A stretch of 56,385 nucleotides of DNA from Crocinitomicaceae bacterium (lineage in GTDB: Bacteria > Bacteroidota > Bacteroidia > Flavobacteriales_D > Crocinitomicaceae). The stretch is taken from positions 1 to 56,385 of the forward strand of contig JAIPAL010000005.1 of NCBI GenBank assembly GCA_021740085.1, written 5' to 3'. Shown here in pieces: positions 1 to 56,385 of this stretch (position 1 is the stretch's first letter; each line of letters opens with the position of its first letter). Both the position numbers and the translations under genes were made by a program. Below the pieces are notes generated by a model. The model saw only the letters and a list, made by a program, of their open reading frames with translations, was not told where the DNA came from and made no database searches.

Positions 1-759
1 GTAAGACCGAGCAAACATCAAATCGATAATTTAATGGTGCCCATCCAAGAAAGAATCACTGCAGGTGAAAGGACCTTGGTCACTACGCTAACGAAAAGAA
101 TGGCGGAAGAACTTCAGAAATACTTTGATAAACTTGGCATAAAGTGTCGCTATATCCATAGCGAAGTAACCACCATCGATCGAGTAGAAATTCTACGGCA
201 ATTGAGAATGGGTATTTTTGATGTATTAATCGGTGTTAATCTTTTAAGAGAAGGCCTCGATTTACCTGAAGTTTCACTGGTAGCCATTTTAGATGCCGAC
301 AAAGAAGGATTCTTGAGGAACGAAAGATCCTTAGTTCAAACCGTTGGAAGAGCGGCTAGAAATGTCAACGGAAAAGTAATTATGTATGCCGACAAAATCA
401 CCAATTCCATGCAACGGACCATCGATGAAACGGCACGCAGAAGAGCTATGCAAATTGAGTATAACCTGGAACATGGTCAAAGTCCAACTGCATTGAATAA
501 ATCAATTGAAATTAGTTTAGAATCTAAGCAAAAACTAGAAATTGAAAAGGAAATTACAGTACTATCCCAAGAAATCAAACAAATTCAGTCCGAAGCGGCA
601 GAACAAAAAAGTTTTTATGGGAACCAAGAGCAATTAAAAGATGTTCTTAAAAACCTTCGTAAACAAATGGAAAAAGCGGCAAAATCTTTAGATTTTATAG
701 AAGCTGCGCACTACAGAGATCAATTATTTGAATTAGAAAAATTAAAAGAAAAACCATGA
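1..759 (+). CDS. uvrB: UvrABC excinuclease subunit B, C-terminal part
   Basis: This is the 3' end of uvrB; the reading frame is open from base 1, so the 5' part lies outside the window. UvrB is the damage-verifying helicase-like subunit of nucleotide excision repair. The 252 visible residues carry the second helicase lobe, with the family motifs [15 protein letters not shown] and QTVGRAARN, followed by a linker and a C-terminal UVR motif (about fragment residues 205-240) that contacts UvrC/UvrA. The stop overlaps the next start as ATGA. uvrA is in the same window about 50 kb away, so the two are not one operon. Identity is certain; only length and N-terminus are unseen. Confidence 0.97.
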
Positions 760-1061
760 AAAATAACTTTCCCCTGACGCTTTTTAGATGGGTAGCCATT
801 TCGGAAGGAATTTCATATTTGGCTTTACTGTCCAATATGCTTTTTATTAAACCTTCAAATTTAGTTCTTTATAAATCGCTTTTATATCCCATTGGCATGG
901 CACATGGCGTTTTATTCATAGGATATATTTTATTAGCTATACTACTAGCCAAATCTTTGCGATGGAATTTCGTAAGTCTCGGCATTGTCCTATTCGCCTC
1001 TTTGCTACCTTTTGCGACATTTATAGTTGAAAGACGGTATTTGAAAAAATCTTCCCATTAA
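756..1061 (+). CDS. DUF3817 small integral membrane protein
   Basis: A 101-residue protein with about three hydrophobic segments. It opens with the [15 protein letters not shown] pattern and has the GMAHGVLF segment near residues 47-54, both typical of the DUF3817 membrane family. Function is unknown. It overlaps the uvrB stop by 4 nt (ATGA), so it is probably translated from the same message. The short basic tail (about residues 92-101) is likely cytoplasmic. Family assignment is by recognised motif pattern; no role is inferred. Confidence 0.85.
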
Positions 1062-1084
1062 AAAAAAAGAGTAGCACAAGCAAA

Positions 1085-2575
1085 TTACATTCTATCCAGC
1101 GGAGTCTTTACACCATCCACTAAGGAATAACAGGCTAATTTATCTTTGAAAACAGAAGATTTAAAAATTGACTTATTTAACAACATTCGAACACATTCTT
1201 GAATTCCTTCTACAATCGAAGGATGAGGATGCACTAATTCAGACAATACTTCAATGGGTAAGTTAAGTTTTATTAATAAGCCAATTGCTTGAATAGCGGT
1301 TGAGGCATGCGCACCTACCACACGCATCCCCAAAATGCGCATTTCACTATCATTAGTAACAATTATCTTAAAAAAGCCTTGTGTTTTCCGCATGGCAATT
1401 GCTCGAGAAATCAACGAGTAATCAATTTTCACGACTTTCACAGGAATATTTTTCTCGACGCATTGTTGTTCATTCAATCCAACGGATGCTACCTCTGGTG
1501 CAAGAAACATAATCGTGCAGATATTATCGTAATTTAGTTTATCCGGTGTTTCACCAAATGCCTTTTCAACGGCATGTCTACCTTCAATTTCTCCCACATT
1601 AACCAAAGCAATTCTTCCAGAAACATCTCCAATAGCATAAATATGAGGAATATTCGTCCGTGTATCCTCGTCTCCAATGTGCACTCCTCTTTTTGAAAGT
1701 ATAACGCCAGCATTTTCTAGGCCAATACCTTCAATATTTGGCTGTCGACCGACCGATAAAAGCGCTTTTTCAACCCTTATTACTTCACGGGAACCATCAG
1801 GATATGACAATTCATATTCTACTTCATCACCTATTCTTTCTAGGCGTTCTAATTGGGCATTCGAATGAAGCACCACGCCATGATTAGTGAGGTTTTTAGA
1901 CACTAATTTTGCAATATCCTCATCTTCGAAAGGTAAAATTCTTTCTTGACGATCAATAATATGAACCTTTGTTTTTCCGAAATTTGAAAATATGGTAGCG
2001 TATTCACATCCAATTACCCCAGCACCAACAATAACCATACTTTTAGGATAGTCTGATATGGAATCTATGCCATCACTTGTCATGATTATTTTTCCATCTA
2101 CTTCAATATTAGGCAATGCGCGCGGGCGACTTCCGGTAGCAAGAATGATATTATGTCCAAAAATTATTTTCTCTTCGCCTTCATGATTTATTTTAACACG
2201 ATGCTCATCCATAAGCATGGCATGTCCTTTTTCATAATGCAACAAATTATTCATGGACTCAGTTTGCATTAATTTTATATGGGCAGAATATTGGAATTTA
2301 CGTTCAAAGATTGCCTCAGCAAGAATTTGCCTTGCCTCCTCCCATTTTAATTCAAACCTAGACCTTCCTTTAGCGACAATCATGTCGTTGATATCTGCTA
2401 CACGGCAAGATAATTCCCACAATGTTTTGGAGGAAAGAGCGCCATTATAGACGCCTGCCCCACCCACTTTATCTTTTTCAATCAGACAAATTCGCTTGCC
2501 AAAATCAATTCCACGCATTGCGGCGGCATACCCAGCAGGACCGCCTCCAATTACAATAAGATCAAATTCTTCCAT
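1085..2575 (-). CDS. Class I pyridine nucleotide-disulfide-type flavoprotein lacking the redox cysteines
   Basis: A 496-residue protein with the dihydrolipoyl dehydrogenase / soluble transhydrogenase architecture: FAD-binding GGGPAG (residues 10-15), a second dinucleotide-binding VGAGVIGCEYA motif, a GDVSG flavin motif and a C-terminal dimerisation domain with HPHPSIVE (H451, E456). At the active site, where the family has GGTCxxxGCxPSK, this protein has GGAGVYNGALSSK (38-50). Both redox-active cysteines are replaced, by G41 and A46. It therefore cannot use the usual disulfide relay and is not a normal lipoamide dehydrogenase. A transhydrogenase-like or direct flavin-to-acceptor activity is possible. 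It stands alone, convergent with the DUF3817 gene and divergent from the YkgJ gene. Confidence 0.85.
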   Translation of the reverse strand: MEEFDLIVIGGGPAGYAAAMRGIDFGKRICLIEKDKVGGAGVYNGALSSKTLWELSCRVADINDMIVAKGRSRFELKWEEARQILAEAIFERKFQYSAHIKLMQTESMNNLLHYEKGHAMLMDEHRVKINHEGEEKIIFGHNIILATGSRPRALPNIEVDGKIIMTSDGIDSISDYPKSMVIVGAGVIGCEYATIFSNFGKTKVHIIDRQERILPFEDEDIAKLVSKNLTNHGVVLHSNAQLERLERIGDEVEYELSYPDGSREVIRVEKALLSVGRQPNIEGIGLENAGVILSKRGVHIGDEDTRTNIPHIYAIGDVSGRIALVNVGEIEGRHAVEKAFGETPDKLNYDNICTIMFLAPEVASVGLNEQQCVEKNIPVKVVKIDYSLISRAIAMRKTQGFFKIIVTNDSEMRILGMRVVGAHASTAIQAIGLLIKLNLPIEVLSELVHPHPSIVEGIQECVRMLLNKSIFKSSVFKDKLACYSLVDGVKTPLDRM

Positions 2576-2645
2576 TCTTTCACTAAATTCGCGTAAATAT
2601 AATGATTGTTAAAGGATTTTAAATTGAATTTTTGAATTTGCACAA

Positions 2646-3131
2646 ATGAAATTGGATGATCAACTTTTGCTGGAAAAAGCAATAAAAGATAAACAAGAGA
2701 TTAAAAAAGCGACACTCAAATTAAAAAGTGTCAAACGCTTGGATGATGTTTTTAGAGTTGCGCATGAAGCTGAATTTAAGAAAAGAGACTGCCTAAATTG
2801 TGCGAATTGTTGTAAAACGACCAGTCCTATTTTTCGAGATACGGACGTAAAAAGAATTGCCAAACACTTGAGGTTAAAAGAAAGCCAATTTATAGACAAC
2901 TATTTAAGAATAGATGAGGATAGCGATCTTGTGCTAAAAACATCGCCTTGTGCATTTCTTGAGGAGGATAATACTTGCAGTATTTATGAATATAGACCCT
3001 TAGCTTGTAGAGAATACCCTCATACGAATCGTAAAAATATGTATCAAATATTAGAATTAACAGCGGCTAATACGCAAATTTGTCCAGCCGTTGCAGCAAT
3101 TGTCGAAAAACTGTGTTCGCTAAGTAAATAA
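2646..3131 (+). CDS. YkgJ-family cysteine cluster protein
   Basis: 161 residues with the metal-binding pattern of the YkgJ/CxxCxxCC (UPF0153-like) family: C49, C52, C55 and C56 in DCLNCANCCK, then C102, C111, C121 and C146. The cysteines probably bind zinc or an iron-sulfur cluster; the biochemical role is not established. The N-terminal 45 residues are lysine-rich and helical. Two bases separate it from the following glycosyltransferase, so they are likely co-transcribed. A near-consensus -7 box (TGAATTTG, 2633-2640) ends 5 nt before the ATG. Confidence 0.88.
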   Translation: MKLDDQLLLEKAIKDKQEIKKATLKLKSVKRLDDVFRVAHEAEFKKRDCLNCANCCKTTSPIFRDTDVKRIAKHLRLKESQFIDNYLRIDEDSDLVLKTSPCAFLEEDNTCSIYEYRPLACREYPHTNRKNMYQILELTAANTQICPAVAAIVEKLCSLSK

Positions 3132-3133
3132 AT

Positions 3134-3907
3134 ATGGGGCTTTCATTAATTATTTCAGTTTATAACGATTATCCAGCTCTACTTTGCGTGTTAAATTCAT
3201 TGGTGCTACAAAGTCATAAAAATTTCGAAATTATTATTGCACATGATAGCAAGGAGGTCACCATTCATTCACTAATTCAAAAGTACCAATCCACCTTAAA
3301 AATAAAAGTGGTTCAACAAGAAGACCAAGGCTTTCGAAAAAACGAAATATTAAACAAATCGATTGAGCAAACAAGTTTTGAAAAAATCGTATTTATTGAT
3401 GGTGATTGCATGTTGCACAAGCATTTCATGCGGAATTATGAACGATGCATCATAAAAGGAAGATTTTGTGCTGGTCGCCGTTTGGATGTAGATAGCAAAA
3501 CAGCTGGCTTACTCCGAAGTAATACCATACAAAAAGCTAATCTATTCCATTTTATAAAAAATAAAACAAAACGAATTGAGGAGCGACTTTACGCTCCTTA
3601 TTTCCCACAATCGTTGTTATCAAAACCAAAACTTCTAGGCTGTAACATGGGCTGGCATAAACTGGATTTAATCGCTTTAAATGGCTTTGATGCAGATTAT
3701 CAAAATCCCGGTTATGGGGAAGATGTCGATATCGAATGGAGAGCTGTTAAACTAGGTCTACTACCTTATTCCATGCGCTTTAAAGCAATTCAATATCATT
3801 TAGAACACGCCCGCCCTAATCGAAAAGAAATCGTAGAAAAAGCAAAAGAAATGCTCGATCAAAAAATCATCCTCGGAATGGCGAGGTGCCAAAATGGTTT
3901 ATGTTGA
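3134..3907 (+). CDS. GT2-family glycosyltransferase
   Basis: 257 residues. The N-terminus SLIISVYND is the GT-A nucleotide-sugar fold start, DGD (89-91) is the DxD metal/nucleotide-sugar site, and the second half has the galactosyltransferase-like C-terminal pattern GYGEDVDIEWRA near residue 200. No transmembrane segment is visible, so it is probably cytoplasmic or peripheral. It lies outside the main polysaccharide cluster, directly after the YkgJ-type gene (2 nt gap). The acceptor cannot be deduced. Confidence 0.88.
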   Translation: MGLSLIISVYNDYPALLCVLNSLVLQSHKNFEIIIAHDSKEVTIHSLIQKYQSTLKIKVVQQEDQGFRKNEILNKSIEQTSFEKIVFIDGDCMLHKHFMRNYERCIIKGRFCAGRRLDVDSKTAGLLRSNTIQKANLFHFIKNKTKRIEERLYAPYFPQSLLSKPKLLGCNMGWHKLDLIALNGFDADYQNPGYGEDVDIEWRAVKLGLLPYSMRFKAIQYHLEHARPNRKEIVEKAKEMLDQKIILGMARCQNGLC

Positions 3908-3991
3908 AGATAATGTTAGATCAAGCAATTTTATTTAATTAATTGACAACGATTGACTATATTTATACGTCCTAAAAACTCAAATTCATAC

Positions 3992-6900
3992 ATGAAATAT
4001 ATAGTTACCTCCACATTGTTTCTTTTATTAGTTAGCTATAATACACATTCTCAACGTGCTAAAGATGGAAACTATACTGTTAATGCAGCCAATACAACGC
4101 TAAATAGCTATTCATATTTACTTTCAAACGCAACTGCAGGTCAATCCGCTATTTCATCAAGTAGTAATACAATGGTTGGTGGCTTGTTTACCCTAAACCT
4201 TGCACCAGGCGATTTAATTTTAATCATTCAAATGCAAGGTGCTTCCTTGAACGTTGATACCTATGCAACGAACGAATACATTAATTCGAATGGTTTATTT
4301 TGGGGCCCATTAACCTCGCCTATTGGGCATCTTAATGATTGGAATCTATTCCAAGATTTATGGGGAGAAGTGACGAATTATAACAATGCTGGTAAGTTTG
4401 AATTAGCGGAGGTTAAATCTGTTACTGGTGCTAGTACAATCAATTTAATGTGTCCTTTGGTTCGTTCTTATACAGCGAGTGGTCATGTTCAGATTGTTCG
4501 AATTCCAAGGTTTAACAACCTAACATTAAATTCGAATGCATCCATAGTTCCGACATTATGGAATGGAAATTCAGGAGGTATCGTTGCCTTAGAAATAAAT
4601 GGAAATCTTGTCTTTAATACAGCAAGTAAAATATCCGCAACTGGTGCGGGATTTCGAGGTGGACAAACAGAAGATTTTACCTTGGGAGCACCACCTGGAA
4701 ATGTCAATGATATCGGTTTTTGTGCATCGTACGTCTCCACGCAAGGTGCTGAAAAAGGAGAAGGGATTGCGGGTTTTTATACCGAATATGACGCTATTTA
4801 CTCTAGATATTGTAAGTCAGCGCCGGCCAACGGTGGCGGAGGAGGTGGAAATCACAACGCTGGTGGTGGGGGTGGTTCTAACGTGGCAACTGGAACGTAT
4901 ACCGGAAAAGGTGTTCCTAATCCGCTTTATAACACTTCATGGAATCTTGAGGCACCCGGATTTGGCGGTTCAATTAGTTCAGGCGGAGGAAGAGGCGGTT
5001 ATTCGGGTTCAACAATTGATCAAAATGAATTAACGATTGGGCCAAACAATACAGCATGGGGAGGAGATTACCGCAGAAAAGAAGGAGGATTAGGGGGACA
5101 TCCCTTAGCATTAGACGCCACCCGAATTTTTGCTGGTGGTGGAGGTGGTGCCGGCGACCAAAATAATGGACAAGGTGGAAACGGTGGCCGCGGTGGCGGC
5201 ATTGCTTTTATTAAAGTATATGGTACGGTAAGTGGTCCAGGTACCATTGAAGCTAATGGGGCAGTTGGTCAAAATGCGAATTCCGCAGGATTAACCGCAC
5301 CGCAAACATCGGCCATAAAATATGGAAACGATGCAGCAGGCGGCGCCGGTGGCGGCGGAACAATTTACATTTCAAATGCTGGAACACTACCGCCTACTTT
5401 AACGCTTGATAGCAAAGGAGGCGCTGGTGGTACACAGGTATTATCAGTTGGTTTATTTGCTTCTAATCCAACAATGGAAGCGGATGGTCCAGGCGGTGGT
5501 GGTGGCGGAGGCTTTATTTCAATTTCAGCGGGAACATCGCCTCAATCCGTTATTGGTGGAGTTAGTGGAACTACCAATTCTGCCCATGTAATTAATTTTC
5601 CTCCAAATGGAGCAACAGGCGGTGCAGCCGGTAGTTCAACTACTAATACTTCTTTTTATGATATAATTGCTGCAAATGATACCATTTGTTCTGGCGGATC
5701 TGTAGCATTAACTGCTTCAACCATAGGGAATCCTCCCCCCGGATTATTAACCTGGTACACAAGCGCTTTTGGAAATACGGTAGTTGCTACTGGAAATTCA
5801 TACACAACACCCGTTATTAATAGCACTACCACTTACTGGATTGGAATTTGTCCTGGTAGTTTTAGAAAACCCGTGACCGTTTATGTAAGCACTCCCCCAA
5901 CGATAAATGGTGTTGCAATCGTAACGAATTCAACTTGCTTAAGTGCAGGATCTATTTCGGGACTCAGTGCTACTGGAGGGACACAACCCTATGTTTATAC
6001 ATGGAATGGCGTAGTTTCACCAACTGCATCGATCAATAATCTTATTCCAGGTGTTTATACGCTTACGGTAACAGATGCATTAGGATGCGCAAATTCAAGT
6101 ATACCCTATACCATTTTGGGAACCGCAGGTCCAATAGTCAATGTCGCGGGAATTACCATCGTTTCTCAATCTTGCAATGGAACATTGGGTGCTATCAACG
6201 GGATTACTGCTCAGGGCACCAACCTAAGTTATAGTTGGACGGGAACAGCTAGTACCTCCATCAATCCAAGTAATTTAGTAGCCGGAAATTACACCTTAAC
6301 GGTTACGGATGGCAATGGCTGTATAGCAAGTGCTGGACCATTTACTATTCCTTTTATTAGTGGGCCAACAATAAACGGAACTCAATTACAAGTTACTGAC
6401 GAAAATTGTTTTCAGGGGAATGGTTCTATCTCCGGAATTACAGCAAATGGTGTTGGTCTTAACTATGCTTGGAGTCCTTCAGGAATTACTACCAATAATC
6501 TATCGAATGTATCGGCTGGTAACTACACGCTTACTGTGACTGATACAAATGGCTGCACTAGTCAATATGGACCAGTTACAGTTACTAATACAAGTCCGCC
6601 AAGTATTGCCAATACTGCCTTACTGACACCTGATGATTGTAACCAAAATAACGGCTCAATCACTGGAATTACGGTAAGCGGAGGAACCCTTCCGTATGCA
6701 ATTACTTGGAATAACACCGCTCAAACAAGCTTGGATATCCTTAATTTATCAGGAGGAACTTATACCTTGTATGTCACCGATGTATTTGGTTGTTCGGATA
6801 GCCTTGGCCCCTTGCTTATTTCTTCCAACGGAGGGCCTTCAATTGGTATGAATGGGTTGAATTTAGCGATGGTGCAATGCAATGGTTCGCTCGGTGGAAT

Positions 6901-7798
6901 TAGCGGATTGAGCGTAAGCGGTTTAGGAAACACCTATCTTTGGTCAAATGGAACTACTACACTTAACAACCCAAATCTTACAATAGGAACGTATGTTTTA
7001 ACTGTTACCGATCAAAACAATTGTACGGATAGCATTTCGCTCAATATTACTGGATACTCGGCGCCATTAATTGATGCTACCATGCTAAGCATGGTTCAGC
7101 CTACCTGTCTTCAATTGGGAAGTATAAGTGGGATTCAAGTAAGTAATGGCACTGGAAACTTTTCCTATATATGGACTAATACTAATCAAAACACATTAGA
7201 CATTACAAATCTATCTGCGGGGAGTTATACCCTTATCGTATTGGATTTAACTTCCAATTGCTCGGATACACTTTACAATATTATTTTAACGCCCCCTACC
7301 TACCCAATTGCCAATTTTTCCTTTACACCAATGGACCCAGACTTAAATGAAGTCATCACTTTCACGAATACATCGTCAGGAAATTGGACTATTGAAAACT
7401 GGTTAATCAGTGGACAGCCATTTAACAACTCACCAATCCCCTACTCTTTTTCATTGGAAGGAACGTATCCAGTTCAATTAATAGTTAGTAATAACCTAGG
7501 TTGTGCTGATACAATTACACAAAATATTGTTGTCTACGACGAATTCACCGTTCCAAATGTATTTACACCGAATAGCGATGGATCCAATGATTTTTTCACG
7601 ATAGATGGCCTTAAACCAAATTCAAAACTAGTGATATTAAATAGATGGGGAGATTTAGTCTTTGAATCAAATAACTATCAGAACAATTGGGAGGGCGATG
7701 ATTTTAATGGAAAAGCACTCGTTGAAGGTGTTTACACAATTATTTTTACTGATAATTCAAGTTCCACCTACTACGGCTTCTTCCATTTAATTCGCTAG
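3992..7798 (+). CDS. Giant T9SS type B surface protein with glycine-rich domain and SprB-like repeats
   Basis: The ATG at 3992 is chosen because it begins a clean signal peptide ([21 protein letters not shown]); an in-frame codon at 3953 adds a polar, non-signal extension. The protein has 1268 residues. In order: signal peptide, a beta-rich N-terminal region, a glycine-rich region (about residues 280-550), an Ig-like segment, six SprB-type repeats (about 649-1090) each with xGSIxGI and YTLTVTDxxGC, a PKD-like domain, and a type B T9SS / gliding-motility C-terminal domain (about 1184-1268, [10 protein letters not shown]...NRWG...GVY). It should be exported by Sec, then by T9SS, to the cell surface. 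SprB-repeat proteins are known adhesins, some used in gliding; this protein's ligand is unknown. Confidence 0.9.
5936..7261 (+). repeat. Six SprB-type protein repeats
   Basis: Six imperfect repeats of about 72-76 codons. Each starts at a cysteine followed by (L/I)GSIxGI, then a YxWxx core, and ends YTLTVTDxxGC. The repeats are divergent at DNA level, so they are old rather than recently expanded. The paired cysteines at the ends of each unit may form disulfides on the cell surface. Confidence 0.8.
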
Positions 7799-7880
7799 TC
7801 ATTTTTAGCTATTTTGGCAGAACAAAGAGGATAAAAGGTAATTCCTTACATGTATAAAAAATAAAAACCATATAAAATTG

Positions 7881-7888
7881 TACCTTTG
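7881..7888 (+). promoter_or_regulatory. Candidate -7 box for tatA-purE
   Basis: TACCTTTG matches the Bacteroidota TAnnTTTG -7 consensus and ends 16 nt before the tatA start. No good -33 TTTG element is visible at the usual spacing. Confidence 0.5.
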
Positions 7889-7904
7889 TTTTAAGTAAAG
7901 AAAA

Positions 7905-8357
7905 ATGATACATATCCCTTTATTTTTAAATGATATTTCAGGCTCTGAGATTCTTGTTATTATGCTTTTTATACTTATGTTTTTTGGGTCAAAAAGTATA
8001 CCCAGCATTGCTAAAACAATTGGGAAAGGATTATATCAAATTAGAAATGCAACAGCTGAAATCCAGCATGAAATAAAGAATTCTGTTTCCGATATCACTA
8101 CAGATATTAACATAAAAAATATCTTAACTGAAAAACAAGAAGAACTACTTGCCCCCATGGATCAAATTTATTCGGAAATTGAAAACACAATGCATTACGA
8201 TAATAATACCGGAAATAAAGAACCCATTCAAACAGTTGAAGAAACAGCTGCAACAACAGAAACAGCCGAATTGGTAGAAAATAAAGAAAATATCATTACA
8301 AATAGTAACGAAGATAATAGTAAGAATAATGATTCAAGTAGCGATAATAATGGGTAG
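7905..8357 (+). CDS. tatA: Twin-arginine translocase TatA/TatB-like subunit
   Basis: 150 residues. A short periplasmic start is followed by one transmembrane helix (about 12-27), the FGSK hinge (27-30) and an amphipathic helix ([13 protein letters not shown]), the TatA/B/E signature. TatA oligomers form the pore for folded proteins carrying twin-arginine signals. The last 65 residues are a low-complexity acidic tail rich in N, E, T and S, longer than in typical TatA; TatB-like function cannot be excluded. The 3' end overlaps purE by 29 nt. No tatC is in the window. Confidence 0.85.
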
Positions 8358-8811
8358 TTCCTCGGACTATCCAACGATGAAAGCAGCAAAGGAAATATTA
8401 GAAGAGTTGGGAATTAGTGCAGATGTAGAAGTTGTTTCCGCACACAGGACACCTGAAAAGATGGTTAACTTCGCTAAAAATGCTGTTTCGAAAGGATATA
8501 AAGTTATCATTGCAGGAGCTGGAGGCGCTGCACATTTACCGGGAATGGTTGCCTCTTTAACCACCTTACCAGTTATTGGCGTCCCAATAAAATCAAGCAA
8601 TTCCATAGATGGTTGGGATAGTATCTTAAGCATTCTTCAAATGCCTAATGGAATTCCCGTAGCAACCGTAGCATTAAATGCTAGTAAAAACGCTGGAATT
8701 TTAGCTGCTAGAATTTTAAGTGTTTCTGATAGTAATATTCAACTTTCGTTGGAAAAATATGCGAACAAAATGAGGGAGGATGTTGAAAAAAGTCAATCAG
8801 ATCTCCATTAA
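8329..8811 (+). CDS. purE: N5-carboxyaminoimidazole ribonucleotide mutase (class I PurE)
   Basis: 160 residues, full length for bacterial PurE. Motifs are [10 protein letters not shown] at the N-terminus, SAHRTPE (37-43) with the catalytic histidine, and [10 protein letters not shown] (63-72). It converts N5-CAIR to CAIR in de novo purine synthesis and acts in the cytoplasm as an octamer. The ATG at 8329 gives the family-standard N-terminus and lies 29 nt inside tatA, so translation may be coupled. No purK is visible. The stop overlaps the convergent muramidase gene by 4 nt. Confidence 0.95.
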
Positions 8812-10106
8812 TTATAAAGCAAATATTTTTTCCTGATTGCTTTGAAATCATCTAATCCTGGCTTCCAAGTTTCGCGAATTTCCTTTGCTGACCATCCTTT
8901 ATCTAATTGTTCCTTCAAGGTAGCTGTTCCTGCCAGGCGATTAAAAAATGAATTTTGATCAATAAAAACATTCGAATCACCCAATAAATCCCTAGCATTC
9001 GTCAGATAGTTCAGATTGATTTCATAACTGCGTTTTGATAAATAGGAATCTAACTGATACCCATTGCACTTATGATTGAATTGAGGAGGGTTTTTTGCAC
9101 CAATTTGAGATGTTGGTGTAAATGAAAAATCAGACGCTGGAAATTTGGGATGTCCATAAATTTCGAATGGTTGGTCTGTCCCCCTCCCAACACTTACCGT
9201 GGTTGCTTCAAAGAGACACAAACTTGGGTATAAAGATATGGCAAGTTCTGATTTTAAATTAGGAGACGGCGGGACGGGCAACACATATTTGGTTTTATGC
9301 GTAAAATTCTTACAAGGAATAATCCACATATTACAGGTGCGTTTATTTGCTAACCATCCTTCACCATTAATCATCAAAGCATATTCCCCGATCGTCATTC
9401 CATATACGATAGGAACAGGATGCATCCCAACAAAAGAGATGAACGCAGGTTCTAAAATAGGTCCATCGATATAATGCGTATTGGGATTAGGACGATCAAG
9501 CACCACCAGTTGCTTATTATTTTCAGCACAAGCCTCCATGACATAATGCAAAGTGGAAAGAAAAGTATAAAAACGAACACCTACATCTTGAATATCAAAA
9601 ATAACAAGGTCAATATCTTTCAAATCCTCAGCTGAGGGTTTTTTATTACTTCCATATAAAGAAACCAAGGGAATTCCCGTTTTCTTATCGATCGAGCTGC
9701 TGACTTTTTCCCCTGCATCTAAATCTCCACGAAAACCATGTTCTGGCGAAAATACTTTTACCACATTTAGTTGCAACGAAAGCATCGTATCGACTAAATG
9801 AATCCCATTTACTACAGAAGTTTGATTACTAACAACAGCAATTCTTTTATTCTTAAGGGAATCAATGAAAAGATGCAAACGATCAATCCCTAATTGAGGT
9901 GGCTTAGAAAAAATGGGGGGTAGATAGTTACTACTAACCAAAGGAATTGAATCGTCCTCAATAACAATAGAACCCATAGCTGAGTTAGAAACGCCTGCTT
10001 TTAAAGTACAAGAATAAAGTAAAATCAATAAAATAGTTTCAAGGCATAATTGCTTTGCGTATTTTTGAATCCTAAAATATTTCCTATTGTCTTTTGAATT
10101 TTTCAT
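8808..10106 (-). CDS. namZ: DUF1343 exo-beta-N-acetylmuramidase-type lipoprotein (NamZ family)
   Basis: 432 residues. The DUF1343/NamZ family motifs are visible: [36 protein letters not shown] and GMTIGEYA. NamZ removes terminal MurNAc from peptidoglycan fragments. The N-terminus has a basic stretch, a hydrophobic core and LLYSC (Cys33), a plausible lipobox, so it is probably a periplasm-facing or outer-membrane lipoprotein. Its ATG lies 20 nt inside the divergent permease gene, an unusual 5'-5' overlap. No other start is available before the signal sequence. Confidence 0.9.
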
Positions 10107-11766
10107 ATCAAAGCGTATACTACTTTATAATGCACAAGGTATAAAAGTTTCTAAACCAATTTTACGTATAGCAGTAATAAGTATTTCACTATCCATTGTT
10201 GTTAACTTAATAACCTTAGCCATTGTAACTGGATTTCAAAACGAAATAAGACAAAAAGTTACAGCTTATTCAGCACCTATTATTTTAACTAAAGCAGGCT
10301 CAAGCAGTATCATAGAGTGCGAACCAATCAAATCATCCGATCAAATAACGTCTTATTTACTTGGCGTTAAAGGTATAGAAAACATAAATGCTGTTGCCTA
10401 CAAACCAGGACTAATACAATCTTCAAAATACATTGACACCCTTAAATTAATTTCTAACAAGGACACTATTCTCGAAAAACAAGAAGTGTTAGGGATAGTC
10501 ATGAAAGGTATTGAAGCAAGCTATAATTGGGATTTTATTTCAAAAAACTTACGTGAAGGAAGAATTCCCAATCTTAAAACAGCTAAACCTATTGATGAAA
10601 TTTTAGTGTCAAAAAAAATAGCAAGCGTTCTCAACCTTCATTTAAATCAAGAAGTATCGCTGTTTTTTGTAAAGCAAAAACCAGTAATGCGGAAATTTAA
10701 AATCGTAGGGATATTTGATACTGGCTTTGAAGATTATGACAAGAAAATTATTTTCTGCGACATTCGTCACATTCAAAAACTAAACGATTGGGGAGTAAAT
10801 ACCTCACTTTCAATAGATGATACACTTTTTCAAAATCGACTGATTATTAGAATTGATGTCGCTGGAAACGCGGATGAGCTAAGTTTCGATTGGGGTCAAG
10901 GACCAGATAAATATAAAGGGAAAGCCATCTTACCTAATTTTTTTGATACCACTTTACGAGTCGTAACCTATCAATTTGATAAACCAAAGGGCTTATTAAT
11001 TCCCGTTGACACATCCTCCATCACCTTGCACAAAAAAGATAGAAATTCATTCATACAACTAAACGAAGAAAATGAACTGACAAAAATCGCTTCAAATGAA
11101 TCAGGAACTAAATACGACATCTTATTGAATAATGGTGCGCTAAACGTTACAATCAAAGATGGTAAAGGAACCTGGCAGGAATACATTGCGGGATATGAAA
11201 TCCAACTTAACAATTGGGATGATCACGGAAAAATAGAAAAAGAACTATCCAAGCAACTCGAAATGAAACCCACCAAAAATGGGGAACTAGTTGAAATTAA
11301 ATCTATACTAGAAGAAGAACAAGATTTATTTAATTGGTTAAGTTTTTTGGATATCAATGTAGGCATTATCATCACATTGATGATTATCATAGGGATCATC
11401 AATATGGGTTCTGCGCTTTTAGTAATGATTATTGTAAGGACAAATTTTATAGGAATATTGAAAGCTATGGGCGCTACTAACTGGAGTATACGTAAGATTT
11501 TCATTTTTCAAGCCAGCCAATTAATTCTAAAAGGCATGTTATTTGGAAATCTTATTGGCTTAGCGCTCTGCTATTTACAATCGACTTTCGGTATCTTTAA
11601 ACTAGATCCAACCGTGTATTATTTAAGCCAAGTTCCTATTGAATTAACCTTCATGCATTGGTTGCTACTTAATGTACTATCCTTTGTAGTGTGCGCAGCT
11701 GCCCTATTAATTCCGAGTGTAATTATTAGTAGAATTAGTCCGATAAAATCAATAAAATTTGATTAA
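10087..11766 (+). CDS. LolE/FtsX-type ABC transporter permease with a large insertion
   Basis: 559 residues from a TTG start; no ATG occurs until about residue 140, while the N-terminus [11 protein letters not shown] is the family's usual beginning. It has one N-terminal membrane helix, a periplasmic MacB-type domain, and three C-terminal helices with an FtsX core. LolC/E-like permeases release lipoproteins from the inner membrane in partnership with an ATPase, not present here. About 130 extra residues (roughly 238-366) sit between CDIRHIQKLNDWG and AGYEIQLN, where ordinary homologues of about 400 residues run straight on. The start overlaps the divergent namZ gene; the 3' end overlaps typA by 4 nt, convergently. 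Confidence 0.85.
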   Translation: MSFEFFISKRILLYNAQGIKVSKPILRIAVISISLSIVVNLITLAIVTGFQNEIRQKVTAYSAPIILTKAGSSSIIECEPIKSSDQITSYLLGVKGIENINAVAYKPGLIQSSKYIDTLKLISNKDTILEKQEVLGIVMKGIEASYNWDFISKNLREGRIPNLKTAKPIDEILVSKKIASVLNLHLNQEVSLFFVKQKPVMRKFKIVGIFDTGFEDYDKKIIFCDIRHIQKLNDWGVNTSLSIDDTLFQNRLIIRIDVAGNADELSFDWGQGPDKYKGKAILPNFFDTTLRVVTYQFDKPKGLLIPVDTSSITLHKKDRNSFIQLNEENELTKIASNESGTKYDILLNNGALNVTIKDGKGTWQEYIAGYEIQLNNWDDHGKIEKELSKQLEMKPTKNGELVEIKSILEEEQDLFNWLSFLDINVGIIITLMIIIGIINMGSALLVMIIVRTNFIGILKAMGATNWSIRKIFIFQASQLILKGMLFGNLIGLALCYLQSTFGIFKLDPTVYYLSQVPIELTFMHWLLLNVLSFVVCAAALLIPSVIISRISPIKSIKFD

Positions 11767-13562
11767 GCTTTTCCTGAACGTTTGCGATCGGTTTCTTTTA
11801 AGAATATCTTTCTAATTCGAAGACACTTAGGCGTAACCTCAACGTACTCATCACTTTGAATATACTCCAAACATTCCTCCAAACTAAATATTTTAGGCGG
11901 TGCTAATCGTACTTTTTCATCTGCTCCTGAAGAACGCATATTAGACATTTTCTTTGTCTTGGTAACATTAACACACAAATCACCTGCTCTAGAATTTTCT
12001 CCAATCACTTGACCTTCGTAGATGTTTTCATTAGGCATTACAAAAAACTTCCCTCGTTCTTGAAGATTATTCAAAGAAAAAGGAATAGACATTCCTTGCT
12101 CCAACGAAATCATTGATCCGTTTTGACGACCAGGAATTTCCCCTTTGAATGGTTGGTAATCTAAGAATCTATGTGTCATGATTGCTTCACCACCTGTTTG
12201 CGTTAACAAGTAACTTCGAAGACCGATAATTCCTCTTGAAGGAATCAAGAATTGAATGATCATACGCGTACCTTTTGGTGCCATATTAGTCATTTCACCT
12301 TTACGTTTTGTAACCGCTTCAACAGCTGTCCCGCCAAACTCTTCTGGTAAATCGATCGTCAATTCTTCAATTGGCTCACATCTTTTTCCATCAATTTCTT
12401 TAAAAACTACTTGAGGTTGTCCTACTTGCATTTCATACCCTTCACGACGCATTGTTTCGATGAGAACCGATAAATGCAATACACCACGACCGAAAACCAT
12501 CCAACGGTCAGCTTTATCCGTATCTAAAACTCGCAATGCTAAATTTTTCTCTAATTCTTTATGTAAACGCTCTTGAATATGTCTTGAAGTTACAAATTTT
12601 CCTTCTTTACCAAAAAATGGGGAATCATTAATCGTAAACAACATCGACATCGTTGGTTCATCTAATTGAATCGTATCTAATGCCTCTGGATTTTCTGCAT
12701 CACAAACAGCATCTCCAATTTCAAATCCATCTAAGCCTGTTATCGCACAAATATCACCTGGCGTAACTGATTCAACTTTTCTTTTTTCTAAACCATCAAA
12801 AACAAAAACCTCTTTTATGCGATGTTTCTCTTGCGCTCCATCACGTTTAGTTAAAATTACATTTTGGTTTTCTTTTATCACACCACGACTTAATCTTCCG
12901 ATAGCAATTCTACCAACGTAGGCAGAATAATCCAAGGAGGTCAATAACATTTGCGTATTTCCTTCTTCAATGACAGGTGGCTTAAAATAATTTAATATTT
13001 CATCTAACAAAGGAGAAATTGAGTCAGTCTGTTTTTTCCAATCCGTCGACATCCAACCATTTTTAGCGGAGCCATAAATAGTAGGAAAATCCAATTGTTC
13101 TTCGGTAGCATCTAATTCAAACATTAAATCAAATACCTTTTCGTTTACTTCTTCAGGTGTACAGTTATCCTTATCTACTTTATTGATTACCACTAATGGA
13201 TTTAAACCCATTGAAAGCGCTTTCCCTAACACAAATCTTGTTTGTGGCATTGGGCCTTCGAAGGCATCAACTAAAAGACAAACACCATCCGCCATATTTA
13301 ATACGCGTTCTACCTCACCACCAAAATCAGCGTGACCTGGTGTGTCGATAATATTAATTTTAGTTCCTTTATAGGATACTGAAACATTCTTAGATACGAT
13401 AGTAATACCTCTTTCGCGTTCTAAGTCATTATTATCCATGATTAATTCACCTGTTGGTCTATCTCTCTCATTTAAAAAATTACCAGCTTCAATCATTTTG
13501 TCTACCAACGTAGTCTTACCGTGGTCAACGTGCGCAATTATTGCAATATTTCTAATTTCCAT
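11763..13562 (-). CDS. typA: Translational GTPase TypA/BipA
   Basis: 599 residues, full length. GTPase motifs: AHVDHGKTTL (10-19), RERGITI switch, DTPGHADFG and NKVDK. EF-G-like domains and the TypA-specific C-terminal domain follow. TypA binds the 70S ribosome and aids 50S assembly and stress or cold growth. It starts 10 nt downstream of the DEAD-box helicase stop on the same strand, and no separate promoter box is seen, so the two are probably one transcript. A ribosome-assembly GTPase and an RNA helicase together make functional sense. Confidence 0.97.
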   Translation of the reverse strand: MEIRNIAIIAHVDHGKTTLVDKMIEAGNFLNERDRPTGELIMDNNDLERERGITIVSKNVSVSYKGTKINIIDTPGHADFGGEVERVLNMADGVCLLVDAFEGPMPQTRFVLGKALSMGLNPLVVINKVDKDNCTPEEVNEKVFDLMFELDATEEQLDFPTIYGSAKNGWMSTDWKKQTDSISPLLDEILNYFKPPVIEEGNTQMLLTSLDYSAYVGRIAIGRLSRGVIKENQNVILTKRDGAQEKHRIKEVFVFDGLEKRKVESVTPGDICAITGLDGFEIGDAVCDAENPEALDTIQLDEPTMSMLFTINDSPFFGKEGKFVTSRHIQERLHKELEKNLALRVLDTDKADRWMVFGRGVLHLSVLIETMRREGYEMQVGQPQVVFKEIDGKRCEPIEELTIDLPEEFGGTAVEAVTKRKGEMTNMAPKGTRMIIQFLIPSRGIIGLRSYLLTQTGGEAIMTHRFLDYQPFKGEIPGRQNGSMISLEQGMSIPFSLNNLQERGKFFVMPNENIYEGQVIGENSRAGDLCVNVTKTKKMSNMRSSGADEKVRLAPPKIFSLEECLEYIQSDEYVEVTPKCLRIRKIFLKETDRKRSGKA

Positions 13563-13572
13563 TTGCTATACT

Positions 13573-15621
13573 CTAAAACTTTCTTTTTCTTGTAAAACCA
13601 CCATCTCGTCTATCACCACCACCACCAGTTCTTGGACGATCTCCGCCACCACCAGTTCTTGGACGGTCAGCACCTCCACCTGATCTTGGACGATCAGCAC
13701 CTCCACTAGACCTTGGTCGGTCACTTCCTTCATTTGAATTTGAACGATCACCTCCGTATGAACTGCTTCGACCTCCGCCGCCGCCGCCACCGTATGAACT
13801 GCTTCGGCCACCGCCTCCACCACCACCGTATGAACTGCTTCGGCCACCGCCTCCGCCGCCACCGTATGAACTGCTTCGACCTCCGCCTCCACCGCCACCG
13901 TATGAACCGCTTCGGCCACCGCCTCCGCCTCCACCACTTCTTGAACGATCACCACCACCAAATCCTGAGCGAGGCTTATCTCTAAATCCGCCACCACTTT
14001 CTTTAGAAGTAGTTACTTCGATACTTACCGTATTTCCGTCAAAATCAGTTCCATTTACTTGCTTAATAATATTATCTGCATGTTCCTCATCCGCTTCAAA
14101 GAAAGAGAATGAAGTCATAATATCTATTTTTCCAACAGCGGTTGAATTCAAACCTGTTGCATCACAAATTACTCGTAATAAGGCACCAGGATTAAAACCA
14201 TCTCGTCGTCCAATGTTAACAAAGAACCTTGTTTTACCAACATCACTACTCCTTGAACGTTCTCCTTTGGGACCTCGATCTTCCCGATCAGAACCAGCAG
14301 ATGAAGCATTCAAATCACCAGCACGCTCATAATATTCGATAAATCGATTAAACTCAGCCGAAACGAACATCTTAACCACCTCTTCTTTAGAAAAATTTTC
14401 AAATTCAGCAAAAATGGTAGGTAAAAATGGCGTAATATCTTTTTCTCTAACTTCAGTCGCGATTACCTTTTCGATCAAGCGCATCAATTGAATACGACAA
14501 ATCTCTTTTGCATTAGGAATTTCACCTTTTGTAAAAGTAGTACGCATCTGACGTTCAATTGCCTTAATCTTAAATCCTTCCTTGGCACTTACCAAGACTA
14601 AGGATTCACCTTTTTTACCAGCACGAGCAGTTCGACCACTTCTGTGCGTATAATTTTCAATATCATCCGGCAAGTTATAATTAATAACATGCGTAATATT
14701 ATCGATATCTAATCCCCTTGCAGCAACATCGGTTGCTACTAAGAGTTGCAATTCTTTACTTCTAAATCGTTGCATAACCAAATCGCGCATTGCTTGCGAC
14801 AAATCACCATGAAGTGGTTCAGCATTGTATCCGTCTCTGCTTAATTTTTGTGCAACCGTAGCCGTTTCGGACCTAGTTCGACAAAAGATTAAACCATAAA
14901 TAGATGGATTAAAATCAATAAGACGTTTTACAGCCTCGTAGCGATCTTTTTCTTTGACCATATAATAGATATGATCAATATTCTCATTACTTTGATTTTT
15001 GTGTCCGATAGATACTTCTAGCGGATCACTCATATAATTTTTAGCAATTGTAGCTACTTCTTTCGGCATGGTTGCTGAAAACAGCCAAACATTTTTATCC
15101 TTCGGAGTTGTTTCAAGAATACTATCAATGTCTTCTTTGAATCCCATGTTCAACATTTCATCGGCCTCATCCAAAACGACATACCTAACTTGAGAAAGCT
15201 GAATCACTTTACGTTTGATTAAATCCATCAATCTTCCCGGCGTTGCAACGATGATAGGCGCACCTCTTTTAATATCCGTTATTTGCTTACGAATATCGGC
15301 ACCACCATATACGGCAACGATATTGCAATCAAGGTACTTAGAATAATTTCCTAAATCTTTGGATATTTGTAAGCATAGCTCACGTGTGGGGCAAATGATC
15401 AAGCCTTGCGGTAATTTCAAGCTTGTATCGATATTACTAATTAACGGCAGACCAAACGCTGCAGTTTTCCCGGTTCCTGTTTGGGCAAGCCCAACAAAAT
15501 CGCAATCATCCTTCATCAAATGTGGGATTGCTTGTTCTTGGATTGGAGTTGGTACTGAAAAACCCAAATCTTCTAACGACTTCAGTACCTCACCCCTCAA
15601 ACCCAGCTCTTCAAATGTCAT
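13573..15621 (-). CDS. DEAD-box RNA helicase with glycine/arginine repeat tail
   Basis: 682 residues. Helicase motifs: Q motif PTPIQEQAIP, AQTGTGKT (46-53), PTREL (78-82), DEAD (151-154), SAT (182-184) and HRSGRTARAG. A DbpA-type RNA-binding domain follows (about 464-535). The C-terminal 120 residues are disordered low-complexity sequence: five GGGGGGRSSSYG-type units, then RPRSGGGAD-type units. The layout matches CsdA/DeaD-like cold-shock and ribosome-assembly helicases. RGG/RSY tails of this kind bind RNA nonspecifically and can drive phase separation (family knowledge; not shown here). Located upstream of typA, probably co-transcribed. Confidence 0.95.
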   Translation of the reverse strand: MTFEELGLRGEVLKSLEDLGFSVPTPIQEQAIPHLMKDDCDFVGLAQTGTGKTAAFGLPLISNIDTSLKLPQGLIICPTRELCLQISKDLGNYSKYLDCNIVAVYGGADIRKQITDIKRGAPIIVATPGRLMDLIKRKVIQLSQVRYVVLDEADEMLNMGFKEDIDSILETTPKDKNVWLFSATMPKEVATIAKNYMSDPLEVSIGHKNQSNENIDHIYYMVKEKDRYEAVKRLIDFNPSIYGLIFCRTRSETATVAQKLSRDGYNAEPLHGDLSQAMRDLVMQRFRSKELQLLVATDVAARGLDIDNITHVINYNLPDDIENYTHRSGRTARAGKKGESLVLVSAKEGFKIKAIERQMRTTFTKGEIPNAKEICRIQLMRLIEKVIATEVREKDITPFLPTIFAEFENFSKEEVVKMFVSAEFNRFIEYYERAGDLNASSAGSDREDRGPKGERSRSSDVGKTRFFVNIGRRDGFNPGALLRVICDATGLNSTAVGKIDIMTSFSFFEADEEHADNIIKQVNGTDFDGNTVSIEVTTSKESGGGFRDKPRSGFGGGDRSRSGGGGGGGRSGSYGGGGGGGRSSSYGGGGGGGRSSSYGGGGGGGRSSSYGGGGGGGRSSSYGGDRSNSNEGSDRPRSSGGADRPRSGGGADRPRTGGGGDRPRTGGGGDRRDGGFTRKRKF
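13622..13729 (-). repeat. 27-nt tandem repeat in helicase tail
   Basis: Four copies with exact 27-nt spacing (the common CTTGG core starts at 13631, 13658, 13685 and 13712 on the plus strand). Each encodes a DRPR(S/T)xGG(A/G)-type nonapeptide. The unit length is a multiple of three, so copy-number change keeps the frame. Confidence 0.85.
13752..13931 (-). repeat. 36-nt tandem repeat in helicase tail
   Basis: Five copies at exact 36-nt spacing; the GTATGAAC core on the plus strand starts at 13756, 13792, 13828, 13864 and 13900. Each encodes the 12-residue unit GRSSSYGGGGGG, with one GRSGSY variant at the amino-terminal end. High nucleotide identity points to recent slippage or recombination. 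Confidence 0.9.
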
Positions 15622-15642
15622 TTTTTTATTTTAAATTGGGTG

Positions 15643-15650
15643 CAAAGGTA
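15643..15650 (-). promoter_or_regulatory. Candidate -7 box for the DEAD-box helicase
   Basis: The minus strand reads TACCTTTG, a full match to TAnnTTTG, 21 nt before the helicase ATG. No -33 TTTG was found at the usual spacing. Confidence 0.5.
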
Positions 15651-15711
15651 CAGATAAAATTAGGAAGCACTAATTAAATAAAGAATACCTTTAAAACAAA
15701 TAAAATTTAAA

Positions 15712-15743
15712 TTGCTTAGAATGATAAAGATTTTATATTTTTG
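15712..15743 (+). promoter_or_regulatory. Candidate Bacteroidota promoter of the DUF5606 gene
   Basis: TTG at 15712-15714, a 21-nt spacer, then TATTTTTG at 15736-15743, 14 nt before the start. This is one of the few sites in the window where both the -33 and -7 elements are present at the expected distance. Confidence 0.55.
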
Positions 15744-15757
15744 AGAAAAATTATTCA

Positions 15758-16324
15758 ATGAATTTAAAAGGAATTATTTCCATTTCAGGAAGACCAGGCT
15801 TGTATAAAGTTATAACACAGGGGAAAAATAGTGTGATTGTAGAATCCTTAATGGACAAGAAACGATTCCCTGCGCATGCTTCCGAAAAAATTTCTTCCTT
15901 AGAAGATATTAGCATGTTTACCTACGATGAAGATGCCAAATTAGTGGATGTCCTTACTAAATTATTTGAAATTCAAGCTGGAGCTGAAGGTCCTTCCAAT
16001 AAAAGTGATGAGAAGACATTGCGTTCGAAATTTGAAGAAGTATTGCCAAATTATGACAAAGAGCGAGTTTATTTTTCTGATATCAAGAAATTATTTCAAT
16101 GGTACAACATGCTACTAGCGGAGGGATTATTAGTTGTTGAAGCAGAAGTTGCAACAGAAGAAACAGCCGAAAAAGATTCTAAAGCTAAAAATGCAGACAC
16201 TCCAAAAAAAGCAGCACCAAAGAAAGCAGCAGTAAAAACGAGTGCTGCACCAAATAAATCAGCTAAACCTGCCGCCGTTAAAAAAGTGGCTACCGTTAAG
16301 ACCGGCGGAGGAAGAGGGAAATAA
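15758..16324 (+). CDS. DUF5606 domain protein with Lys/Ala-rich tail
   Basis: 188 residues. The N-terminal 125 residues match the DUF5606 family (NLKGIISISGRPGLYKV, then MDKKRFPAHASEKISSLEDISMF split by short linkers), known almost only from Bacteroidota. The C-terminal 50 residues are rich in K, A, P and T, resembling the basic tails of histone H1-like or nucleic-acid-binding proteins. Function is unknown; a nucleic-acid-binding role is only an inference from the tail. It has its own promoter and is divergent from the DEAD-box helicase. Confidence 0.88.
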   Translation: MNLKGIISISGRPGLYKVITQGKNSVIVESLMDKKRFPAHASEKISSLEDISMFTYDEDAKLVDVLTKLFEIQAGAEGPSNKSDEKTLRSKFEEVLPNYDKERVYFSDIKKLFQWYNMLLAEGLLVVEAEVATEETAEKDSKAKNADTPKKAAPKKAAVKTSAAPNKSAKPAAVKKVATVKTGGGRGK

Positions 16325-16341
16325 TATTGTTTTCTTATTCA

Positions 16342-17670
16342 TTACAAAGTAGCCATCCCCTTTATTATCATAGCCAATTGTTCTACTTGAATTTTACGGG
16401 AATATTTTTCAATTCCAACTGAGTGAAAGGAAATTTCTCCTTTTTCTTGAAATTCAGTATATAATTCTTTAAGTACTTCTTTTAAATGAGCTGCATCCTT
16501 CACGATTATGCCAGCATTCGTTTCGTTGATGATGTCTATTTGAGGACAAATATCCGTTTCAATTGTTTTAAAATAATACTGATTTTTTAATTTTAAAGCT
16601 TCCTGATCATTTTCAAAACAAAGTAGGATTTTCCTTTTTAATCCTAAATAGTCATAGATTTTTGTTCCTGTGAATTGATAATAATTGAACAATAGCAATA
16701 CATTATCATTTGATACTAGTTGCAAAAGCTCTCCATTTGGAATTTTAGGTAAAAAAATGAGTTTGTCAATCAACTCAGGAAATAATTTCTTGGTCCTTTC
16801 CTCTATGATTTCCATATTATTAATCCCATAGAATTTTATCAAAAAATTAAATTGGGGGTTTTCTTTTGTAAAATTTGAAAAACTTGATAACAGTTGATTT
16901 AATGGATGCCATAAATAAATTGTACCAATAAAAGAAAAGGTCAACAGTTTATTGTTTTGTTGAATTTGCTTTGTTTTATCAATTTCAATTGAGTCAAAAC
17001 CATTCGGTAAAATAGTTAGCTGCTTTGTTGGAAATAATTTAGCAAGTTTTAATTTAAATAATAAATCTACGGTACTAATAGAATGGGCAGAGCGCACGAT
17101 TTTCTTTTCAAAAAAATAGTCTAATTTGCGTTGAATAATTCCCTTTTTTGCGCTAAAACTTTGACTCCACGGATCTCTATAATCTGCAATCCACGGAATA
17201 CCATACTCTTTACTCAATTTGGATGCGAAGCTAAATAAAACGAATGGGTCACCTGTTGCAAGGATTACATCAACTTCATTATTTTTTAAGAATTCTCTTG
17301 CCCCTCGATACAACGCTGCTTTTGGTCCTATTGGGAAAATAAATTGAGCCAATTCATAAAAAGCACTGAATGACTTTCTTAGAATTCGGTATTTTTCATC
17401 TCCGTATTTCAACATCAATCGATTCGCGAAATTTGGCTTATAAGGCGTTTTGATAATAATTCCAAACTCCGTATTTTCTATGATAGATTCTTCTGATTCA
17501 CCAGCAGAAATATAATCCAAGTGATTCCCATGAGCATTTCCCCATTGTCTCGTAACTACTATTGGCTCTACCCCAAATTCTTTCAAATGCTTGTACCAAT
17601 TGTATGGCCGTATGCCACCAACAGAAACGTAGGGTGGGAAATCATATGCAAGAATCAAAACTTTTTTCAT
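16342..17670 (-). CDS. GT4-like glycosyltransferase
   Basis: 442 residues from the ATG at 17670 (MKKVLILAYDFPPY). The N-terminal GT-B lobe pattern LAYDFPPYVSVGGIRPYNW and VDVILATGDPF are typical of family 4-like enzymes. The C-terminal EX7E region is poorly conserved (NYYQFTGTKIYDYLG instead), so donor binding may differ. It is the last gene of the polysaccharide cluster but is separated from the previous gene by 30 nt that contain a perfect -7 box, so it may be transcribed independently. No membrane helix is visible. Confidence 0.85.
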   Translation of the reverse strand: MKKVLILAYDFPPYVSVGGIRPYNWYKHLKEFGVEPIVVTRQWGNAHGNHLDYISAGESEESIIENTEFGIIIKTPYKPNFANRLMLKYGDEKYRILRKSFSAFYELAQFIFPIGPKAALYRGAREFLKNNEVDVILATGDPFVLFSFASKLSKEYGIPWIADYRDPWSQSFSAKKGIIQRKLDYFFEKKIVRSAHSISTVDLLFKLKLAKLFPTKQLTILPNGFDSIEIDKTKQIQQNNKLLTFSFIGTIYLWHPLNQLLSSFSNFTKENPQFNFLIKFYGINNMEIIEERTKKLFPELIDKLIFLPKIPNGELLQLVSNDNVLLLFNYYQFTGTKIYDYLGLKRKILLCFENDQEALKLKNQYYFKTIETDICPQIDIINETNAGIIVKDAAHLKEVLKELYTEFQEKGEISFHSVGIEKYSRKIQVEQLAMIIKGMATL

Positions 17671-17676
17671 TCTGGA

Positions 17677-17684
17677 CAAAAATA
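17677..17684 (-). promoter_or_regulatory. Candidate -7 box 6 nt before a glycosyltransferase start
   Basis: The minus strand reads TATTTTTG, ending 6 nt before the ATG at 17670. If used, transcription would begin at or next to the start codon, giving a leaderless or near-leaderless message. Confidence 0.45.
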
Positions 17685-17700
17685 TAGAAACAAATTGTGA

Positions 17701-18855
17701 TTAGCGGATACTATTGTATGCGTGCACCATTTTTTCCATTTCAACCGTACGATTACCCTGCGCTAAAACTTGCTGGTAGGCTCGTTCAAGTAATACAAGA
17801 TCATAATGAATTAATGACGCCTCGATCACCTCAACCAATTCTTCTACATCGAAGGATTTTAACTTTACGCACGTATTTTCAAATAAATCCTTGTCATAAT
17901 TTAAGTTTGAAATAACCAAGGGGCATTTTGCGGCCATTGCTTCCAATGCAGAATTCGGAGTACCATCGCTAATGGGCGTCATTAGGCAAAGTGAAGCTTT
18001 TTTCAAGAACATCCACATTGACGGCTGATCCAAATAATCAATAACATGGTAAGAAAGATTTATTTCTGCTTTTAATTGAATCAACCTATTCAATTGAATT
18101 TGAAAATATTCCTCATCAAATTGTTTACCTCTGATAAACACAAAAGTAAAGCGCTCAATAATTTTTCGGTCTAATTTGGAAATAGCGTCCAATTGAAATC
18201 CAATGTTATAAATTGGCGCCATGAAACGCGGTGAAAAAACAAATTCTTTTTCTCTTAAGAAATCGGGAATTAATTCATTTTGATTAATTAGGTTTATTTT
18301 TTCAACCTCCACACCTGTTCTAACTAATGTTAAGTTTGCTCCGTTAAAAAGTTCAGTTGCCTTTTCAATTTGAAGAAAAGACGTTCCAGTTACTAAATTA
18401 GCCTTTAAAAAAGCTTTTTTGAATTGACGAAAAAGAAAAGTGAAATAGCTACTTTTTATACCTACTTGATTCAAGAGCGCAGGAATAACAAGCAGAATGT
18501 CCGACCCACGCATTGTGATTACTCCAGGAGTATTCGAAAAGTTCAACCACAAGGCATTTGGTGTTGCAAACAAGACATGAATTACATCTGGTTCAATTTC
18601 TTTTACTAATCTTTTATAGTGTCGAATAGCTCTCCATGTCTTTATAGGACTTTTAATGGAAATTGGGTTAATTTGTTTTACCAGTTGAATTGATGAGTTT
18701 TCTATCGCAACTTTCGTTTGCTCTGAAAGTTCACATAAAGTATCACATAATAAGTAGCAGCTATAGTTTTCCTCTTGCTCAGAAAAGTAGGAAATCCATT
18801 TAAGATCATGAATGCTATTTCCGTTGGCGATATAAAGTATTTTAAGCTTTTTCAT
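17701..18855 (-). CDS. GT4-family glycosyltransferase
   Basis: 384 residues with a two-lobed GT-B outline. The N-terminal lobe starts KKLKILYIANGNSIHDLKW. The C-terminal lobe has SDGTPNSALEAMAAKCPLVIS, a good match to the GT4 EX7E nucleotide-sugar motif, although the first glutamate is Asp-Gly here. VITMRGSDILL is the acceptor-side segment. Its ATG overlaps the asnB stop as ATGA, so it belongs to the cluster operon. Predicted to add a sugar to the lipid-linked polysaccharide on the cytoplasmic face. Confidence 0.88.
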   Translation of the reverse strand: MKKLKILYIANGNSIHDLKWISYFSEQEENYSCYLLCDTLCELSEQTKVAIENSSIQLVKQINPISIKSPIKTWRAIRHYKRLVKEIEPDVIHVLFATPNALWLNFSNTPGVITMRGSDILLVIPALLNQVGIKSSYFTFLFRQFKKAFLKANLVTGTSFLQIEKATELFNGANLTLVRTGVEVEKINLINQNELIPDFLREKEFVFSPRFMAPIYNIGFQLDAISKLDRKIIERFTFVFIRGKQFDEEYFQIQLNRLIQLKAEINLSYHVIDYLDQPSMWMFLKKASLCLMTPISDGTPNSALEAMAAKCPLVISNLNYDKDLFENTCVKLKSFDVEELVEVIEASLIHYDLVLLERAYQQVLAQGNRTVEMEKMVHAYNSIR

Positions 18856-20720
18856 GCTTCTAAATATTCATTTTTAATCCAACTATGAAAAACATAAATA
18901 ATCCATAAGCGATGAGAATGGTCGAATTGATTTGATAAATGTTCCTTCCAAATCTTTTCAATATAGGTGTAGTTCAAGGGGATAATAGCTTGTTTTTCAA
19001 AAACGACTTCTTCAAATTTATTTTTCCATACATCTCTCATCCATTGGCCAATAGGAATTCCAAATCCTTGCTTTTCCCTATAAATCAACTCCTTCGAAAA
19101 ATGCTTTTCAGCTATTTTTTTGGTTATGTATTTGTTTTCTCCCCCATGCATTATAAAATCGTAAGGCAAACTACTACTAAATTCTATAAGGTCTTTATCC
19201 AAAAATGGTGTTCGCAGTTCCACGGAATTAAACATAGATGCACGGTCTGTTTTTACTAAATAATCGTTCACCAAGCGCGTTTTAATGGACGCGTGCAACA
19301 AGACATCAAAGACATCATTTGTCTCCCCTAATGCTTTTAAAACAGCTTGCTCGTGCTCGCGTTTTGGTGCCTCATAAAATAACTTTTCGTTCATCAATTC
19401 TTTTAAGTCTTCTTGAGAAAAACCCATATTACGGTATAAAGCACTTGCTAAAGTAGCGGGATCTTTTTTCATTACACCGGCCAAATAAGTCACTTTCTCT
19501 GAACGAGTCAGCTTTTTTAAAACTGTTAACGGTAAATTTAAATAGCGCTTATTATACCACTGTTGCATCCGTAAGCCTTGGTTATAGGTTCTGTATCCAG
19601 CAAAAACTTCGTCACCACCATCACCACCTAGAGCCACTTTTACTGAATTTCCGGCAAATTTCGAAACGTAATAGGTAGGAATCGCCGAAGAATCAGCGAA
19701 AGGTTCACCGTATTCCTTCAACAAGTCGTCAATTATGGACAAATCGCTAGGATTCAAAATAATTTCATTGTGCTCTGAGCCAATTTGTTTTGAAATTGCG
19801 CGGGCATAAGGTAATTCATTGAATGATTCATATTCAAAACCAACGCTGAACGTTTTTAGTTGTGTCGAATAATTTTTGGCTGCATATAATGAAACTAGTG
19901 AAGAGTCGAGTCCTCCACTTAAAAAGCATCCCACGGGCACATCTGAAATCAAGGTTTTCTGAACTGCTTTTTCAAGTAATTCTTCCGTATGTGCAATTGT
20001 TTCTTGTAAGCTTAAAGTTGTTTTTGCTTTATAGTTCAAACGCCAATATTCTTTCAATTCACTTCCTTTGGCCGTCAATTGAATATAACTAGCTGGGGGT
20101 AATTTTTTAATTTCCGAATAAATAGAAGAATCAATTGGAGTAGACATTTCAGAGAAAAAATAGCCTAATGCATGAAGGTCAATTTCTTTCGATATACCAA
20201 GTGATTGAAAAGACCGAATATCAGAACTAAAGGCGAAAAATTTATTTTTCTCATGGTAATAAAGCGGCTTTTCTCCAAAGCGATCACGTGCAATAAAGAC
20301 CGTACGTTTTTCAATATCAACTAAAGTAAATGCAAACATCCCTTCTAATTCATTGAGCAATTTTTCGATTCCCCAAAATTCATAGGCCACTAAAATGACT
20401 TCTGTATCACTGGAAGTTTTAAATGTGGCGCCTTCTTTTTCGAGCCGAATTTTTAAGGCTGGGAAATTATAAATCTCCCCATTAAAAGTGATTACACCGT
20501 TTTTTTGAGCATTCCACATGGGTTGTCTGCCAGCTTCCGATAAATCAAGAATACTTAAGCGCTTGTGGGCAAGTCCAAAGGTGAAATTTGTATTATTTTG
20601 AAAACAATATCCTTCTTGATCCGGCCCTCTAAATTGAAGTGCTTGCGCCATTTGACGCAAGATGTTTTCATCTACTTCCCAATTGTTTCCAAAATCAATA
20701 AGACCTGCTATTCCACACAT
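18852..20720 (-). CDS. asnB: Asparagine synthase (glutamine-hydrolysing)-like amidotransferase
   Basis: 622 residues. The class II glutaminase domain starts with the nucleophile Cys2 (MCGIAGLIDF), with FNGEIYN at 79-85. The synthetase domain has the PP-loop SGGLDSS (268-274) and GGDGGDEVFAGY. Ordinary AsnB makes asparagine; copies inside polysaccharide clusters are thought to amidate sugar carboxylates such as uronic acids (established for some family members, inferred here from context). It sits mid-cluster, 2 nt after one GT4 gene and overlapping the next by 4 nt. Confidence 0.92.
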   Translation of the reverse strand: MCGIAGLIDFGNNWEVDENILRQMAQALQFRGPDQEGYCFQNNTNFTFGLAHKRLSILDLSEAGRQPMWNAQKNGVITFNGEIYNFPALKIRLEKEGATFKTSSDTEVILVAYEFWGIEKLLNELEGMFAFTLVDIEKRTVFIARDRFGEKPLYYHEKNKFFAFSSDIRSFQSLGISKEIDLHALGYFFSEMSTPIDSSIYSEIKKLPPASYIQLTAKGSELKEYWRLNYKAKTTLSLQETIAHTEELLEKAVQKTLISDVPVGCFLSGGLDSSLVSLYAAKNYSTQLKTFSVGFEYESFNELPYARAISKQIGSEHNEIILNPSDLSIIDDLLKEYGEPFADSSAIPTYYVSKFAGNSVKVALGGDGGDEVFAGYRTYNQGLRMQQWYNKRYLNLPLTVLKKLTRSEKVTYLAGVMKKDPATLASALYRNMGFSQEDLKELMNEKLFYEAPKREHEQAVLKALGETNDVFDVLLHASIKTRLVNDYLVKTDRASMFNSVELRTPFLDKDLIEFSSSLPYDFIMHGGENKYITKKIAEKHFSKELIYREKQGFGIPIGQWMRDVWKNKFEEVVFEKQAIIPLNYTYIEKIWKEHLSNQFDHSHRLWIIYVFHSWIKNEYLEA

Positions 20721-20722
20721 AA

Positions 20723-21856
20723 TTAAGTCTTTTTGTATAAAAGAAAAAGAGATTCCACATACTTTTCTATTCCAAATCCTTGCGCAAACTTTCTCGCTTT
20801 TCCACCCATTTCTTGGCGTAAATTGTCATTTTTAAGTAAAAGTTCAATTTTATCAGCTAAGAGTTTTGGATCTCTTTCTCCCACCATAAAACCATTTTCT
20901 CCTTCTTGGATTAATTCCCGGTTTCCTTTTCCATCCGTGCAAACCACTGGTAAGCCACATGCCATAGCTTCGATTAAAGTAAGACCAAATCCCTCAGTTA
21001 TCGCGCTATGGATATACAAATCAGCGTTCCACAAATACATTTCTACTTTTTCTTGCAATCCCACCAAGGATAGCTGATCCGATAAATTTAATTGCACTAT
21101 TTTTTCTTGGAGCGAAATTCGTTCATCTCCTTCCCCCACAATAGTTAAATGAACTGGAATTTTCCTGTTTTTCAACTCCAACACGACATCAATTAACAAT
21201 TGATGATTTTTATTTTTATCCAGTCTCCCGATTGAAATTAATTTAAACTCAGAATTATCGCTTTCACTAACGAAATCAACTGGTTTTTCGAAACGCTTTA
21301 CATCTATTGCATTTTGCAGTAGTTGGATGCTTTGTAAATCTTTGGGTAAAACGGTTCGTAAAAAGCAAGAAATATCTTCAGAAATCGCAATAAAATTATT
21401 CCCACCATTTTTCCGATAGCACTTTAGCAAGTAACGTTTCTCAAAATAATTGGTCAAATCCCGCTTCGATTTAATTGTAACAAGATTTAAATTATTCAAT
21501 GAACTCATCCTGTCATGGGAATGCGTAAACCATTTTGCTTTTGGAAAAGTACAACTTCTAGATACAATTTCTGCTTCAAATAGATGCGAGTGAATGCTAT
21601 CTGGTTGAAATAGTTCGATTGTTTTTTGAAGTTCAGTAATGCTTAAATGGTGCTTTTTCGTAATCGAAAGTTGTACTTTACTTGGCACAATCTCAATCAG
21701 ATTTTTTATGTCCTCTACATCATATTCAATCTTATCTTCGAAAAGTATAAGTTTTACTTGATATGAAGCATTTTGATTTAAGATCCGAACAATATCAATG
21801 ACAATTCGCTCGGCACCTCCTTTTTTGAGATTGGGTATAATATGGAGGATTTTCAT
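20723..21856 (-). CDS. GT4-family glycosyltransferase
   Basis: 377 residues. It begins MKILHIIPNLKKGGAERIVIDI, the GT4 acceptor-lobe signature, and has the complete EX7E-containing motif EGFGLTLIEAMACGLPVVCTD in the C-terminal lobe. ISIGRLDKNKNHQLLIDV is the inter-lobe donor-binding segment. A canonical retaining GT4 enzyme of the cluster. It abuts the acyltransferase gene with no gap (start 21856, previous stop 21857). Confidence 0.93.
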   Translation of the reverse strand: MKILHIIPNLKKGGAERIVIDIVRILNQNASYQVKLILFEDKIEYDVEDIKNLIEIVPSKVQLSITKKHHLSITELQKTIELFQPDSIHSHLFEAEIVSRSCTFPKAKWFTHSHDRMSSLNNLNLVTIKSKRDLTNYFEKRYLLKCYRKNGGNNFIAISEDISCFLRTVLPKDLQSIQLLQNAIDVKRFEKPVDFVSESDNSEFKLISIGRLDKNKNHQLLIDVVLELKNRKIPVHLTIVGEGDERISLQEKIVQLNLSDQLSLVGLQEKVEMYLWNADLYIHSAITEGFGLTLIEAMACGLPVVCTDGKGNRELIQEGENGFMVGERDPKLLADKIELLLKNDNLRQEMGGKARKFAQGFGIEKYVESLFLLYKKT

Positions 21857-23020
21857 TTATTTATTAATTGATTGTGAATTTATTTGTGTAAATCGATCTT
21901 TAAATTTTAAAAAATAACGTTCAAATTTAAAGAATGAAAAGTGGGCAATCAAAATTGTTAAACTTATTGATCCAGCATACAGCAAACTATTAAAAAGGAA
22001 TAAATTTTCCTTAAATTGAATAATTATATTCATAACGAACAGTATGACAATCCAATGATAGACAAAAATTCCATAGGATATTTTCCCAATGTAGTTTAAC
22101 CATTTATAATCGAAAGAAATAACCTTATTTGTATTAACAGCTGTATTTAAAATAATAACTGCAAAGAATAATGCAAAAAATTCATCTCTAAAAATTGGGA
22201 TATTTATTCCGAATAACCAAAACCCAAATCCAACTATTAGTGAAATTATTTGTGTATTTCGGAGAAAAAAAAAGTTTAATATTTTGTTTTTTTTCTTAAA
22301 ATAAAAAAAAGCAAATACTCCTCCTAAAGCCATACAATCAATTTTAAAATACTCGGTAAATATTCTTAATTGTTGAATAAATTGATAAATTGTAGTTTTT
22401 TTTTCAAAGAAATTATTATTGAGATAATCTAAGAAATTTGGGGCAAGGGCAAAAACAATAAAAATTAAGAATAAGGGTATCAACAAATTTTCAACCCATT
22501 TAATAAGCCATGGCCAAAATAAATAGAATTGCTCTTCAGTTCCAATAGAACTTAAATGAAATCCACCTCCAATACCTGGTATCCCAAAAGCCATAAAATT
22601 AGGTGCCATCAAAAAGAATATTATTAAAGTTGGATAATTATTTAATAATACGATGAATTCAGGTTTGCCGTTGTAGGGAAGTTGAATGATATTTGGAAAA
22701 ACAAAGATTAATAAAATTAAGATTAGATAATAAATTGGCCAAATTCTTAATATCCGTCTAAAATAAAACCGTTTAATTGAAATTGTTTTGAATTTTTCTT
22801 TTTCTTCCAAAAGTAAATAAGTTATTAAAAAACCACTTAAAACAAAAAATAAAATCACGCCTAAATGACCTGAAGTAAATGTATAGAATGGAAGATGACG
22901 TAAATTAGGAACTGAAAAATCTGATTTTAAAAGTTCTATATGTCCAAAAACAACGCTTAATGCACCAATTGCTCTTAAACCATCTAAACCTTGAAAATAA
23001 ACACTAAATTCTTTTTTCAA
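21857..23020 (-). CDS. Acyltransferase 3 (OafA/YrhL-like) membrane O-acyltransferase
   Basis: 387 residues with about ten hydrophobic helices. Family signatures: GLDGLRAIGALSVVFGHIEL with conserved His27, and SSIGTEEQFYLFWPW matching the LWSLxVEEQFYLxWP motif. Such proteins O-acetylate LPS, capsule or peptidoglycan sugars in the inner membrane. Its start overlaps the upstream glycosyltransferase-like gene by 17 nt, indicating translational coupling. Likely role: decoration of the exported polysaccharide. Confidence 0.92.
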   Translation of the reverse strand: MKKEFSVYFQGLDGLRAIGALSVVFGHIELLKSDFSVPNLRHLPFYTFTSGHLGVILFFVLSGFLITYLLLEEKEKFKTISIKRFYFRRILRIWPIYYLILILLIFVFPNIIQLPYNGKPEFIVLLNNYPTLIIFFLMAPNFMAFGIPGIGGGFHLSSIGTEEQFYLFWPWLIKWVENLLIPLFLIFIVFALAPNFLDYLNNNFFEKKTTIYQFIQQLRIFTEYFKIDCMALGGVFAFFYFKKKNKILNFFFLRNTQIISLIVGFGFWLFGINIPIFRDEFFALFFAVIILNTAVNTNKVISFDYKWLNYIGKISYGIFVYHWIVILFVMNIIIQFKENLFLFNSLLYAGSISLTILIAHFSFFKFERYFLKFKDRFTQINSQSINK

Positions 23021-23918
23021 TTTTATCGAATATTAATTTAAGATAGTCAACGTTTGAAATTGAAAGAAGGGACACCCCTATCGCTTCACTTTCCTTAGCC
23101 ACCAATCCCCACGATTCATTGAATGACATGTATAGATTCAAATCCATGGATCCTAAAATGGACAAGAATTTTTCCCTTGGTAAATCTTTACCATGTTCCA
23201 CGATTCGATCATTCATTCCTAGGTACTTGAAAATACTTTTATCCAACACATGCACGACAACATTATCAATCATCAGGGCATGAATTACTTGATTGTGTAA
23301 ATTTTTATTGAATGTATCTGCACCAAAAACGCCGACGTGTATTTTGGTTTTATCAAGCTCTATTTTTTTGAGGCCATCAGGTATTATTGGCGAATTCAAT
23401 GGTTGGTGATAGCTATCTAAATCGAATAATTTTGAAAAAACTTCTGCTAATCCTTCCTTAACAAACCCAACACGACTTATTTTCTTCGTTTTTCCAAAGG
23501 ATATCAGTTGTTCGATAAAATCTTGCTTTAAAGGATCATGAAATTCACTGATAGTACCATGATATAACACTTCAATTTTAGTATTCGAATGGAGCAATTC
23601 AATCCAATTGAAGAAATAAGGAGCAAAGCCGCTAATGACTATTTTCTCAAATTTTGCTTGTTGAATTAGTGTACAAATTTCAATGGTTTCTTTCTGATTA
23701 AATACGGCATTCGAATACCATTGTGGAATTTCTAAGGAGTTCTCTGGGAATAATCCATTAGTGGCGTTAGCAATCCCCTTCCAATTCCCTTCTGTCGGAG
23801 AGCCGTACAAAACCAAAACAGCATTATTTTCGCTTATTTCTTGGAGTTTAATAGCCAAGTGAGCTAAAACCTCCCTGTTTTGTGATTTCTTAAATTTATT
23901 TAATAGTCTCTTCAACAT
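23004..23918 (-). CDS. Glycosyltransferase-like protein, possibly C-terminally short
   Basis: 304 residues, not confidently placed in a family. The second half looks like a GT-B donor lobe (KIHVGVFGADTFNKNLHNQV, then MDLNLYMSFNESWGLVAKESEAIGV, with E-S-W-G and a later E spaced like the EX7E motif). After this motif only about 35 residues remain, fewer than in most GT4 proteins. It overlaps the neighbours on both sides (17 and 23 nt). It could be an intact short variant or a shortened gene; the tight overlaps favour a functional one. Confidence 0.65.
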   Translation of the reverse strand: MLKRLLNKFKKSQNREVLAHLAIKLQEISENNAVLVLYGSPTEGNWKGIANATNGLFPENSLEIPQWYSNAVFNQKETIEICTLIQQAKFEKIVISGFAPYFFNWIELLHSNTKIEVLYHGTISEFHDPLKQDFIEQLISFGKTKKISRVGFVKEGLAEVFSKLFDLDSYHQPLNSPIIPDGLKKIELDKTKIHVGVFGADTFNKNLHNQVIHALMIDNVVVHVLDKSIFKYLGMNDRIVEHGKDLPREKFLSILGSMDLNLYMSFNESWGLVAKESEAIGVSLLSISNVDYLKLIFDKIEKRI

Positions 23919-24912
23919 ACTTTAAATAAGGGCGCTCATTCTTGTTTTTTTCACAATATTGTTCATAAGCTTGATAAAAATACTGCTTAAATAGGAGTTT
24001 GTCAAAATTTAATTCCGCTAAAGAAGCTTCATCCTTACTTCTTTTTAATAGTAGTGAGATTAAAAAGTAATTGAAACGGATCAATATGCCTAGAAGTTGA
24101 AAAGATAATTTATCATGACGTTTGCTATAGAAAAGGAATTCTGAAATTCGAACTTGTGCATTTCGATGAATTAAGCTACCCGTGCTTGCGGAATTAACAT
24201 GAAATATTTCTGCACCCGCGAAAAAGAAATTCTTTAAACCCATCTTTTTTACACGATAACTCCACTCAACATCTTCCCAGTACAAAAAGAAATCTTCATC
24301 CATATATAAATTCAGGCTTTCAAGTTCAGCGCGTTTAATGAGTGTACAGGCTCCACTTACAAAATCTACCTCATGGTTTTTATAATGCATTATATCGGCA
24401 TGGTAAACCCCTTCTTTATTCTTACGCTTGAAAATTTGTCGCCATTTCAGACTTAAAGGACTTTTTTTCCATTCTTTTTTTATGCCTGCAAAGCCAATTC
24501 CTGTCCCCACTAATAACGAATTATCGACTGATGATAAAATTCGAGCTGTTAATAGTCCAACTTTCTCCGTTTTTGAAAGCAATTCGTGGTAATTGATCAT
24601 CTTGGCTAAATAATCATTGCTTAGCAGGGTATCAGGGTTTAAGAGAAAAACAAAATCCCCAGTTGATTTCTTAATCCCCAAATTATTTGCTCTTGCAAAA
24701 CCAGCATTGTACCCTGAATTAATCCATTTGACGTTGGGGAAATTTGTTGTAATTAATATTTCCGATTCATCTTCAGAGTTATTGTCCACTATAACAATTT
24801 CGTAGGAGAGCTCTTTGGTAGTATCGACAATGGAACGCACGCATTCCAATAGGAGTTGCGGAGTTTTATAATTCACAATAATAATCGAAATAGCTACCTT
24901 ACTGTTTGTCAT
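23896..24912 (-). CDS. GT2-family glycosyltransferase (rhamnosyltransferase-like)
   Basis: 338 residues from the ATG at 24912 (MTNSKVAISIIIVNYKTPQ). The longer frame start at 24942 would overlap the deacetylase gene by 29 nt and add a non-homologous leader. GT-A features: IVDNNSEDES, GYNAGFARANNLGI, NPDT (92-95) and YWEDVEWSYR, typical of WbbL/rhamnosyltransferase-like GT2 enzymes. One nucleotide separates it from the upstream gene; its 3' end overlaps the next gene by 23 nt. Confidence 0.92.
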   Translation of the reverse strand: MTNSKVAISIIIVNYKTPQLLLECVRSIVDTTKELSYEIVIVDNNSEDESEILITTNFPNVKWINSGYNAGFARANNLGIKKSTGDFVFLLNPDTLLSNDYLAKMINYHELLSKTEKVGLLTARILSSVDNSLLVGTGIGFAGIKKEWKKSPLSLKWRQIFKRKNKEGVYHADIMHYKNHEVDFVSGACTLIKRAELESLNLYMDEDFFLYWEDVEWSYRVKKMGLKNFFFAGAEIFHVNSASTGSLIHRNAQVRISEFLFYSKRHDKLSFQLLGILIRFNYFLISLLLKRSKDEASLAELNFDKLLFKQYFYQAYEQYCEKNKNERPYLKYVEETIK

Positions 24913-24913
24913 T

Positions 24914-25957
24914 TTATTGGTATTTCTGCTTTTTAAAACCATTCACTGAAAAATGGTAAATACCATTTAAATAATTGGACATTCTTTCATTATCGATTCG
25001 ATTTCCCAATGGCATTCTTGCTAAAGCTTGTTTACTCTTTTTGTTGCTCTTAAAAATAGAACCGGCTTGATTTAAGGTGGATGTTCTAAAACCAACTTCA
25101 GCAGCTATTTCCAGCTCTCTTTTGCTAACATCCAACTCCCCACCAAAGGGATAGGCGAAATGAACAACCTCTTTACCGATGTACTTTTCAAGTTCACTTT
25201 TTGATGACTTCATTTCCTCAACTACCAACTCTTCCATTTGCTGCTTAAGACAAATATGATTCATGGTATGCGCACCGATTGTTATTAAAGGATCATTAGA
25301 CAATTCTTTTATTTCCTCCCACGACAATGAGATGGCCTCACCATGTGCTACCATTTCAGAAACACTTAAACCAAAACTCTGACTTAATACCGCTGGTAAT
25401 TCATTTCCGGGAATTTCTTTAATTGCTTGACTTACTCGACCAAACTGACTAAAAGCATCTTGCTCATCTGCCCAATGAAATTCTGACACTCCTTTTGACG
25501 AATTTAAAATTAATTCAGAATGAGATTTCACATGATTTTCAAATAAATACCACCACATGATGGCCGTTCCGTTTGGAAGGCAATTTGTCACATAAATAGT
25601 AGCGGGAACCTTGTGTTTTTTTAAGATCGGCAAACCATAAATCAGGTTATCCCTATAACCGTCATCAAAGGTGAGGCATATAAATTTTTGTTGGAATTTA
25701 ATTTTCCCATCAAAGTAATCAGCTAATTCATCTAATGAAATAAAAACGTACCCTTTTTGTTTGAAAAACAGAATGAATTCCTCTAATTTTTCAGGTGTAA
25801 TCGCCAAGTCTTTATTCAATGTATGGGCATTTCTTTCAATTTCAGGAAGAACACGGTGAAGCATAAAGATAATCCCTTTTCCGGCAAAAAACGGTTTAGA
25901 GAAAACCCCTTTTGTTTTAACAAAAAAACCAAGAATTTTTCGTTCGAGCCAGTTCAT
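24914..25957 (-). CDS. Polysaccharide deacetylase (NodB/CE4) family protein
   Basis: 347 residues. The NodB-homology motifs are TFDDG (96-100) with the catalytic aspartate and metal site, GAHTMNHICL with the two metal histidines, and HFAYPFGG. CE4 enzymes remove N- or O-acetyl groups from polysaccharides. No clear signal peptide is seen; the N-terminus is basic and moderately hydrophobic, so location is uncertain. Three bases separate it from the GNAT gene. Within this cluster it could de-acetylate an amino sugar in the polymer or a lipid-linked precursor. Confidence 0.92.
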   Translation of the reverse strand: MNWLERKILGFFVKTKGVFSKPFFAGKGIIFMLHRVLPEIERNAHTLNKDLAITPEKLEEFILFFKQKGYVFISLDELADYFDGKIKFQQKFICLTFDDGYRDNLIYGLPILKKHKVPATIYVTNCLPNGTAIMWWYLFENHVKSHSELILNSSKGVSEFHWADEQDAFSQFGRVSQAIKEIPGNELPAVLSQSFGLSVSEMVAHGEAISLSWEEIKELSNDPLITIGAHTMNHICLKQQMEELVVEEMKSSKSELEKYIGKEVVHFAYPFGGELDVSKRELEIAAEVGFRTSTLNQAGSIFKSNKKSKQALARMPLGNRIDNERMSNYLNGIYHFSVNGFKKQKYQ

Positions 25958-25960
25958 AAT

Positions 25961-26899
25961 TTAAAAGGTATCATTATCAGCACCAGTGAATTTTAACTTT
26001 TCCAATGGGATTTCATTTGTAAAATTAATTCCTCCAACGGGATAGTTTACTTCCATTGGAAAGCCAAATTTATTAAACATATTTTGACCCCACGTATTCG
26101 AACTGGTCTGAAAGCGCAAATGGGGCAATCCCAATTTGAAAGCAATTTTCTTTAAGGCATGAAGTGACCTCTCGAATTCGGTTTCAGCGCAACTATCAAT
26201 GTCCCCAATAATTAAAAAACGATCGTCCACCTTGAGCCATACATTGATTCCATTTAGTTGAATCAAATAATTCTCCCCATAGGTTTTATAGCTGAAAAAT
26301 TCGGCAGAATGATCAACAACAGGTATTTCAGATGCTAAACAAGAACTTTTAAAAGGGGTTCCTTTCTTCATTCGATTTAAGACAAAATGGCACCATTTAG
26401 TATGCAAGGCTTGGGGTAATTTAAAAGTGTTTTTTAATCTTATCCAAGGAATGCATTTCACTCGAATAAGATAGGGAGTTAAATCATCAAAATGCGACCA
26501 TCCTAATCTATTTACAAAACCTGGAAACGAATTCTCATTGGGGAAACCAAACACCAAATGGAAGCCATTTTCACGACAATACGCATAAGTTCTTTGTGCA
26601 AGCTGCGTAAACAGGCCTTTGCCCGTATGTGCACTATGCGTCATAGTGTCGCCTGATTGCGCGGCTAAATAATAATTTCCTTGGTATTCAATTTTACAAG
26701 GATAAACGCCATAAAAAGCAGCTGGTTTATGATAATTGTCGTATGCTATGAAACCAACATAACTATCTCCGAAAACTTTTGTATTTTGTTTCTCTTTGAA
26801 TACCTCTAAATTCAATTCTTTATCAAACGCATCCTTGTAAATAAATAAAAGATCATCTACATTACTTTCAGAAACCCTTTCAAAGCTATATTCACTCAT
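25961..26899 (-). CDS. GNAT-family N-acetyltransferase
   Basis: 312 residues from the ATG at 26899 (MSEYSFERVSESNVDDLL). The start is chosen because the longer frame (from 26953) would read well into the preceding gene. The N-terminal GNAT domain shows the acetyl-CoA loop around THSAHTGKGLFTQLAQ (87-102) and the later FPNENSFPGFVNRLGW. The C-terminal half resembles a second GNAT-like fold with unknown substrate. It overlaps the GT2 stop by 8 nt. It probably acylates an amino group on a sugar nucleotide or lipid-linked sugar; unproven. Confidence 0.8.
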   Translation of the reverse strand: MSEYSFERVSESNVDDLLFIYKDAFDKELNLEVFKEKQNTKVFGDSYVGFIAYDNYHKPAAFYGVYPCKIEYQGNYYLAAQSGDTMTHSAHTGKGLFTQLAQRTYAYCRENGFHLVFGFPNENSFPGFVNRLGWSHFDDLTPYLIRVKCIPWIRLKNTFKLPQALHTKWCHFVLNRMKKGTPFKSSCLASEIPVVDHSAEFFSYKTYGENYLIQLNGINVWLKVDDRFLIIGDIDSCAETEFERSLHALKKIAFKLGLPHLRFQTSSNTWGQNMFNKFGFPMEVNYPVGGINFTNEIPLEKLKFTGADNDTF

Positions 26900-27707
26900 T
26901 TCTAAAAAGTTTCTTTTTAATAAACCTGTAGGGAGACAAAATGAATTTACCAAGACGATAGTCAGGCGTTTCTTTCAACATTTTAAAGGCATAGTATTTT
27001 TTTTCATATTCCTTAATCAAGGATTTTGAATGCTTCTGGTAAACGTAATCCTTAATAATGTTTTGGTTGATTTTTGCTACTTCAAAAGTTCTAGAAGTTG
27101 AAACTACTCGGATATAGAAATGGACAGCTTCTATTTTTTTGAATTTCCAATTTGAAAGACCAACTCGTATCCATAATTCCCAATCTTCTAAACCCAATTT
27201 ACTTAGCTGCTCATCATACAATCCCACATCGTCAAATACACTTTTTCTAACTAAGCAACAAACGGCCAATTGGTTCCAAAGAAGCTGTTTTTCAATGATA
27301 AAATCTTCCTGAATTTGAATTTTAGCTAGTTCCCCAAAGAATTGAATATTACCATAAACGACACCAATCTCCGAATCATTTTTCATGGCTTCAATTGAAT
27401 CAAAAAGTGTATTATTTCCAATTTTATCATCGGAATCCAATGAAACTATATAGGCTGCCTTGGTAAGTTTAATCGCATTATTTCTAGCCACACTTGGCCC
27501 AGCATTTTCCTGATGCAACAAGTGAATTTTATCATTTCCTTCGAACTCTTTTAATTTATCAATCGAAAATTGATCCGTACTACCATCGTTTATGAGCCAA
27601 ACATCAAAATTCGGATAGGATTGATTGAAAATAGAATCAATTGTTTCTTGTATCGTAAAACCTGCGTTAAAGTAAGGTATGATAAAGGAAACAAGAGGTG
27701 ATAACAT
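26892..27707 (-). CDS. GT2-family glycosyltransferase
   Basis: 271 residues. Canonical GT-A start VSFIIPYFNAGFTIQETIDSI, then LINDGSTD (38-45), ENAGPSVARNNA and the metal-binding DSDD (91-94). LGLEDWELWIRVGL provides the conserved acidic acceptor-side motif. No membrane helix is visible. It starts 7 nt after the upstream gene and is part of the cluster operon. The sugar transferred cannot be read from sequence. Confidence 0.93.
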   Translation of the reverse strand: MLSPLVSFIIPYFNAGFTIQETIDSIFNQSYPNFDVWLINDGSTDQFSIDKLKEFEGNDKIHLLHQENAGPSVARNNAIKLTKAAYIVSLDSDDKIGNNTLFDSIEAMKNDSEIGVVYGNIQFFGELAKIQIQEDFIIEKQLLWNQLAVCCLVRKSVFDDVGLYDEQLSKLGLEDWELWIRVGLSNWKFKKIEAVHFYIRVVSTSRTFEVAKINQNIIKDYVYQKHSKSLIKEYEKKYYAFKMLKETPDYRLGKFILSPYRFIKKKLFRNE

Positions 27708-27714
27708 AGTTAAT

Positions 27715-28701
27715 TTATTTATGAATAAATAGTGCTTTTGACTTTAAATCTAACATTTTAAAACCACTATTGAATGGAAATCCCGTTATTAATTTTTGGT
27801 GCGAAGCCGAGGAATCATGTTTTGTATCAACCAACTGTTGGTTCCAATTTACGATTGACAAGCAGGGGTAAAAATTTTCATGAATGACTATGTTTAACAG
27901 GGTCATATCTTTGTGGTAATTACTTGTTGCTTTGAAGATTAGTTTTGTCATTTCAGCGGTAAAAAAATACATCAAATTGCGACTTCCGCCAGCCAAACCA
28001 GCATTGTAAGCCCACTGATAAGAATAGGTTAAAGGTAGTGGGTAAATACTTTCTTCTAAAAATTGGTCACATTCCTCTTTTAGCCAACCCGAATCTTTAA
28101 TTCGATTGGCATTGTCTCTTCCTACGTAAAGCGCTTCCTCATGGGTAATAAATGAAAATGGAGCTTGGGTAATGTAAACATCGTTACTATCAGTAAAAAA
28201 TACTTTTTCTAATTTTGGCAATTGTTTTAAAAAAAGGTGATACAACAACCAACGTTCCTCGAAAATGGAGTAGTTTCCCATTTCGCAGTATCTAAATTGT
28301 ATTTGATCATTTTGGTAGCGTTCAATGAACGCTGACTCTAAACCGTCATGAAGAATTATTCCTACAACACCAATTTTCATAATTGAATCATACCAAGGTT
28401 GAATGTACTTGAAATCAGCTGAGTTGCGCAAAGTGCCTAATTGAGGATCAGGTTTCAGCGTAAAATAACAAGTGACAATAACTTCCTTAAGATTGGAATC
28501 AATTTCTGTCATTTGAACCGTTCGTTTATTGTAAGAATTGAAAAGGGTGTGTTGAACCGAGGTAAAAGCGCTAGCTATTTTTGAATGTAGCTTTTTTTTC
28601 TGTTTTCTTCTTTCGCTTTTATTGTACACAAAAATCCTGAAGGCTATAATTGAAAGCCTTCTAATTTGAATTAGTTTATGTTTAATTTTATTCAACATCA
28701 C
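27715..28701 (-). CDS. Unclassified protein with a GT-A-like DxD motif
   Basis: 328 residues. I do not recognise a well-defined family. The protein contains KVFFTDSNDVYI with an acidic DSND (171-174) like the DxD of nucleotide-diphospho-sugar transferases, plus WAYNAGLAGGSRNLMYFF and a Lys/Arg-rich first 60 residues. The pattern resembles nucleotide-sugar transferases of the GT34/plant DUF616 type only loosely. It lies among glycosyltransferase genes with 3-7 nt gaps, which supports a sugar-transfer role by context. It may be a distinct glycosyltransferase family. Confidence 0.6.
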   Translation of the reverse strand: MMLNKIKHKLIQIRRLSIIAFRIFVYNKSERRKQKKKLHSKIASAFTSVQHTLFNSYNKRTVQMTEIDSNLKEVIVTCYFTLKPDPQLGTLRNSADFKYIQPWYDSIMKIGVVGIILHDGLESAFIERYQNDQIQFRYCEMGNYSIFEERWLLYHLFLKQLPKLEKVFFTDSNDVYITQAPFSFITHEEALYVGRDNANRIKDSGWLKEECDQFLEESIYPLPLTYSYQWAYNAGLAGGSRNLMYFFTAEMTKLIFKATSNYHKDMTLLNIVIHENFYPCLSIVNWNQQLVDTKHDSSASHQKLITGFPFNSGFKMLDLKSKALFIHK

Positions 28702-28704
28702 TTA

Positions 28705-29859
28705 TCAAATTTGCTTTTTTGAAGTATTAATATATAACTCTTCAATCTGATGGACATTCGTCTCGATGTTGAAGTTCGCATTGATAAAATCAAATTGCTG
28801 TTGAGCTAATAGTTTTGCATCACTGGGGTTGTTTAACACATTTAAACTATAATCAGCTAGATGCTCTACGTCATTAAACATAGGAAAAAATGTATAGTTT
28901 TTAGTACCGGGCGCAGAACCAAAGTCCCAGAAAAGTTGAGGTATTTTTGCAGACGATACATCAAACCCAGCAAAACCTCCAGGCATACCATGATAGCCAT
29001 GAAACCAAACTAAATCTATGTCATCCTCCATCGCGGTTTTTAATAAATGATTTTGATGTCCTCTAAAAAAAACAGAAGACTCCAGGCTTAGTTGCTTTAC
29101 AAGTCCCAAAACGCCCTCTTTTGATGGATCCCCGCCTCCATAAATATGCAGCTCAGCATTTGGTAACTTACTGCGCAAGCATTTGAAAGCCTCAAAGAAA
29201 GGATCTAGTGGTTTTGTATACGTTAATCGAGTAAATATTCCAATTTTTGGTGAATCACTTTTTTTATAATCACCCTTAGCATATTGCTTTTCAAGTTTAA
29301 AATTTAAATTAAAATGGGTGTGTTGAAAATTGTTGAATCCTGCCAATTCCCAAGAAATTTGCTTTTCTCCAAATCCCGAAATAAAATGGTAGAAATCTGA
29401 TTTTGGAAATTGATCATAAATTACCTTAGATTGAAATTTGGAATTCATAATGTGAATGAACGTAAATTTTCTGATATCATCTGATAAAAACTTATTTATT
29501 TTCAAGTAATTATACTCTCCCATAACCGATATCACATCGTAACTTTCTAAAAAATTAATTAATGATTGATGCTCGTTAGGCAAACTTTTACCAAAAAATT
29601 TTCTGTAAATCCTTTGCTTCAAGGTTGGTTTGATTAAAATATCAAGGTCCTGCAAAAAATAGATGTTACTTCCGAGTTCTGCATGTTTAGCGTAATAATA
29701 ATCACCAAAATATTCATTGGTAGTTAAAGGTAAGATCGACAAAATAGATACATCAAAGCGTTTTTTATCAAGTGCTCGATCCAATTCAAAAGTAAATCGT
29801 TGGGTACCTGCTTGCCAAAATTCAGAAACAACAAATAATACCTTTACTTTATCTTTCAT
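28705..29859 (-). CDS. GT4-like glycosyltransferase
   Basis: 384 residues. The N-terminus KVKVLFVVSEFWQAGTQRFTFELDRAL is the GT4 acceptor lobe, and PKIGIFTRLTYTKPLDPFFEAF plus LPNAELHIYGGGDPSKEG form the donor lobe. The usual EX7E motif is replaced around WFHGYHGMPGGFAGFDVSSAK, so the nucleotide-binding residues are atypical. It overlaps the aminotransferase gene rffA by 11 nt, implying coupled translation. Probably acts soon after the amino sugar is made. Confidence 0.82.
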   Translation of the reverse strand: MKDKVKVLFVVSEFWQAGTQRFTFELDRALDKKRFDVSILSILPLTTNEYFGDYYYAKHAELGSNIYFLQDLDILIKPTLKQRIYRKFFGKSLPNEHQSLINFLESYDVISVMGEYNYLKINKFLSDDIRKFTFIHIMNSKFQSKVIYDQFPKSDFYHFISGFGEKQISWELAGFNNFQHTHFNLNFKLEKQYAKGDYKKSDSPKIGIFTRLTYTKPLDPFFEAFKCLRSKLPNAELHIYGGGDPSKEGVLGLVKQLSLESSVFFRGHQNHLLKTAMEDDIDLVWFHGYHGMPGGFAGFDVSSAKIPQLFWDFGSAPGTKNYTFFPMFNDVEHLADYSLNVLNNPSDAKLLAQQQFDFINANFNIETNVHQIEELYINTSKKQI

Positions 29860-30982
29860 CGAAATACTGAATGATTGAGTTGCAAATAAATTCGATTTCC
29901 TCTTGTGTTAGTTCGTAGTAAAATGGCAAACGGATCAGCGTATCTGAGAAATTATCACAATTTTCAAGTGTCCTTCCATCGTGTTTCTCATGATAAAATG
30001 GGCTTTTATGCAAACTTAAATAATGAAAAACGGCAAGTATTCCTTTTTTCCGCATGAAATCAATGAGTTGTGTTCGTTCTTCTAAATTTGGCATAATCAG
30101 CGCAAAAAGATGCCCGTTATTTGTTTTATCTTTATCAAAATGGAGCAGTTTAAAAAGATTCATATCCGATAAAGGTTTGAGCAACTCGTAATAAGCATTC
30201 CAACTAGCAATCCGCTTTGCTTGTATTTTATCCAAGTTTTCTAATTGAGCGAATAAGAAGGCTGCGATAATGTCGGAAGGCAAAAAGGAAGAACCAATAT
30301 CCATCCAACCATATTTATCGACCTCACCCCGGTAAAATTGGCTTCTATTGGTGCCTTTTTCACGGATAATTTCTGCTCTTTCAGCAAATTGAGCATCATT
30401 AATGACCAACATTCCCCCTTCACCAGAGATAATGTTTTTTGTCTCATGAAAAGAAAAAGCCGCTAAATGCCCAATTCCGCCTAATGGTAAACCCTTATAA
30501 AAAGAATCAATTGCTTGGGCTGCATCTTCGATTACAAATAAATTATATCTTGTTGCCAACTCCATAATGACATCCATATCACAAGCAACTCCGCCATAAT
30601 GAACAGGAACAATTGCTTTGGTTTTTGGAGTGATTAAGGCTTCAATTTTAGAAACGTCAATATTGGGATGATCAGGTAATGAATCTACAAATACAATTTT
30701 GGCACCTCGTAGTACGAAAGCATTCGCCGTAGAAACAAAGGTATAAGACGGCATGATTACTTCATCACCCGCTTGAATATCAATCAATATGGCAGCCATT
30801 TCCAAGGCATCTGTACAAGATGTTGTCAACAAGCATTTTAGAAAACCATATTTTTCTTCAAAAAATGCATGGCATTTTTTAGTAAAAATCCCATCACCTG
30901 AAATTTTCATTGAAAGAACAGCTTCCTCTATATATTTTGTTTCATTGCCAGAAAGAAAAGGCTTGTTGAATGGGATTTTCAT
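29849..30982 (-). CDS. rffA: dTDP-4-amino-4,6-dideoxygalactose transaminase
   Basis: 377 residues, closely matching E. coli RffA/WecE along its length: FNKP...SGDGIFTKKC, PSYTFVSTANAFVLRGAKIVFVD (split), HYGGVACDMD, VIEDAAQ, and SFHETKN with the PLP-binding Lys182, then REKGTNRSQFYRG. The enzyme makes dTDP-Fuc4N (dTDP-4-amino-4,6-dideoxygalactose) from the 4-keto sugar using glutamate. It starts inside the acyltransferase stop (4-nt overlap). The RmlA/RmlB enzymes that supply its substrate are not in the window. Confidence 0.93.
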   Translation of the reverse strand: MKIPFNKPFLSGNETKYIEEAVLSMKISGDGIFTKKCHAFFEEKYGFLKCLLTTSCTDALEMAAILIDIQAGDEVIMPSYTFVSTANAFVLRGAKIVFVDSLPDHPNIDVSKIEALITPKTKAIVPVHYGGVACDMDVIMELATRYNLFVIEDAAQAIDSFYKGLPLGGIGHLAAFSFHETKNIISGEGGMLVINDAQFAERAEIIREKGTNRSQFYRGEVDKYGWMDIGSSFLPSDIIAAFLFAQLENLDKIQAKRIASWNAYYELLKPLSDMNLFKLLHFDKDKTNNGHLFALIMPNLEERTQLIDFMRKKGILAVFHYLSLHKSPFYHEKHDGRTLENCDNFSDTLIRLPFYYELTQEEIEFICNSIIQYFDER

Positions 30983-31614
30983 CGTTGAATCAATTTAGAT
31001 GGAATACCTACGTACGTTCCTGCTTCAGTAATACTTTTAACTACCACCGTCCCAGCTCCTGTTATCGTTTTATCTACAATTGAAATAGAATCAGAAACAA
31101 TAGTTCCAATTCCTAAGTGCACCGACTCCCCTATTTTTGAAAACCCTGCGATTTTAACTCCTGGCGATAAAATAGAATTTGATCCAACAAACGAATTATG
31201 AGACAGTAAACAGGTGCTATACATCAATACATTTTCAGAAATGACCGCATCCATATCAACCACGCATCCAGGATACAAGACAGAACCCTGCCCTATTTTT
31301 GCAGAAGGATCAATAATACACGTGGAATGAATTAATGTGGCAAATGGTATTTTACCAACTAATTGATGTACTATTTTCATCCTAAAATCTTTATTATTAT
31401 AGCCAATAGCGCAAATAATCACGTCAAATTTTCCTAAATTGAATAGATCCACAATTTCATCGGTACCACCTAGAATTGGTAAGTCAAACTTGGTCTCCCC
31501 CTTTCCTTCGAAATCATCAAAAAAGCCAACTGGAATAAACTGATGATCAGAAATCGCTAAATGGACAATTTGCTGTGCCAAATTTCCAGAACCAATAATT
31601 GCTACTCTTTTCAT
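30979..31614 (-). CDS. NeuD/PglD-like left-handed beta-helix acyltransferase
   Basis: 211 residues. A Rossmann-like N-terminal sugar-binding domain (MKRVAIIGSGNLAQQIV) is followed by hexapeptide repeats (IDPSAKIGQGSVLYPGCVV and on) forming a left-handed beta-helix. PglD and VioB members acetylate the 4-amino group of UDP/dTDP-4-amino-4,6-dideoxy sugars; NeuD members O-acetylate sialic acid. Directly beside the rffA aminotransferase (4-nt overlaps on both sides), so N-acetylation of dTDP-Fuc4N is the simplest reading (inference). Confidence 0.88.
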   Translation of the reverse strand: MKRVAIIGSGNLAQQIVHLAISDHQFIPVGFFDDFEGKGETKFDLPILGGTDEIVDLFNLGKFDVIICAIGYNNKDFRMKIVHQLVGKIPFATLIHSTCIIDPSAKIGQGSVLYPGCVVDMDAVISENVLMYSTCLLSHNSFVGSNSILSPGVKIAGFSKIGESVHLGIGTIVSDSISIVDKTITGAGTVVVKSITEAGTYVGIPSKLIQR

Positions 31615-32297
31615 CTTTCAGTAATATAACTCATACTTGAAGGTCCTGCATTAAAGAGTAAATCTAAGATACTTACCCTATGTTCAAAAGGTGGGTGCAA
31701 CTGCGGATAGCTCCTATATCCCTCATAATTTACCCAACTCACTTCAATATTATTATCATTAAATTTTCCAAGATCCAAATAATCTTTGGCCGATGGCCCA
31801 GATATATAATGATTCCCACCAATTTGCTTAACAGCTTGTATTAATCGTTCGTTTTTATCGCCTGATAAATTTAACTCCTTCGAATCAAGAAGTTGAGTTT
31901 TAATTCCCAACAAGTCGACTATTATATTGATAAAAGCGCGATTAATACTTGATAAATTTGTCAATTCTGTATTTTCGTATAAATGCCTAAAATTAGCACT
32001 ATATTCATGAAAATAAGCCGCTTTACTATAATTTGCAAGTAAAGTATTCCAATGTTTTTTATTCCAATTAGTAGTAGAAACGACTGTTTCATCTATACGT
32101 TGACTAAGTTTATCCTGTTTTACAGGAATTGTCAACCATTCCAAGCCATTTTTTGACTTGATTAAGTTTCTATTTCGCCAATCATTTTTGGTGTATTGCA
32201 CTTCATCGTAAATAACAAAGACATCCACCTGCTGCATAAGGTCAAAATATCCCTTCCAGGGTATATAATTAGATTGAAGAATGGCTACTTTTTTCAT
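31611..32297 (-). CDS. WbqC family protein
   Basis: 228 residues from the ATG at 32297, which overlaps the wzt stop as ATGA. The motif LQSNYIPWKGYFDLMQQVD and YDEVQYTKNDWRNRN define the WbqC family, common in O-antigen clusters of Bacteroidota and some Proteobacteria. Its biochemical function is not firmly established. The neighbours (rffA, PglD-like) suggest work on the same amino sugar, for example further N-acylation or transfer. A TTG at 32309 would add four residues and was not chosen. Confidence 0.9.
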   Translation of the reverse strand: MKKVAILQSNYIPWKGYFDLMQQVDVFVIYDEVQYTKNDWRNRNLIKSKNGLEWLTIPVKQDKLSQRIDETVVSTTNWNKKHWNTLLANYSKAAYFHEYSANFRHLYENTELTNLSSINRAFINIIVDLLGIKTQLLDSKELNLSGDKNERLIQAVKQIGGNHYISGPSAKDYLDLGKFNDNNIEVSWVNYEGYRSYPQLHPPFEHRVSILDLLFNAGPSSMSYITER

Positions 32298-33529
32298 CCT
32301 TCTTTCCAAGTTAATTTTGGGCGAACAGCACCATTAATTTTACCATAGTAGCCATGATTTCTTTCTTTATCACAAACTTCAAATGAAACTATATCCATAA
32401 AATCACAGAGTTTTCGCATTCCCGCTGTATGAACATAGACATGAATAGAATAGATTCCATCATTCATCAAATTTGAAGGAATTAAGCAGCTAGCACTTCC
32501 GACATTATTGATGGACGTGAATTCATGTCCCGAACCAAATACCACTTCGCCAAACACATCGATGACATCAAAAGCTACATTAAATTTCAACTCATCAGTG
32601 TAATTCCAAAAAGAAAAATCAAGCTGAATTGCGTCTGTAATAAAAAGTTTTTCAGGTTGAACAGAAACTGATTTTATTTTAATAAATTCATTTCCTACTG
32701 CATCATCTGGACTAGAAAAAACTGTACTTGGTTGTACTTTACTGGCATTGGCGTTCATATAGTTTTCCACCGCTTCATCAGCTGAGCCACTAAAGACAAG
32801 TTTGCCTTGATCCATAACTATCCCTTTCGTACAAAGTGATTTCACAGCAACTAAATTATGGCTAACAAAGATAACCGTCCTGCCTTGTTGACTAACTTCT
32901 TTCATTTTTCCAAGACACTTTTTCTGAAATTCGGCGTCACCAACTGCCAGCACTTCATCAACGATTAAAATCTCAGGCTCTAAATGGGCGGCAACAGAAA
33001 AAGCTAAGCGGACATACATACCTGAAGAATAACGTTTCACAGGCGTATCAATGTATTTATCAACTCCTGAGAAAACAACTATTTCATCAAACTTAGCTTG
33101 AATTTCTTTTTTTGTCATCCCTAAAATTGCACCATTTAAGAAGATGTTTTCCCTTCCACTTAAATCAGGATGAAAACCAGTTCCTACTTCCAAAAGTGAA
33201 GCAATTCGACCCTTTATTTTAATGTTTCCTTTAGTCGGAGAAGTGACTTTTGACAAAATCTTTAATAGCGTACTTTTTCCAGCCCCATTGCTACCAATAA
33301 TTCCTACTACATCCCCTTGATTCACTTCAAAACTTATATCATCTAAGGCCCAAACAAAATTAGTCCCTCCATTCTCATCACGCGTATTTTTTTCAGTAAT
33401 TTTTAAATAAGGATCTTCCTTGCCTCGAATTTTATGAAGCCATCGATTAAAGTCGTGTGCCATCGTTCCAGTGCTGACCTGGCCCAATTCGTATTGCTTA
33501 TAAACATTTTCAACTTTTAAAACTTGCAT
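32294..33529 (-). CDS. wzt: Polysaccharide ABC exporter ATPase with Wzt-type C-terminal domain
   Basis: 411 residues. Walker A GIIGSNGAGKST (about 77-88), the ABC signature RYSSGMYVRLAF and Walker B LIVDEVLAVGD identify the nucleotide-binding domain of a TagH/Wzt exporter. About 150 extra C-terminal residues form a Wzt-C-like beta-domain, which in characterised systems recognises the non-reducing end of the finished glycan. It works with the permease just upstream (13 nt gap). The extra domain hints at a capped polymer and length control in the cytoplasm (known for O9a-type systems, inferred here). Confidence 0.95.
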   Translation of the reverse strand: MQVLKVENVYKQYELGQVSTGTMAHDFNRWLHKIRGKEDPYLKITEKNTRDENGGTNFVWALDDISFEVNQGDVVGIIGSNGAGKSTLLKILSKVTSPTKGNIKIKGRIASLLEVGTGFHPDLSGRENIFLNGAILGMTKKEIQAKFDEIVVFSGVDKYIDTPVKRYSSGMYVRLAFSVAAHLEPEILIVDEVLAVGDAEFQKKCLGKMKEVSQQGRTVIFVSHNLVAVKSLCTKGIVMDQGKLVFSGSADEAVENYMNANASKVQPSTVFSSPDDAVGNEFIKIKSVSVQPEKLFITDAIQLDFSFWNYTDELKFNVAFDVIDVFGEVVFGSGHEFTSINNVGSASCLIPSNLMNDGIYSIHVYVHTAGMRKLCDFMDIVSFEVCDKERNHGYYGKINGAVRPKLTWKEG

Positions 33530-33542
33530 CTAAATCTTCAGG

Positions 33543-34397
33543 TTAAACAGTATCCATAAAATTCTTTTCAACCCTGTTGAAAAAAATGATCCCTACGAAT
33601 AAAATAATTACACTTATGCAGGCAGCATATAACAAACCAACATAATCAAAATGACCAATTCCAAAAAGAGCAAATTTAAAATTCTCAATCAAAGGCGTTA
33701 AAGGATTAAGGCTAATCCATTTATTTAATTGACCCGATGTATAACTTAAGGGATAAATTATTGGCGTCGCATACATTAATAATTGAATGCCAAAAGCTAA
33801 TAAAAAACTGAAATCCCGATATTTAGTGGTCAAGGCAGAAAATACAATTCCCAAACCCAAGCCTAAGATTGCCATTATCAAAATCAAAACTGGAAGAAAA
33901 AATAGGGTACTATGAAAAGAGAAGGATAGTCCTTCAAAATTAATTTTATAAATAAAAACGACGGCAAAAACGATCAACTGCACACCCAATTTTATTAAAT
34001 TAGAAATCACAATTGAAATTGGAATAACAAGTCTTGGGAAATAAACTTTTCCATAAATACCCGCATTCGCTACAAAGGTGTTGGATGTCTTAACAAAACA
34101 ATCAGAAAAATAATTCCACAGCGTAATTCCCGCTAAATAAAAAAGTATTGGATCAATTCCGCCCGTTGGGATTTTAGCAATTTTAGTAAAAACAAAAAAG
34201 AAAATTAATGTTGTAAATATGGGTTGAATAAATAGCCAAAGAGGACCTAAAATTGTTTGTTTATATACGGCCGAGAAATCTCGTTTTACAAATAAAAATA
34301 TTAAATCTCTGTACCGAAATAATTCGCCTAATTTCATGTTCCAATATGAATTTACAGGCGATATGATTTCTGTCCAACCAGCTTCTTTATTAATCAT
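33543..34397 (-). CDS. wzm: Polysaccharide ABC exporter permease
   Basis: 284 residues with six predicted membrane helices, matching the ABC-2 polysaccharide export permease family (TagG/Wzm): N-terminal RYRDLIFLFVKRDFSAVYKQTILGPLW and SALTTKYRDFSFLL are characteristic. It flips undecaprenyl-linked glycan across the inner membrane. It is the first gene of the cluster operon, with a -7 box 28 nt upstream. Confidence 0.95.
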   Translation of the reverse strand: MINKEAGWTEIISPVNSYWNMKLGELFRYRDLIFLFVKRDFSAVYKQTILGPLWLFIQPIFTTLIFFFVFTKIAKIPTGGIDPILFYLAGITLWNYFSDCFVKTSNTFVANAGIYGKVYFPRLVIPISIVISNLIKLGVQLIVFAVVFIYKINFEGLSFSFHSTLFFLPVLILIMAILGLGLGIVFSALTTKYRDFSFLLAFGIQLLMYATPIIYPLSYTSGQLNKWISLNPLTPLIENFKFALFGIGHFDYVGLLYAACISVIILFVGIIFFNRVEKNFMDTV

Positions 34398-34425
34398 TCA
34401 TCAACATTAAGCACGCTTTTAGCTA

Positions 34426-34433
34426 CAAAGGTA
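34426..34433 (-). promoter_or_regulatory. Candidate -7 box for the polysaccharide operon
   Basis: The minus strand reads TACCTTTG (TAnnTTTG), 28 nt before the wzm ATG. With the very short or overlapping gene junctions down to 17701, this is the best candidate promoter for sixteen genes. No clear -33 element is present. Confidence 0.5.
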
Positions 34434-34510
34434 ATTTATTATTTTTAGCAAGCGAAAAGTACCTAATAGATACTAATATTCATCGAACATTGCATTTTAT
34501 TCATTGACTA

Positions 34511-34542
34511 TTGATTGATTTTGAATATTGATTGTATCTTTA
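34511..34542 (+). promoter_or_regulatory. Candidate promoter of the T9SS type A gene
   Basis: TTG (34511-34513), 21-nt spacer, TATCTTTA (34535-34542; 7 of 8 positions fit TAnnTTTG). It lies in the divergent region shared with the polysaccharide exporter. Confidence 0.4.
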
Positions 34543-34582
34543 CCTCCATACGATAATAATCATGTTGAAGCTAGTTCAAACG

Positions 34583-37500
34583 ATGAAATTCCATTTTAAA
34601 TTTAACAGGTTTTTACTGTGTCTTTTCTCAATATGCATTAGCTCATCGCTATTTTCACAATTTGTTCCTAGTTTACTTTATCCACACAATAATGAAACAA
34701 CTACCTCAACGTCCATAACATTTAGTTGGAATAAAGATTTTTATAATACTGTTCAATATGAATTTCAATTATCGACAGATACCAATTTTACCACTTTATT
34801 GTATTCCATCAACACGAATTTCAATTGGTATACCCCACCTCCTCTAGTTGGCGTAGGTCAAAAACATTTTTGGCGTGTTAGAAGTATCTTTAATGCTGTT
34901 TCTTCCCCATGGTCAGCCACTCGATCATTTTTACTATTCAATCCTAACTCGATAAATGGCTTAACTCTCTGGTTAAACCCAAGTTTAAACGTAAGCTTAG
35001 CAGGTGCAAATGTTCAGTCCATTAGCGATCAGTCCGGCAACTTAAACAATGCATTTCAAAATAATAATACCCAGCGACCTCTTTTTATTGCATCTGATAG
35101 TTTGATGAACAATAAACCTATTTTTAGATTTGATGGGACCGATGATTTTCTAGAAATTTTAGACAACTTTTCTATTGATTACACGGATCAATTCTCTATG
35201 CATGTCCTTGTAAAACCAACCATAATTTCAGTTAACAAAACCATTATGGCAAAATGGGATTATCAAACTCAAGGATCTTGGGCTTTTCAAACAGATTTTG
35301 CCACTAGCAATCAATTAATGTTCGCACCAGCGCTTTCTATAAATGATGCAGGAAATCAAAAAGCGCTTACAACCAACGCGAATATGACCTTGTTAAAGCC
35401 GAGCTTATTAACCTTGATATACAATGGTAATTTTGTTCCAAAAGTTAAGTTTTTCAAAAATTTCAACTTACTAACTTCAACTACAGAAAATATAATCCCT
35501 TCCGTTTTACCTAATTCCACAGCCACATTAAAAATTGGAAAATATGGAGGCGTAGCAACGCGATATTACCAAGGAGATATTGGGGAAATATTAATCTTTA
35601 ATAATGAGCTCAGCCTACCTAACAAATCCTTGGTAGATTCCTACTTACGTTATCGATATGCCCCGCCGGTATCCTTAGGAAAAGATACCATCATGCCAAG
35701 CAATAGTTTATGTACCATTTTCCAACTTAAAGCGCAATCTAAATACGCCGCTTACTTATGGTCAAATGGAACTACAGCATCGAAATTAATTGTAAACAAG
35801 CCAGGTACATATTGGTTATCAGCCACCGATTTTCTTGGAAATGTCACTGTTGATTCGATTATTATCTATCCACCCTACAAAGATAATTTCCCACAATCAT
35901 CGGGTATACTATGCGCAGGAAATAACATTCAATGGCAAACTAGCTATCCACCAGCGAACTATACCTTCTTATGGCAAAACGGTGCAACGACCAATAATTT
36001 TAACATAACGCAATCAGGAAGCTATTACCTTAAAATAACCGATGCAGCGGGATGTTTTATTAGAACCGACACATTAGTAATTACCGTTGATTTATATCCT
36101 TTTTCAGCGAATCTTGGACCAGACACTACCTTATGTACCAGTAATATAATTGCCCTTCAAAGTGGCGCATTGCAGACAAGTACTTATTTATGGCAAGACG
36201 GATCCAGTAACCCTACCCTTTCCGTTCAAACTTCTGGAGTTTATTCTGTTCAAACAACCAATATAAATAATTGTATAGCTCAAGATACTATCAATGTAAT
36301 TGTTGCCGGTGTTGGTGCAAATTTAATCTATTCAAGTCCTCCATTTGCTTGCCAAAACACCGCTATAAATCTTACAGAAAACAGCACGATTACATTACCG
36401 AATCAAATTTTATCCAGGACATGGACATTTAGTAACGGTCAAAATTTTTCATCGTCGTCTATTTCTGTTCTTCCAACTAATACTGGATGGCTATCGGGAA
36501 ATATCAGCATCGTTTCAACAGGAAACTGCGTCACACAAGATACTTTCAGTATTTTTATTCATCCCCGTCCGATTTTAACCTTGTCCAATATCGATGATTG
36601 TTCTAATGATAACATTTCATTTCAAGCGAACAACATTGGTAATGCTGCATTAAACAACTATCAATGGAATTTTGGACAAGCAAGTTCAGGCGTATTGAAT
36701 ACCAGTATTTTAGCTTCCCCCAGTCATTTCTTTGGAGCAGCTGGAACTTATAACATTGAGTTGATTGCAAGTGATGTTTATGGTTGTTTAGATACGATTA
36801 TTGATCCTTTACTTATTTTTCCAGCGCCGATTTCCCAATTCTCTTTTAACAATACATGTGAATCAACCAATGTTATATTTAACAATACAAGTTCTGTATC
36901 AGATACCTCAACGATAATCCTTAATTCATGGGATTATGGAGACAACACGCAAGCTATAAATCCATCCTTTGCTAAGCAGTATCAAACGTATGGTCAGTAT
37001 AATGTGCAGCTAATCGTCCAATCAAGTAATGGGTGTTCTGATACAAGCATACAAGCAATTACTATTCATCCCAATCCAATTTTAGATTGGATAGTTGGCC
37101 CATCTTGTAAAAATTCATGGACTACCTTCACAGATTCTTCCACCATTCCATTAGGAACAATTATCGGTACCAATTGGGAAGTTAATTTGCAATACAACTA
37201 CCCATTCAGTAATTCTAGTTACCAATTTTTGACAAGTGGGATTCAATACGTAACATTAAGTGTTACCTCGGATCAAGGTTGTATTTCCGATAGCTTGCTA
37301 CTCGTTGATGTGCAGCCAGAATTGATTGCAAGCTATGCAGCTAACCCAAGTATTATTTCAGCTGAAATTCCAATAACATTTATAAATCAAAGTAATGGAT
37401 CAACAAGTTGTTCATGGACATTGAGTGATGGCACTACCTCCACCTTAGATACGTTGATACATTCATTTGATAATTCATTAATTGATCAATCCATTGAATT

Positions 37501-38167
37501 AACGATGGTGGTAGGCAATTCAATCGGATGTTTTGATACCATAAACAGCCAATTACAAATAAAACCCTACAATTTTGATATCGCGCTTACAAACATCTAT
37601 ATAGAGGATAATAATGGCTTTATACAATTAGGAGTTGAAATGAAGAACGTGGGAGCAATAACAATGAATCAATGTAACTTATGGTTAAAAATGTTAAGTT
37701 CCACGCTAATTAAAGAACAATGGTTAGGAGAATTATTACCGGGAGAAAGTGAGATTTACATTTTCACTGCTTCCCCTACCTCCTTTGTTACGCTTCAAGA
37801 TAATAGCTACCAATATATTTGCGTTGAAGCACAAGCCAGTAACGTATTTAACATCGAAGATGAAGATTTAAGCAATAATAGTATTTGTTCGAATCTTGAG
37901 AATAGCGGCGTCATTTTCCTTCCGATTAGTCCGAATCCAGCAACAAGTAACATAACTCTTACTTTTTATGTCCCTAAAGATCAAGCAGTAATGATAACCA
38001 TGTATGATGCTGAAGGACGTATTGTTTATTCATTCCCAACTAATGAATTTTTAGAAGCCGGCATGTATACAATAGATGTTAATACATCGCAATATGCAGC
38101 AGGAAGTTATATTATTAGAATGCAGGATGAAATTACTACCCAAACCAAGCATTGGATTAAAAACTAA
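34583..38167 (+). CDS. Large T9SS type A surface protein with LamG-like and PKD-like domains
   Basis: 1194 residues from the ATG at 34583, which gives a good signal peptide (MKFHFKFNRFLLCLFSICIS...FSQ); the ATG at 34562 is an alternative. In order: fibronectin III-like region, a LamG/concanavalin-like domain (GLTLWLNPSLN; FDGTDDFLEI; GDIGEILIFN), several Ig-like units with YLWSNGTT / FLWQNGATT patterns, PKD-like domains with WDYGDNTQ and VQLIV, a CARDB-like segment, and a type A T9SS sorting domain (last ~80 residues: ISPNPATSNITL...YDAEGRIV...AGSYIIRM). Exported to the cell surface; ligand unknown. Divergent from the wzm/wzt exporter. Confidence 0.9.
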   Translation: MKFHFKFNRFLLCLFSICISSSLFSQFVPSLLYPHNNETTTSTSITFSWNKDFYNTVQYEFQLSTDTNFTTLLYSINTNFNWYTPPPLVGVGQKHFWRVRSIFNAVSSPWSATRSFLLFNPNSINGLTLWLNPSLNVSLAGANVQSISDQSGNLNNAFQNNNTQRPLFIASDSLMNNKPIFRFDGTDDFLEILDNFSIDYTDQFSMHVLVKPTIISVNKTIMAKWDYQTQGSWAFQTDFATSNQLMFAPALSINDAGNQKALTTNANMTLLKPSLLTLIYNGNFVPKVKFFKNFNLLTSTTENIIPSVLPNSTATLKIGKYGGVATRYYQGDIGEILIFNNELSLPNKSLVDSYLRYRYAPPVSLGKDTIMPSNSLCTIFQLKAQSKYAAYLWSNGTTASKLIVNKPGTYWLSATDFLGNVTVDSIIIYPPYKDNFPQSSGILCAGNNIQWQTSYPPANYTFLWQNGATTNNFNITQSGSYYLKITDAAGCFIRTDTLVITVDLYPFSANLGPDTTLCTSNIIALQSGALQTSTYLWQDGSSNPTLSVQTSGVYSVQTTNINNCIAQDTINVIVAGVGANLIYSSPPFACQNTAINLTENSTITLPNQILSRTWTFSNGQNFSSSSISVLPTNTGWLSGNISIVSTGNCVTQDTFSIFIHPRPILTLSNIDDCSNDNISFQANNIGNAALNNYQWNFGQASSGVLNTSILASPSHFFGAAGTYNIELIASDVYGCLDTIIDPLLIFPAPISQFSFNNTCESTNVIFNNTSSVSDTSTIILNSWDYGDNTQAINPSFAKQYQTYGQYNVQLIVQSSNGCSDTSIQAITIHPNPILDWIVGPSCKNSWTTFTDSSTIPLGTIIGTNWEVNLQYNYPFSNSSYQFLTSGIQYVTLSVTSDQGCISDSLLLVDVQPELIASYAANPSIISAEIPITFINQSNGSTSCSWTLSDGTTSTLDTLIHSFDNSLIDQSIELTMVVGNSIGCFDTINSQLQIKPYNFDIALTNIYIEDNNGFIQLGVEMKNVGAITMNQCNLWLKMLSSTLIKEQWLGELLPGESEIYIFTASPTSFVTLQDNSYQYICVEAQASNVFNIEDEDLSNNSICSNLENSGVIFLPISPNPATSNITLTFYVPKDQAVMITMYDAEGRIVYSFPTNEFLEAGMYTIDVNTSQYAAGSYIIRMQDEITTQTKHWIKN

Positions 38168-38225
38168 GCACAATTTTTCATAATTATGGCATTATTTATG
38201 ATATTTGCACACCCAAATTGAAAAA

Positions 38226-38867
38226 ATGAAAATTTTAGCACTCACATTTTTGATACTACTATCAATTCCTCACCAAACATTTGCACAGGATAAAAAAGCT
38301 GAAGGTATATTAAACAAGGTTTCAGGTAAAATGAAAGCCCTAAAATGTTTTTATGTCGAGTTTAATTCCGTTGTGAAAAATAAAAGTAATGGGAAAACCG
38401 AAAATCAAAATGGTAGCGGATGGGTAAAAGGGAATAAATACAATGCTAGTTTTGGAGGAAATACCATCATTTCAAATGGCATGAAAACATGGACCATTAT
38501 CAAAGAAGACAAAACAGTTTATGAATCAGATGCAAACAATGATGGTGAAAGCATCAACCCAAAAAAAATAATGACCATTTGGGAGACAGGCTTTAAAAAC
38601 AAATATGAAAAGGAAGAAGCATTAAATGGAGAAACTGTACACGTAATCAATTTATTTCCTAAAAACCCTGCAAAATCAGACTTCAGTAGTATAACGGTCT
38701 ATATTTCAAAATCAACAAACTCCTTGAAGAAAGCGATCATGAAATCAAAGGACGGTACTACAATAACCTATTCCGTTACCAAATTCCAAGAGAATCCATC
38801 CATAAATGATACTAAATTTGTATTTGAAAAGAAAAATTACCCAGGGTATCCAGTAATTAAAGATTAG
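38226..38867 (+). CDS. LolA-like outer membrane lipoprotein carrier protein
   Basis: 213 residues from the ATG at 38226, which starts the signal peptide MKILALTFLILLSIPHQTFAQ; an upstream TTG at 38205 falls just after a promoter-like box and adds a polar leader. The mature protein has the LolA half-barrel outline (MKALKCFYVEFNSVVKN, GSGWVKGNKYNASFGG, ISNGMKTWTII). LolA carries lipoproteins across the periplasm to the outer membrane. GATATTTG (38198-38205, one mismatch to TAnnTTTG) is a possible -7 box. Confidence 0.88.
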   Translation: MKILALTFLILLSIPHQTFAQDKKAEGILNKVSGKMKALKCFYVEFNSVVKNKSNGKTENQNGSGWVKGNKYNASFGGNTIISNGMKTWTIIKEDKTVYESDANNDGESINPKKIMTIWETGFKNKYEKEEALNGETVHVINLFPKNPAKSDFSSITVYISKSTNSLKKAIMKSKDGTTITYSVTKFQENPSINDTKFVFEKKNYPGYPVIKD

Positions 38868-39316
38868 CGTTTTAAAGCACGATCCATTTCACGTTTATCA
38901 TCTTTCAACTTTAAATCTTCCCGTTTATCATGTAACTTTTTCCCAGTTGCACACGCGATTAACACTTTTAGCCATCCCTTTTCTGACAAGAACAACTTTA
39001 TTGGAATTAAGGTATTTCCTTTGATTTTCAAAAATTTAATAATACTATTTATTTCCTTTTTTTGAAGTAATAATTTGCGATCAGCCCTCGGTTTATGGTT
39101 ATAAATAGAACCATTTTCGTAGGTTGTAATATGCATATTCCTTATCCAAACTTCGCTTTCAATTGAAATACAATACGCTTCCAATATACTTGCTTTTCCT
39201 GCTCGAATACTTTTTATTTCAGTACCAGACAATTGAATACCAGCAGTAAATTCCTCCTCAAGATGATATTCGAATCGAGCACGTTTGTTTTTTATATTAA
39301 TTTCTGGTAAGGCCAT
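38864..39316 (-). CDS. smpB: SsrA-binding protein SmpB
   Basis: 150 residues, the usual length. Family motifs: NKRARFEYHLEEEFTAGIQLSGTEIKSIR (split), GSIYNHKPRADRKLLL and the basic C-terminal tail KKLHDKREDLKLKDDKRE that enters the ribosomal mRNA channel. SmpB delivers tmRNA to stalled ribosomes. No tmRNA gene is visible nearby. It overlaps the end of the convergent lolA-like gene by 4 nt and has a -7 box only 4 nt before its ATG. Confidence 0.96.
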   Translation of the reverse strand: MALPEINIKNKRARFEYHLEEEFTAGIQLSGTEIKSIRAGKASILEAYCISIESEVWIRNMHITTYENGSIYNHKPRADRKLLLQKKEINSIIKFLKIKGNTLIPIKLFLSEKGWLKVLIACATGKKLHDKREDLKLKDDKREMDRALKR

Positions 39317-39320
39317 ACTA

Positions 39321-39328
39321 CAAAATTA
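39321..39328 (-). promoter_or_regulatory. Candidate -7 box 4 nt before smpB
   Basis: The minus strand reads TAATTTTG (TAnnTTTG), ending 4 nt before the smpB ATG. This spacing predicts a transcript starting at about the start codon. Confidence 0.45.
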
Positions 39329-39404
39329 AGCTATTTCTCATCTTATTAAAGACCTTAGATTGATAATTTTTTATGTCGCACCACTTATAACAATACATTA
39401 TCCT

Positions 39405-39412
39405 TAAATTTG
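39405..39412 (+). promoter_or_regulatory. Candidate -7 box 3 nt before recR
   Basis: TAAATTTG ends 3 nt before the recR ATG (39416). It faces the smpB box at the other end of the same 99-nt intergenic region. Confidence 0.45.
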
Positions 39413-39415
39413 ACC

Positions 39416-40030
39416 ATGAATTTACCTTCGAAAGTTCTAGAACAAGTGGTTGATCAATTATCATCTTTACCAGGTATTGGTAAAAGGACAGCACTTCGAC
39501 TTTCATTAAATTTATTAAAAAGAAGTCCCCAGGAAATTAGTCAATTCACACAGTCCATTATTTCCCTAAAAGAAAATATTTTTAGTTGTACTGTTTGTAG
39601 TAATATCAGTGATGAACCTATATGTTTTATTTGCTCCAATCCTAAAAGAAACCCAGCGATAATCTGCGTAGTTGAAGACATCAGAGATGTCATGGCAATT
39701 GAATCTACGGGAACATTCAAAGGATTATATCATGTATTAGGTGGCTTAATATCTCCTATGGATGGAATTGGGCCACAAGATCTTAATATCCTTCCGCTTC
39801 AGGAAAGATTAAGCAATAATTCCGTTTCAGAAGTTATTTTTGCACTTAGTCCAACAATGGAAGGCGATACCACTAATTTTTATTTATTTAAAAAAATTCA
39901 AGGAGTTGATCTTCTCATTACATCCTTATCGCGAGGTGTTGCCTTTGGATCAGAACTACAATATACCGATGAACTCACATTAGGACGCTCTCTTGAACAA
40001 CGACAAGAATTTAAGATGCCACATTTATAA
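39416..40030 (+). CDS. recR: Recombination mediator protein RecR
   Basis: 204 residues from the ATG at 39416; a TTG two codons upstream overlaps the promoter-like box. Helix-hairpin-helix LSSLPGIGKRTALRLSL, a four-cysteine zinc finger (C58, C61, C70, C73) and a Toprim domain (ICVVEDIRDVMAIE) define RecR, which loads RecA at gaps with RecF/RecO. Divergent from smpB. Confidence 0.97.
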   Translation: MNLPSKVLEQVVDQLSSLPGIGKRTALRLSLNLLKRSPQEISQFTQSIISLKENIFSCTVCSNISDEPICFICSNPKRNPAIICVVEDIRDVMAIESTGTFKGLYHVLGGLISPMDGIGPQDLNILPLQERLSNNSVSEVIFALSPTMEGDTTNFYLFKKIQGVDLLITSLSRGVAFGSELQYTDELTLGRSLEQRQEFKMPHL

Positions 40031-40037
40031 ATGGCCA

Positions 40038-40772
40038 TTATTTAAACCATGCAGTTCGGTGTTTTATCCACCTAAAAGAAAGCCCAAATACAAGTATCGA
40101 ACTGGCAAAATAAACATCCGACCAAAGCCAAATTTCAGATCCTTCCATTGAAAAACGACGAAAGATGATAAGTATTAGAAGACTAGTCGCGGTGGAAACT
40201 ATGCTAGGGTATTCATTGGCACAAACCCTTTTTAACGAAAATTTATTAGGCGATTTTTCATATAAAAATAGATTCGGAAAAAAGGCAGGAACTTTATTCG
40301 CCCAAATTTGAAATTCATTTCCAAATTTGTTAAATAAAAAATTCTCTTCCATAAACATAATACGTTCATAAAACAACCAATAACATAAGCATAGCAGAAG
40401 GCTTAACATTGGATTTACCAAGTAAAAAGATAAACCAATCCAAATTAAAAAATTAGCAAAATAGAGAGGGTGCCTAACCATAGAATACCAACCTTTTGTA
40501 TTTAAATGATGAGCAACTTGCTCATGTCTATTCCTACCAGAAGTATGTTTGTCACAATAACCAATTATGATTATCCTTAATAAATGCCCTAAGACAAATA
40601 CCAAACAACTCAGAATCAACACAAACGACTTTAAACTAGGATAAGAAATTAAAAAATCATAATCATAAAAATAGGTAATTGGCAATGCAAGAATAAAAAA
40701 CAACAGGGGTAATTGCCCCCTATAACGAAAGAGGAATTTTCCATTTTTATCGAAAGAATTTATTAATGCCAT
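40038..40772 (-). CDS. Isoprenylcysteine methyltransferase-like membrane protein
   Basis: 244 residues from the ATG at 40772; a GTG at 40829 would place the promoter-like box inside the gene. About five membrane helices and the ICMT/PEMT signature: GHLLRIIIIGY, the SAM-binding NTKGWYSMVRHPLYFANFLIWIG and YERIMFMEENFLFNKFG. Bacterial members are annotated as isoprenylcysteine carboxyl- or phospholipid methyltransferases; the substrate here is unknown. Convergent with recR, divergent from the START-like gene. Confidence 0.85.
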   Translation of the reverse strand: MALINSFDKNGKFLFRYRGQLPLLFFILALPITYFYDYDFLISYPSLKSFVLILSCLVFVLGHLLRIIIIGYCDKHTSGRNRHEQVAHHLNTKGWYSMVRHPLYFANFLIWIGLSFYLVNPMLSLLLCLCYWLFYERIMFMEENFLFNKFGNEFQIWANKVPAFFPNLFLYEKSPNKFSLKRVCANEYPSIVSTATSLLILIIFRRFSMEGSEIWLWSDVYFASSILVFGLSFRWIKHRTAWFK

Positions 40773-40810
40773 TAGCTTGTAAAAAATGATTATATTGCAA
40801 TAAAATATAA

Positions 40811-40818
40811 CAAAAATA
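40811..40818 (-). promoter_or_regulatory. Candidate -7 box for the methyltransferase-like gene
   Basis: The minus strand reads TATTTTTG, 38 nt before the ATG at 40772. It supports the internal start over the GTG at 40829. Confidence 0.4.
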
Positions 40819-40840
40819 AGATTATTCACAGAAAACTAGT

Positions 40841-41224
40841 ATGAAAGAAAAATTTGAATTAGAATACTTACTAAAAACCTCTCCCCGGGTTTTAGAAAAT
40901 ATGATTGCTTCTCCTACTGGATTAAGTGAATGGTTTGCTGATGATGTTAGCGTTAGTGATGACATTTATCATTTTGAATGGGATGGGACTATTGAATCAG
41001 CTAGATTGCTAGTTCATAAGTTAAATTCAAGAATAAGATTTATTTGGTTGGAAGACGAAGAAGATGGTTTAGACACCTATTTTGAAATTAATTATCAAGT
41101 AGATTCTATGACATCCATGGTGGCCTTGCGAATTATTGATTTTTGTACAGCAGAAGACTTAGAGAATTCAAAAATGTTGTGGGACCAACAAGTTGGTGAC
41201 TTAAAAAGACTTTTGGGAGCATAG
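40841..41224 (+). CDS. START-like domain protein
   Basis: 127 residues matching the Bacteroidota START_2/SRPBCC-like family: FELEYLLKTSPRVLENMIASP, GLSEWFADDV and the closing WDQQVGDLKRLLGA helix. The fold has a hydrophobic ligand cavity (Bet v 1-like); no catalytic residues are known. Cytoplasmic, single domain. It is divergent from the methyltransferase-like gene and 58 nt ahead of the LptF/G gene. Function unknown. Confidence 0.88.
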   Translation: MKEKFELEYLLKTSPRVLENMIASPTGLSEWFADDVSVSDDIYHFEWDGTIESARLLVHKLNSRIRFIWLEDEEDGLDTYFEINYQVDSMTSMVALRIIDFCTAEDLENSKMLWDQQVGDLKRLLGA

Positions 41225-41256
41225 TTAATATTTTTACTAATTATCAGCATTATCCT

Positions 41257-41264
41257 TATTTTTG
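41257..41264 (+). promoter_or_regulatory. Candidate -7 box for the LptF/G gene
   Basis: TATTTTTG ends 18 nt before the TTG start at 41283. It overlaps the alternative TTG at 41262, which argues against that codon as the start. Confidence 0.5.
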
Positions 41265-41282
41265 CATACTAAACACAACGGC

Positions 41283-42749
41283 TTGAAACGGCTTTACCTA
41301 TTTAGCATACGATCTTTTATTGGCCCATTTCTAATTACATTGGTGATTTCTATGTTCATATTAATCATGCAATTCTTTTGGGTTTACATTGATGATTTAA
41401 TAGGTAAAGGATTAAGTATTTGGGTTATTCTCGAATTACTATTATACGTTTCGGCCAGTTTAATTCCCTTGGCTTTACCACTCGCCATTTTACTTTCCTC
41501 CTTAATGACCTTTGGTAATTTAGCAGAGAGTAATGAGCTAACCGCTTTAAAGTCTAGTGGTTTATCTCTTTATAAAATCATGAGGCCACTTACTGTTGTT
41601 GTGATTTTCATTGCCGGATTCACCTTTTATTTTGCGAATTATGTAATTCCTGTTGCCAATCTGAAATGGCATTCTTTAATCTACGATATTCAAAACACAA
41701 AACTATCAACCATTATTACTCCAGGTGTTTATACAAAGGAATTAGAGGGATATGCCATTAAAGTGAAAGAAGGAAATGATAGCCTCTTTAAGAACATAAT
41801 AATACACGATCATTCTATGCCAACAGAATATAAAACAATAAAAGCAAAAGAAGCACGATTGTATAGATCGACTAATGGGATGTATTTATTTTTCGATTTA
41901 AAAGATGGGGCCATCTATGAAGAGCTTGATATTCAAAGTCCTATATACCTTCCAAATGGGAAGGAAGAACCTGGAACCAAAAGCACGCGTCCTTCACGCA
42001 TCTCACACTTTCATAGGGCAACTTATAAAATGAATGTCACGGGATTTAAATTAAATAGAACGGAGGAGGATGTATTTACAGATAAATTTGAAATGTTAAA
42101 TGTTTTTCAAATTAATGCGGCTACTGACTCATTGAAACGTAAACAACAAAAAATAAAGGCCTCTTTTGTCGAAGGCATTATAGCAAGTTCTGGTTATTTT
42201 TTCAAAGTAAATTCGAAAGACAATCAGAAGATGGATATGATGGGACGAAAAGAGAAGGCAACACCAATCAATATAAATGAATTAACAAGCGCTGAAAAAA
42301 TAACCGCTACCAATGAATGTATTTCTAAGTTAAGGCGCTTAAATAACAATCTTGAAAGTCAAAAAGAATTCATGAAAACCATTTCACATGAAGAGGACCA
42401 ATATTGGATTGAATTTCATCGGAAGTTTGCTTTAACTTATGCTATAATAGTATTGTTTTTTATTGGGGCGCCGCTTGGAGCCATTATTAGACGAGGAGGA
42501 TTTGGTGCTCCTGTGGTTATTGCTGCTTTCATCTTCATGCTTTATTTTGTTTTGATAAGTACAGGTGAAAATCTAGCAGATAGTTACGTTGTAGCACCAT
42601 GGTTCGGCATGTGGATCGCCGCCCTATTCTTTACCCCTATTTCCGTATTAATTACAAAAGCGGCAGCTGATGACTCCCCCATTTTTGGTCGCGAATTCTG
42701 GGGAAAAATTTTCAAAAAAGCTAAAAAGAATGCAGGTACTATACATTAG
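41283..42749 (+). CDS. LptF/LptG-family LPS export permease
   Basis: 488 residues from the TTG at 41283 (MKRLYLFSIRSFIGPFLIT). The family shape is six membrane helices (three N-terminal, three C-terminal) around a periplasmic jellyroll domain: SASLIPLALPLAILLSSLMTFG, YAIKVKEGNDSLFKNIIIHDH and FIGAPLGAIIRRGGFGAPVV. LptF/G extract LPS from the inner membrane with LptB. About 50 extra residues lie in the periplasmic loop before the fourth helix. The 3' end overlaps the next glycosyltransferase by 20 nt. Confidence 0.93.
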   Translation: MKRLYLFSIRSFIGPFLITLVISMFILIMQFFWVYIDDLIGKGLSIWVILELLLYVSASLIPLALPLAILLSSLMTFGNLAESNELTALKSSGLSLYKIMRPLTVVVIFIAGFTFYFANYVIPVANLKWHSLIYDIQNTKLSTIITPGVYTKELEGYAIKVKEGNDSLFKNIIIHDHSMPTEYKTIKAKEARLYRSTNGMYLFFDLKDGAIYEELDIQSPIYLPNGKEEPGTKSTRPSRISHFHRATYKMNVTGFKLNRTEEDVFTDKFEMLNVFQINAATDSLKRKQQKIKASFVEGIIASSGYFFKVNSKDNQKMDMMGRKEKATPININELTSAEKITATNECISKLRRLNNNLESQKEFMKTISHEEDQYWIEFHRKFALTYAIIVLFFIGAPLGAIIRRGGFGAPVVIAAFIFMLYFVLISTGENLADSYVVAPWFGMWIAALFFTPISVLITKAAADDSPIFGREFWGKIFKKAKKNAGTIH

Positions 42750-43905
42750 CCAAAAACCAGCATTTCCTGTTGTTGACGGGGGCAGTTTTGCCATGAATCG
42801 ATTTTTGCTAGATTTAAATGAAGTAATTGAAACAGAAATCGACTATTTATCTATTACTACGAAAAAACACCCCATTTCTTTTGATAGTATTCCCTCACAA
42901 ATAACAAAAAAAACAACTGTACATACTGTTGAATTGGATACATCTATTAAAATTATCCCATTACTCGTGGGCTTTTTCTCAGCATTACCGTATAACCTTT
43001 TGCGTTACAAACAAAAAGAATTTATCAATAAAATTAAAGCGCTAGCTGCGATTAAAAATTATAACTACATCGTTTTAGACGGATTTTACACAACATCTTA
43101 TTTGCAAGAACTAAGTGCTTTTTTAGATGCGAAAATTATATATAGAAGTCACAATGTAGAACATCAAATATGGTCTGAGCAAGCAGGAATAACATCAAAT
43201 AGATGGAAGCGTTTTTTTCTAACTAGCCTCGCTAAAAAAGTCAAAAAATACGAAATAAGCATTCATGAATCTGTTCATACAATTGCCGCTATTTGCCAAA
43301 CAGATGCAGATTTTTTCAATAAATTTTCGCCAAGAAAAGTCCATGTTATTCCCGTTTCCATGCCAGCAGTTAGACCGGCGACTACTATAACTAGCAATGA
43401 GTTATGTTTTATTGGGAATTTCAATTGGTTTCCAAACGTTGAAGGAATTAGTTGGTTTATAGATAATGTATTTTCAACCTTACAAAATGAATACCCAACT
43501 TTGACGCTACATATCGCTGGATTTGGATCGAGAGAAACTTTACAAGATTATACTAAAAAAGGAATTGTTGTGCATGGTCCAATAGACGATGTATCGACAT
43601 TCATACAAACACATGGAATTTTTATTTCCCCCATTTTTTATGGTAGCGGAATAAAAATTAAAGTCCTTGAAGCCATGAATGCCTCTGTTCCAGTAGTATT
43701 AAGTCAAAAGTCTGCTGAAGGGATTAATTTTCCTGTAAATAGTTCTTCCTTTAATACCAAAGAAGAGGCATGTTCGCAACTTAGAAGATTACTAGATAAC
43801 CCGGCTGAAATTGATGCAAATCGAAAGATAATGAATGAAATAATCAAAACACAATTCACGCAAGATATTGTAATAGACCAATTAAAATCCATCTTGCATG
43901 ACTAG
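42730..43905 (+). CDS. GT4-family glycosyltransferase
   Basis: 391 residues from the ATG at 42730 (MQVLYISQKPAFPVVDGGSFAMNRFLLDL), inside the LptF/G gene by 20 nt. The C-terminal lobe has FYGSGIKIKVLEAMNASVPVVLS, a GT4 EX7E-like motif with the second glutamate clear, plus NFNWFPNVEGISWF. The layout resembles sugar transferases of the TIGR03087 type. It may act on an LPS or surface glycan, given its coupling to an LPS exporter gene (inference). Confidence 0.88.
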   Translation: MQVLYISQKPAFPVVDGGSFAMNRFLLDLNEVIETEIDYLSITTKKHPISFDSIPSQITKKTTVHTVELDTSIKIIPLLVGFFSALPYNLLRYKQKEFINKIKALAAIKNYNYIVLDGFYTTSYLQELSAFLDAKIIYRSHNVEHQIWSEQAGITSNRWKRFFLTSLAKKVKKYEISIHESVHTIAAICQTDADFFNKFSPRKVHVIPVSMPAVRPATTITSNELCFIGNFNWFPNVEGISWFIDNVFSTLQNEYPTLTLHIAGFGSRETLQDYTKKGIVVHGPIDDVSTFIQTHGIFISPIFYGSGIKIKVLEAMNASVPVVLSQKSAEGINFPVNSSSFNTKEEACSQLRRLLDNPAEIDANRKIMNEIIKTQFTQDIVIDQLKSILHD

Positions 43906-45064
43906 AAAAAAAATTGTTATTATGGCAACTAGGTTTCCATTTCCGATAGAGAAAGGAGATAAACTTAGAACCTATTATTTATTGAAATCACTGCATAAAA
44001 CCCATGATTTGTATTTAATAAGTTTAAGCGAGGAAACAATTTCAGAAGACCAACTAAATGAAATAAAAGCGTTTACAAAAGAGATTCACCTCTTTACCCT
44101 ATCAAAAATTGGCAAATATTTCCGATTAATTTTGGGCTTATTCAATAGCAAGCCATTACAAGTTAATTATTTCACCTCCTTCAAAAAGAAACGGGAAATC
44201 GAGAATCTTTTGGAACTAATTAAACCTGACCATATCATTTGTCAATTAATCCGTTCAGCTGAATATGTAAAAAACTATCACGATTGTCCGAAAACAATCG
44301 ATTACATGGATGCACTATCCAAAGGAATGGAAAGGAGGATAAACAAAGTAAATTGGACCTCCAAATTTATTTTCCAACTGGAGGCCAAGCGATTAAAAGA
44401 TTATGAGCGACGCATTTTTAATTATTTTGAATTTCAAACAATAATCAGCAAACAAGATCGAGACTACATTTCGCATCCAGACCAAAAAAAGATGCTTGTG
44501 ATGCCAAATGGCATAGATGATCATTATTTTGAATCGCTTAAAGTCGAAATAAAATACGATTTGGTATTTGTAGGAAATCTAAATTATCCGCCAAATATTG
44601 ATGCAATTAATTACTTAGTAAAGGAAATTCTACCGTCATTACCACGTTTGAAGTTGTTAATTTCAGGTGCTAATCCCTCAAAAAGTTTATTACTCCAACT
44701 TGCTTCAATACCTAACATAACCATAACAGGTTGGGTAGATGACATCCGAGAATCCTATTTACAAGGAAAAATATTAATTGCCCCTATGCAAATTGGTACA
44801 GGTATGCAAAATAAAATCCTTGAGGCTATGGCCTTGGGTGTTCCAAGTATTACCACCACCTTAGCAAACAATGCGATAATGGCGACACATCAAGAAAGCA
44901 TCTGGGTGGCCGATACAAGAGAATCAATCATTCATGGAATAGAGACATTATTATCCAACGAAGCGATGTATGAAAAAATTAAAGGAAATGCAAAAGAGTT
45001 TGTAAGAGAACGATATAATTGGATTACCATCATCCAAGACCTTTCTAAATCTATTCAGATTTAG
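43898..45064 (+). CDS. GT4-family glycosyltransferase (TIGR03087-like)
   Basis: 388 residues. Starts KKIVIMATRFPFPIEKGDKLRTYYLLKSL, the pattern of TIGR03087-type sugar transferases, and has GNLNYPPNIDAINYLV and IGTGMQNKILEAMALGVPSITT in the donor lobe. It overlaps its paralogue upstream by 8 nt; the two share domain layout and were probably duplicated. No exosortase genes are visible, so the name TIGR03087 implies no exosortase link here. Confidence 0.9.
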   Translation: MTRKKIVIMATRFPFPIEKGDKLRTYYLLKSLHKTHDLYLISLSEETISEDQLNEIKAFTKEIHLFTLSKIGKYFRLILGLFNSKPLQVNYFTSFKKKREIENLLELIKPDHIICQLIRSAEYVKNYHDCPKTIDYMDALSKGMERRINKVNWTSKFIFQLEAKRLKDYERRIFNYFEFQTIISKQDRDYISHPDQKKMLVMPNGIDDHYFESLKVEIKYDLVFVGNLNYPPNIDAINYLVKEILPSLPRLKLLISGANPSKSLLLQLASIPNITITGWVDDIRESYLQGKILIAPMQIGTGMQNKILEAMALGVPSITTTLANNAIMATHQESIWVADTRESIIHGIETLLSNEAMYEKIKGNAKEFVRERYNWITIIQDLSKSIQI

Positions 45065-45776
45065 TATTAAATCTTCGAAAATGATCGTATTTATCTTTAA
45101 TGAAAACAATCAAATCCATTTCAGAGGCAGTTTTTAAAAAATCCGTATCCAAGTTTAAAAAAGAAATAAAATAATCAAATTCATCTTCCGATAAACTGAT
45201 GATATCAAAAGAAATATATAACCTCAATAGCTCTTTCACGACCTTACGTTGATCATCCTTATAAACTTGTTCGGCAATCCATTTTTTATTTTGTTCCTTT
45301 TTCGAAAAAGCTTGATAGATCGCCGTAATTGGACTTTGGAGTACATCTATCCCAGTAACCAATTTCGTTTCTCTCAAGGCTAAGGCGCTTCGTTCCTGTT
45401 TTAATTGCTCCAGTGATTTTAATGGGCGAATAATCACCTCCTTTATTTCTTGAGGAATTCTTTCAATATAAACTGAAATATGACATTGGCAATTCGAATC
45501 AGGATAGGCAATAAATTGATAAATAGGATAATATTTTGTGGATAACGCTATAACGTCATTAGGACTTGCAACAACAGAAAAATTACCGTTAGGTTGTCCA
45601 AAAACGCCTCTACCATTCGTTTTATTAATTACCATCAAATTATAAAACCCTTGTGGAAATAAGGTGTCAATTACTTGACCTTGAATAAGCACACGATCAC
45701 ACTGCCCATATAATTTGAATGAACAAATAAAAAAACAAGCCAGTAAAAGGTAAAAATTCTTTTTACAATTTATCAA
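45051..45776 (-). CDS. Secreted protein with carboxypeptidase regulatory-like domain
   Basis: 241 residues if the TTG at 45776 is used; it yields a signal peptide (INCKKNFYLLLACFFICSFKLYGQC). A TTG at 45821 gives a longer leader and a 59-nt overlap with the upstream protease gene. After the signal, CDRVLIQGQVIDTLFPQGFYNLMVINK and NGNFSVVASPNDVIALS resemble a CarboxypepD_reg-like beta-sandwich. The C-terminal half is helical and charged, with no recognised domain. Function unknown; likely periplasmic. The start is uncertain. Confidence 0.7.
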   Translation of the reverse strand: MINCKKNFYLLLACFFICSFKLYGQCDRVLIQGQVIDTLFPQGFYNLMVINKTNGRGVFGQPNGNFSVVASPNDVIALSTKYYPIYQFIAYPDSNCQCHISVYIERIPQEIKEVIIRPLKSLEQLKQERSALALRETKLVTGIDVLQSPITAIYQAFSKKEQNKKWIAEQVYKDDQRKVVKELLRLYISFDIISLSEDEFDYFISFLNLDTDFLKTASEMDLIVFIKDKYDHFRRFNTKSE

Positions 45777-46701
45777 AATACCACTTAAAGTCAAGAGAGA
45801 ATAAAAGAATAATGGGTGCAATAAATGAAATAATCCAAAAAATCAATAAAGTAATTTTAAAAACAAGTGTGGCATCTTTTTTAATTGGGGCAATTAATAT
45901 GGAACTAACCTGTGAAGCAATCATTGGATTAACATCATCATCAGAAAACTCCATGTATTTTTTTAAAGCTTTCGATCTTTCAATTAGGACATTTTTTATG
46001 GTGGCATAATCTCGGTTTGACAATTCCTCATACGTACATAGATAATTAACATCTAAATCGTCAAGCGTTGAGCGGAGGACATGATTTTTTTGCATGCCAC
46101 GCACCCTAATTCCCATAATAAAACCAAATGCAATAATTAAATAATCTTGAATTATCCACCCAATAACAATCATCAAAATGGAAGAAACCAAGGCAAAAAT
46201 CATCATAAATAAATCACGCTGACGATGTACTAATAATTTAAACAATTGACCACCATCTAATGGATCGAGCGGCAACAAGTTAACGGTATTTAAAAAAATA
46301 AAAATAAAACCCAATGTGAGCGCTGAATCGTTTTGATATACACAAGCTAGAATAAACGTAACACATCCTAAGAGTAAACCAGGAAAAGGACCAAAAAATA
46401 CCACTAACAAACTTTCACGTTGAGAATATTTTGGTTTTGATCCTTGAACAAAAGCACCCATAAGTGGAATGAATAACATCCGAACATTTTCATATTTAAA
46501 TGCCTTCATAAAAAGTAAATGTCCCATCTCATGAATGAACAGTACAATGATTAAAAAAAAAATAAATAAAAGCTTTTCTGAAAAGAGTAGTAAGAATGAT
46601 AAAATAAATAGCAGTAAAGAAAAAGCAGTTAAACCCCAATTATTTTTCACCTCTTCTTTTACTAAGATAGGTTTGTCAGGATATAATGAATCATTATCCA
46701 T
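45763..46701 (-). CDS. Site-2 protease family (M50) membrane metalloprotease
   Basis: 312 residues from the ATG at 46701, 4 nt after the ffh stop; an upstream ATG at 46731 lies inside ffh and was not chosen. Zinc-binding HEMGH (57-61) and the partner NLLPLDPLDGG (141-151) identify an S2P-type intramembrane protease, with about six membrane helices. Such proteases cleave membrane-bound regulators or remnant signal peptides. No anti-sigma factor or other obvious substrate gene is adjacent. The TTG start of the following gene overlaps its stop region. Confidence 0.9.
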   Translation of the reverse strand: MDNDSLYPDKPILVKEEVKNNWGLTAFSLLLFILSFLLLFSEKLLFIFFLIIVLFIHEMGHLLFMKAFKYENVRMLFIPLMGAFVQGSKPKYSQRESLLVVFFGPFPGLLLGCVTFILACVYQNDSALTLGFIFIFLNTVNLLPLDPLDGGQLFKLLVHRQRDLFMMIFALVSSILMIVIGWIIQDYLIIAFGFIMGIRVRGMQKNHVLRSTLDDLDVNYLCTYEELSNRDYATIKNVLIERSKALKKYMEFSDDDVNPMIASQVSSILIAPIKKDATLVFKITLLIFWIISFIAPIILLFSLDFKWYFDKL

Positions 46702-46705
46702 AATT

Positions 46706-48052
46706 TTAGTTCGGCGCTCCACCACGCGCATTTTTCATTTGACTCATCATACTAGCCATTGCACGAGGATTACTCATCATTTTCATCATTTTTTTCATTT
46801 CGTCAAATTGCTTCATCAATTTATTGACTTCCATAATATTCGTTCCACTTCCTGAAGCAAGTCTTGCTTTTCGAGAAGTATTTAGCAAAACAGGGTTTGA
46901 TCGTTCTTTGGGTGTCATGGAGAGAATAATTGCTTCAATTCCTTTAAACGCATCATCGGGAATTTCGGTATCTTTCATAGCTTTTCCCATCCCAGGCAAC
47001 ATGCCCATCAAATCTTTAACATTCCCCATTTTTTTAATTTGATTCAATTGAGCTAAAAAGTCATTGAAATCAAATTGATCTTTCATTATTTTCCGTTGAA
47101 GCTTACGGGCTTCCTCCTCATCGTATTGTTCTTGTGCCTTTTCTACTAAGGAAACAACATCTCCCATACCAAGAATTCTGTCTGCCATCCTTGCAGGATA
47201 AAAGACATCTATCGCATCCATTTTTTCCCCTGTCCCGACAAACTTAATCGGTTTGTTTACAACAGATTTTATAGTCAGCGCTGCCCCACCTCTTGTATCC
47301 CCATCTAATTTTGTAAGGATAACACCGTCAAAATTAATTTTATCATTAAAGGCCTTTGCCGTATTTACAGCATCTTGTCCCGTCATGGCATCTACCACAA
47401 ACAAGGTTTCGGATGGATTTAGAGCGGTTTTTACACGTGCAATTTCATCCATCATTTGTTCATCAATCGCTAAGCGACCTGCAGTATCGACAATTACTAC
47501 ATTAAAACTGTTGCTTTTTGCATGCTGAACAGCACTGTTAGCAATACGCACAGGGTCTTTTACTTCCTTATTAGAAAAAACTTCTATTCCCAATTGATCG
47601 CCAAGAACATGTAATTGATCTATTGCGGCAGGACGGTAAACATCACATGCTACGAGTAGCACCTTTTTGTTTTTTTTATTTTTTAAGTAATTACCTAATT
47701 TTCCTGTAAACGTCGTTTTTCCGGAACCCTGAAGTCCTGACATTAAAATAATTGATGGATTTCCCTTCAGGTTTATTTCAACCTCATTGCCCCCCATCAA
47801 CTCCTTTAACTCTTCATGGCAAATTTTCACCATTAGTTGACCAGGAGATACCGCGGTGAGAACATTTCTTCCAAGCGCTTTATCTTTCACCGTATTAGTG
47901 AAATTTTTAGCCGTATTAAAATTGACATCGGCATCCAAAAGCGCCCTACGAACTTCCTTAAGTGACTCAGCAATATTTATTTCGGAGATTTGACCCTGTC
48001 CCTTTAATACTTTAAAGGCACGTTCAAATTTTTCGGTAAGATTTTCAAACAT
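46706..48052 (-). CDS. ffh: Signal recognition particle protein Ffh (SRP54)
   Basis: 448 residues. N-domain, then GTPase motifs GLQGSGKTT, DTAGR and TKLDGDTRGGAAL, and a methionine-rich M domain at the C-terminus (KQFDEMKKMMKMMSNPRAMASMM) that binds signal sequences and 4.5S RNA. Ffh targets ribosomes to SecYEG with FtsY. No 4.5S RNA gene was recognised. A TAnnTTTG box lies 24 nt upstream. Confidence 0.97.
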   Translation of the reverse strand: MFENLTEKFERAFKVLKGQGQISEINIAESLKEVRRALLDADVNFNTAKNFTNTVKDKALGRNVLTAVSPGQLMVKICHEELKELMGGNEVEINLKGNPSIILMSGLQGSGKTTFTGKLGNYLKNKKNKKVLLVACDVYRPAAIDQLHVLGDQLGIEVFSNKEVKDPVRIANSAVQHAKSNSFNVVIVDTAGRLAIDEQMMDEIARVKTALNPSETLFVVDAMTGQDAVNTAKAFNDKINFDGVILTKLDGDTRGGAALTIKSVVNKPIKFVGTGEKMDAIDVFYPARMADRILGMGDVVSLVEKAQEQYDEEEARKLQRKIMKDQFDFNDFLAQLNQIKKMGNVKDLMGMLPGMGKAMKDTEIPDDAFKGIEAIILSMTPKERSNPVLLNTSRKARLASGSGTNIMEVNKLMKQFDEMKKMMKMMSNPRAMASMMSQMKNARGGAPN

Positions 48053-48076
48053 TATTTATAGCTATTTTAACTTGAG

Positions 48077-48084
48077 CAAATTTA
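48077..48084 (-). promoter_or_regulatory. Candidate -7 box for ffh
   Basis: The minus strand reads TAAATTTG, 24 nt before the ffh ATG. No -33 element is evident. Confidence 0.45.
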
Positions 48085-48223
48085 ATGAAAATTACTAAAT
48101 CTTTAATCTTATTAAGCATTTGAATCAATTAATTTATAAACTAAAAAAAGATGATTCCTATTTTATTGTAGAATTAATTGTAATTTAATAAGCTAAATAT
48201 GTATTGGTACATTTTTTTTTCTG

Positions 48224-48231
48224 TAACTTTA
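48224..48231 (+). promoter_or_regulatory. Weak -7 box for the small T9SS gene
   Basis: TAACTTTA fits TAnnTTTG at 7 of 8 positions, 25 nt before the ATG at 48257; TTG at 48204-48206 lies 17 nt upstream, slightly short for a -33 element. Confidence 0.3.
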
Positions 48232-48256
48232 TCACTGAATATTAATAGTTCAAGCT

Positions 48257-48781
48257 ATGAAAAACAATCTTCTACTCATTACAATTCTATTTTTCGGGAT
48301 TTCAGTAACTTTTGGTCAAGGACCAGAAAGAAGAGTTTATGCAACTGCAGGAAAAGTTGCAAAGTGCCAAACGTTAATTTTTGGAAGTACAAATACAGTG
48401 TCCTACACTATTGGCGAACCAATTGTAAAGTGGTCTAATGTTGATGGAAAAAGAATTCATAATGGCTTCCAACAGCCTGATCAAAATTTTGCTGTATCTC
48501 CCAACGTAACAGCTATAGCTGTTTTGGATCCTTCGTTTTTGATTTACCCAAATCCATTTAACAATTACACGATCATTCAAGGTCCTGATGAGCAAAAAGG
48601 CACCACTAAAATTCAATTGATTGACCAGAATGGAAAACTAATCAAAGAAGAACAAATGAATGATGCTAGGCATCAAATGGATTTTGAAAGTGACTTGGCA
48701 CCAGGCCAATACTTTTTAAACTTCTATAATGAAAGTGGGGCTTTTCTTCAACAAACAAAAATTATTAAGGCCTCTAATTAA
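48257..48781 (+). CDS. Small secreted protein with T9SS type A sorting domain
   Basis: 174 residues: signal peptide (MKNNLLLITILFFGISVTFGQ), about 75 residues with SYTIGEPIVKWSN and HNGFQQPDQNF, and a type A T9SS C-terminal domain starting at YPNPFNNYTII and ending PGQYFLNFYNESG...KIIKASN. The SYTIGEP/GFQQP stretch recurs in many small Bacteroidota T9SS proteins and appears to be linker-like; no separate effector domain is visible. Exported to the surface; role unknown. The 3' end abuts the decayed dioxygenase region. Confidence 0.88.
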   Translation: MKNNLLLITILFFGISVTFGQGPERRVYATAGKVAKCQTLIFGSTNTVSYTIGEPIVKWSNVDGKRIHNGFQQPDQNFAVSPNVTAIAVLDPSFLIYPNPFNNYTIIQGPDEQKGTTKIQLIDQNGKLIKEEQMNDARHQMDFESDLAPGQYFLNFYNESGAFLQQTKIIKASN

Positions 48782-49162
48782 TATTAGCTCTTCTAATTTT
48801 CCGTCTTCAATTCAATGTTATTTCTTACTTCTTAAGGAAATATCTTTCTACTCCTACTAGAAAATAGTGAAGTAACTCCAATTATTCACATAGGTTCCAA
48901 GGTGTTAACCAATTTTAGAAAGGCTTTGAACTTCTCCCTTATTATCCGCGTTACCATTATAGATTCATCGAGTAATCCTAGCAATAAGACATATGTGGTG
49001 ATCTATTCATTAAAGTGAAATTCATCTGAATTGCCAAGAATTTGCCACGTACGTGTAAAAATTTTTTCTTTGGCCTCTTCATAAGCTTCCTCAGAGATGT
49101 AGAATTCTGAATCAAGGGTAAAGGCCCTTTGGATATCTTCATTAAGATGAAATCATTTCAAC
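48782..49162. other. 381-nt gap between the small T9SS gene and the permease
   Basis: This is the longest stretch without an intact gene. Most of it is the dioxygenase relic described separately (48898-49156). Between 48782 and 48897 only scattered short stretches might continue the relic; no hairpin terminator, repeat or RNA gene could be recognised. Confidence 0.6.
48898..49156 (-). pseudogene. Decayed N-terminal remnant of a Rieske aromatic-ring-hydroxylating dioxygenase alpha subunit
   Basis: On the minus strand, codons from 49149 to 48946 read HLNEDIQRAFTLDSEFY, ISEEAYEEAKEKIFTRTWQILG, NSDEFHFNE, stop (TAG at 49005-49003), then ITTYVLLLGLLDESIMVTR. A frameshift follows at about 48946 and reading continues DNKGEVQSLSKIG, stop, HLGT. 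This matches the N-terminus of ring-hydroxylating dioxygenase alpha subunits, where the last part is normally SNVCTHRGN, the Rieske cluster motif. Here Cys became Gly, Thr became a stop and Arg became Leu, each explicable by one or two base changes. A one-base insertion also separates an ATG at 49156 from this frame. The catalytic domain is absent. Lies 6 nt downstream of the permease gene, same strand. Confidence 0.75.
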
Positions 49163-50836
49163 TTAATTTTTTGCTAGTCGACTGTGCTTGTGTCCATATA
49201 GGAAATACACTACCAGGCCGATGGCAAACCAGATGAAGAACCATTTCCAATTATTTGCCGCCATTCCTGTAAGTAGATAACAACATGACACCAGACCTAG
49301 AACAGGTATCAAGGAAAGATTTTTAGTATATGAAAGAACGGTCATAACTAAACAAATTATAAAGAAGCAAAGCATGGGAATACTCTGAGCGTAGTTTTCA
49401 CCTTTTAAGAAAATAGTTTCTGTAAAAAATGTTGGAAACTGAATAATTAAAAACGTGAATATTGAACTGATTATTCCGGGAAAAATATACTTCGCATTGA
49501 TGTATGGAAGGCGAAAACGACCTTTAGTTGGTTCTCCTTCCTGCGTGCCTTTTTGAGATGGAAGCATGAGAACACCCCCACATACTAAAACAAATGCAAA
49601 TAATGTTCCTATACTAGTGAAATCAAGGATGAAATTTTCATCGGTGAAGAACATCGGAACCCCTACAACAAATCCTGTTACAATCGTGGCGAATCCTGGG
49701 GTTTTATATTTTGGATGAATCTTAGAAAATTTCTTTGGCAATAATCCATCGCGACTCATGGTCATCCAAATACGCGGTTGTCCCATTTGAAAAACAAGCA
49801 TCACGCTAGTCATTGCTACAACGGCGGCAACAGAAACAATGTACAACATCCACTTAACTCCTTTCAGCTGAAAAATTTCCGCCAACGGATCAGAAACGCC
49901 TAAATCTTTATAAGAAACCATCCCAGTAAGGACAAGCGCTAGTAAAATATAGGCTACCGTACAAATTACCAGTGAATAGATCATTCCTCGAGGTAGATCT
50001 CGTTGTGGATTCTTTGCTTCTTCGGCAAGGGTTGAAACAGCATCAAATCCAATGTAAGCGAAAAATACAGCAGATATTCCAGCCATAACGCCACCAAAAC
50101 CATTTGGTAAGAATGGTGTCCAATTGTCAATATCGATATAGAAAAATCCTACAACAATGACCAATATCACTACAATGAGTTTTATAACAACCATAATATT
50201 GCTGATGTTTCGCGATTCTTTTGTCCCAATGTATACAAGCCAGGTAATTAATACATTAATCATAACACCCGGTAAATCAAAAATAATTCGCAGGCCGCCC
50301 AATTGTGGTGCTGAATTCCATGCAGTGAATCCTTCCGTTCCAATTTTGGTGGACGTGAACGCATCATGCGCCGCTCTATAGTTAATGGTTAACCAAGTGG
50401 GTAGATCAACACCAAAACCATTAAGCAAATTGGTGAAATATCCACTCCATGAAAATGCTATGTAAATATTTCCAATAGAGTATTCCATTAACAATGCCCA
50501 GCCAATAATCCAAGCAAACAATTCACCAAAGGAAACATAGGCATACGTATAAGCACTTCCTGATACTGGTACTCGTGCAGCAAATTCAGCATAACACATG
50601 GCAGTAAATCCACATGCAATAGCGCAGATAACATACAATAATACTACACCTGGACCTCCAGAAAAACAGGCATTTCCAATAGCGCTAAATGTTCCACCTC
50701 CAATAATGGCGGCAACTCCAAAGAAGGTAAGATCACGAACAGTTAATACTTTACTAAGGCCATGACCGTGGCCATCGCCTTCATCATGAGCTGATACTGT
50801 AGCCGATTTTTTACGAAATAATGACCTGAAATCCAT
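49163..50836 (-). CDS. APC-family cationic-type amino acid permease
   Basis: 557 residues with about 13-14 membrane helices. After a short cytoplasmic His/Asp/Gly-rich start (HDEGDGHGHG, 17-26), the APC motif FFGVAAIIGGGTFSAIGN appears, then GFTAMCYAEFAARVPVSGSAYTY, FFAYIGFDAVSTLAEEAKNPQRDLP and MSRDGLLPKKFSKIHPKYKTP, typical of CAT/YfnA-like amino acid transporters. The precise substrate cannot be told. The His-rich N-terminus is unusual and could bind metal (inference). A 7-bp inverted repeat lies upstream. Confidence 0.92.
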   Translation of the reverse strand: MDFRSLFRKKSATVSAHDEGDGHGHGLSKVLTVRDLTFFGVAAIIGGGTFSAIGNACFSGGPGVVLLYVICAIACGFTAMCYAEFAARVPVSGSAYTYAYVSFGELFAWIIGWALLMEYSIGNIYIAFSWSGYFTNLLNGFGVDLPTWLTINYRAAHDAFTSTKIGTEGFTAWNSAPQLGGLRIIFDLPGVMINVLITWLVYIGTKESRNISNIMVVIKLIVVILVIVVGFFYIDIDNWTPFLPNGFGGVMAGISAVFFAYIGFDAVSTLAEEAKNPQRDLPRGMIYSLVICTVAYILLALVLTGMVSYKDLGVSDPLAEIFQLKGVKWMLYIVSVAAVVAMTSVMLVFQMGQPRIWMTMSRDGLLPKKFSKIHPKYKTPGFATIVTGFVVGVPMFFTDENFILDFTSIGTLFAFVLVCGGVLMLPSQKGTQEGEPTKGRFRLPYINAKYIFPGIISSIFTFLIIQFPTFFTETIFLKGENYAQSIPMLCFFIICLVMTVLSYTKNLSLIPVLGLVSCCYLLTGMAANNWKWFFIWFAIGLVVYFLYGHKHSRLAKN

Positions 50837-50860
50837 CTTGTAATTTTTTATTTGCTCTAA

Positions 50861-50880
50861 AAGTATAAAAAAATATACTT
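50861..50880. promoter_or_regulatory. Inverted repeat upstream of the permease gene
   Basis: AAGTATA, six A, TATACTT: perfect 7-bp arms with a 6-nt spacer. It lies between the divergent permease and uvrA genes, 24 nt before the permease start. The size and symmetry fit a dimeric repressor operator, but the arms are AT-rich and could be fortuitous. Confidence 0.35.
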
Positions 50881-50906
50881 ACACTTCAAATTTTATCTTC
50901 AACTCG

Positions 50907-50914
50907 TACCTTTG
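50907..50914 (+). promoter_or_regulatory. Candidate -7 box 5 nt before uvrA
   Basis: TACCTTTG ends 5 nt before the uvrA GTG start. If functional, the uvrA transcript would begin at about the start codon. Confidence 0.45.
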
Positions 50915-50919
50915 CACCA

Positions 50920-53694
50920 GTGAAAACAAAAATTGAAATAAAAGGAGCCAGGGTCCACAATTTAAAAAACATTGATTTAACGATCAACCACAAAGAACTT
51001 ACAGTAATCACTGGTGTTTCAGGTTCTGGAAAATCATCGTTAGCTTTTGATACCATCTTTGCAGAAGGACAACGAAGATTCATCGAAAGTATGTCCTCCT
51101 ATGCAAGGCAATTCCTCGGTAAATTAAACAAACCTGAAACAGACTATATCAAGGGTATTGCACCAAGTATCGCTATACAACAAAAAGTAATTACTAGTAA
51201 TCCAAGATCAACAGTAGGTACAACAACAGAAATTTACGATTATCTAAAAATATTATTTGCACGAATTGGACTTACAATTTCACCCATATCCAAGCAACTT
51301 GTAAAAAAACACACCCCCCAAGATGTCTTACAAGCACTAAAAAGCTATCCAAACAAACGGAAACTTGCCATTGTTTGTCCCATAGTAGATTCTAGTAATT
51401 CAAGTTTAGATAAAAAAATACAATTACTTATAAATAAAGGCTTTAATAGAGTTTACTTAAATAATAAAATCACCAATTTATCAGACTTAGAAAACAACCA
51501 AACTCCCTTAACTGATGGATTAATTGTCATTGATCGAATCATTATAGAAACCGATAATTTCCAAAATGATGCACGTTATATCGACTCCATTCAATTGGCA
51601 TTTCAAGAAGGAAAGGGATCTTGTGGGCTATTAGATATTGATAACAATACCATTAGTTGGTTCAATAATTTATTTGAACTAGATGGCATGACATTTCAAG
51701 AACCTAGCATTCATTTTTTCACCTTTAACAACCCTTTTGGAGCCTGTAAAACATGTGAAGGATATGGAAAAGTATTGGGAATTGATGAGAATTTAGTTTT
51801 TCCAAATAAGAGCTTAAGTATATATGAAGATGCGATTGCCCCATGGAAAGGGGAGGTTATGGGAGAATACTTGCAAGCGCTAATTTATAATGCGAAAAAA
51901 TTCGATTTTCCAATTCACCGCCCCATAAAAGATTTAACAGCTGAGGAATACAAGCTTTTATGGGATGGAAATACCTATTTTATGGGTTTAAATAAATTCT
52001 TTAAATTCATTGAAAGTCAACTATATAAAATTCAATACCGAGTTATGCTTTCGAGGTATAGAGGTCAAACAGAATGTCCCGAATGCCTGGGCACACGTTT
52101 ACGAGGAGATACCTGCTATGTAAAAATTGAACAGTATTCAATTCAAGATATTGTGCTTCTTCCTATAAATCTTTGTTATGATTTCTTCTCTAATTTGACA
52201 TTAAGCGATTCCGATAGGACAATTAGCAAACGCATATTACCTGAAATAATTCAACGATTGGGCTTTTTAAAAAATGTGGGTTTAGGTTATCTCACTCTGA
52301 ACAGGGCCTCCAATACGTTATCGGGCGGAGAATCTCAACGAATTAATTTAGCCACAGCATTAGGAAGTAGTTTAGTGGGCACCATTTATGTCTTAGACGA
52401 GCCGTCTATTGGTCTGCATCCTGTAGATACACAACGGTTAATTTCTGTATTAAAAAATCTAACGGAATTAGGAAATACAGTTCTAATTGTGGAACACGAA
52501 GAAGACATAATGAGAGCTGCAGACTCCATCATAGATATCGGGCCATTTGCTGGTCAGTTTGGTGGAGAAGTGGTATTCCAAGGGACATTTAAAGAGCTTT
52601 CCAAGGCTAAAAATAGTTTAACTGCTGATTATTTAACACAGAAAAAAAGTATTCCGCTTCCAACTAAACGAAGATTTTCAAAAGACAAAATAAGCATAAC
52701 AGGCGCCAGGAAAAATAATCTAAAGAACATTACAGTTGACATTCCTTTGAATTCTTTAGTGTGTGTTACAGGCGTTTCAGGCTCGGGGAAATCAACCCTC
52801 ATAAAAGAAATTTTATACCCAGCTTTTCGGGCACATTTAGGTCTAACTAGCGAATTAAACATTGGATTTGACACCTTAACAGGCGATTTAAAGAAAATAC
52901 AGAACATTGAATTTATTGATCAAAATCCAATAGGAAAGTCATCCCGTAGTAATCCTATTACCTATGTAAAAGCTTTTGATGACATCCGCGAACTCTATGC
53001 CAACCAACCATTAGCCAAAATGCGCGCTTACAAACCAGGATTTTTCAGTTTTAATGTAGAAGGAGGGCGTTGTGAAATGTGCGAAGGAGAAGGGATAATC
53101 ACCGTTGGTATGCAATTCATGGCTGACATAGAACTTCCCTGCGAAACATGTAAGGGAAAGCGGTACAAGGCAGAAACCTTAGAAGTAAGCTATCGTGGAA
53201 TCAACATTCACGAATTACTTTCTATGAATATTACTGACGCCTATGAATTTTTTAATGCCGTTTTAGATAAAACTGAACAGAAAATTGCCGCAAAAATTAA
53301 ACCTTTAGTTGATATTGGTCTTGGGTATTTAAACGTCGGACAATCCTCTAGCACAATGAGTGGTGGTGAGGCACAAAGAATAAAATTAGCATCCTTCCTA
53401 TCAAAAGGTTCAACAGCACCCACCCTATTCATTTTTGATGAACCTACCACCGGATTACATTTCTACGATATAGAAAAACTACTGATCGCCTTCTACGCAT
53501 TAATCAATAAAGGACATTCCATACTTGTAATTGAACACAACGTTGAAGTAATTAAATGCGCGGACTGGATCATTGATTTAGGTCCAACGGGTGGTGAAGA
53601 AGGAGGGAATTTATTATTTTCAGGGACACCTGAATCGCTCATTACGTTAGAAAATAATTCTACAGGGAAATTTTTAAAAGAAAAAATTGGCTAA
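50920..53694 (+). CDS. uvrA: UvrABC excinuclease subunit A
   Basis: 924 residues from a GTG; the N-terminus [17 protein letters not shown] is the family standard. Two ABC modules: Walker [10 protein letters not shown] and GVSGSGKST, signatures LSGGESQRI and MSGGEAQRI, Walker [12 protein letters not shown] and [10 protein letters not shown]. Zinc modules: [14 protein letters not shown] and the C-terminal CEMCEGEG...CETCKGKR are present. In the first zinc module, [16 protein letters not shown] is kept but the partner CxxC is replaced by [10 protein letters not shown]. UvrA finds bulky DNA damage and loads UvrB. Confidence 0.97.
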
Positions 53695-53742
53695 TCGTGT
53701 TTCCTAGTAAGCATCGAATTATTAATAATCGATTGGAATTCC

Positions 53743-53750
53743 TATTTTTG
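53743..53750 (+). promoter_or_regulatory. Candidate -7 box for cmk
   Basis: TATTTTTG ends 17 nt before the TTG start of cmk, in the 73-nt gap after uvrA. Confidence 0.45.
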
Positions 53751-53767
53751 AACTTCAAATTAAGCCA

Positions 53768-54460
53768 TTGAAAAAACTCACTATTGCGATTGATGGATTT
53801 TCTTCTTGCGGAAAAAGTACGCTTGCCAAGGATTTAGCGAAAGAATTAAACTACATTTTCGTAGATTCAGGCGCAATGTATAGAGGAATTGCCTTTTTCG
53901 CGTTGCAAAACAAGTTGATTATCGATGGTGTTATCCATACAGACCTTTTGATTAATCGATTAGATGAAATCAACTTGGAATTTGTTTACAACAAAGAAAA
54001 ATTCGAAAGTGATCTGCTATTAAATGGTGTGAATATTTCAACTGAAATTAGAAAACCTGACGTTGCAGCCATTGTATCAAAAATAGCCGTCTTGAAAGAA
54101 GTGCGCAGCAAACTTGTTAGTACGCAACAAAAACTAGGTGAATTTGGAGGGATTATCATGGATGGCAGAGACATAGGAACCGTTGTTTTTCCAAAGGCAG
54201 ACATTAAACTATTTGTCACGGCGGATCCAAAAATAAGAGCTGAAAGGAGATTTAAAGAACTTCTTCTGAAAGACCTAAACACCTCCTTGGTGGACATCAC
54301 GGCAAATTTGGAAGAACGCGATTTAATTGATACAACAAGAAAAATAAGTCCTTTAGTAAAAGCGGAAGATGCTATCGAACTCGATAATTCCAACCTAACA
54401 AGGGAAAGTCAATTGCAATTTGTATTAGACCTCATCAAAGAACGATTTAATACGCTATGA
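53768..54460 (+). CDS. cmk: Cytidylate kinase
   Basis: 230 residues from a TTG start (MKKLTIAIDGFSSCGKST). P-loop GFSSCGKST near residue 10, then FVDSGAMYRGIAFF and DGRDIGTVVFPKADIKLF, all standard for (d)CMP kinase; length is normal. It phosphorylates CMP and dCMP for nucleotide recycling. The TTG was chosen because the P-loop follows immediately and no ATG is upstream in frame. The ATGA overlap couples it to the following lipoprotein gene. Confidence 0.96.
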   Translation: MKKLTIAIDGFSSCGKSTLAKDLAKELNYIFVDSGAMYRGIAFFALQNKLIIDGVIHTDLLINRLDEINLEFVYNKEKFESDLLLNGVNISTEIRKPDVAAIVSKIAVLKEVRSKLVSTQQKLGEFGGIIMDGRDIGTVVFPKADIKLFVTADPKIRAERRFKELLLKDLNTSLVDITANLEERDLIDTTRKISPLVKAEDAIELDNSNLTRESQLQFVLDLIKERFNTL

Positions 54461-55248
54461 AAGGTATGAATATATTTATAAAATTGAGTAGTTTATTACT
54501 CCTAATCCCCACGCTCCTATTCCTTTTTTCTTGCAAAGAAGAAGTCGAAAAAGAAGTTGTTTCAGCTAGCGAGCTACCTCAAGACAATTCCGACCTTTCT
54601 ACCTATGCAAAGAGACACATTGAAGCGGCACTGCGGATACCCGCCACGGAAAAATACACCTTAAGCATCTTAAAAAACAACTTAGATGGAGACGACAAAG
54701 AAGATGCCGTTATTTTAGTGAATCGCTATCAATTTGCGATAGATGAAGCTGGGAAATCACCAAATCCAGCAAAGAAAGCGGAATTAGGATTTATGGGGAA
54801 CTACAATTACTTTTTCTTTTTCGACGGTGGTCTCAACTTGATTTCTCCCCCCCTTGCTATTCCTTCTTCGCCGATGTTACCATTAAAAGTTAGTTTTGAA
54901 AACATCACTTCTTCCTCCTACAAAGACATTCTAATTGATTTTAGAATTCGAAATGCCAGCTACAAAGATTTCTATACCATTTCAAACCACACACCCCTTA
55001 GAATTTTTCAATGGAAGAACTTTGATGGTTTAGGGACTTCAGAAAGCGAATGTTTTATATTTGATTATGCACTTGGTTCGTATAGCGAATCAAAAGACAT
55101 CCTAATTAAAAAAGGAGTGTTAGCTACCATTCCAAAAAATGCCGATTTATTCATCTATGAGCCAACAATCACTGCAGCAAAAAAGCAAGAAACACTTTTT
55201 AATTTCTTTTATCTGCCTAAAACAGGCAAATACGTTACTAAAAAATAA
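54457..55248 (+). CDS. Hypothetical lipoprotein
   Basis: 263 residues. The N-terminus KLSSLLLLIPTLLFLFSC is a lipoprotein signal with a FSC lipobox (Cys26). The mature part begins with an acidic linker and contains NNLDGDDKEDAVILVNRYQF, resembling an FG-GAP/VCBS-like calcium loop, then a beta-rich body with FFFFDGG. I recognise no family with a known function. It overlaps cmk by 4 nt (ATGA), suggesting co-transcription. Likely periplasmic or outer-membrane anchored. Confidence 0.75.
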   Translation: MKGMNIFIKLSSLLLLIPTLLFLFSCKEEVEKEVVSASELPQDNSDLSTYAKRHIEAALRIPATEKYTLSILKNNLDGDDKEDAVILVNRYQFAIDEAGKSPNPAKKAELGFMGNYNYFFFFDGGLNLISPPLAIPSSPMLPLKVSFENITSSSYKDILIDFRIRNASYKDFYTISNHTPLRIFQWKNFDGLGTSESECFIFDYALGSYSESKDILIKKGVLATIPKNADLFIYEPTITAAKKQETLFNFFYLPKTGKYVTKK

Positions 55249-55356
55249 GAAAGTAAAGGCAATTCAGTCTCTCTACTTGTGGCATCATATCGTCCGTTTG
55301 TGGATCTTATAGTGCTATTTGTTTTTTATTCGTAATTTTATAAATCAAATAATGAA

Positions 55357-56289
55357 ATGAAATATTTAATTTTAGTTATATTTCTTGCGACGTTAAATAT
55401 TACTGTTGGTCAAACAGATAATAAAAAACAAGAGGTGACTTTCGGCACTTACATAGAGTCTGTTCATGGTATTGATTTTGTTAATGGTAAGTACGAAATT
55501 GTTTTTTGGATTTGGATTAATTCAAAGGATGGTATTTTTAATCCCGAAGATGAAATTGACATTAGTCATTCTATTAGCACTGAATTTTCGAACATTTACA
55601 TTGACTCTAGTACAAATGGTATGTACCACATTGAATGTAAGGTAAGTGCTACTATTTTGAACTATTTTAATGTTTCAAACTTCCCTTTTGACAAACAGAA
55701 ATTGAACTTAAATATTGAGTTTGCTAATTATTCTACCAATGATCTTAACATCAATTTGGATAAAGAACATTCCCGAATTATACCTGAATACCTAGAGGGG
55801 TGGAAAACCAAATCAAAGTTTTATAAAAAATCAATAAATTATGGGTCAAATTTCGGTAGTTTAACTTCCAAAGAATCGATTTCATACCCAACCGTGTCTC
55901 TAGAGTTGAATATAAGTAGAAATGCTATGAATTTATACTTTAAATTATTTTTAACTCTTTTACTTTCTTTCATTCTTGCATTAACTAGTCTTTTATACCC
56001 TAATGAAAATTCAGAGGAAAAGATTGGATTAATCGTAGGATCTCTATTTACTACCGTTGGTAATAAATATGTTACTGACGGTATTTTACCTATCCAAAAT
56101 TCTTTAAATTTATCTGATAAATTACACTTTCTTACTATTTTGGTGATTACTCTTATTGCAGCTTTTGCGATAATTGAACAAAGATTGAAACTTCCTGATA
56201 GAAATAAAACAGATTTTATAATGCTTTTGATTTTCTCATTATTATTTTTTGGAGGATTTCTCTTTTTCACTTTCCAAGCCATGAGTTAG
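55357..56289 (+). CDS. Pentameric ligand-gated ion channel (Cys-loop receptor-like) homologue
   Basis: 310 residues. Signal peptide (MKYLILVIFLATLNITVGQ), an extracellular beta-sandwich with the hallmark FPFDKQKLNLNIEF (109-122; FPFD pro-loop), then four helices: M1 about 193-213 (FKLFLTLLLSFILALTSLL), M2 about 222-244 (GLIVGSLFTTVGNKYVTDG, ending ILP), M3 about 255-273, M4 about 287-307. Order, spacing and landmarks match the bacterial channel GLIC, including Arg-Asn before M1 and an ILP after M2. As in other bacterial members there is no Cys-loop disulfide. M1 lacks the conserved proline. Ligand and ion are unknown. One base separates its stop from the acyltransferase gene. Confidence 0.75.
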   Translation: MKYLILVIFLATLNITVGQTDNKKQEVTFGTYIESVHGIDFVNGKYEIVFWIWINSKDGIFNPEDEIDISHSISTEFSNIYIDSSTNGMYHIECKVSATILNYFNVSNFPFDKQKLNLNIEFANYSTNDLNINLDKEHSRIIPEYLEGWKTKSKFYKKSINYGSNFGSLTSKESISYPTVSLELNISRNAMNLYFKLFLTLLLSFILALTSLLYPNENSEEKIGLIVGSLFTTVGNKYVTDGILPIQNSLNLSDKLHFLTILVITLIAAFAIIEQRLKLPDRNKTDFIMLLIFSLLFFGGFLFFTFQAMS

Positions 56290-56290
56290 C

Positions 56291-56385
56291 ATGCAGAATA
56301 TTACAAGCAGAAATAAAAGTATTGATATAACAAGGGGAATAGCGATTGTAATCATGTTTTATGCCCACCTTCTACCCCATTTTAG
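56291..56385 (+). CDS. N-terminus of a membrane acyltransferase-like protein (partial)
   Basis: Only 31 residues are in the window; the gene runs off the edge. SRNKSIDITRGIAIVIMFYAHLLPHF resembles the first helix of acyltransferase 3/DUF1624-type membrane acyltransferases, where an R-G-x-A-I-x-x-M pattern precedes the active-site histidine. It begins one base after the channel gene's stop, so the two are probably one transcription unit. Confidence 0.6.
   Translation, partial: MQNITSRNKSIDITRGIAIVIMFYAHLLPHF

Follow-up and report, generated by a model that had tools for sequence, protein, structure and literature searches.

Introduction

To our knowledge, a physiological role has yet to be established for any bacterial pentameric ligand-gated ion channel (pLGIC). 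Such channels have been known in Bacteroidota since 2004, when those of Cytophaga, including Cytophaga hutchinsonii, were reported (Tasneem et al. 2004, PMC549065). That work names PBP, Cache, and a Na+/H+ symporter as neighbors of pLGIC genes, gives the bend site of M1 as P, G, or S, and assigns an E-[R/K] motif before M2 to cation channels. The M1 proline has been described as present in all pLGICs, and conventional mutation of this residue in GLIC (P203) abolishes currents (PMC4813548). In a set of 561 sequences (Jaiteh et al. 2016, PMC4795631), M1 carried proline in 77% and Gly in 5%, and position 9' of M2 carried Phe in 13%; from this and PMC549065, neither Bacteroidota pLGICs nor a missing M1 proline is new. 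The GLIC residues at 15' and 19' (N239 and E243) are among those lining inter-subunit cavities (PMC3464191), and ELIC is opened by primary amines (PMC3119659).

Enzymes of the TmAT superfamily, which includes HGSNAT and AT3 proteins, carry DxxR and H/N motifs in TMH1, FxxxxG in TMH2, and SxxxY in TMH9, with the H/N site occupied by Asn in HGSNAT and by His in AT3 proteins, and their acceptors lie on the extracytosolic face, e.g., glycans and lipid-linked sugars (PMC12423673). Further marks of the superfamily are an Arg in TMH3 and a Gly in TMH6, both part of its core, and a fold of 10 helices. According to published abstracts, HGSNAT acetylates an amino group. Here, we analyzed a stretch of 56,385 nucleotides from a Crocinitomicaceae bacterium (hereafter, the window; genome G000), in which a pLGIC gene is followed by the start of an acyltransferase gene, and traced both genes across Bacteroidota.

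Results

The features discussed below are as follows, with residue numbers referring to the channel protein.

54457..55248, + strand: genus-wide lipoprotein on the left flank, outside the pair; adjoins the empty site in G454
55357..56289, + strand: pLGIC subunit CDS, 310 aa plus stop (ORF, Pfam, profile, and model)
55357..55413, + strand: likely signal peptide, residues 1-19 (hydrophobic N-terminus, model helix 2-13; end placed by eye)
55681..55692, + strand: Pro-loop FPFD, residues 109-112; P110 and D112 in 107/108 aligned homologs, with one gap
55840..55857, + strand: loop-C-region motif Y-x-S/T-x-F-G, residues 162-167; Y162 in 99/104, F166 in 100/104, and G167 in 104/104 distinct homologs
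55918..55920, + strand: pre-M1 Arg188, expected partner of the Pro-loop Asp; R in 108/108
55927..55995, + strand: M1 helix, residues 191-213 (AlphaFold model)
55954-55956, + strand: Thr200, at the GLIC M1-proline site (alignment)
56002..56085, + strand: M2 helix, residues 216-243 (AlphaFold model)
56059..56070, + strand: G-N-K-Y motif, 13'-16', with K15' = Lys237; K15' in 91/104 distinct homologs
56110..56187, + strand: M3 helix, residues 252-277, including His257 (AlphaFold model)
56200..56283, + strand: M4 helix, residues 282-309 (AlphaFold model)
56291..56385, + strand: start of the partner acyltransferase, 31 aa, ending at the contig edge, with a DxxRx10H motif; 84% identical across these 31 aa to the complete G006 gene

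The frame at 55357-56289, which runs from an ATG start to a TAG stop, encodes a bacterial pLGIC subunit, a cousin of the nicotinic, GABA-A, and glycine receptor channels. An earlier note on this DNA had proposed as much, and Pfam, a profile match to GLIC, AlphaFold, and Foldseek bear it out. The ligand-binding domain PF02931 matched with 28.2 bits (cutoff, 26), and the Pfam scan gave no match of the channel protein to PF02932; the NCBIfam models LIC (E 3.8e-13) and LGIC_1 (E 1.5e-6) also matched, both far under their cutoffs. In single-sequence phmmer searches against PDB sequences, the channel matched GLIC (E 0.0015) and 2vl0, listed as a Cys-loop ligand-gated ion channel (E 0.0039) and presumably ELIC. 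A 25-row family profile matched GLIC from E 4e-28 and a GLIC chimera with E 1.1e-30 over the full length, and for a 79-row profile of the nearer clade, the E values started from 2e-17 for GLIC and stood at 8e-19 for the chimera. The AlphaFold model (79-row alignment; pLDDT, 90.2) consists of nine strands of at least three residues followed by M1-M4 in the expected order, with the FPFD motif where the earlier note had placed it. The structure search that the note had set as a check returned pLGICs (GABA-A, glycine, and GLIC) for all 50 matches listed, with a TM score of 0.77 and an rmsd of 3.4 to GLIC 3eam, and the four-helix bundle was predicted. Thus the protein carries the [F/Y]PxD Pro-loop, the pre-M1 Arg, a beta-sandwich joined to a four-helix transmembrane domain, and the M2-M3 loop Pro, and has Thr200 in place of the M1 proline; since that proline is not absolute (PMC4795631), its membership among pLGICs stands.

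Counting back from P245 as 23' (the M2-M3 loop Pro, kept in 107/108 homologs), M2 reads E-2', E-1', K0', G2', G6', F9', G13', N14', K15', Y16', and D19'. The charges before M2 fit the E-[R/K] motif and make the channel probably cation-selective (PMC549065). The earlier note had read a GxILP motif after M2 and likened it to a TSNILP of GLIC; ILP is indeed there, but the end of M2 is D-G-I-L-P, i.e., GILP, and GLIC has VETNLP in the phmmer alignment. We take TSNILP to belong to ELIC, which presumably shares E-1' followed by a basic 0' with the window channel and differs from it in the M1 proline and the M2 sequence; we know of no acyltransferase partner for ELIC. With GLIC, the window channel shares the full-length profile match, the fold, the Pro-loop, the pre-M1 Arg, the M2-M3 loop P, and the 19' acid. 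At about 16-17% identity, it differs from GLIC in having Thr for the M1 Pro (Gly in most of the clade), K15' for N15', F9' for I9', and a longer loop-C region with a Y-x-T-x-F-G motif, whereas the aligned GLIC stretch is shorter and lacks the Y-x-S/T-x-F-G motif.

The copy in the sister genome G006 is 90% identical to the window channel, with dN 0.052, dS 0.327, and a dN/dS of about 0.16 (in the same comparison, 0.10 for the lipoprotein gene upstream and 0.09 for cmk), as expected for an intact gene under purifying selection. This type of channel is common in Bacteroidota, and the window gene adds a new member to a superfamily already known. Elsewhere in the window, positions 48257-48781 encode a small secreted protein with a Por_Secre_tail sorting domain, which makes a type IX secretion system likely in this organism.

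Two departures listed in the earlier note, the missing M1 proline and N-K-Y (236-238) within M2, are both present; judging from the alignment, they are traits of a large Bacteroidota clade and not peculiarities of this protein that alter the selectivity of its pore, as the note had supposed. The homolog set contained 108 rows with four duplicate pairs, and key counts refer to the 104 distinct rows; one member, L073, has its frame in two pieces (L073:7986-8927; assembly error or decay) and entered as a piece. The M1-proline site was G in 83, P in 11, V in 4, C in 3, T in 2 (the window channel and its sister copy), and I in 1. All 91 homologs with K15' carried D/E at 19', and 0/13 of the others had an acid there; His257 in M3 was found in 93/93 distinct homologs without the M1 Pro and in 0/11 with it. 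The set favors K15', because a scan with patterns including GNKY supplied 80 of its 108 rows, and the 28 pattern-free rows (15 K15' and 13 non-K) showed the same split. Among nine channels found later (G472, G501, G692, G464, G619, G638, G040, G051, and G261), K15' came with D/E19' and His257 in 3/3, and neither was found in the other six; the G464 channel has His at the pre-M1 Arg site. These residues mark clades, and shared descent therefore explains much of their correlation. By analogy, K15' is most likely engaged in a salt bridge behind the pore, because the aligned GLIC residues N239 and E243 line inter-subunit cavities (PMC3464191). An indirect search of the literature turned up no mention of the K15'/acid19' pair. 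Of the expected effects on gating or selectivity, the first holds up in that loss of the M1 proline, by comparison with GLIC mutants, probably matters for gating; the second, pore selectivity through the lysine, does not (see Discussion).

Several relatives of the channel have features of their own. The nearest kin outside the species group, in Flavobacterium (L030:2551-9296, L031:2428-9235, and L034:3027-8894), ends a tight gene run of a 161-aa protein, a DUF4407 protein, a second, weakly DUF4407-like one, a 575-aa transglutaminase-like protein (by eye), a 169-aa protein, and the channel. Downstream of this run, PADLOC marks pieces of Cas9 in L031 and genes for type I restriction-modification in L034, and the corresponding gene in L030 is HsdR-like by eye, with no PADLOC match. 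Two tandem pLGIC genes, the products of which might form mixed pentamers, occur in L039, L058, L072, and L092. In L218-L221 and other genomes of family f29, pLGIC matches lie within frames of 721 to 1074 aa, pointing to channels with large extra domains.

The acyltransferase frame begins one base past the channel stop (56291) and runs off the contig end, so that the TMH1 motif alone is present in the window. The partner in G006 is whole (329 aa) and matches PF07786 (57.5 bits) and PF01757 (48.5 bits), both above cutoff, as is the case in 4/4 partner enzymes scanned. By these domains and its motifs, the partner is a putative TmAT-superfamily acyltransferase, a relative of HGSNAT and AT3 proteins. 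In the 14 full-length enzymes, i.e., leaving aside the fragments G261 and G261b, the motif residues read from sequence were kept in 13 (TMH1 Asp), 13 (TMH1 Arg), 14 (TMH2 Phe), 14 (TMH2 Gly), and 14 (TMH9 Tyr). The family thus shares PF07786/PF01757, DxxR, FxxxxG, and SxxxY with described TmAT enzymes, with few exceptions: G619 has N and K in the TMH1 DxxR (Lys for Arg), and G431 has A for S in TMH9. The partners split at the TMH1 H/N site into those with an AT3-like His (G000, G006, and G018) and those with an HGSNAT-like Asn (the other enzymes with the site). Three partner enzymes had no NCBIfam match, and the enzyme profile had no match among PDB sequences at E 0.1; a single-sequence structure model of the enzyme reached a pLDDT of 54, too low for use.

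The earlier note had pointed out the acyltransferase coupling and had set a neighbor search across Bacteroidota as a check. The coupling is real and recurrent, with adjacent pairs in 12 genomes of five genera and three families (one with a channel remnant and two with contig-cut genes), and co-occurrence in the phylum sample is weak. Within the genus, the channel was present in 8/86 genomes and the enzyme in 7 of the 61 searched for it, which include all eight channel carriers; all seven enzymes adjoin a channel (in G452, a 5' channel remnant), with a co-occurrence p of 1.8e-8, or 2.1e-5 without the G000 enzyme fragment and the G452 channel remnant. Among the 249 genomes of the order, the channel was present in 11 and the enzyme in 11 plus the G000 fragment; both genes occurred in eight, G000 and G452 among them, and were adjacent in 8/8 (p 2.4e-10, or 2.9e-7 without that fragment and remnant). 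In the phylum sample of 395 genomes, 32 had the channel, four the enzyme, and one both (p 0.29); counting the G000 fragment, the numbers were 32, five, and two (p 0.055). G261, the genome with both in the former count, belongs to another class and has a channel and an enzyme side by side, both fragmentary at a contig end. A further family search of 48 genomes gave no new pair. The p values overstate the association, since related genomes are not independent, and the order counts lean towards the pair, since the seeds of profile A3 were five enzymes adjacent to channels and A2 holds paired channels. We therefore give more weight to contexts and trees than to values that ignore kinship and profile seeding.

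The pairs lie in eight genomic contexts: {G000, G006}, {G004, G025, G452} (grouped by eye), {G018, G464} (grouped by a shared neighbor gene seen by eye), G501, G619, G692, G638, and G261. All four orientations occur, namely channel then enzyme along one strand, enzyme then channel, convergent, and divergent. The genus keeps cmk and the lipoprotein (the latter in 56/61 genomes) around the pair site; the right flank of the window pair lies beyond its contig, and the comparison of the site uses G006. In G454, the neighbors flanking the G006 pair are present with neither channel nor enzyme between them (by eye), indicating that the two genes came or went together there. In G619, G638, and G051, an internal stop was counted in the channel matches; since the frames on the ORF maps measure 333, 345, and 344 aa, respectively, we took these stops as gene ends.

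Both genes also occur alone. Channels without the enzyme were found in G472 (same genus, K15' channel), G040, and G051, and enzymes without a channel in the flanks examined (1.5 kb for some) in G055, G535, G583, G562, G310, G195, and G431, so that neither gene needs the other everywhere; a second G261 enzyme is cut by the contig end. With the locus of the sister species left aside, we scanned 79 named K15'-type loci, taken from the best 80 among 418 relatives; the enzyme profile found none within up to 8 kb a side, and the recurrent neighbors were other genes. We thus rejected the idea that the acyltransferase is a general partner of Bacteroidota channels.

Three further observations concern individual pair sites. 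In G452 (L152:5276-5650), the 5' channel remnant runs into sorting-tail-like sequence (by eye), and the acyltransferase is whole. A ceramidase-like membrane protein (PF05875, under cutoff) lies directly 3' of the channel in G004 and G025 (L154:1680-2396 and L155:6979-7689). In two species of genus g189 (L182:5840-7549 and L179:7197-10432), grpE-dnaJ (by eye) neighbors the acyltransferase, with a channel beside the latter only in G501.

We placed 38 channels on a tree, some of them scored as unpaired from 1.5 kb of flanking DNA. It takes four gains or losses to explain the label "paired" on this tree, and well-supported branches force at least four. Pairs occur both in the K15' clade (G000/G006, G501, and G692) and in the M1-proline clade (G004, G018, G464, G619, and G638). 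On a pair of channel and enzyme trees, the former without G452 and G261 and the latter without the G261 fragment, the G018 channel groups with those of G004/G025 (support 100/98), and the G018 enzyme groups with that of G006 (93/89, just under the star threshold; the G006 enzyme was flagged as a long branch). That channel and enzyme may have been re-paired, and not only inherited together, is moderately supported by these trees. On the enzyme tree, "paired" was not clustered beyond chance (five changes; 125 of 500 shuffles were as low), as expected if pairing comes and goes. The recurrent pairing suggests, as its simplest reading, a functional tie between channel and enzyme.

Neither the K15'/acid19' pair nor an acyltransferase neighbor was found in the excerpts of Tasneem et al. 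2004 and Jaiteh et al. 2016 (PMC4795631). In a literature search on bacterial pLGIC neighbors or acyltransferase coupling, the pairing was not reported in the titles and abstract beginnings among the matches listed.

Discussion

We are aware of no measurement of a ligand, a current, or an enzymatic activity in the close family of either protein. As a tentative explanation, which we favor, the acyltransferase and the channel act as a pair, and the enzyme makes, or by acylation silences, the ligand of the channel. The channel would be a ligand-gated, probably homopentameric and probably cation-selective (from its pre-M2 charges) protein of the inner membrane, with its ligand-binding domain presumably in the periplasm. 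Drawing on acyl-CoA in the cytosol, the enzyme would acylate an acceptor that faces the periplasm, and would thereby make or silence the opener of the channel, either a small molecule or a group of the envelope. What the data show is the pLGIC fold with its motifs, the repeated adjacency of the two genes, the double absence at one empty site, and the kept TmAT motif residues in the relatives' enzymes. The ligand link, which we infer, is the weakest step: our best guess is that the enzyme changes the ligand because its acceptor and the ligand-binding domain would be on the same face. A concrete version, by analogy with the gating of ELIC by amines and the acetylation of an amino group by HGSNAT, would be N-acylation as an off- or on-switch.

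The enzyme and channel could also be functionally linked other than through a ligand, with the enzyme modifying an envelope glycan or lipid and the channel sensing something else within the same envelope or osmotic response, which we regard as possible but somewhat unlikely. The use of extracytosolic glycans and lipid-linked sugars by TmAT enzymes (PMC12423673) and the ceramidase-like gene adjoining the channel in G004 and G025 are in its favor, but it leaves unexplained why the same enzyme family stands beside two distant channel clades.

An ordinary solitary pLGIC with a chance or hitch-hiking neighbor would fit the lack of the enzyme near 79/79 other named K15'-type loci and the weak co-occurrence at the phylum level. 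It is nonetheless unlikely, given immediate adjacency in 12 genomes, about eight contexts, and four orientations, with at least four label changes on the channel tree.

We consider it more unlikely still that the pair is a mobile conflict cassette, for phage defense or competition, in which a signal set by the enzyme prompts the channel to depolarize the cell. The patchy distribution, the varied orientations and sites, the empty site in G454, and the Cas9 pieces and restriction-modification genes that PADLOC marks near the Flavobacterium kin (L031 and L034) are what such a cassette would show. However, two channels and two enzymes had no PADLOC match at E 1, nor had the L030 downstream gene and six channel neighbors, and the Flavobacterium gene run is without this enzyme. 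Pattern scans of IMG/VR viral contigs yielded 52 and 221 candidate stretches, none of them a relative of the channel or the enzyme, and among plasmids the channel query gave four records at <28% identity and the enzyme query none. On the IMG/VR, plasmid, and PADLOC results, we rejected the mobile-element and known-defense readings.

There is little to recommend a pLGIC-shaped receptor that only senses, having lost the gating bulge and conduction with its M1 proline, even though conventional mutation of P203 in GLIC abolishes currents (PMC4813548). The clade-wide conservation of G2', G6', F9', and G13' argues for a working pore, and Gly, the usual residue of the clade at the M1 site, also frees the helix; His257 accompanies the absence of Pro in 93/93 homologs as if compensating, which shared descent can also explain. 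Finally, the view of the earlier note that the M2 lysine sits in the pore and changes ion selectivity is hardly credible and was rejected, for although K lies in M2, 15' aligns with GLIC N239 of the inter-subunit cavity (PMC3464191), an acid at 19' accompanies K15' in all 91 distinct rows, and the acids at -2' and -1' are intact.

Returning to the ligand-linked pair, it is possible, if speculative, that the two genes form a signaling unit in which the acyltransferase adds an acyl mark to a periplasmic ligand, or removes it, and the nicotinic-receptor-like channel reads the mark. Channel clades would have exchanged partners, so that the two genes came together on more than one occasion. If this is true, the unit would resemble a transmitter-modifying enzyme with its receptor. 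With a recurrent enzyme partner, candidates for the natural ligand are narrowed to molecules that an HGSNAT/AT3-type acyltransferase can acylate on the periplasmic side, and the two-gene cassette with its natural empty site offers a genetic handle. Additionally, the clade with M1 Gly, the K15'/acid19' pair, and the M3 His is a natural experiment on pLGIC gating without the M1 proline. Beyond the channel itself, it is the recurrent pairing with a TmAT enzyme that makes this variant worth testing.
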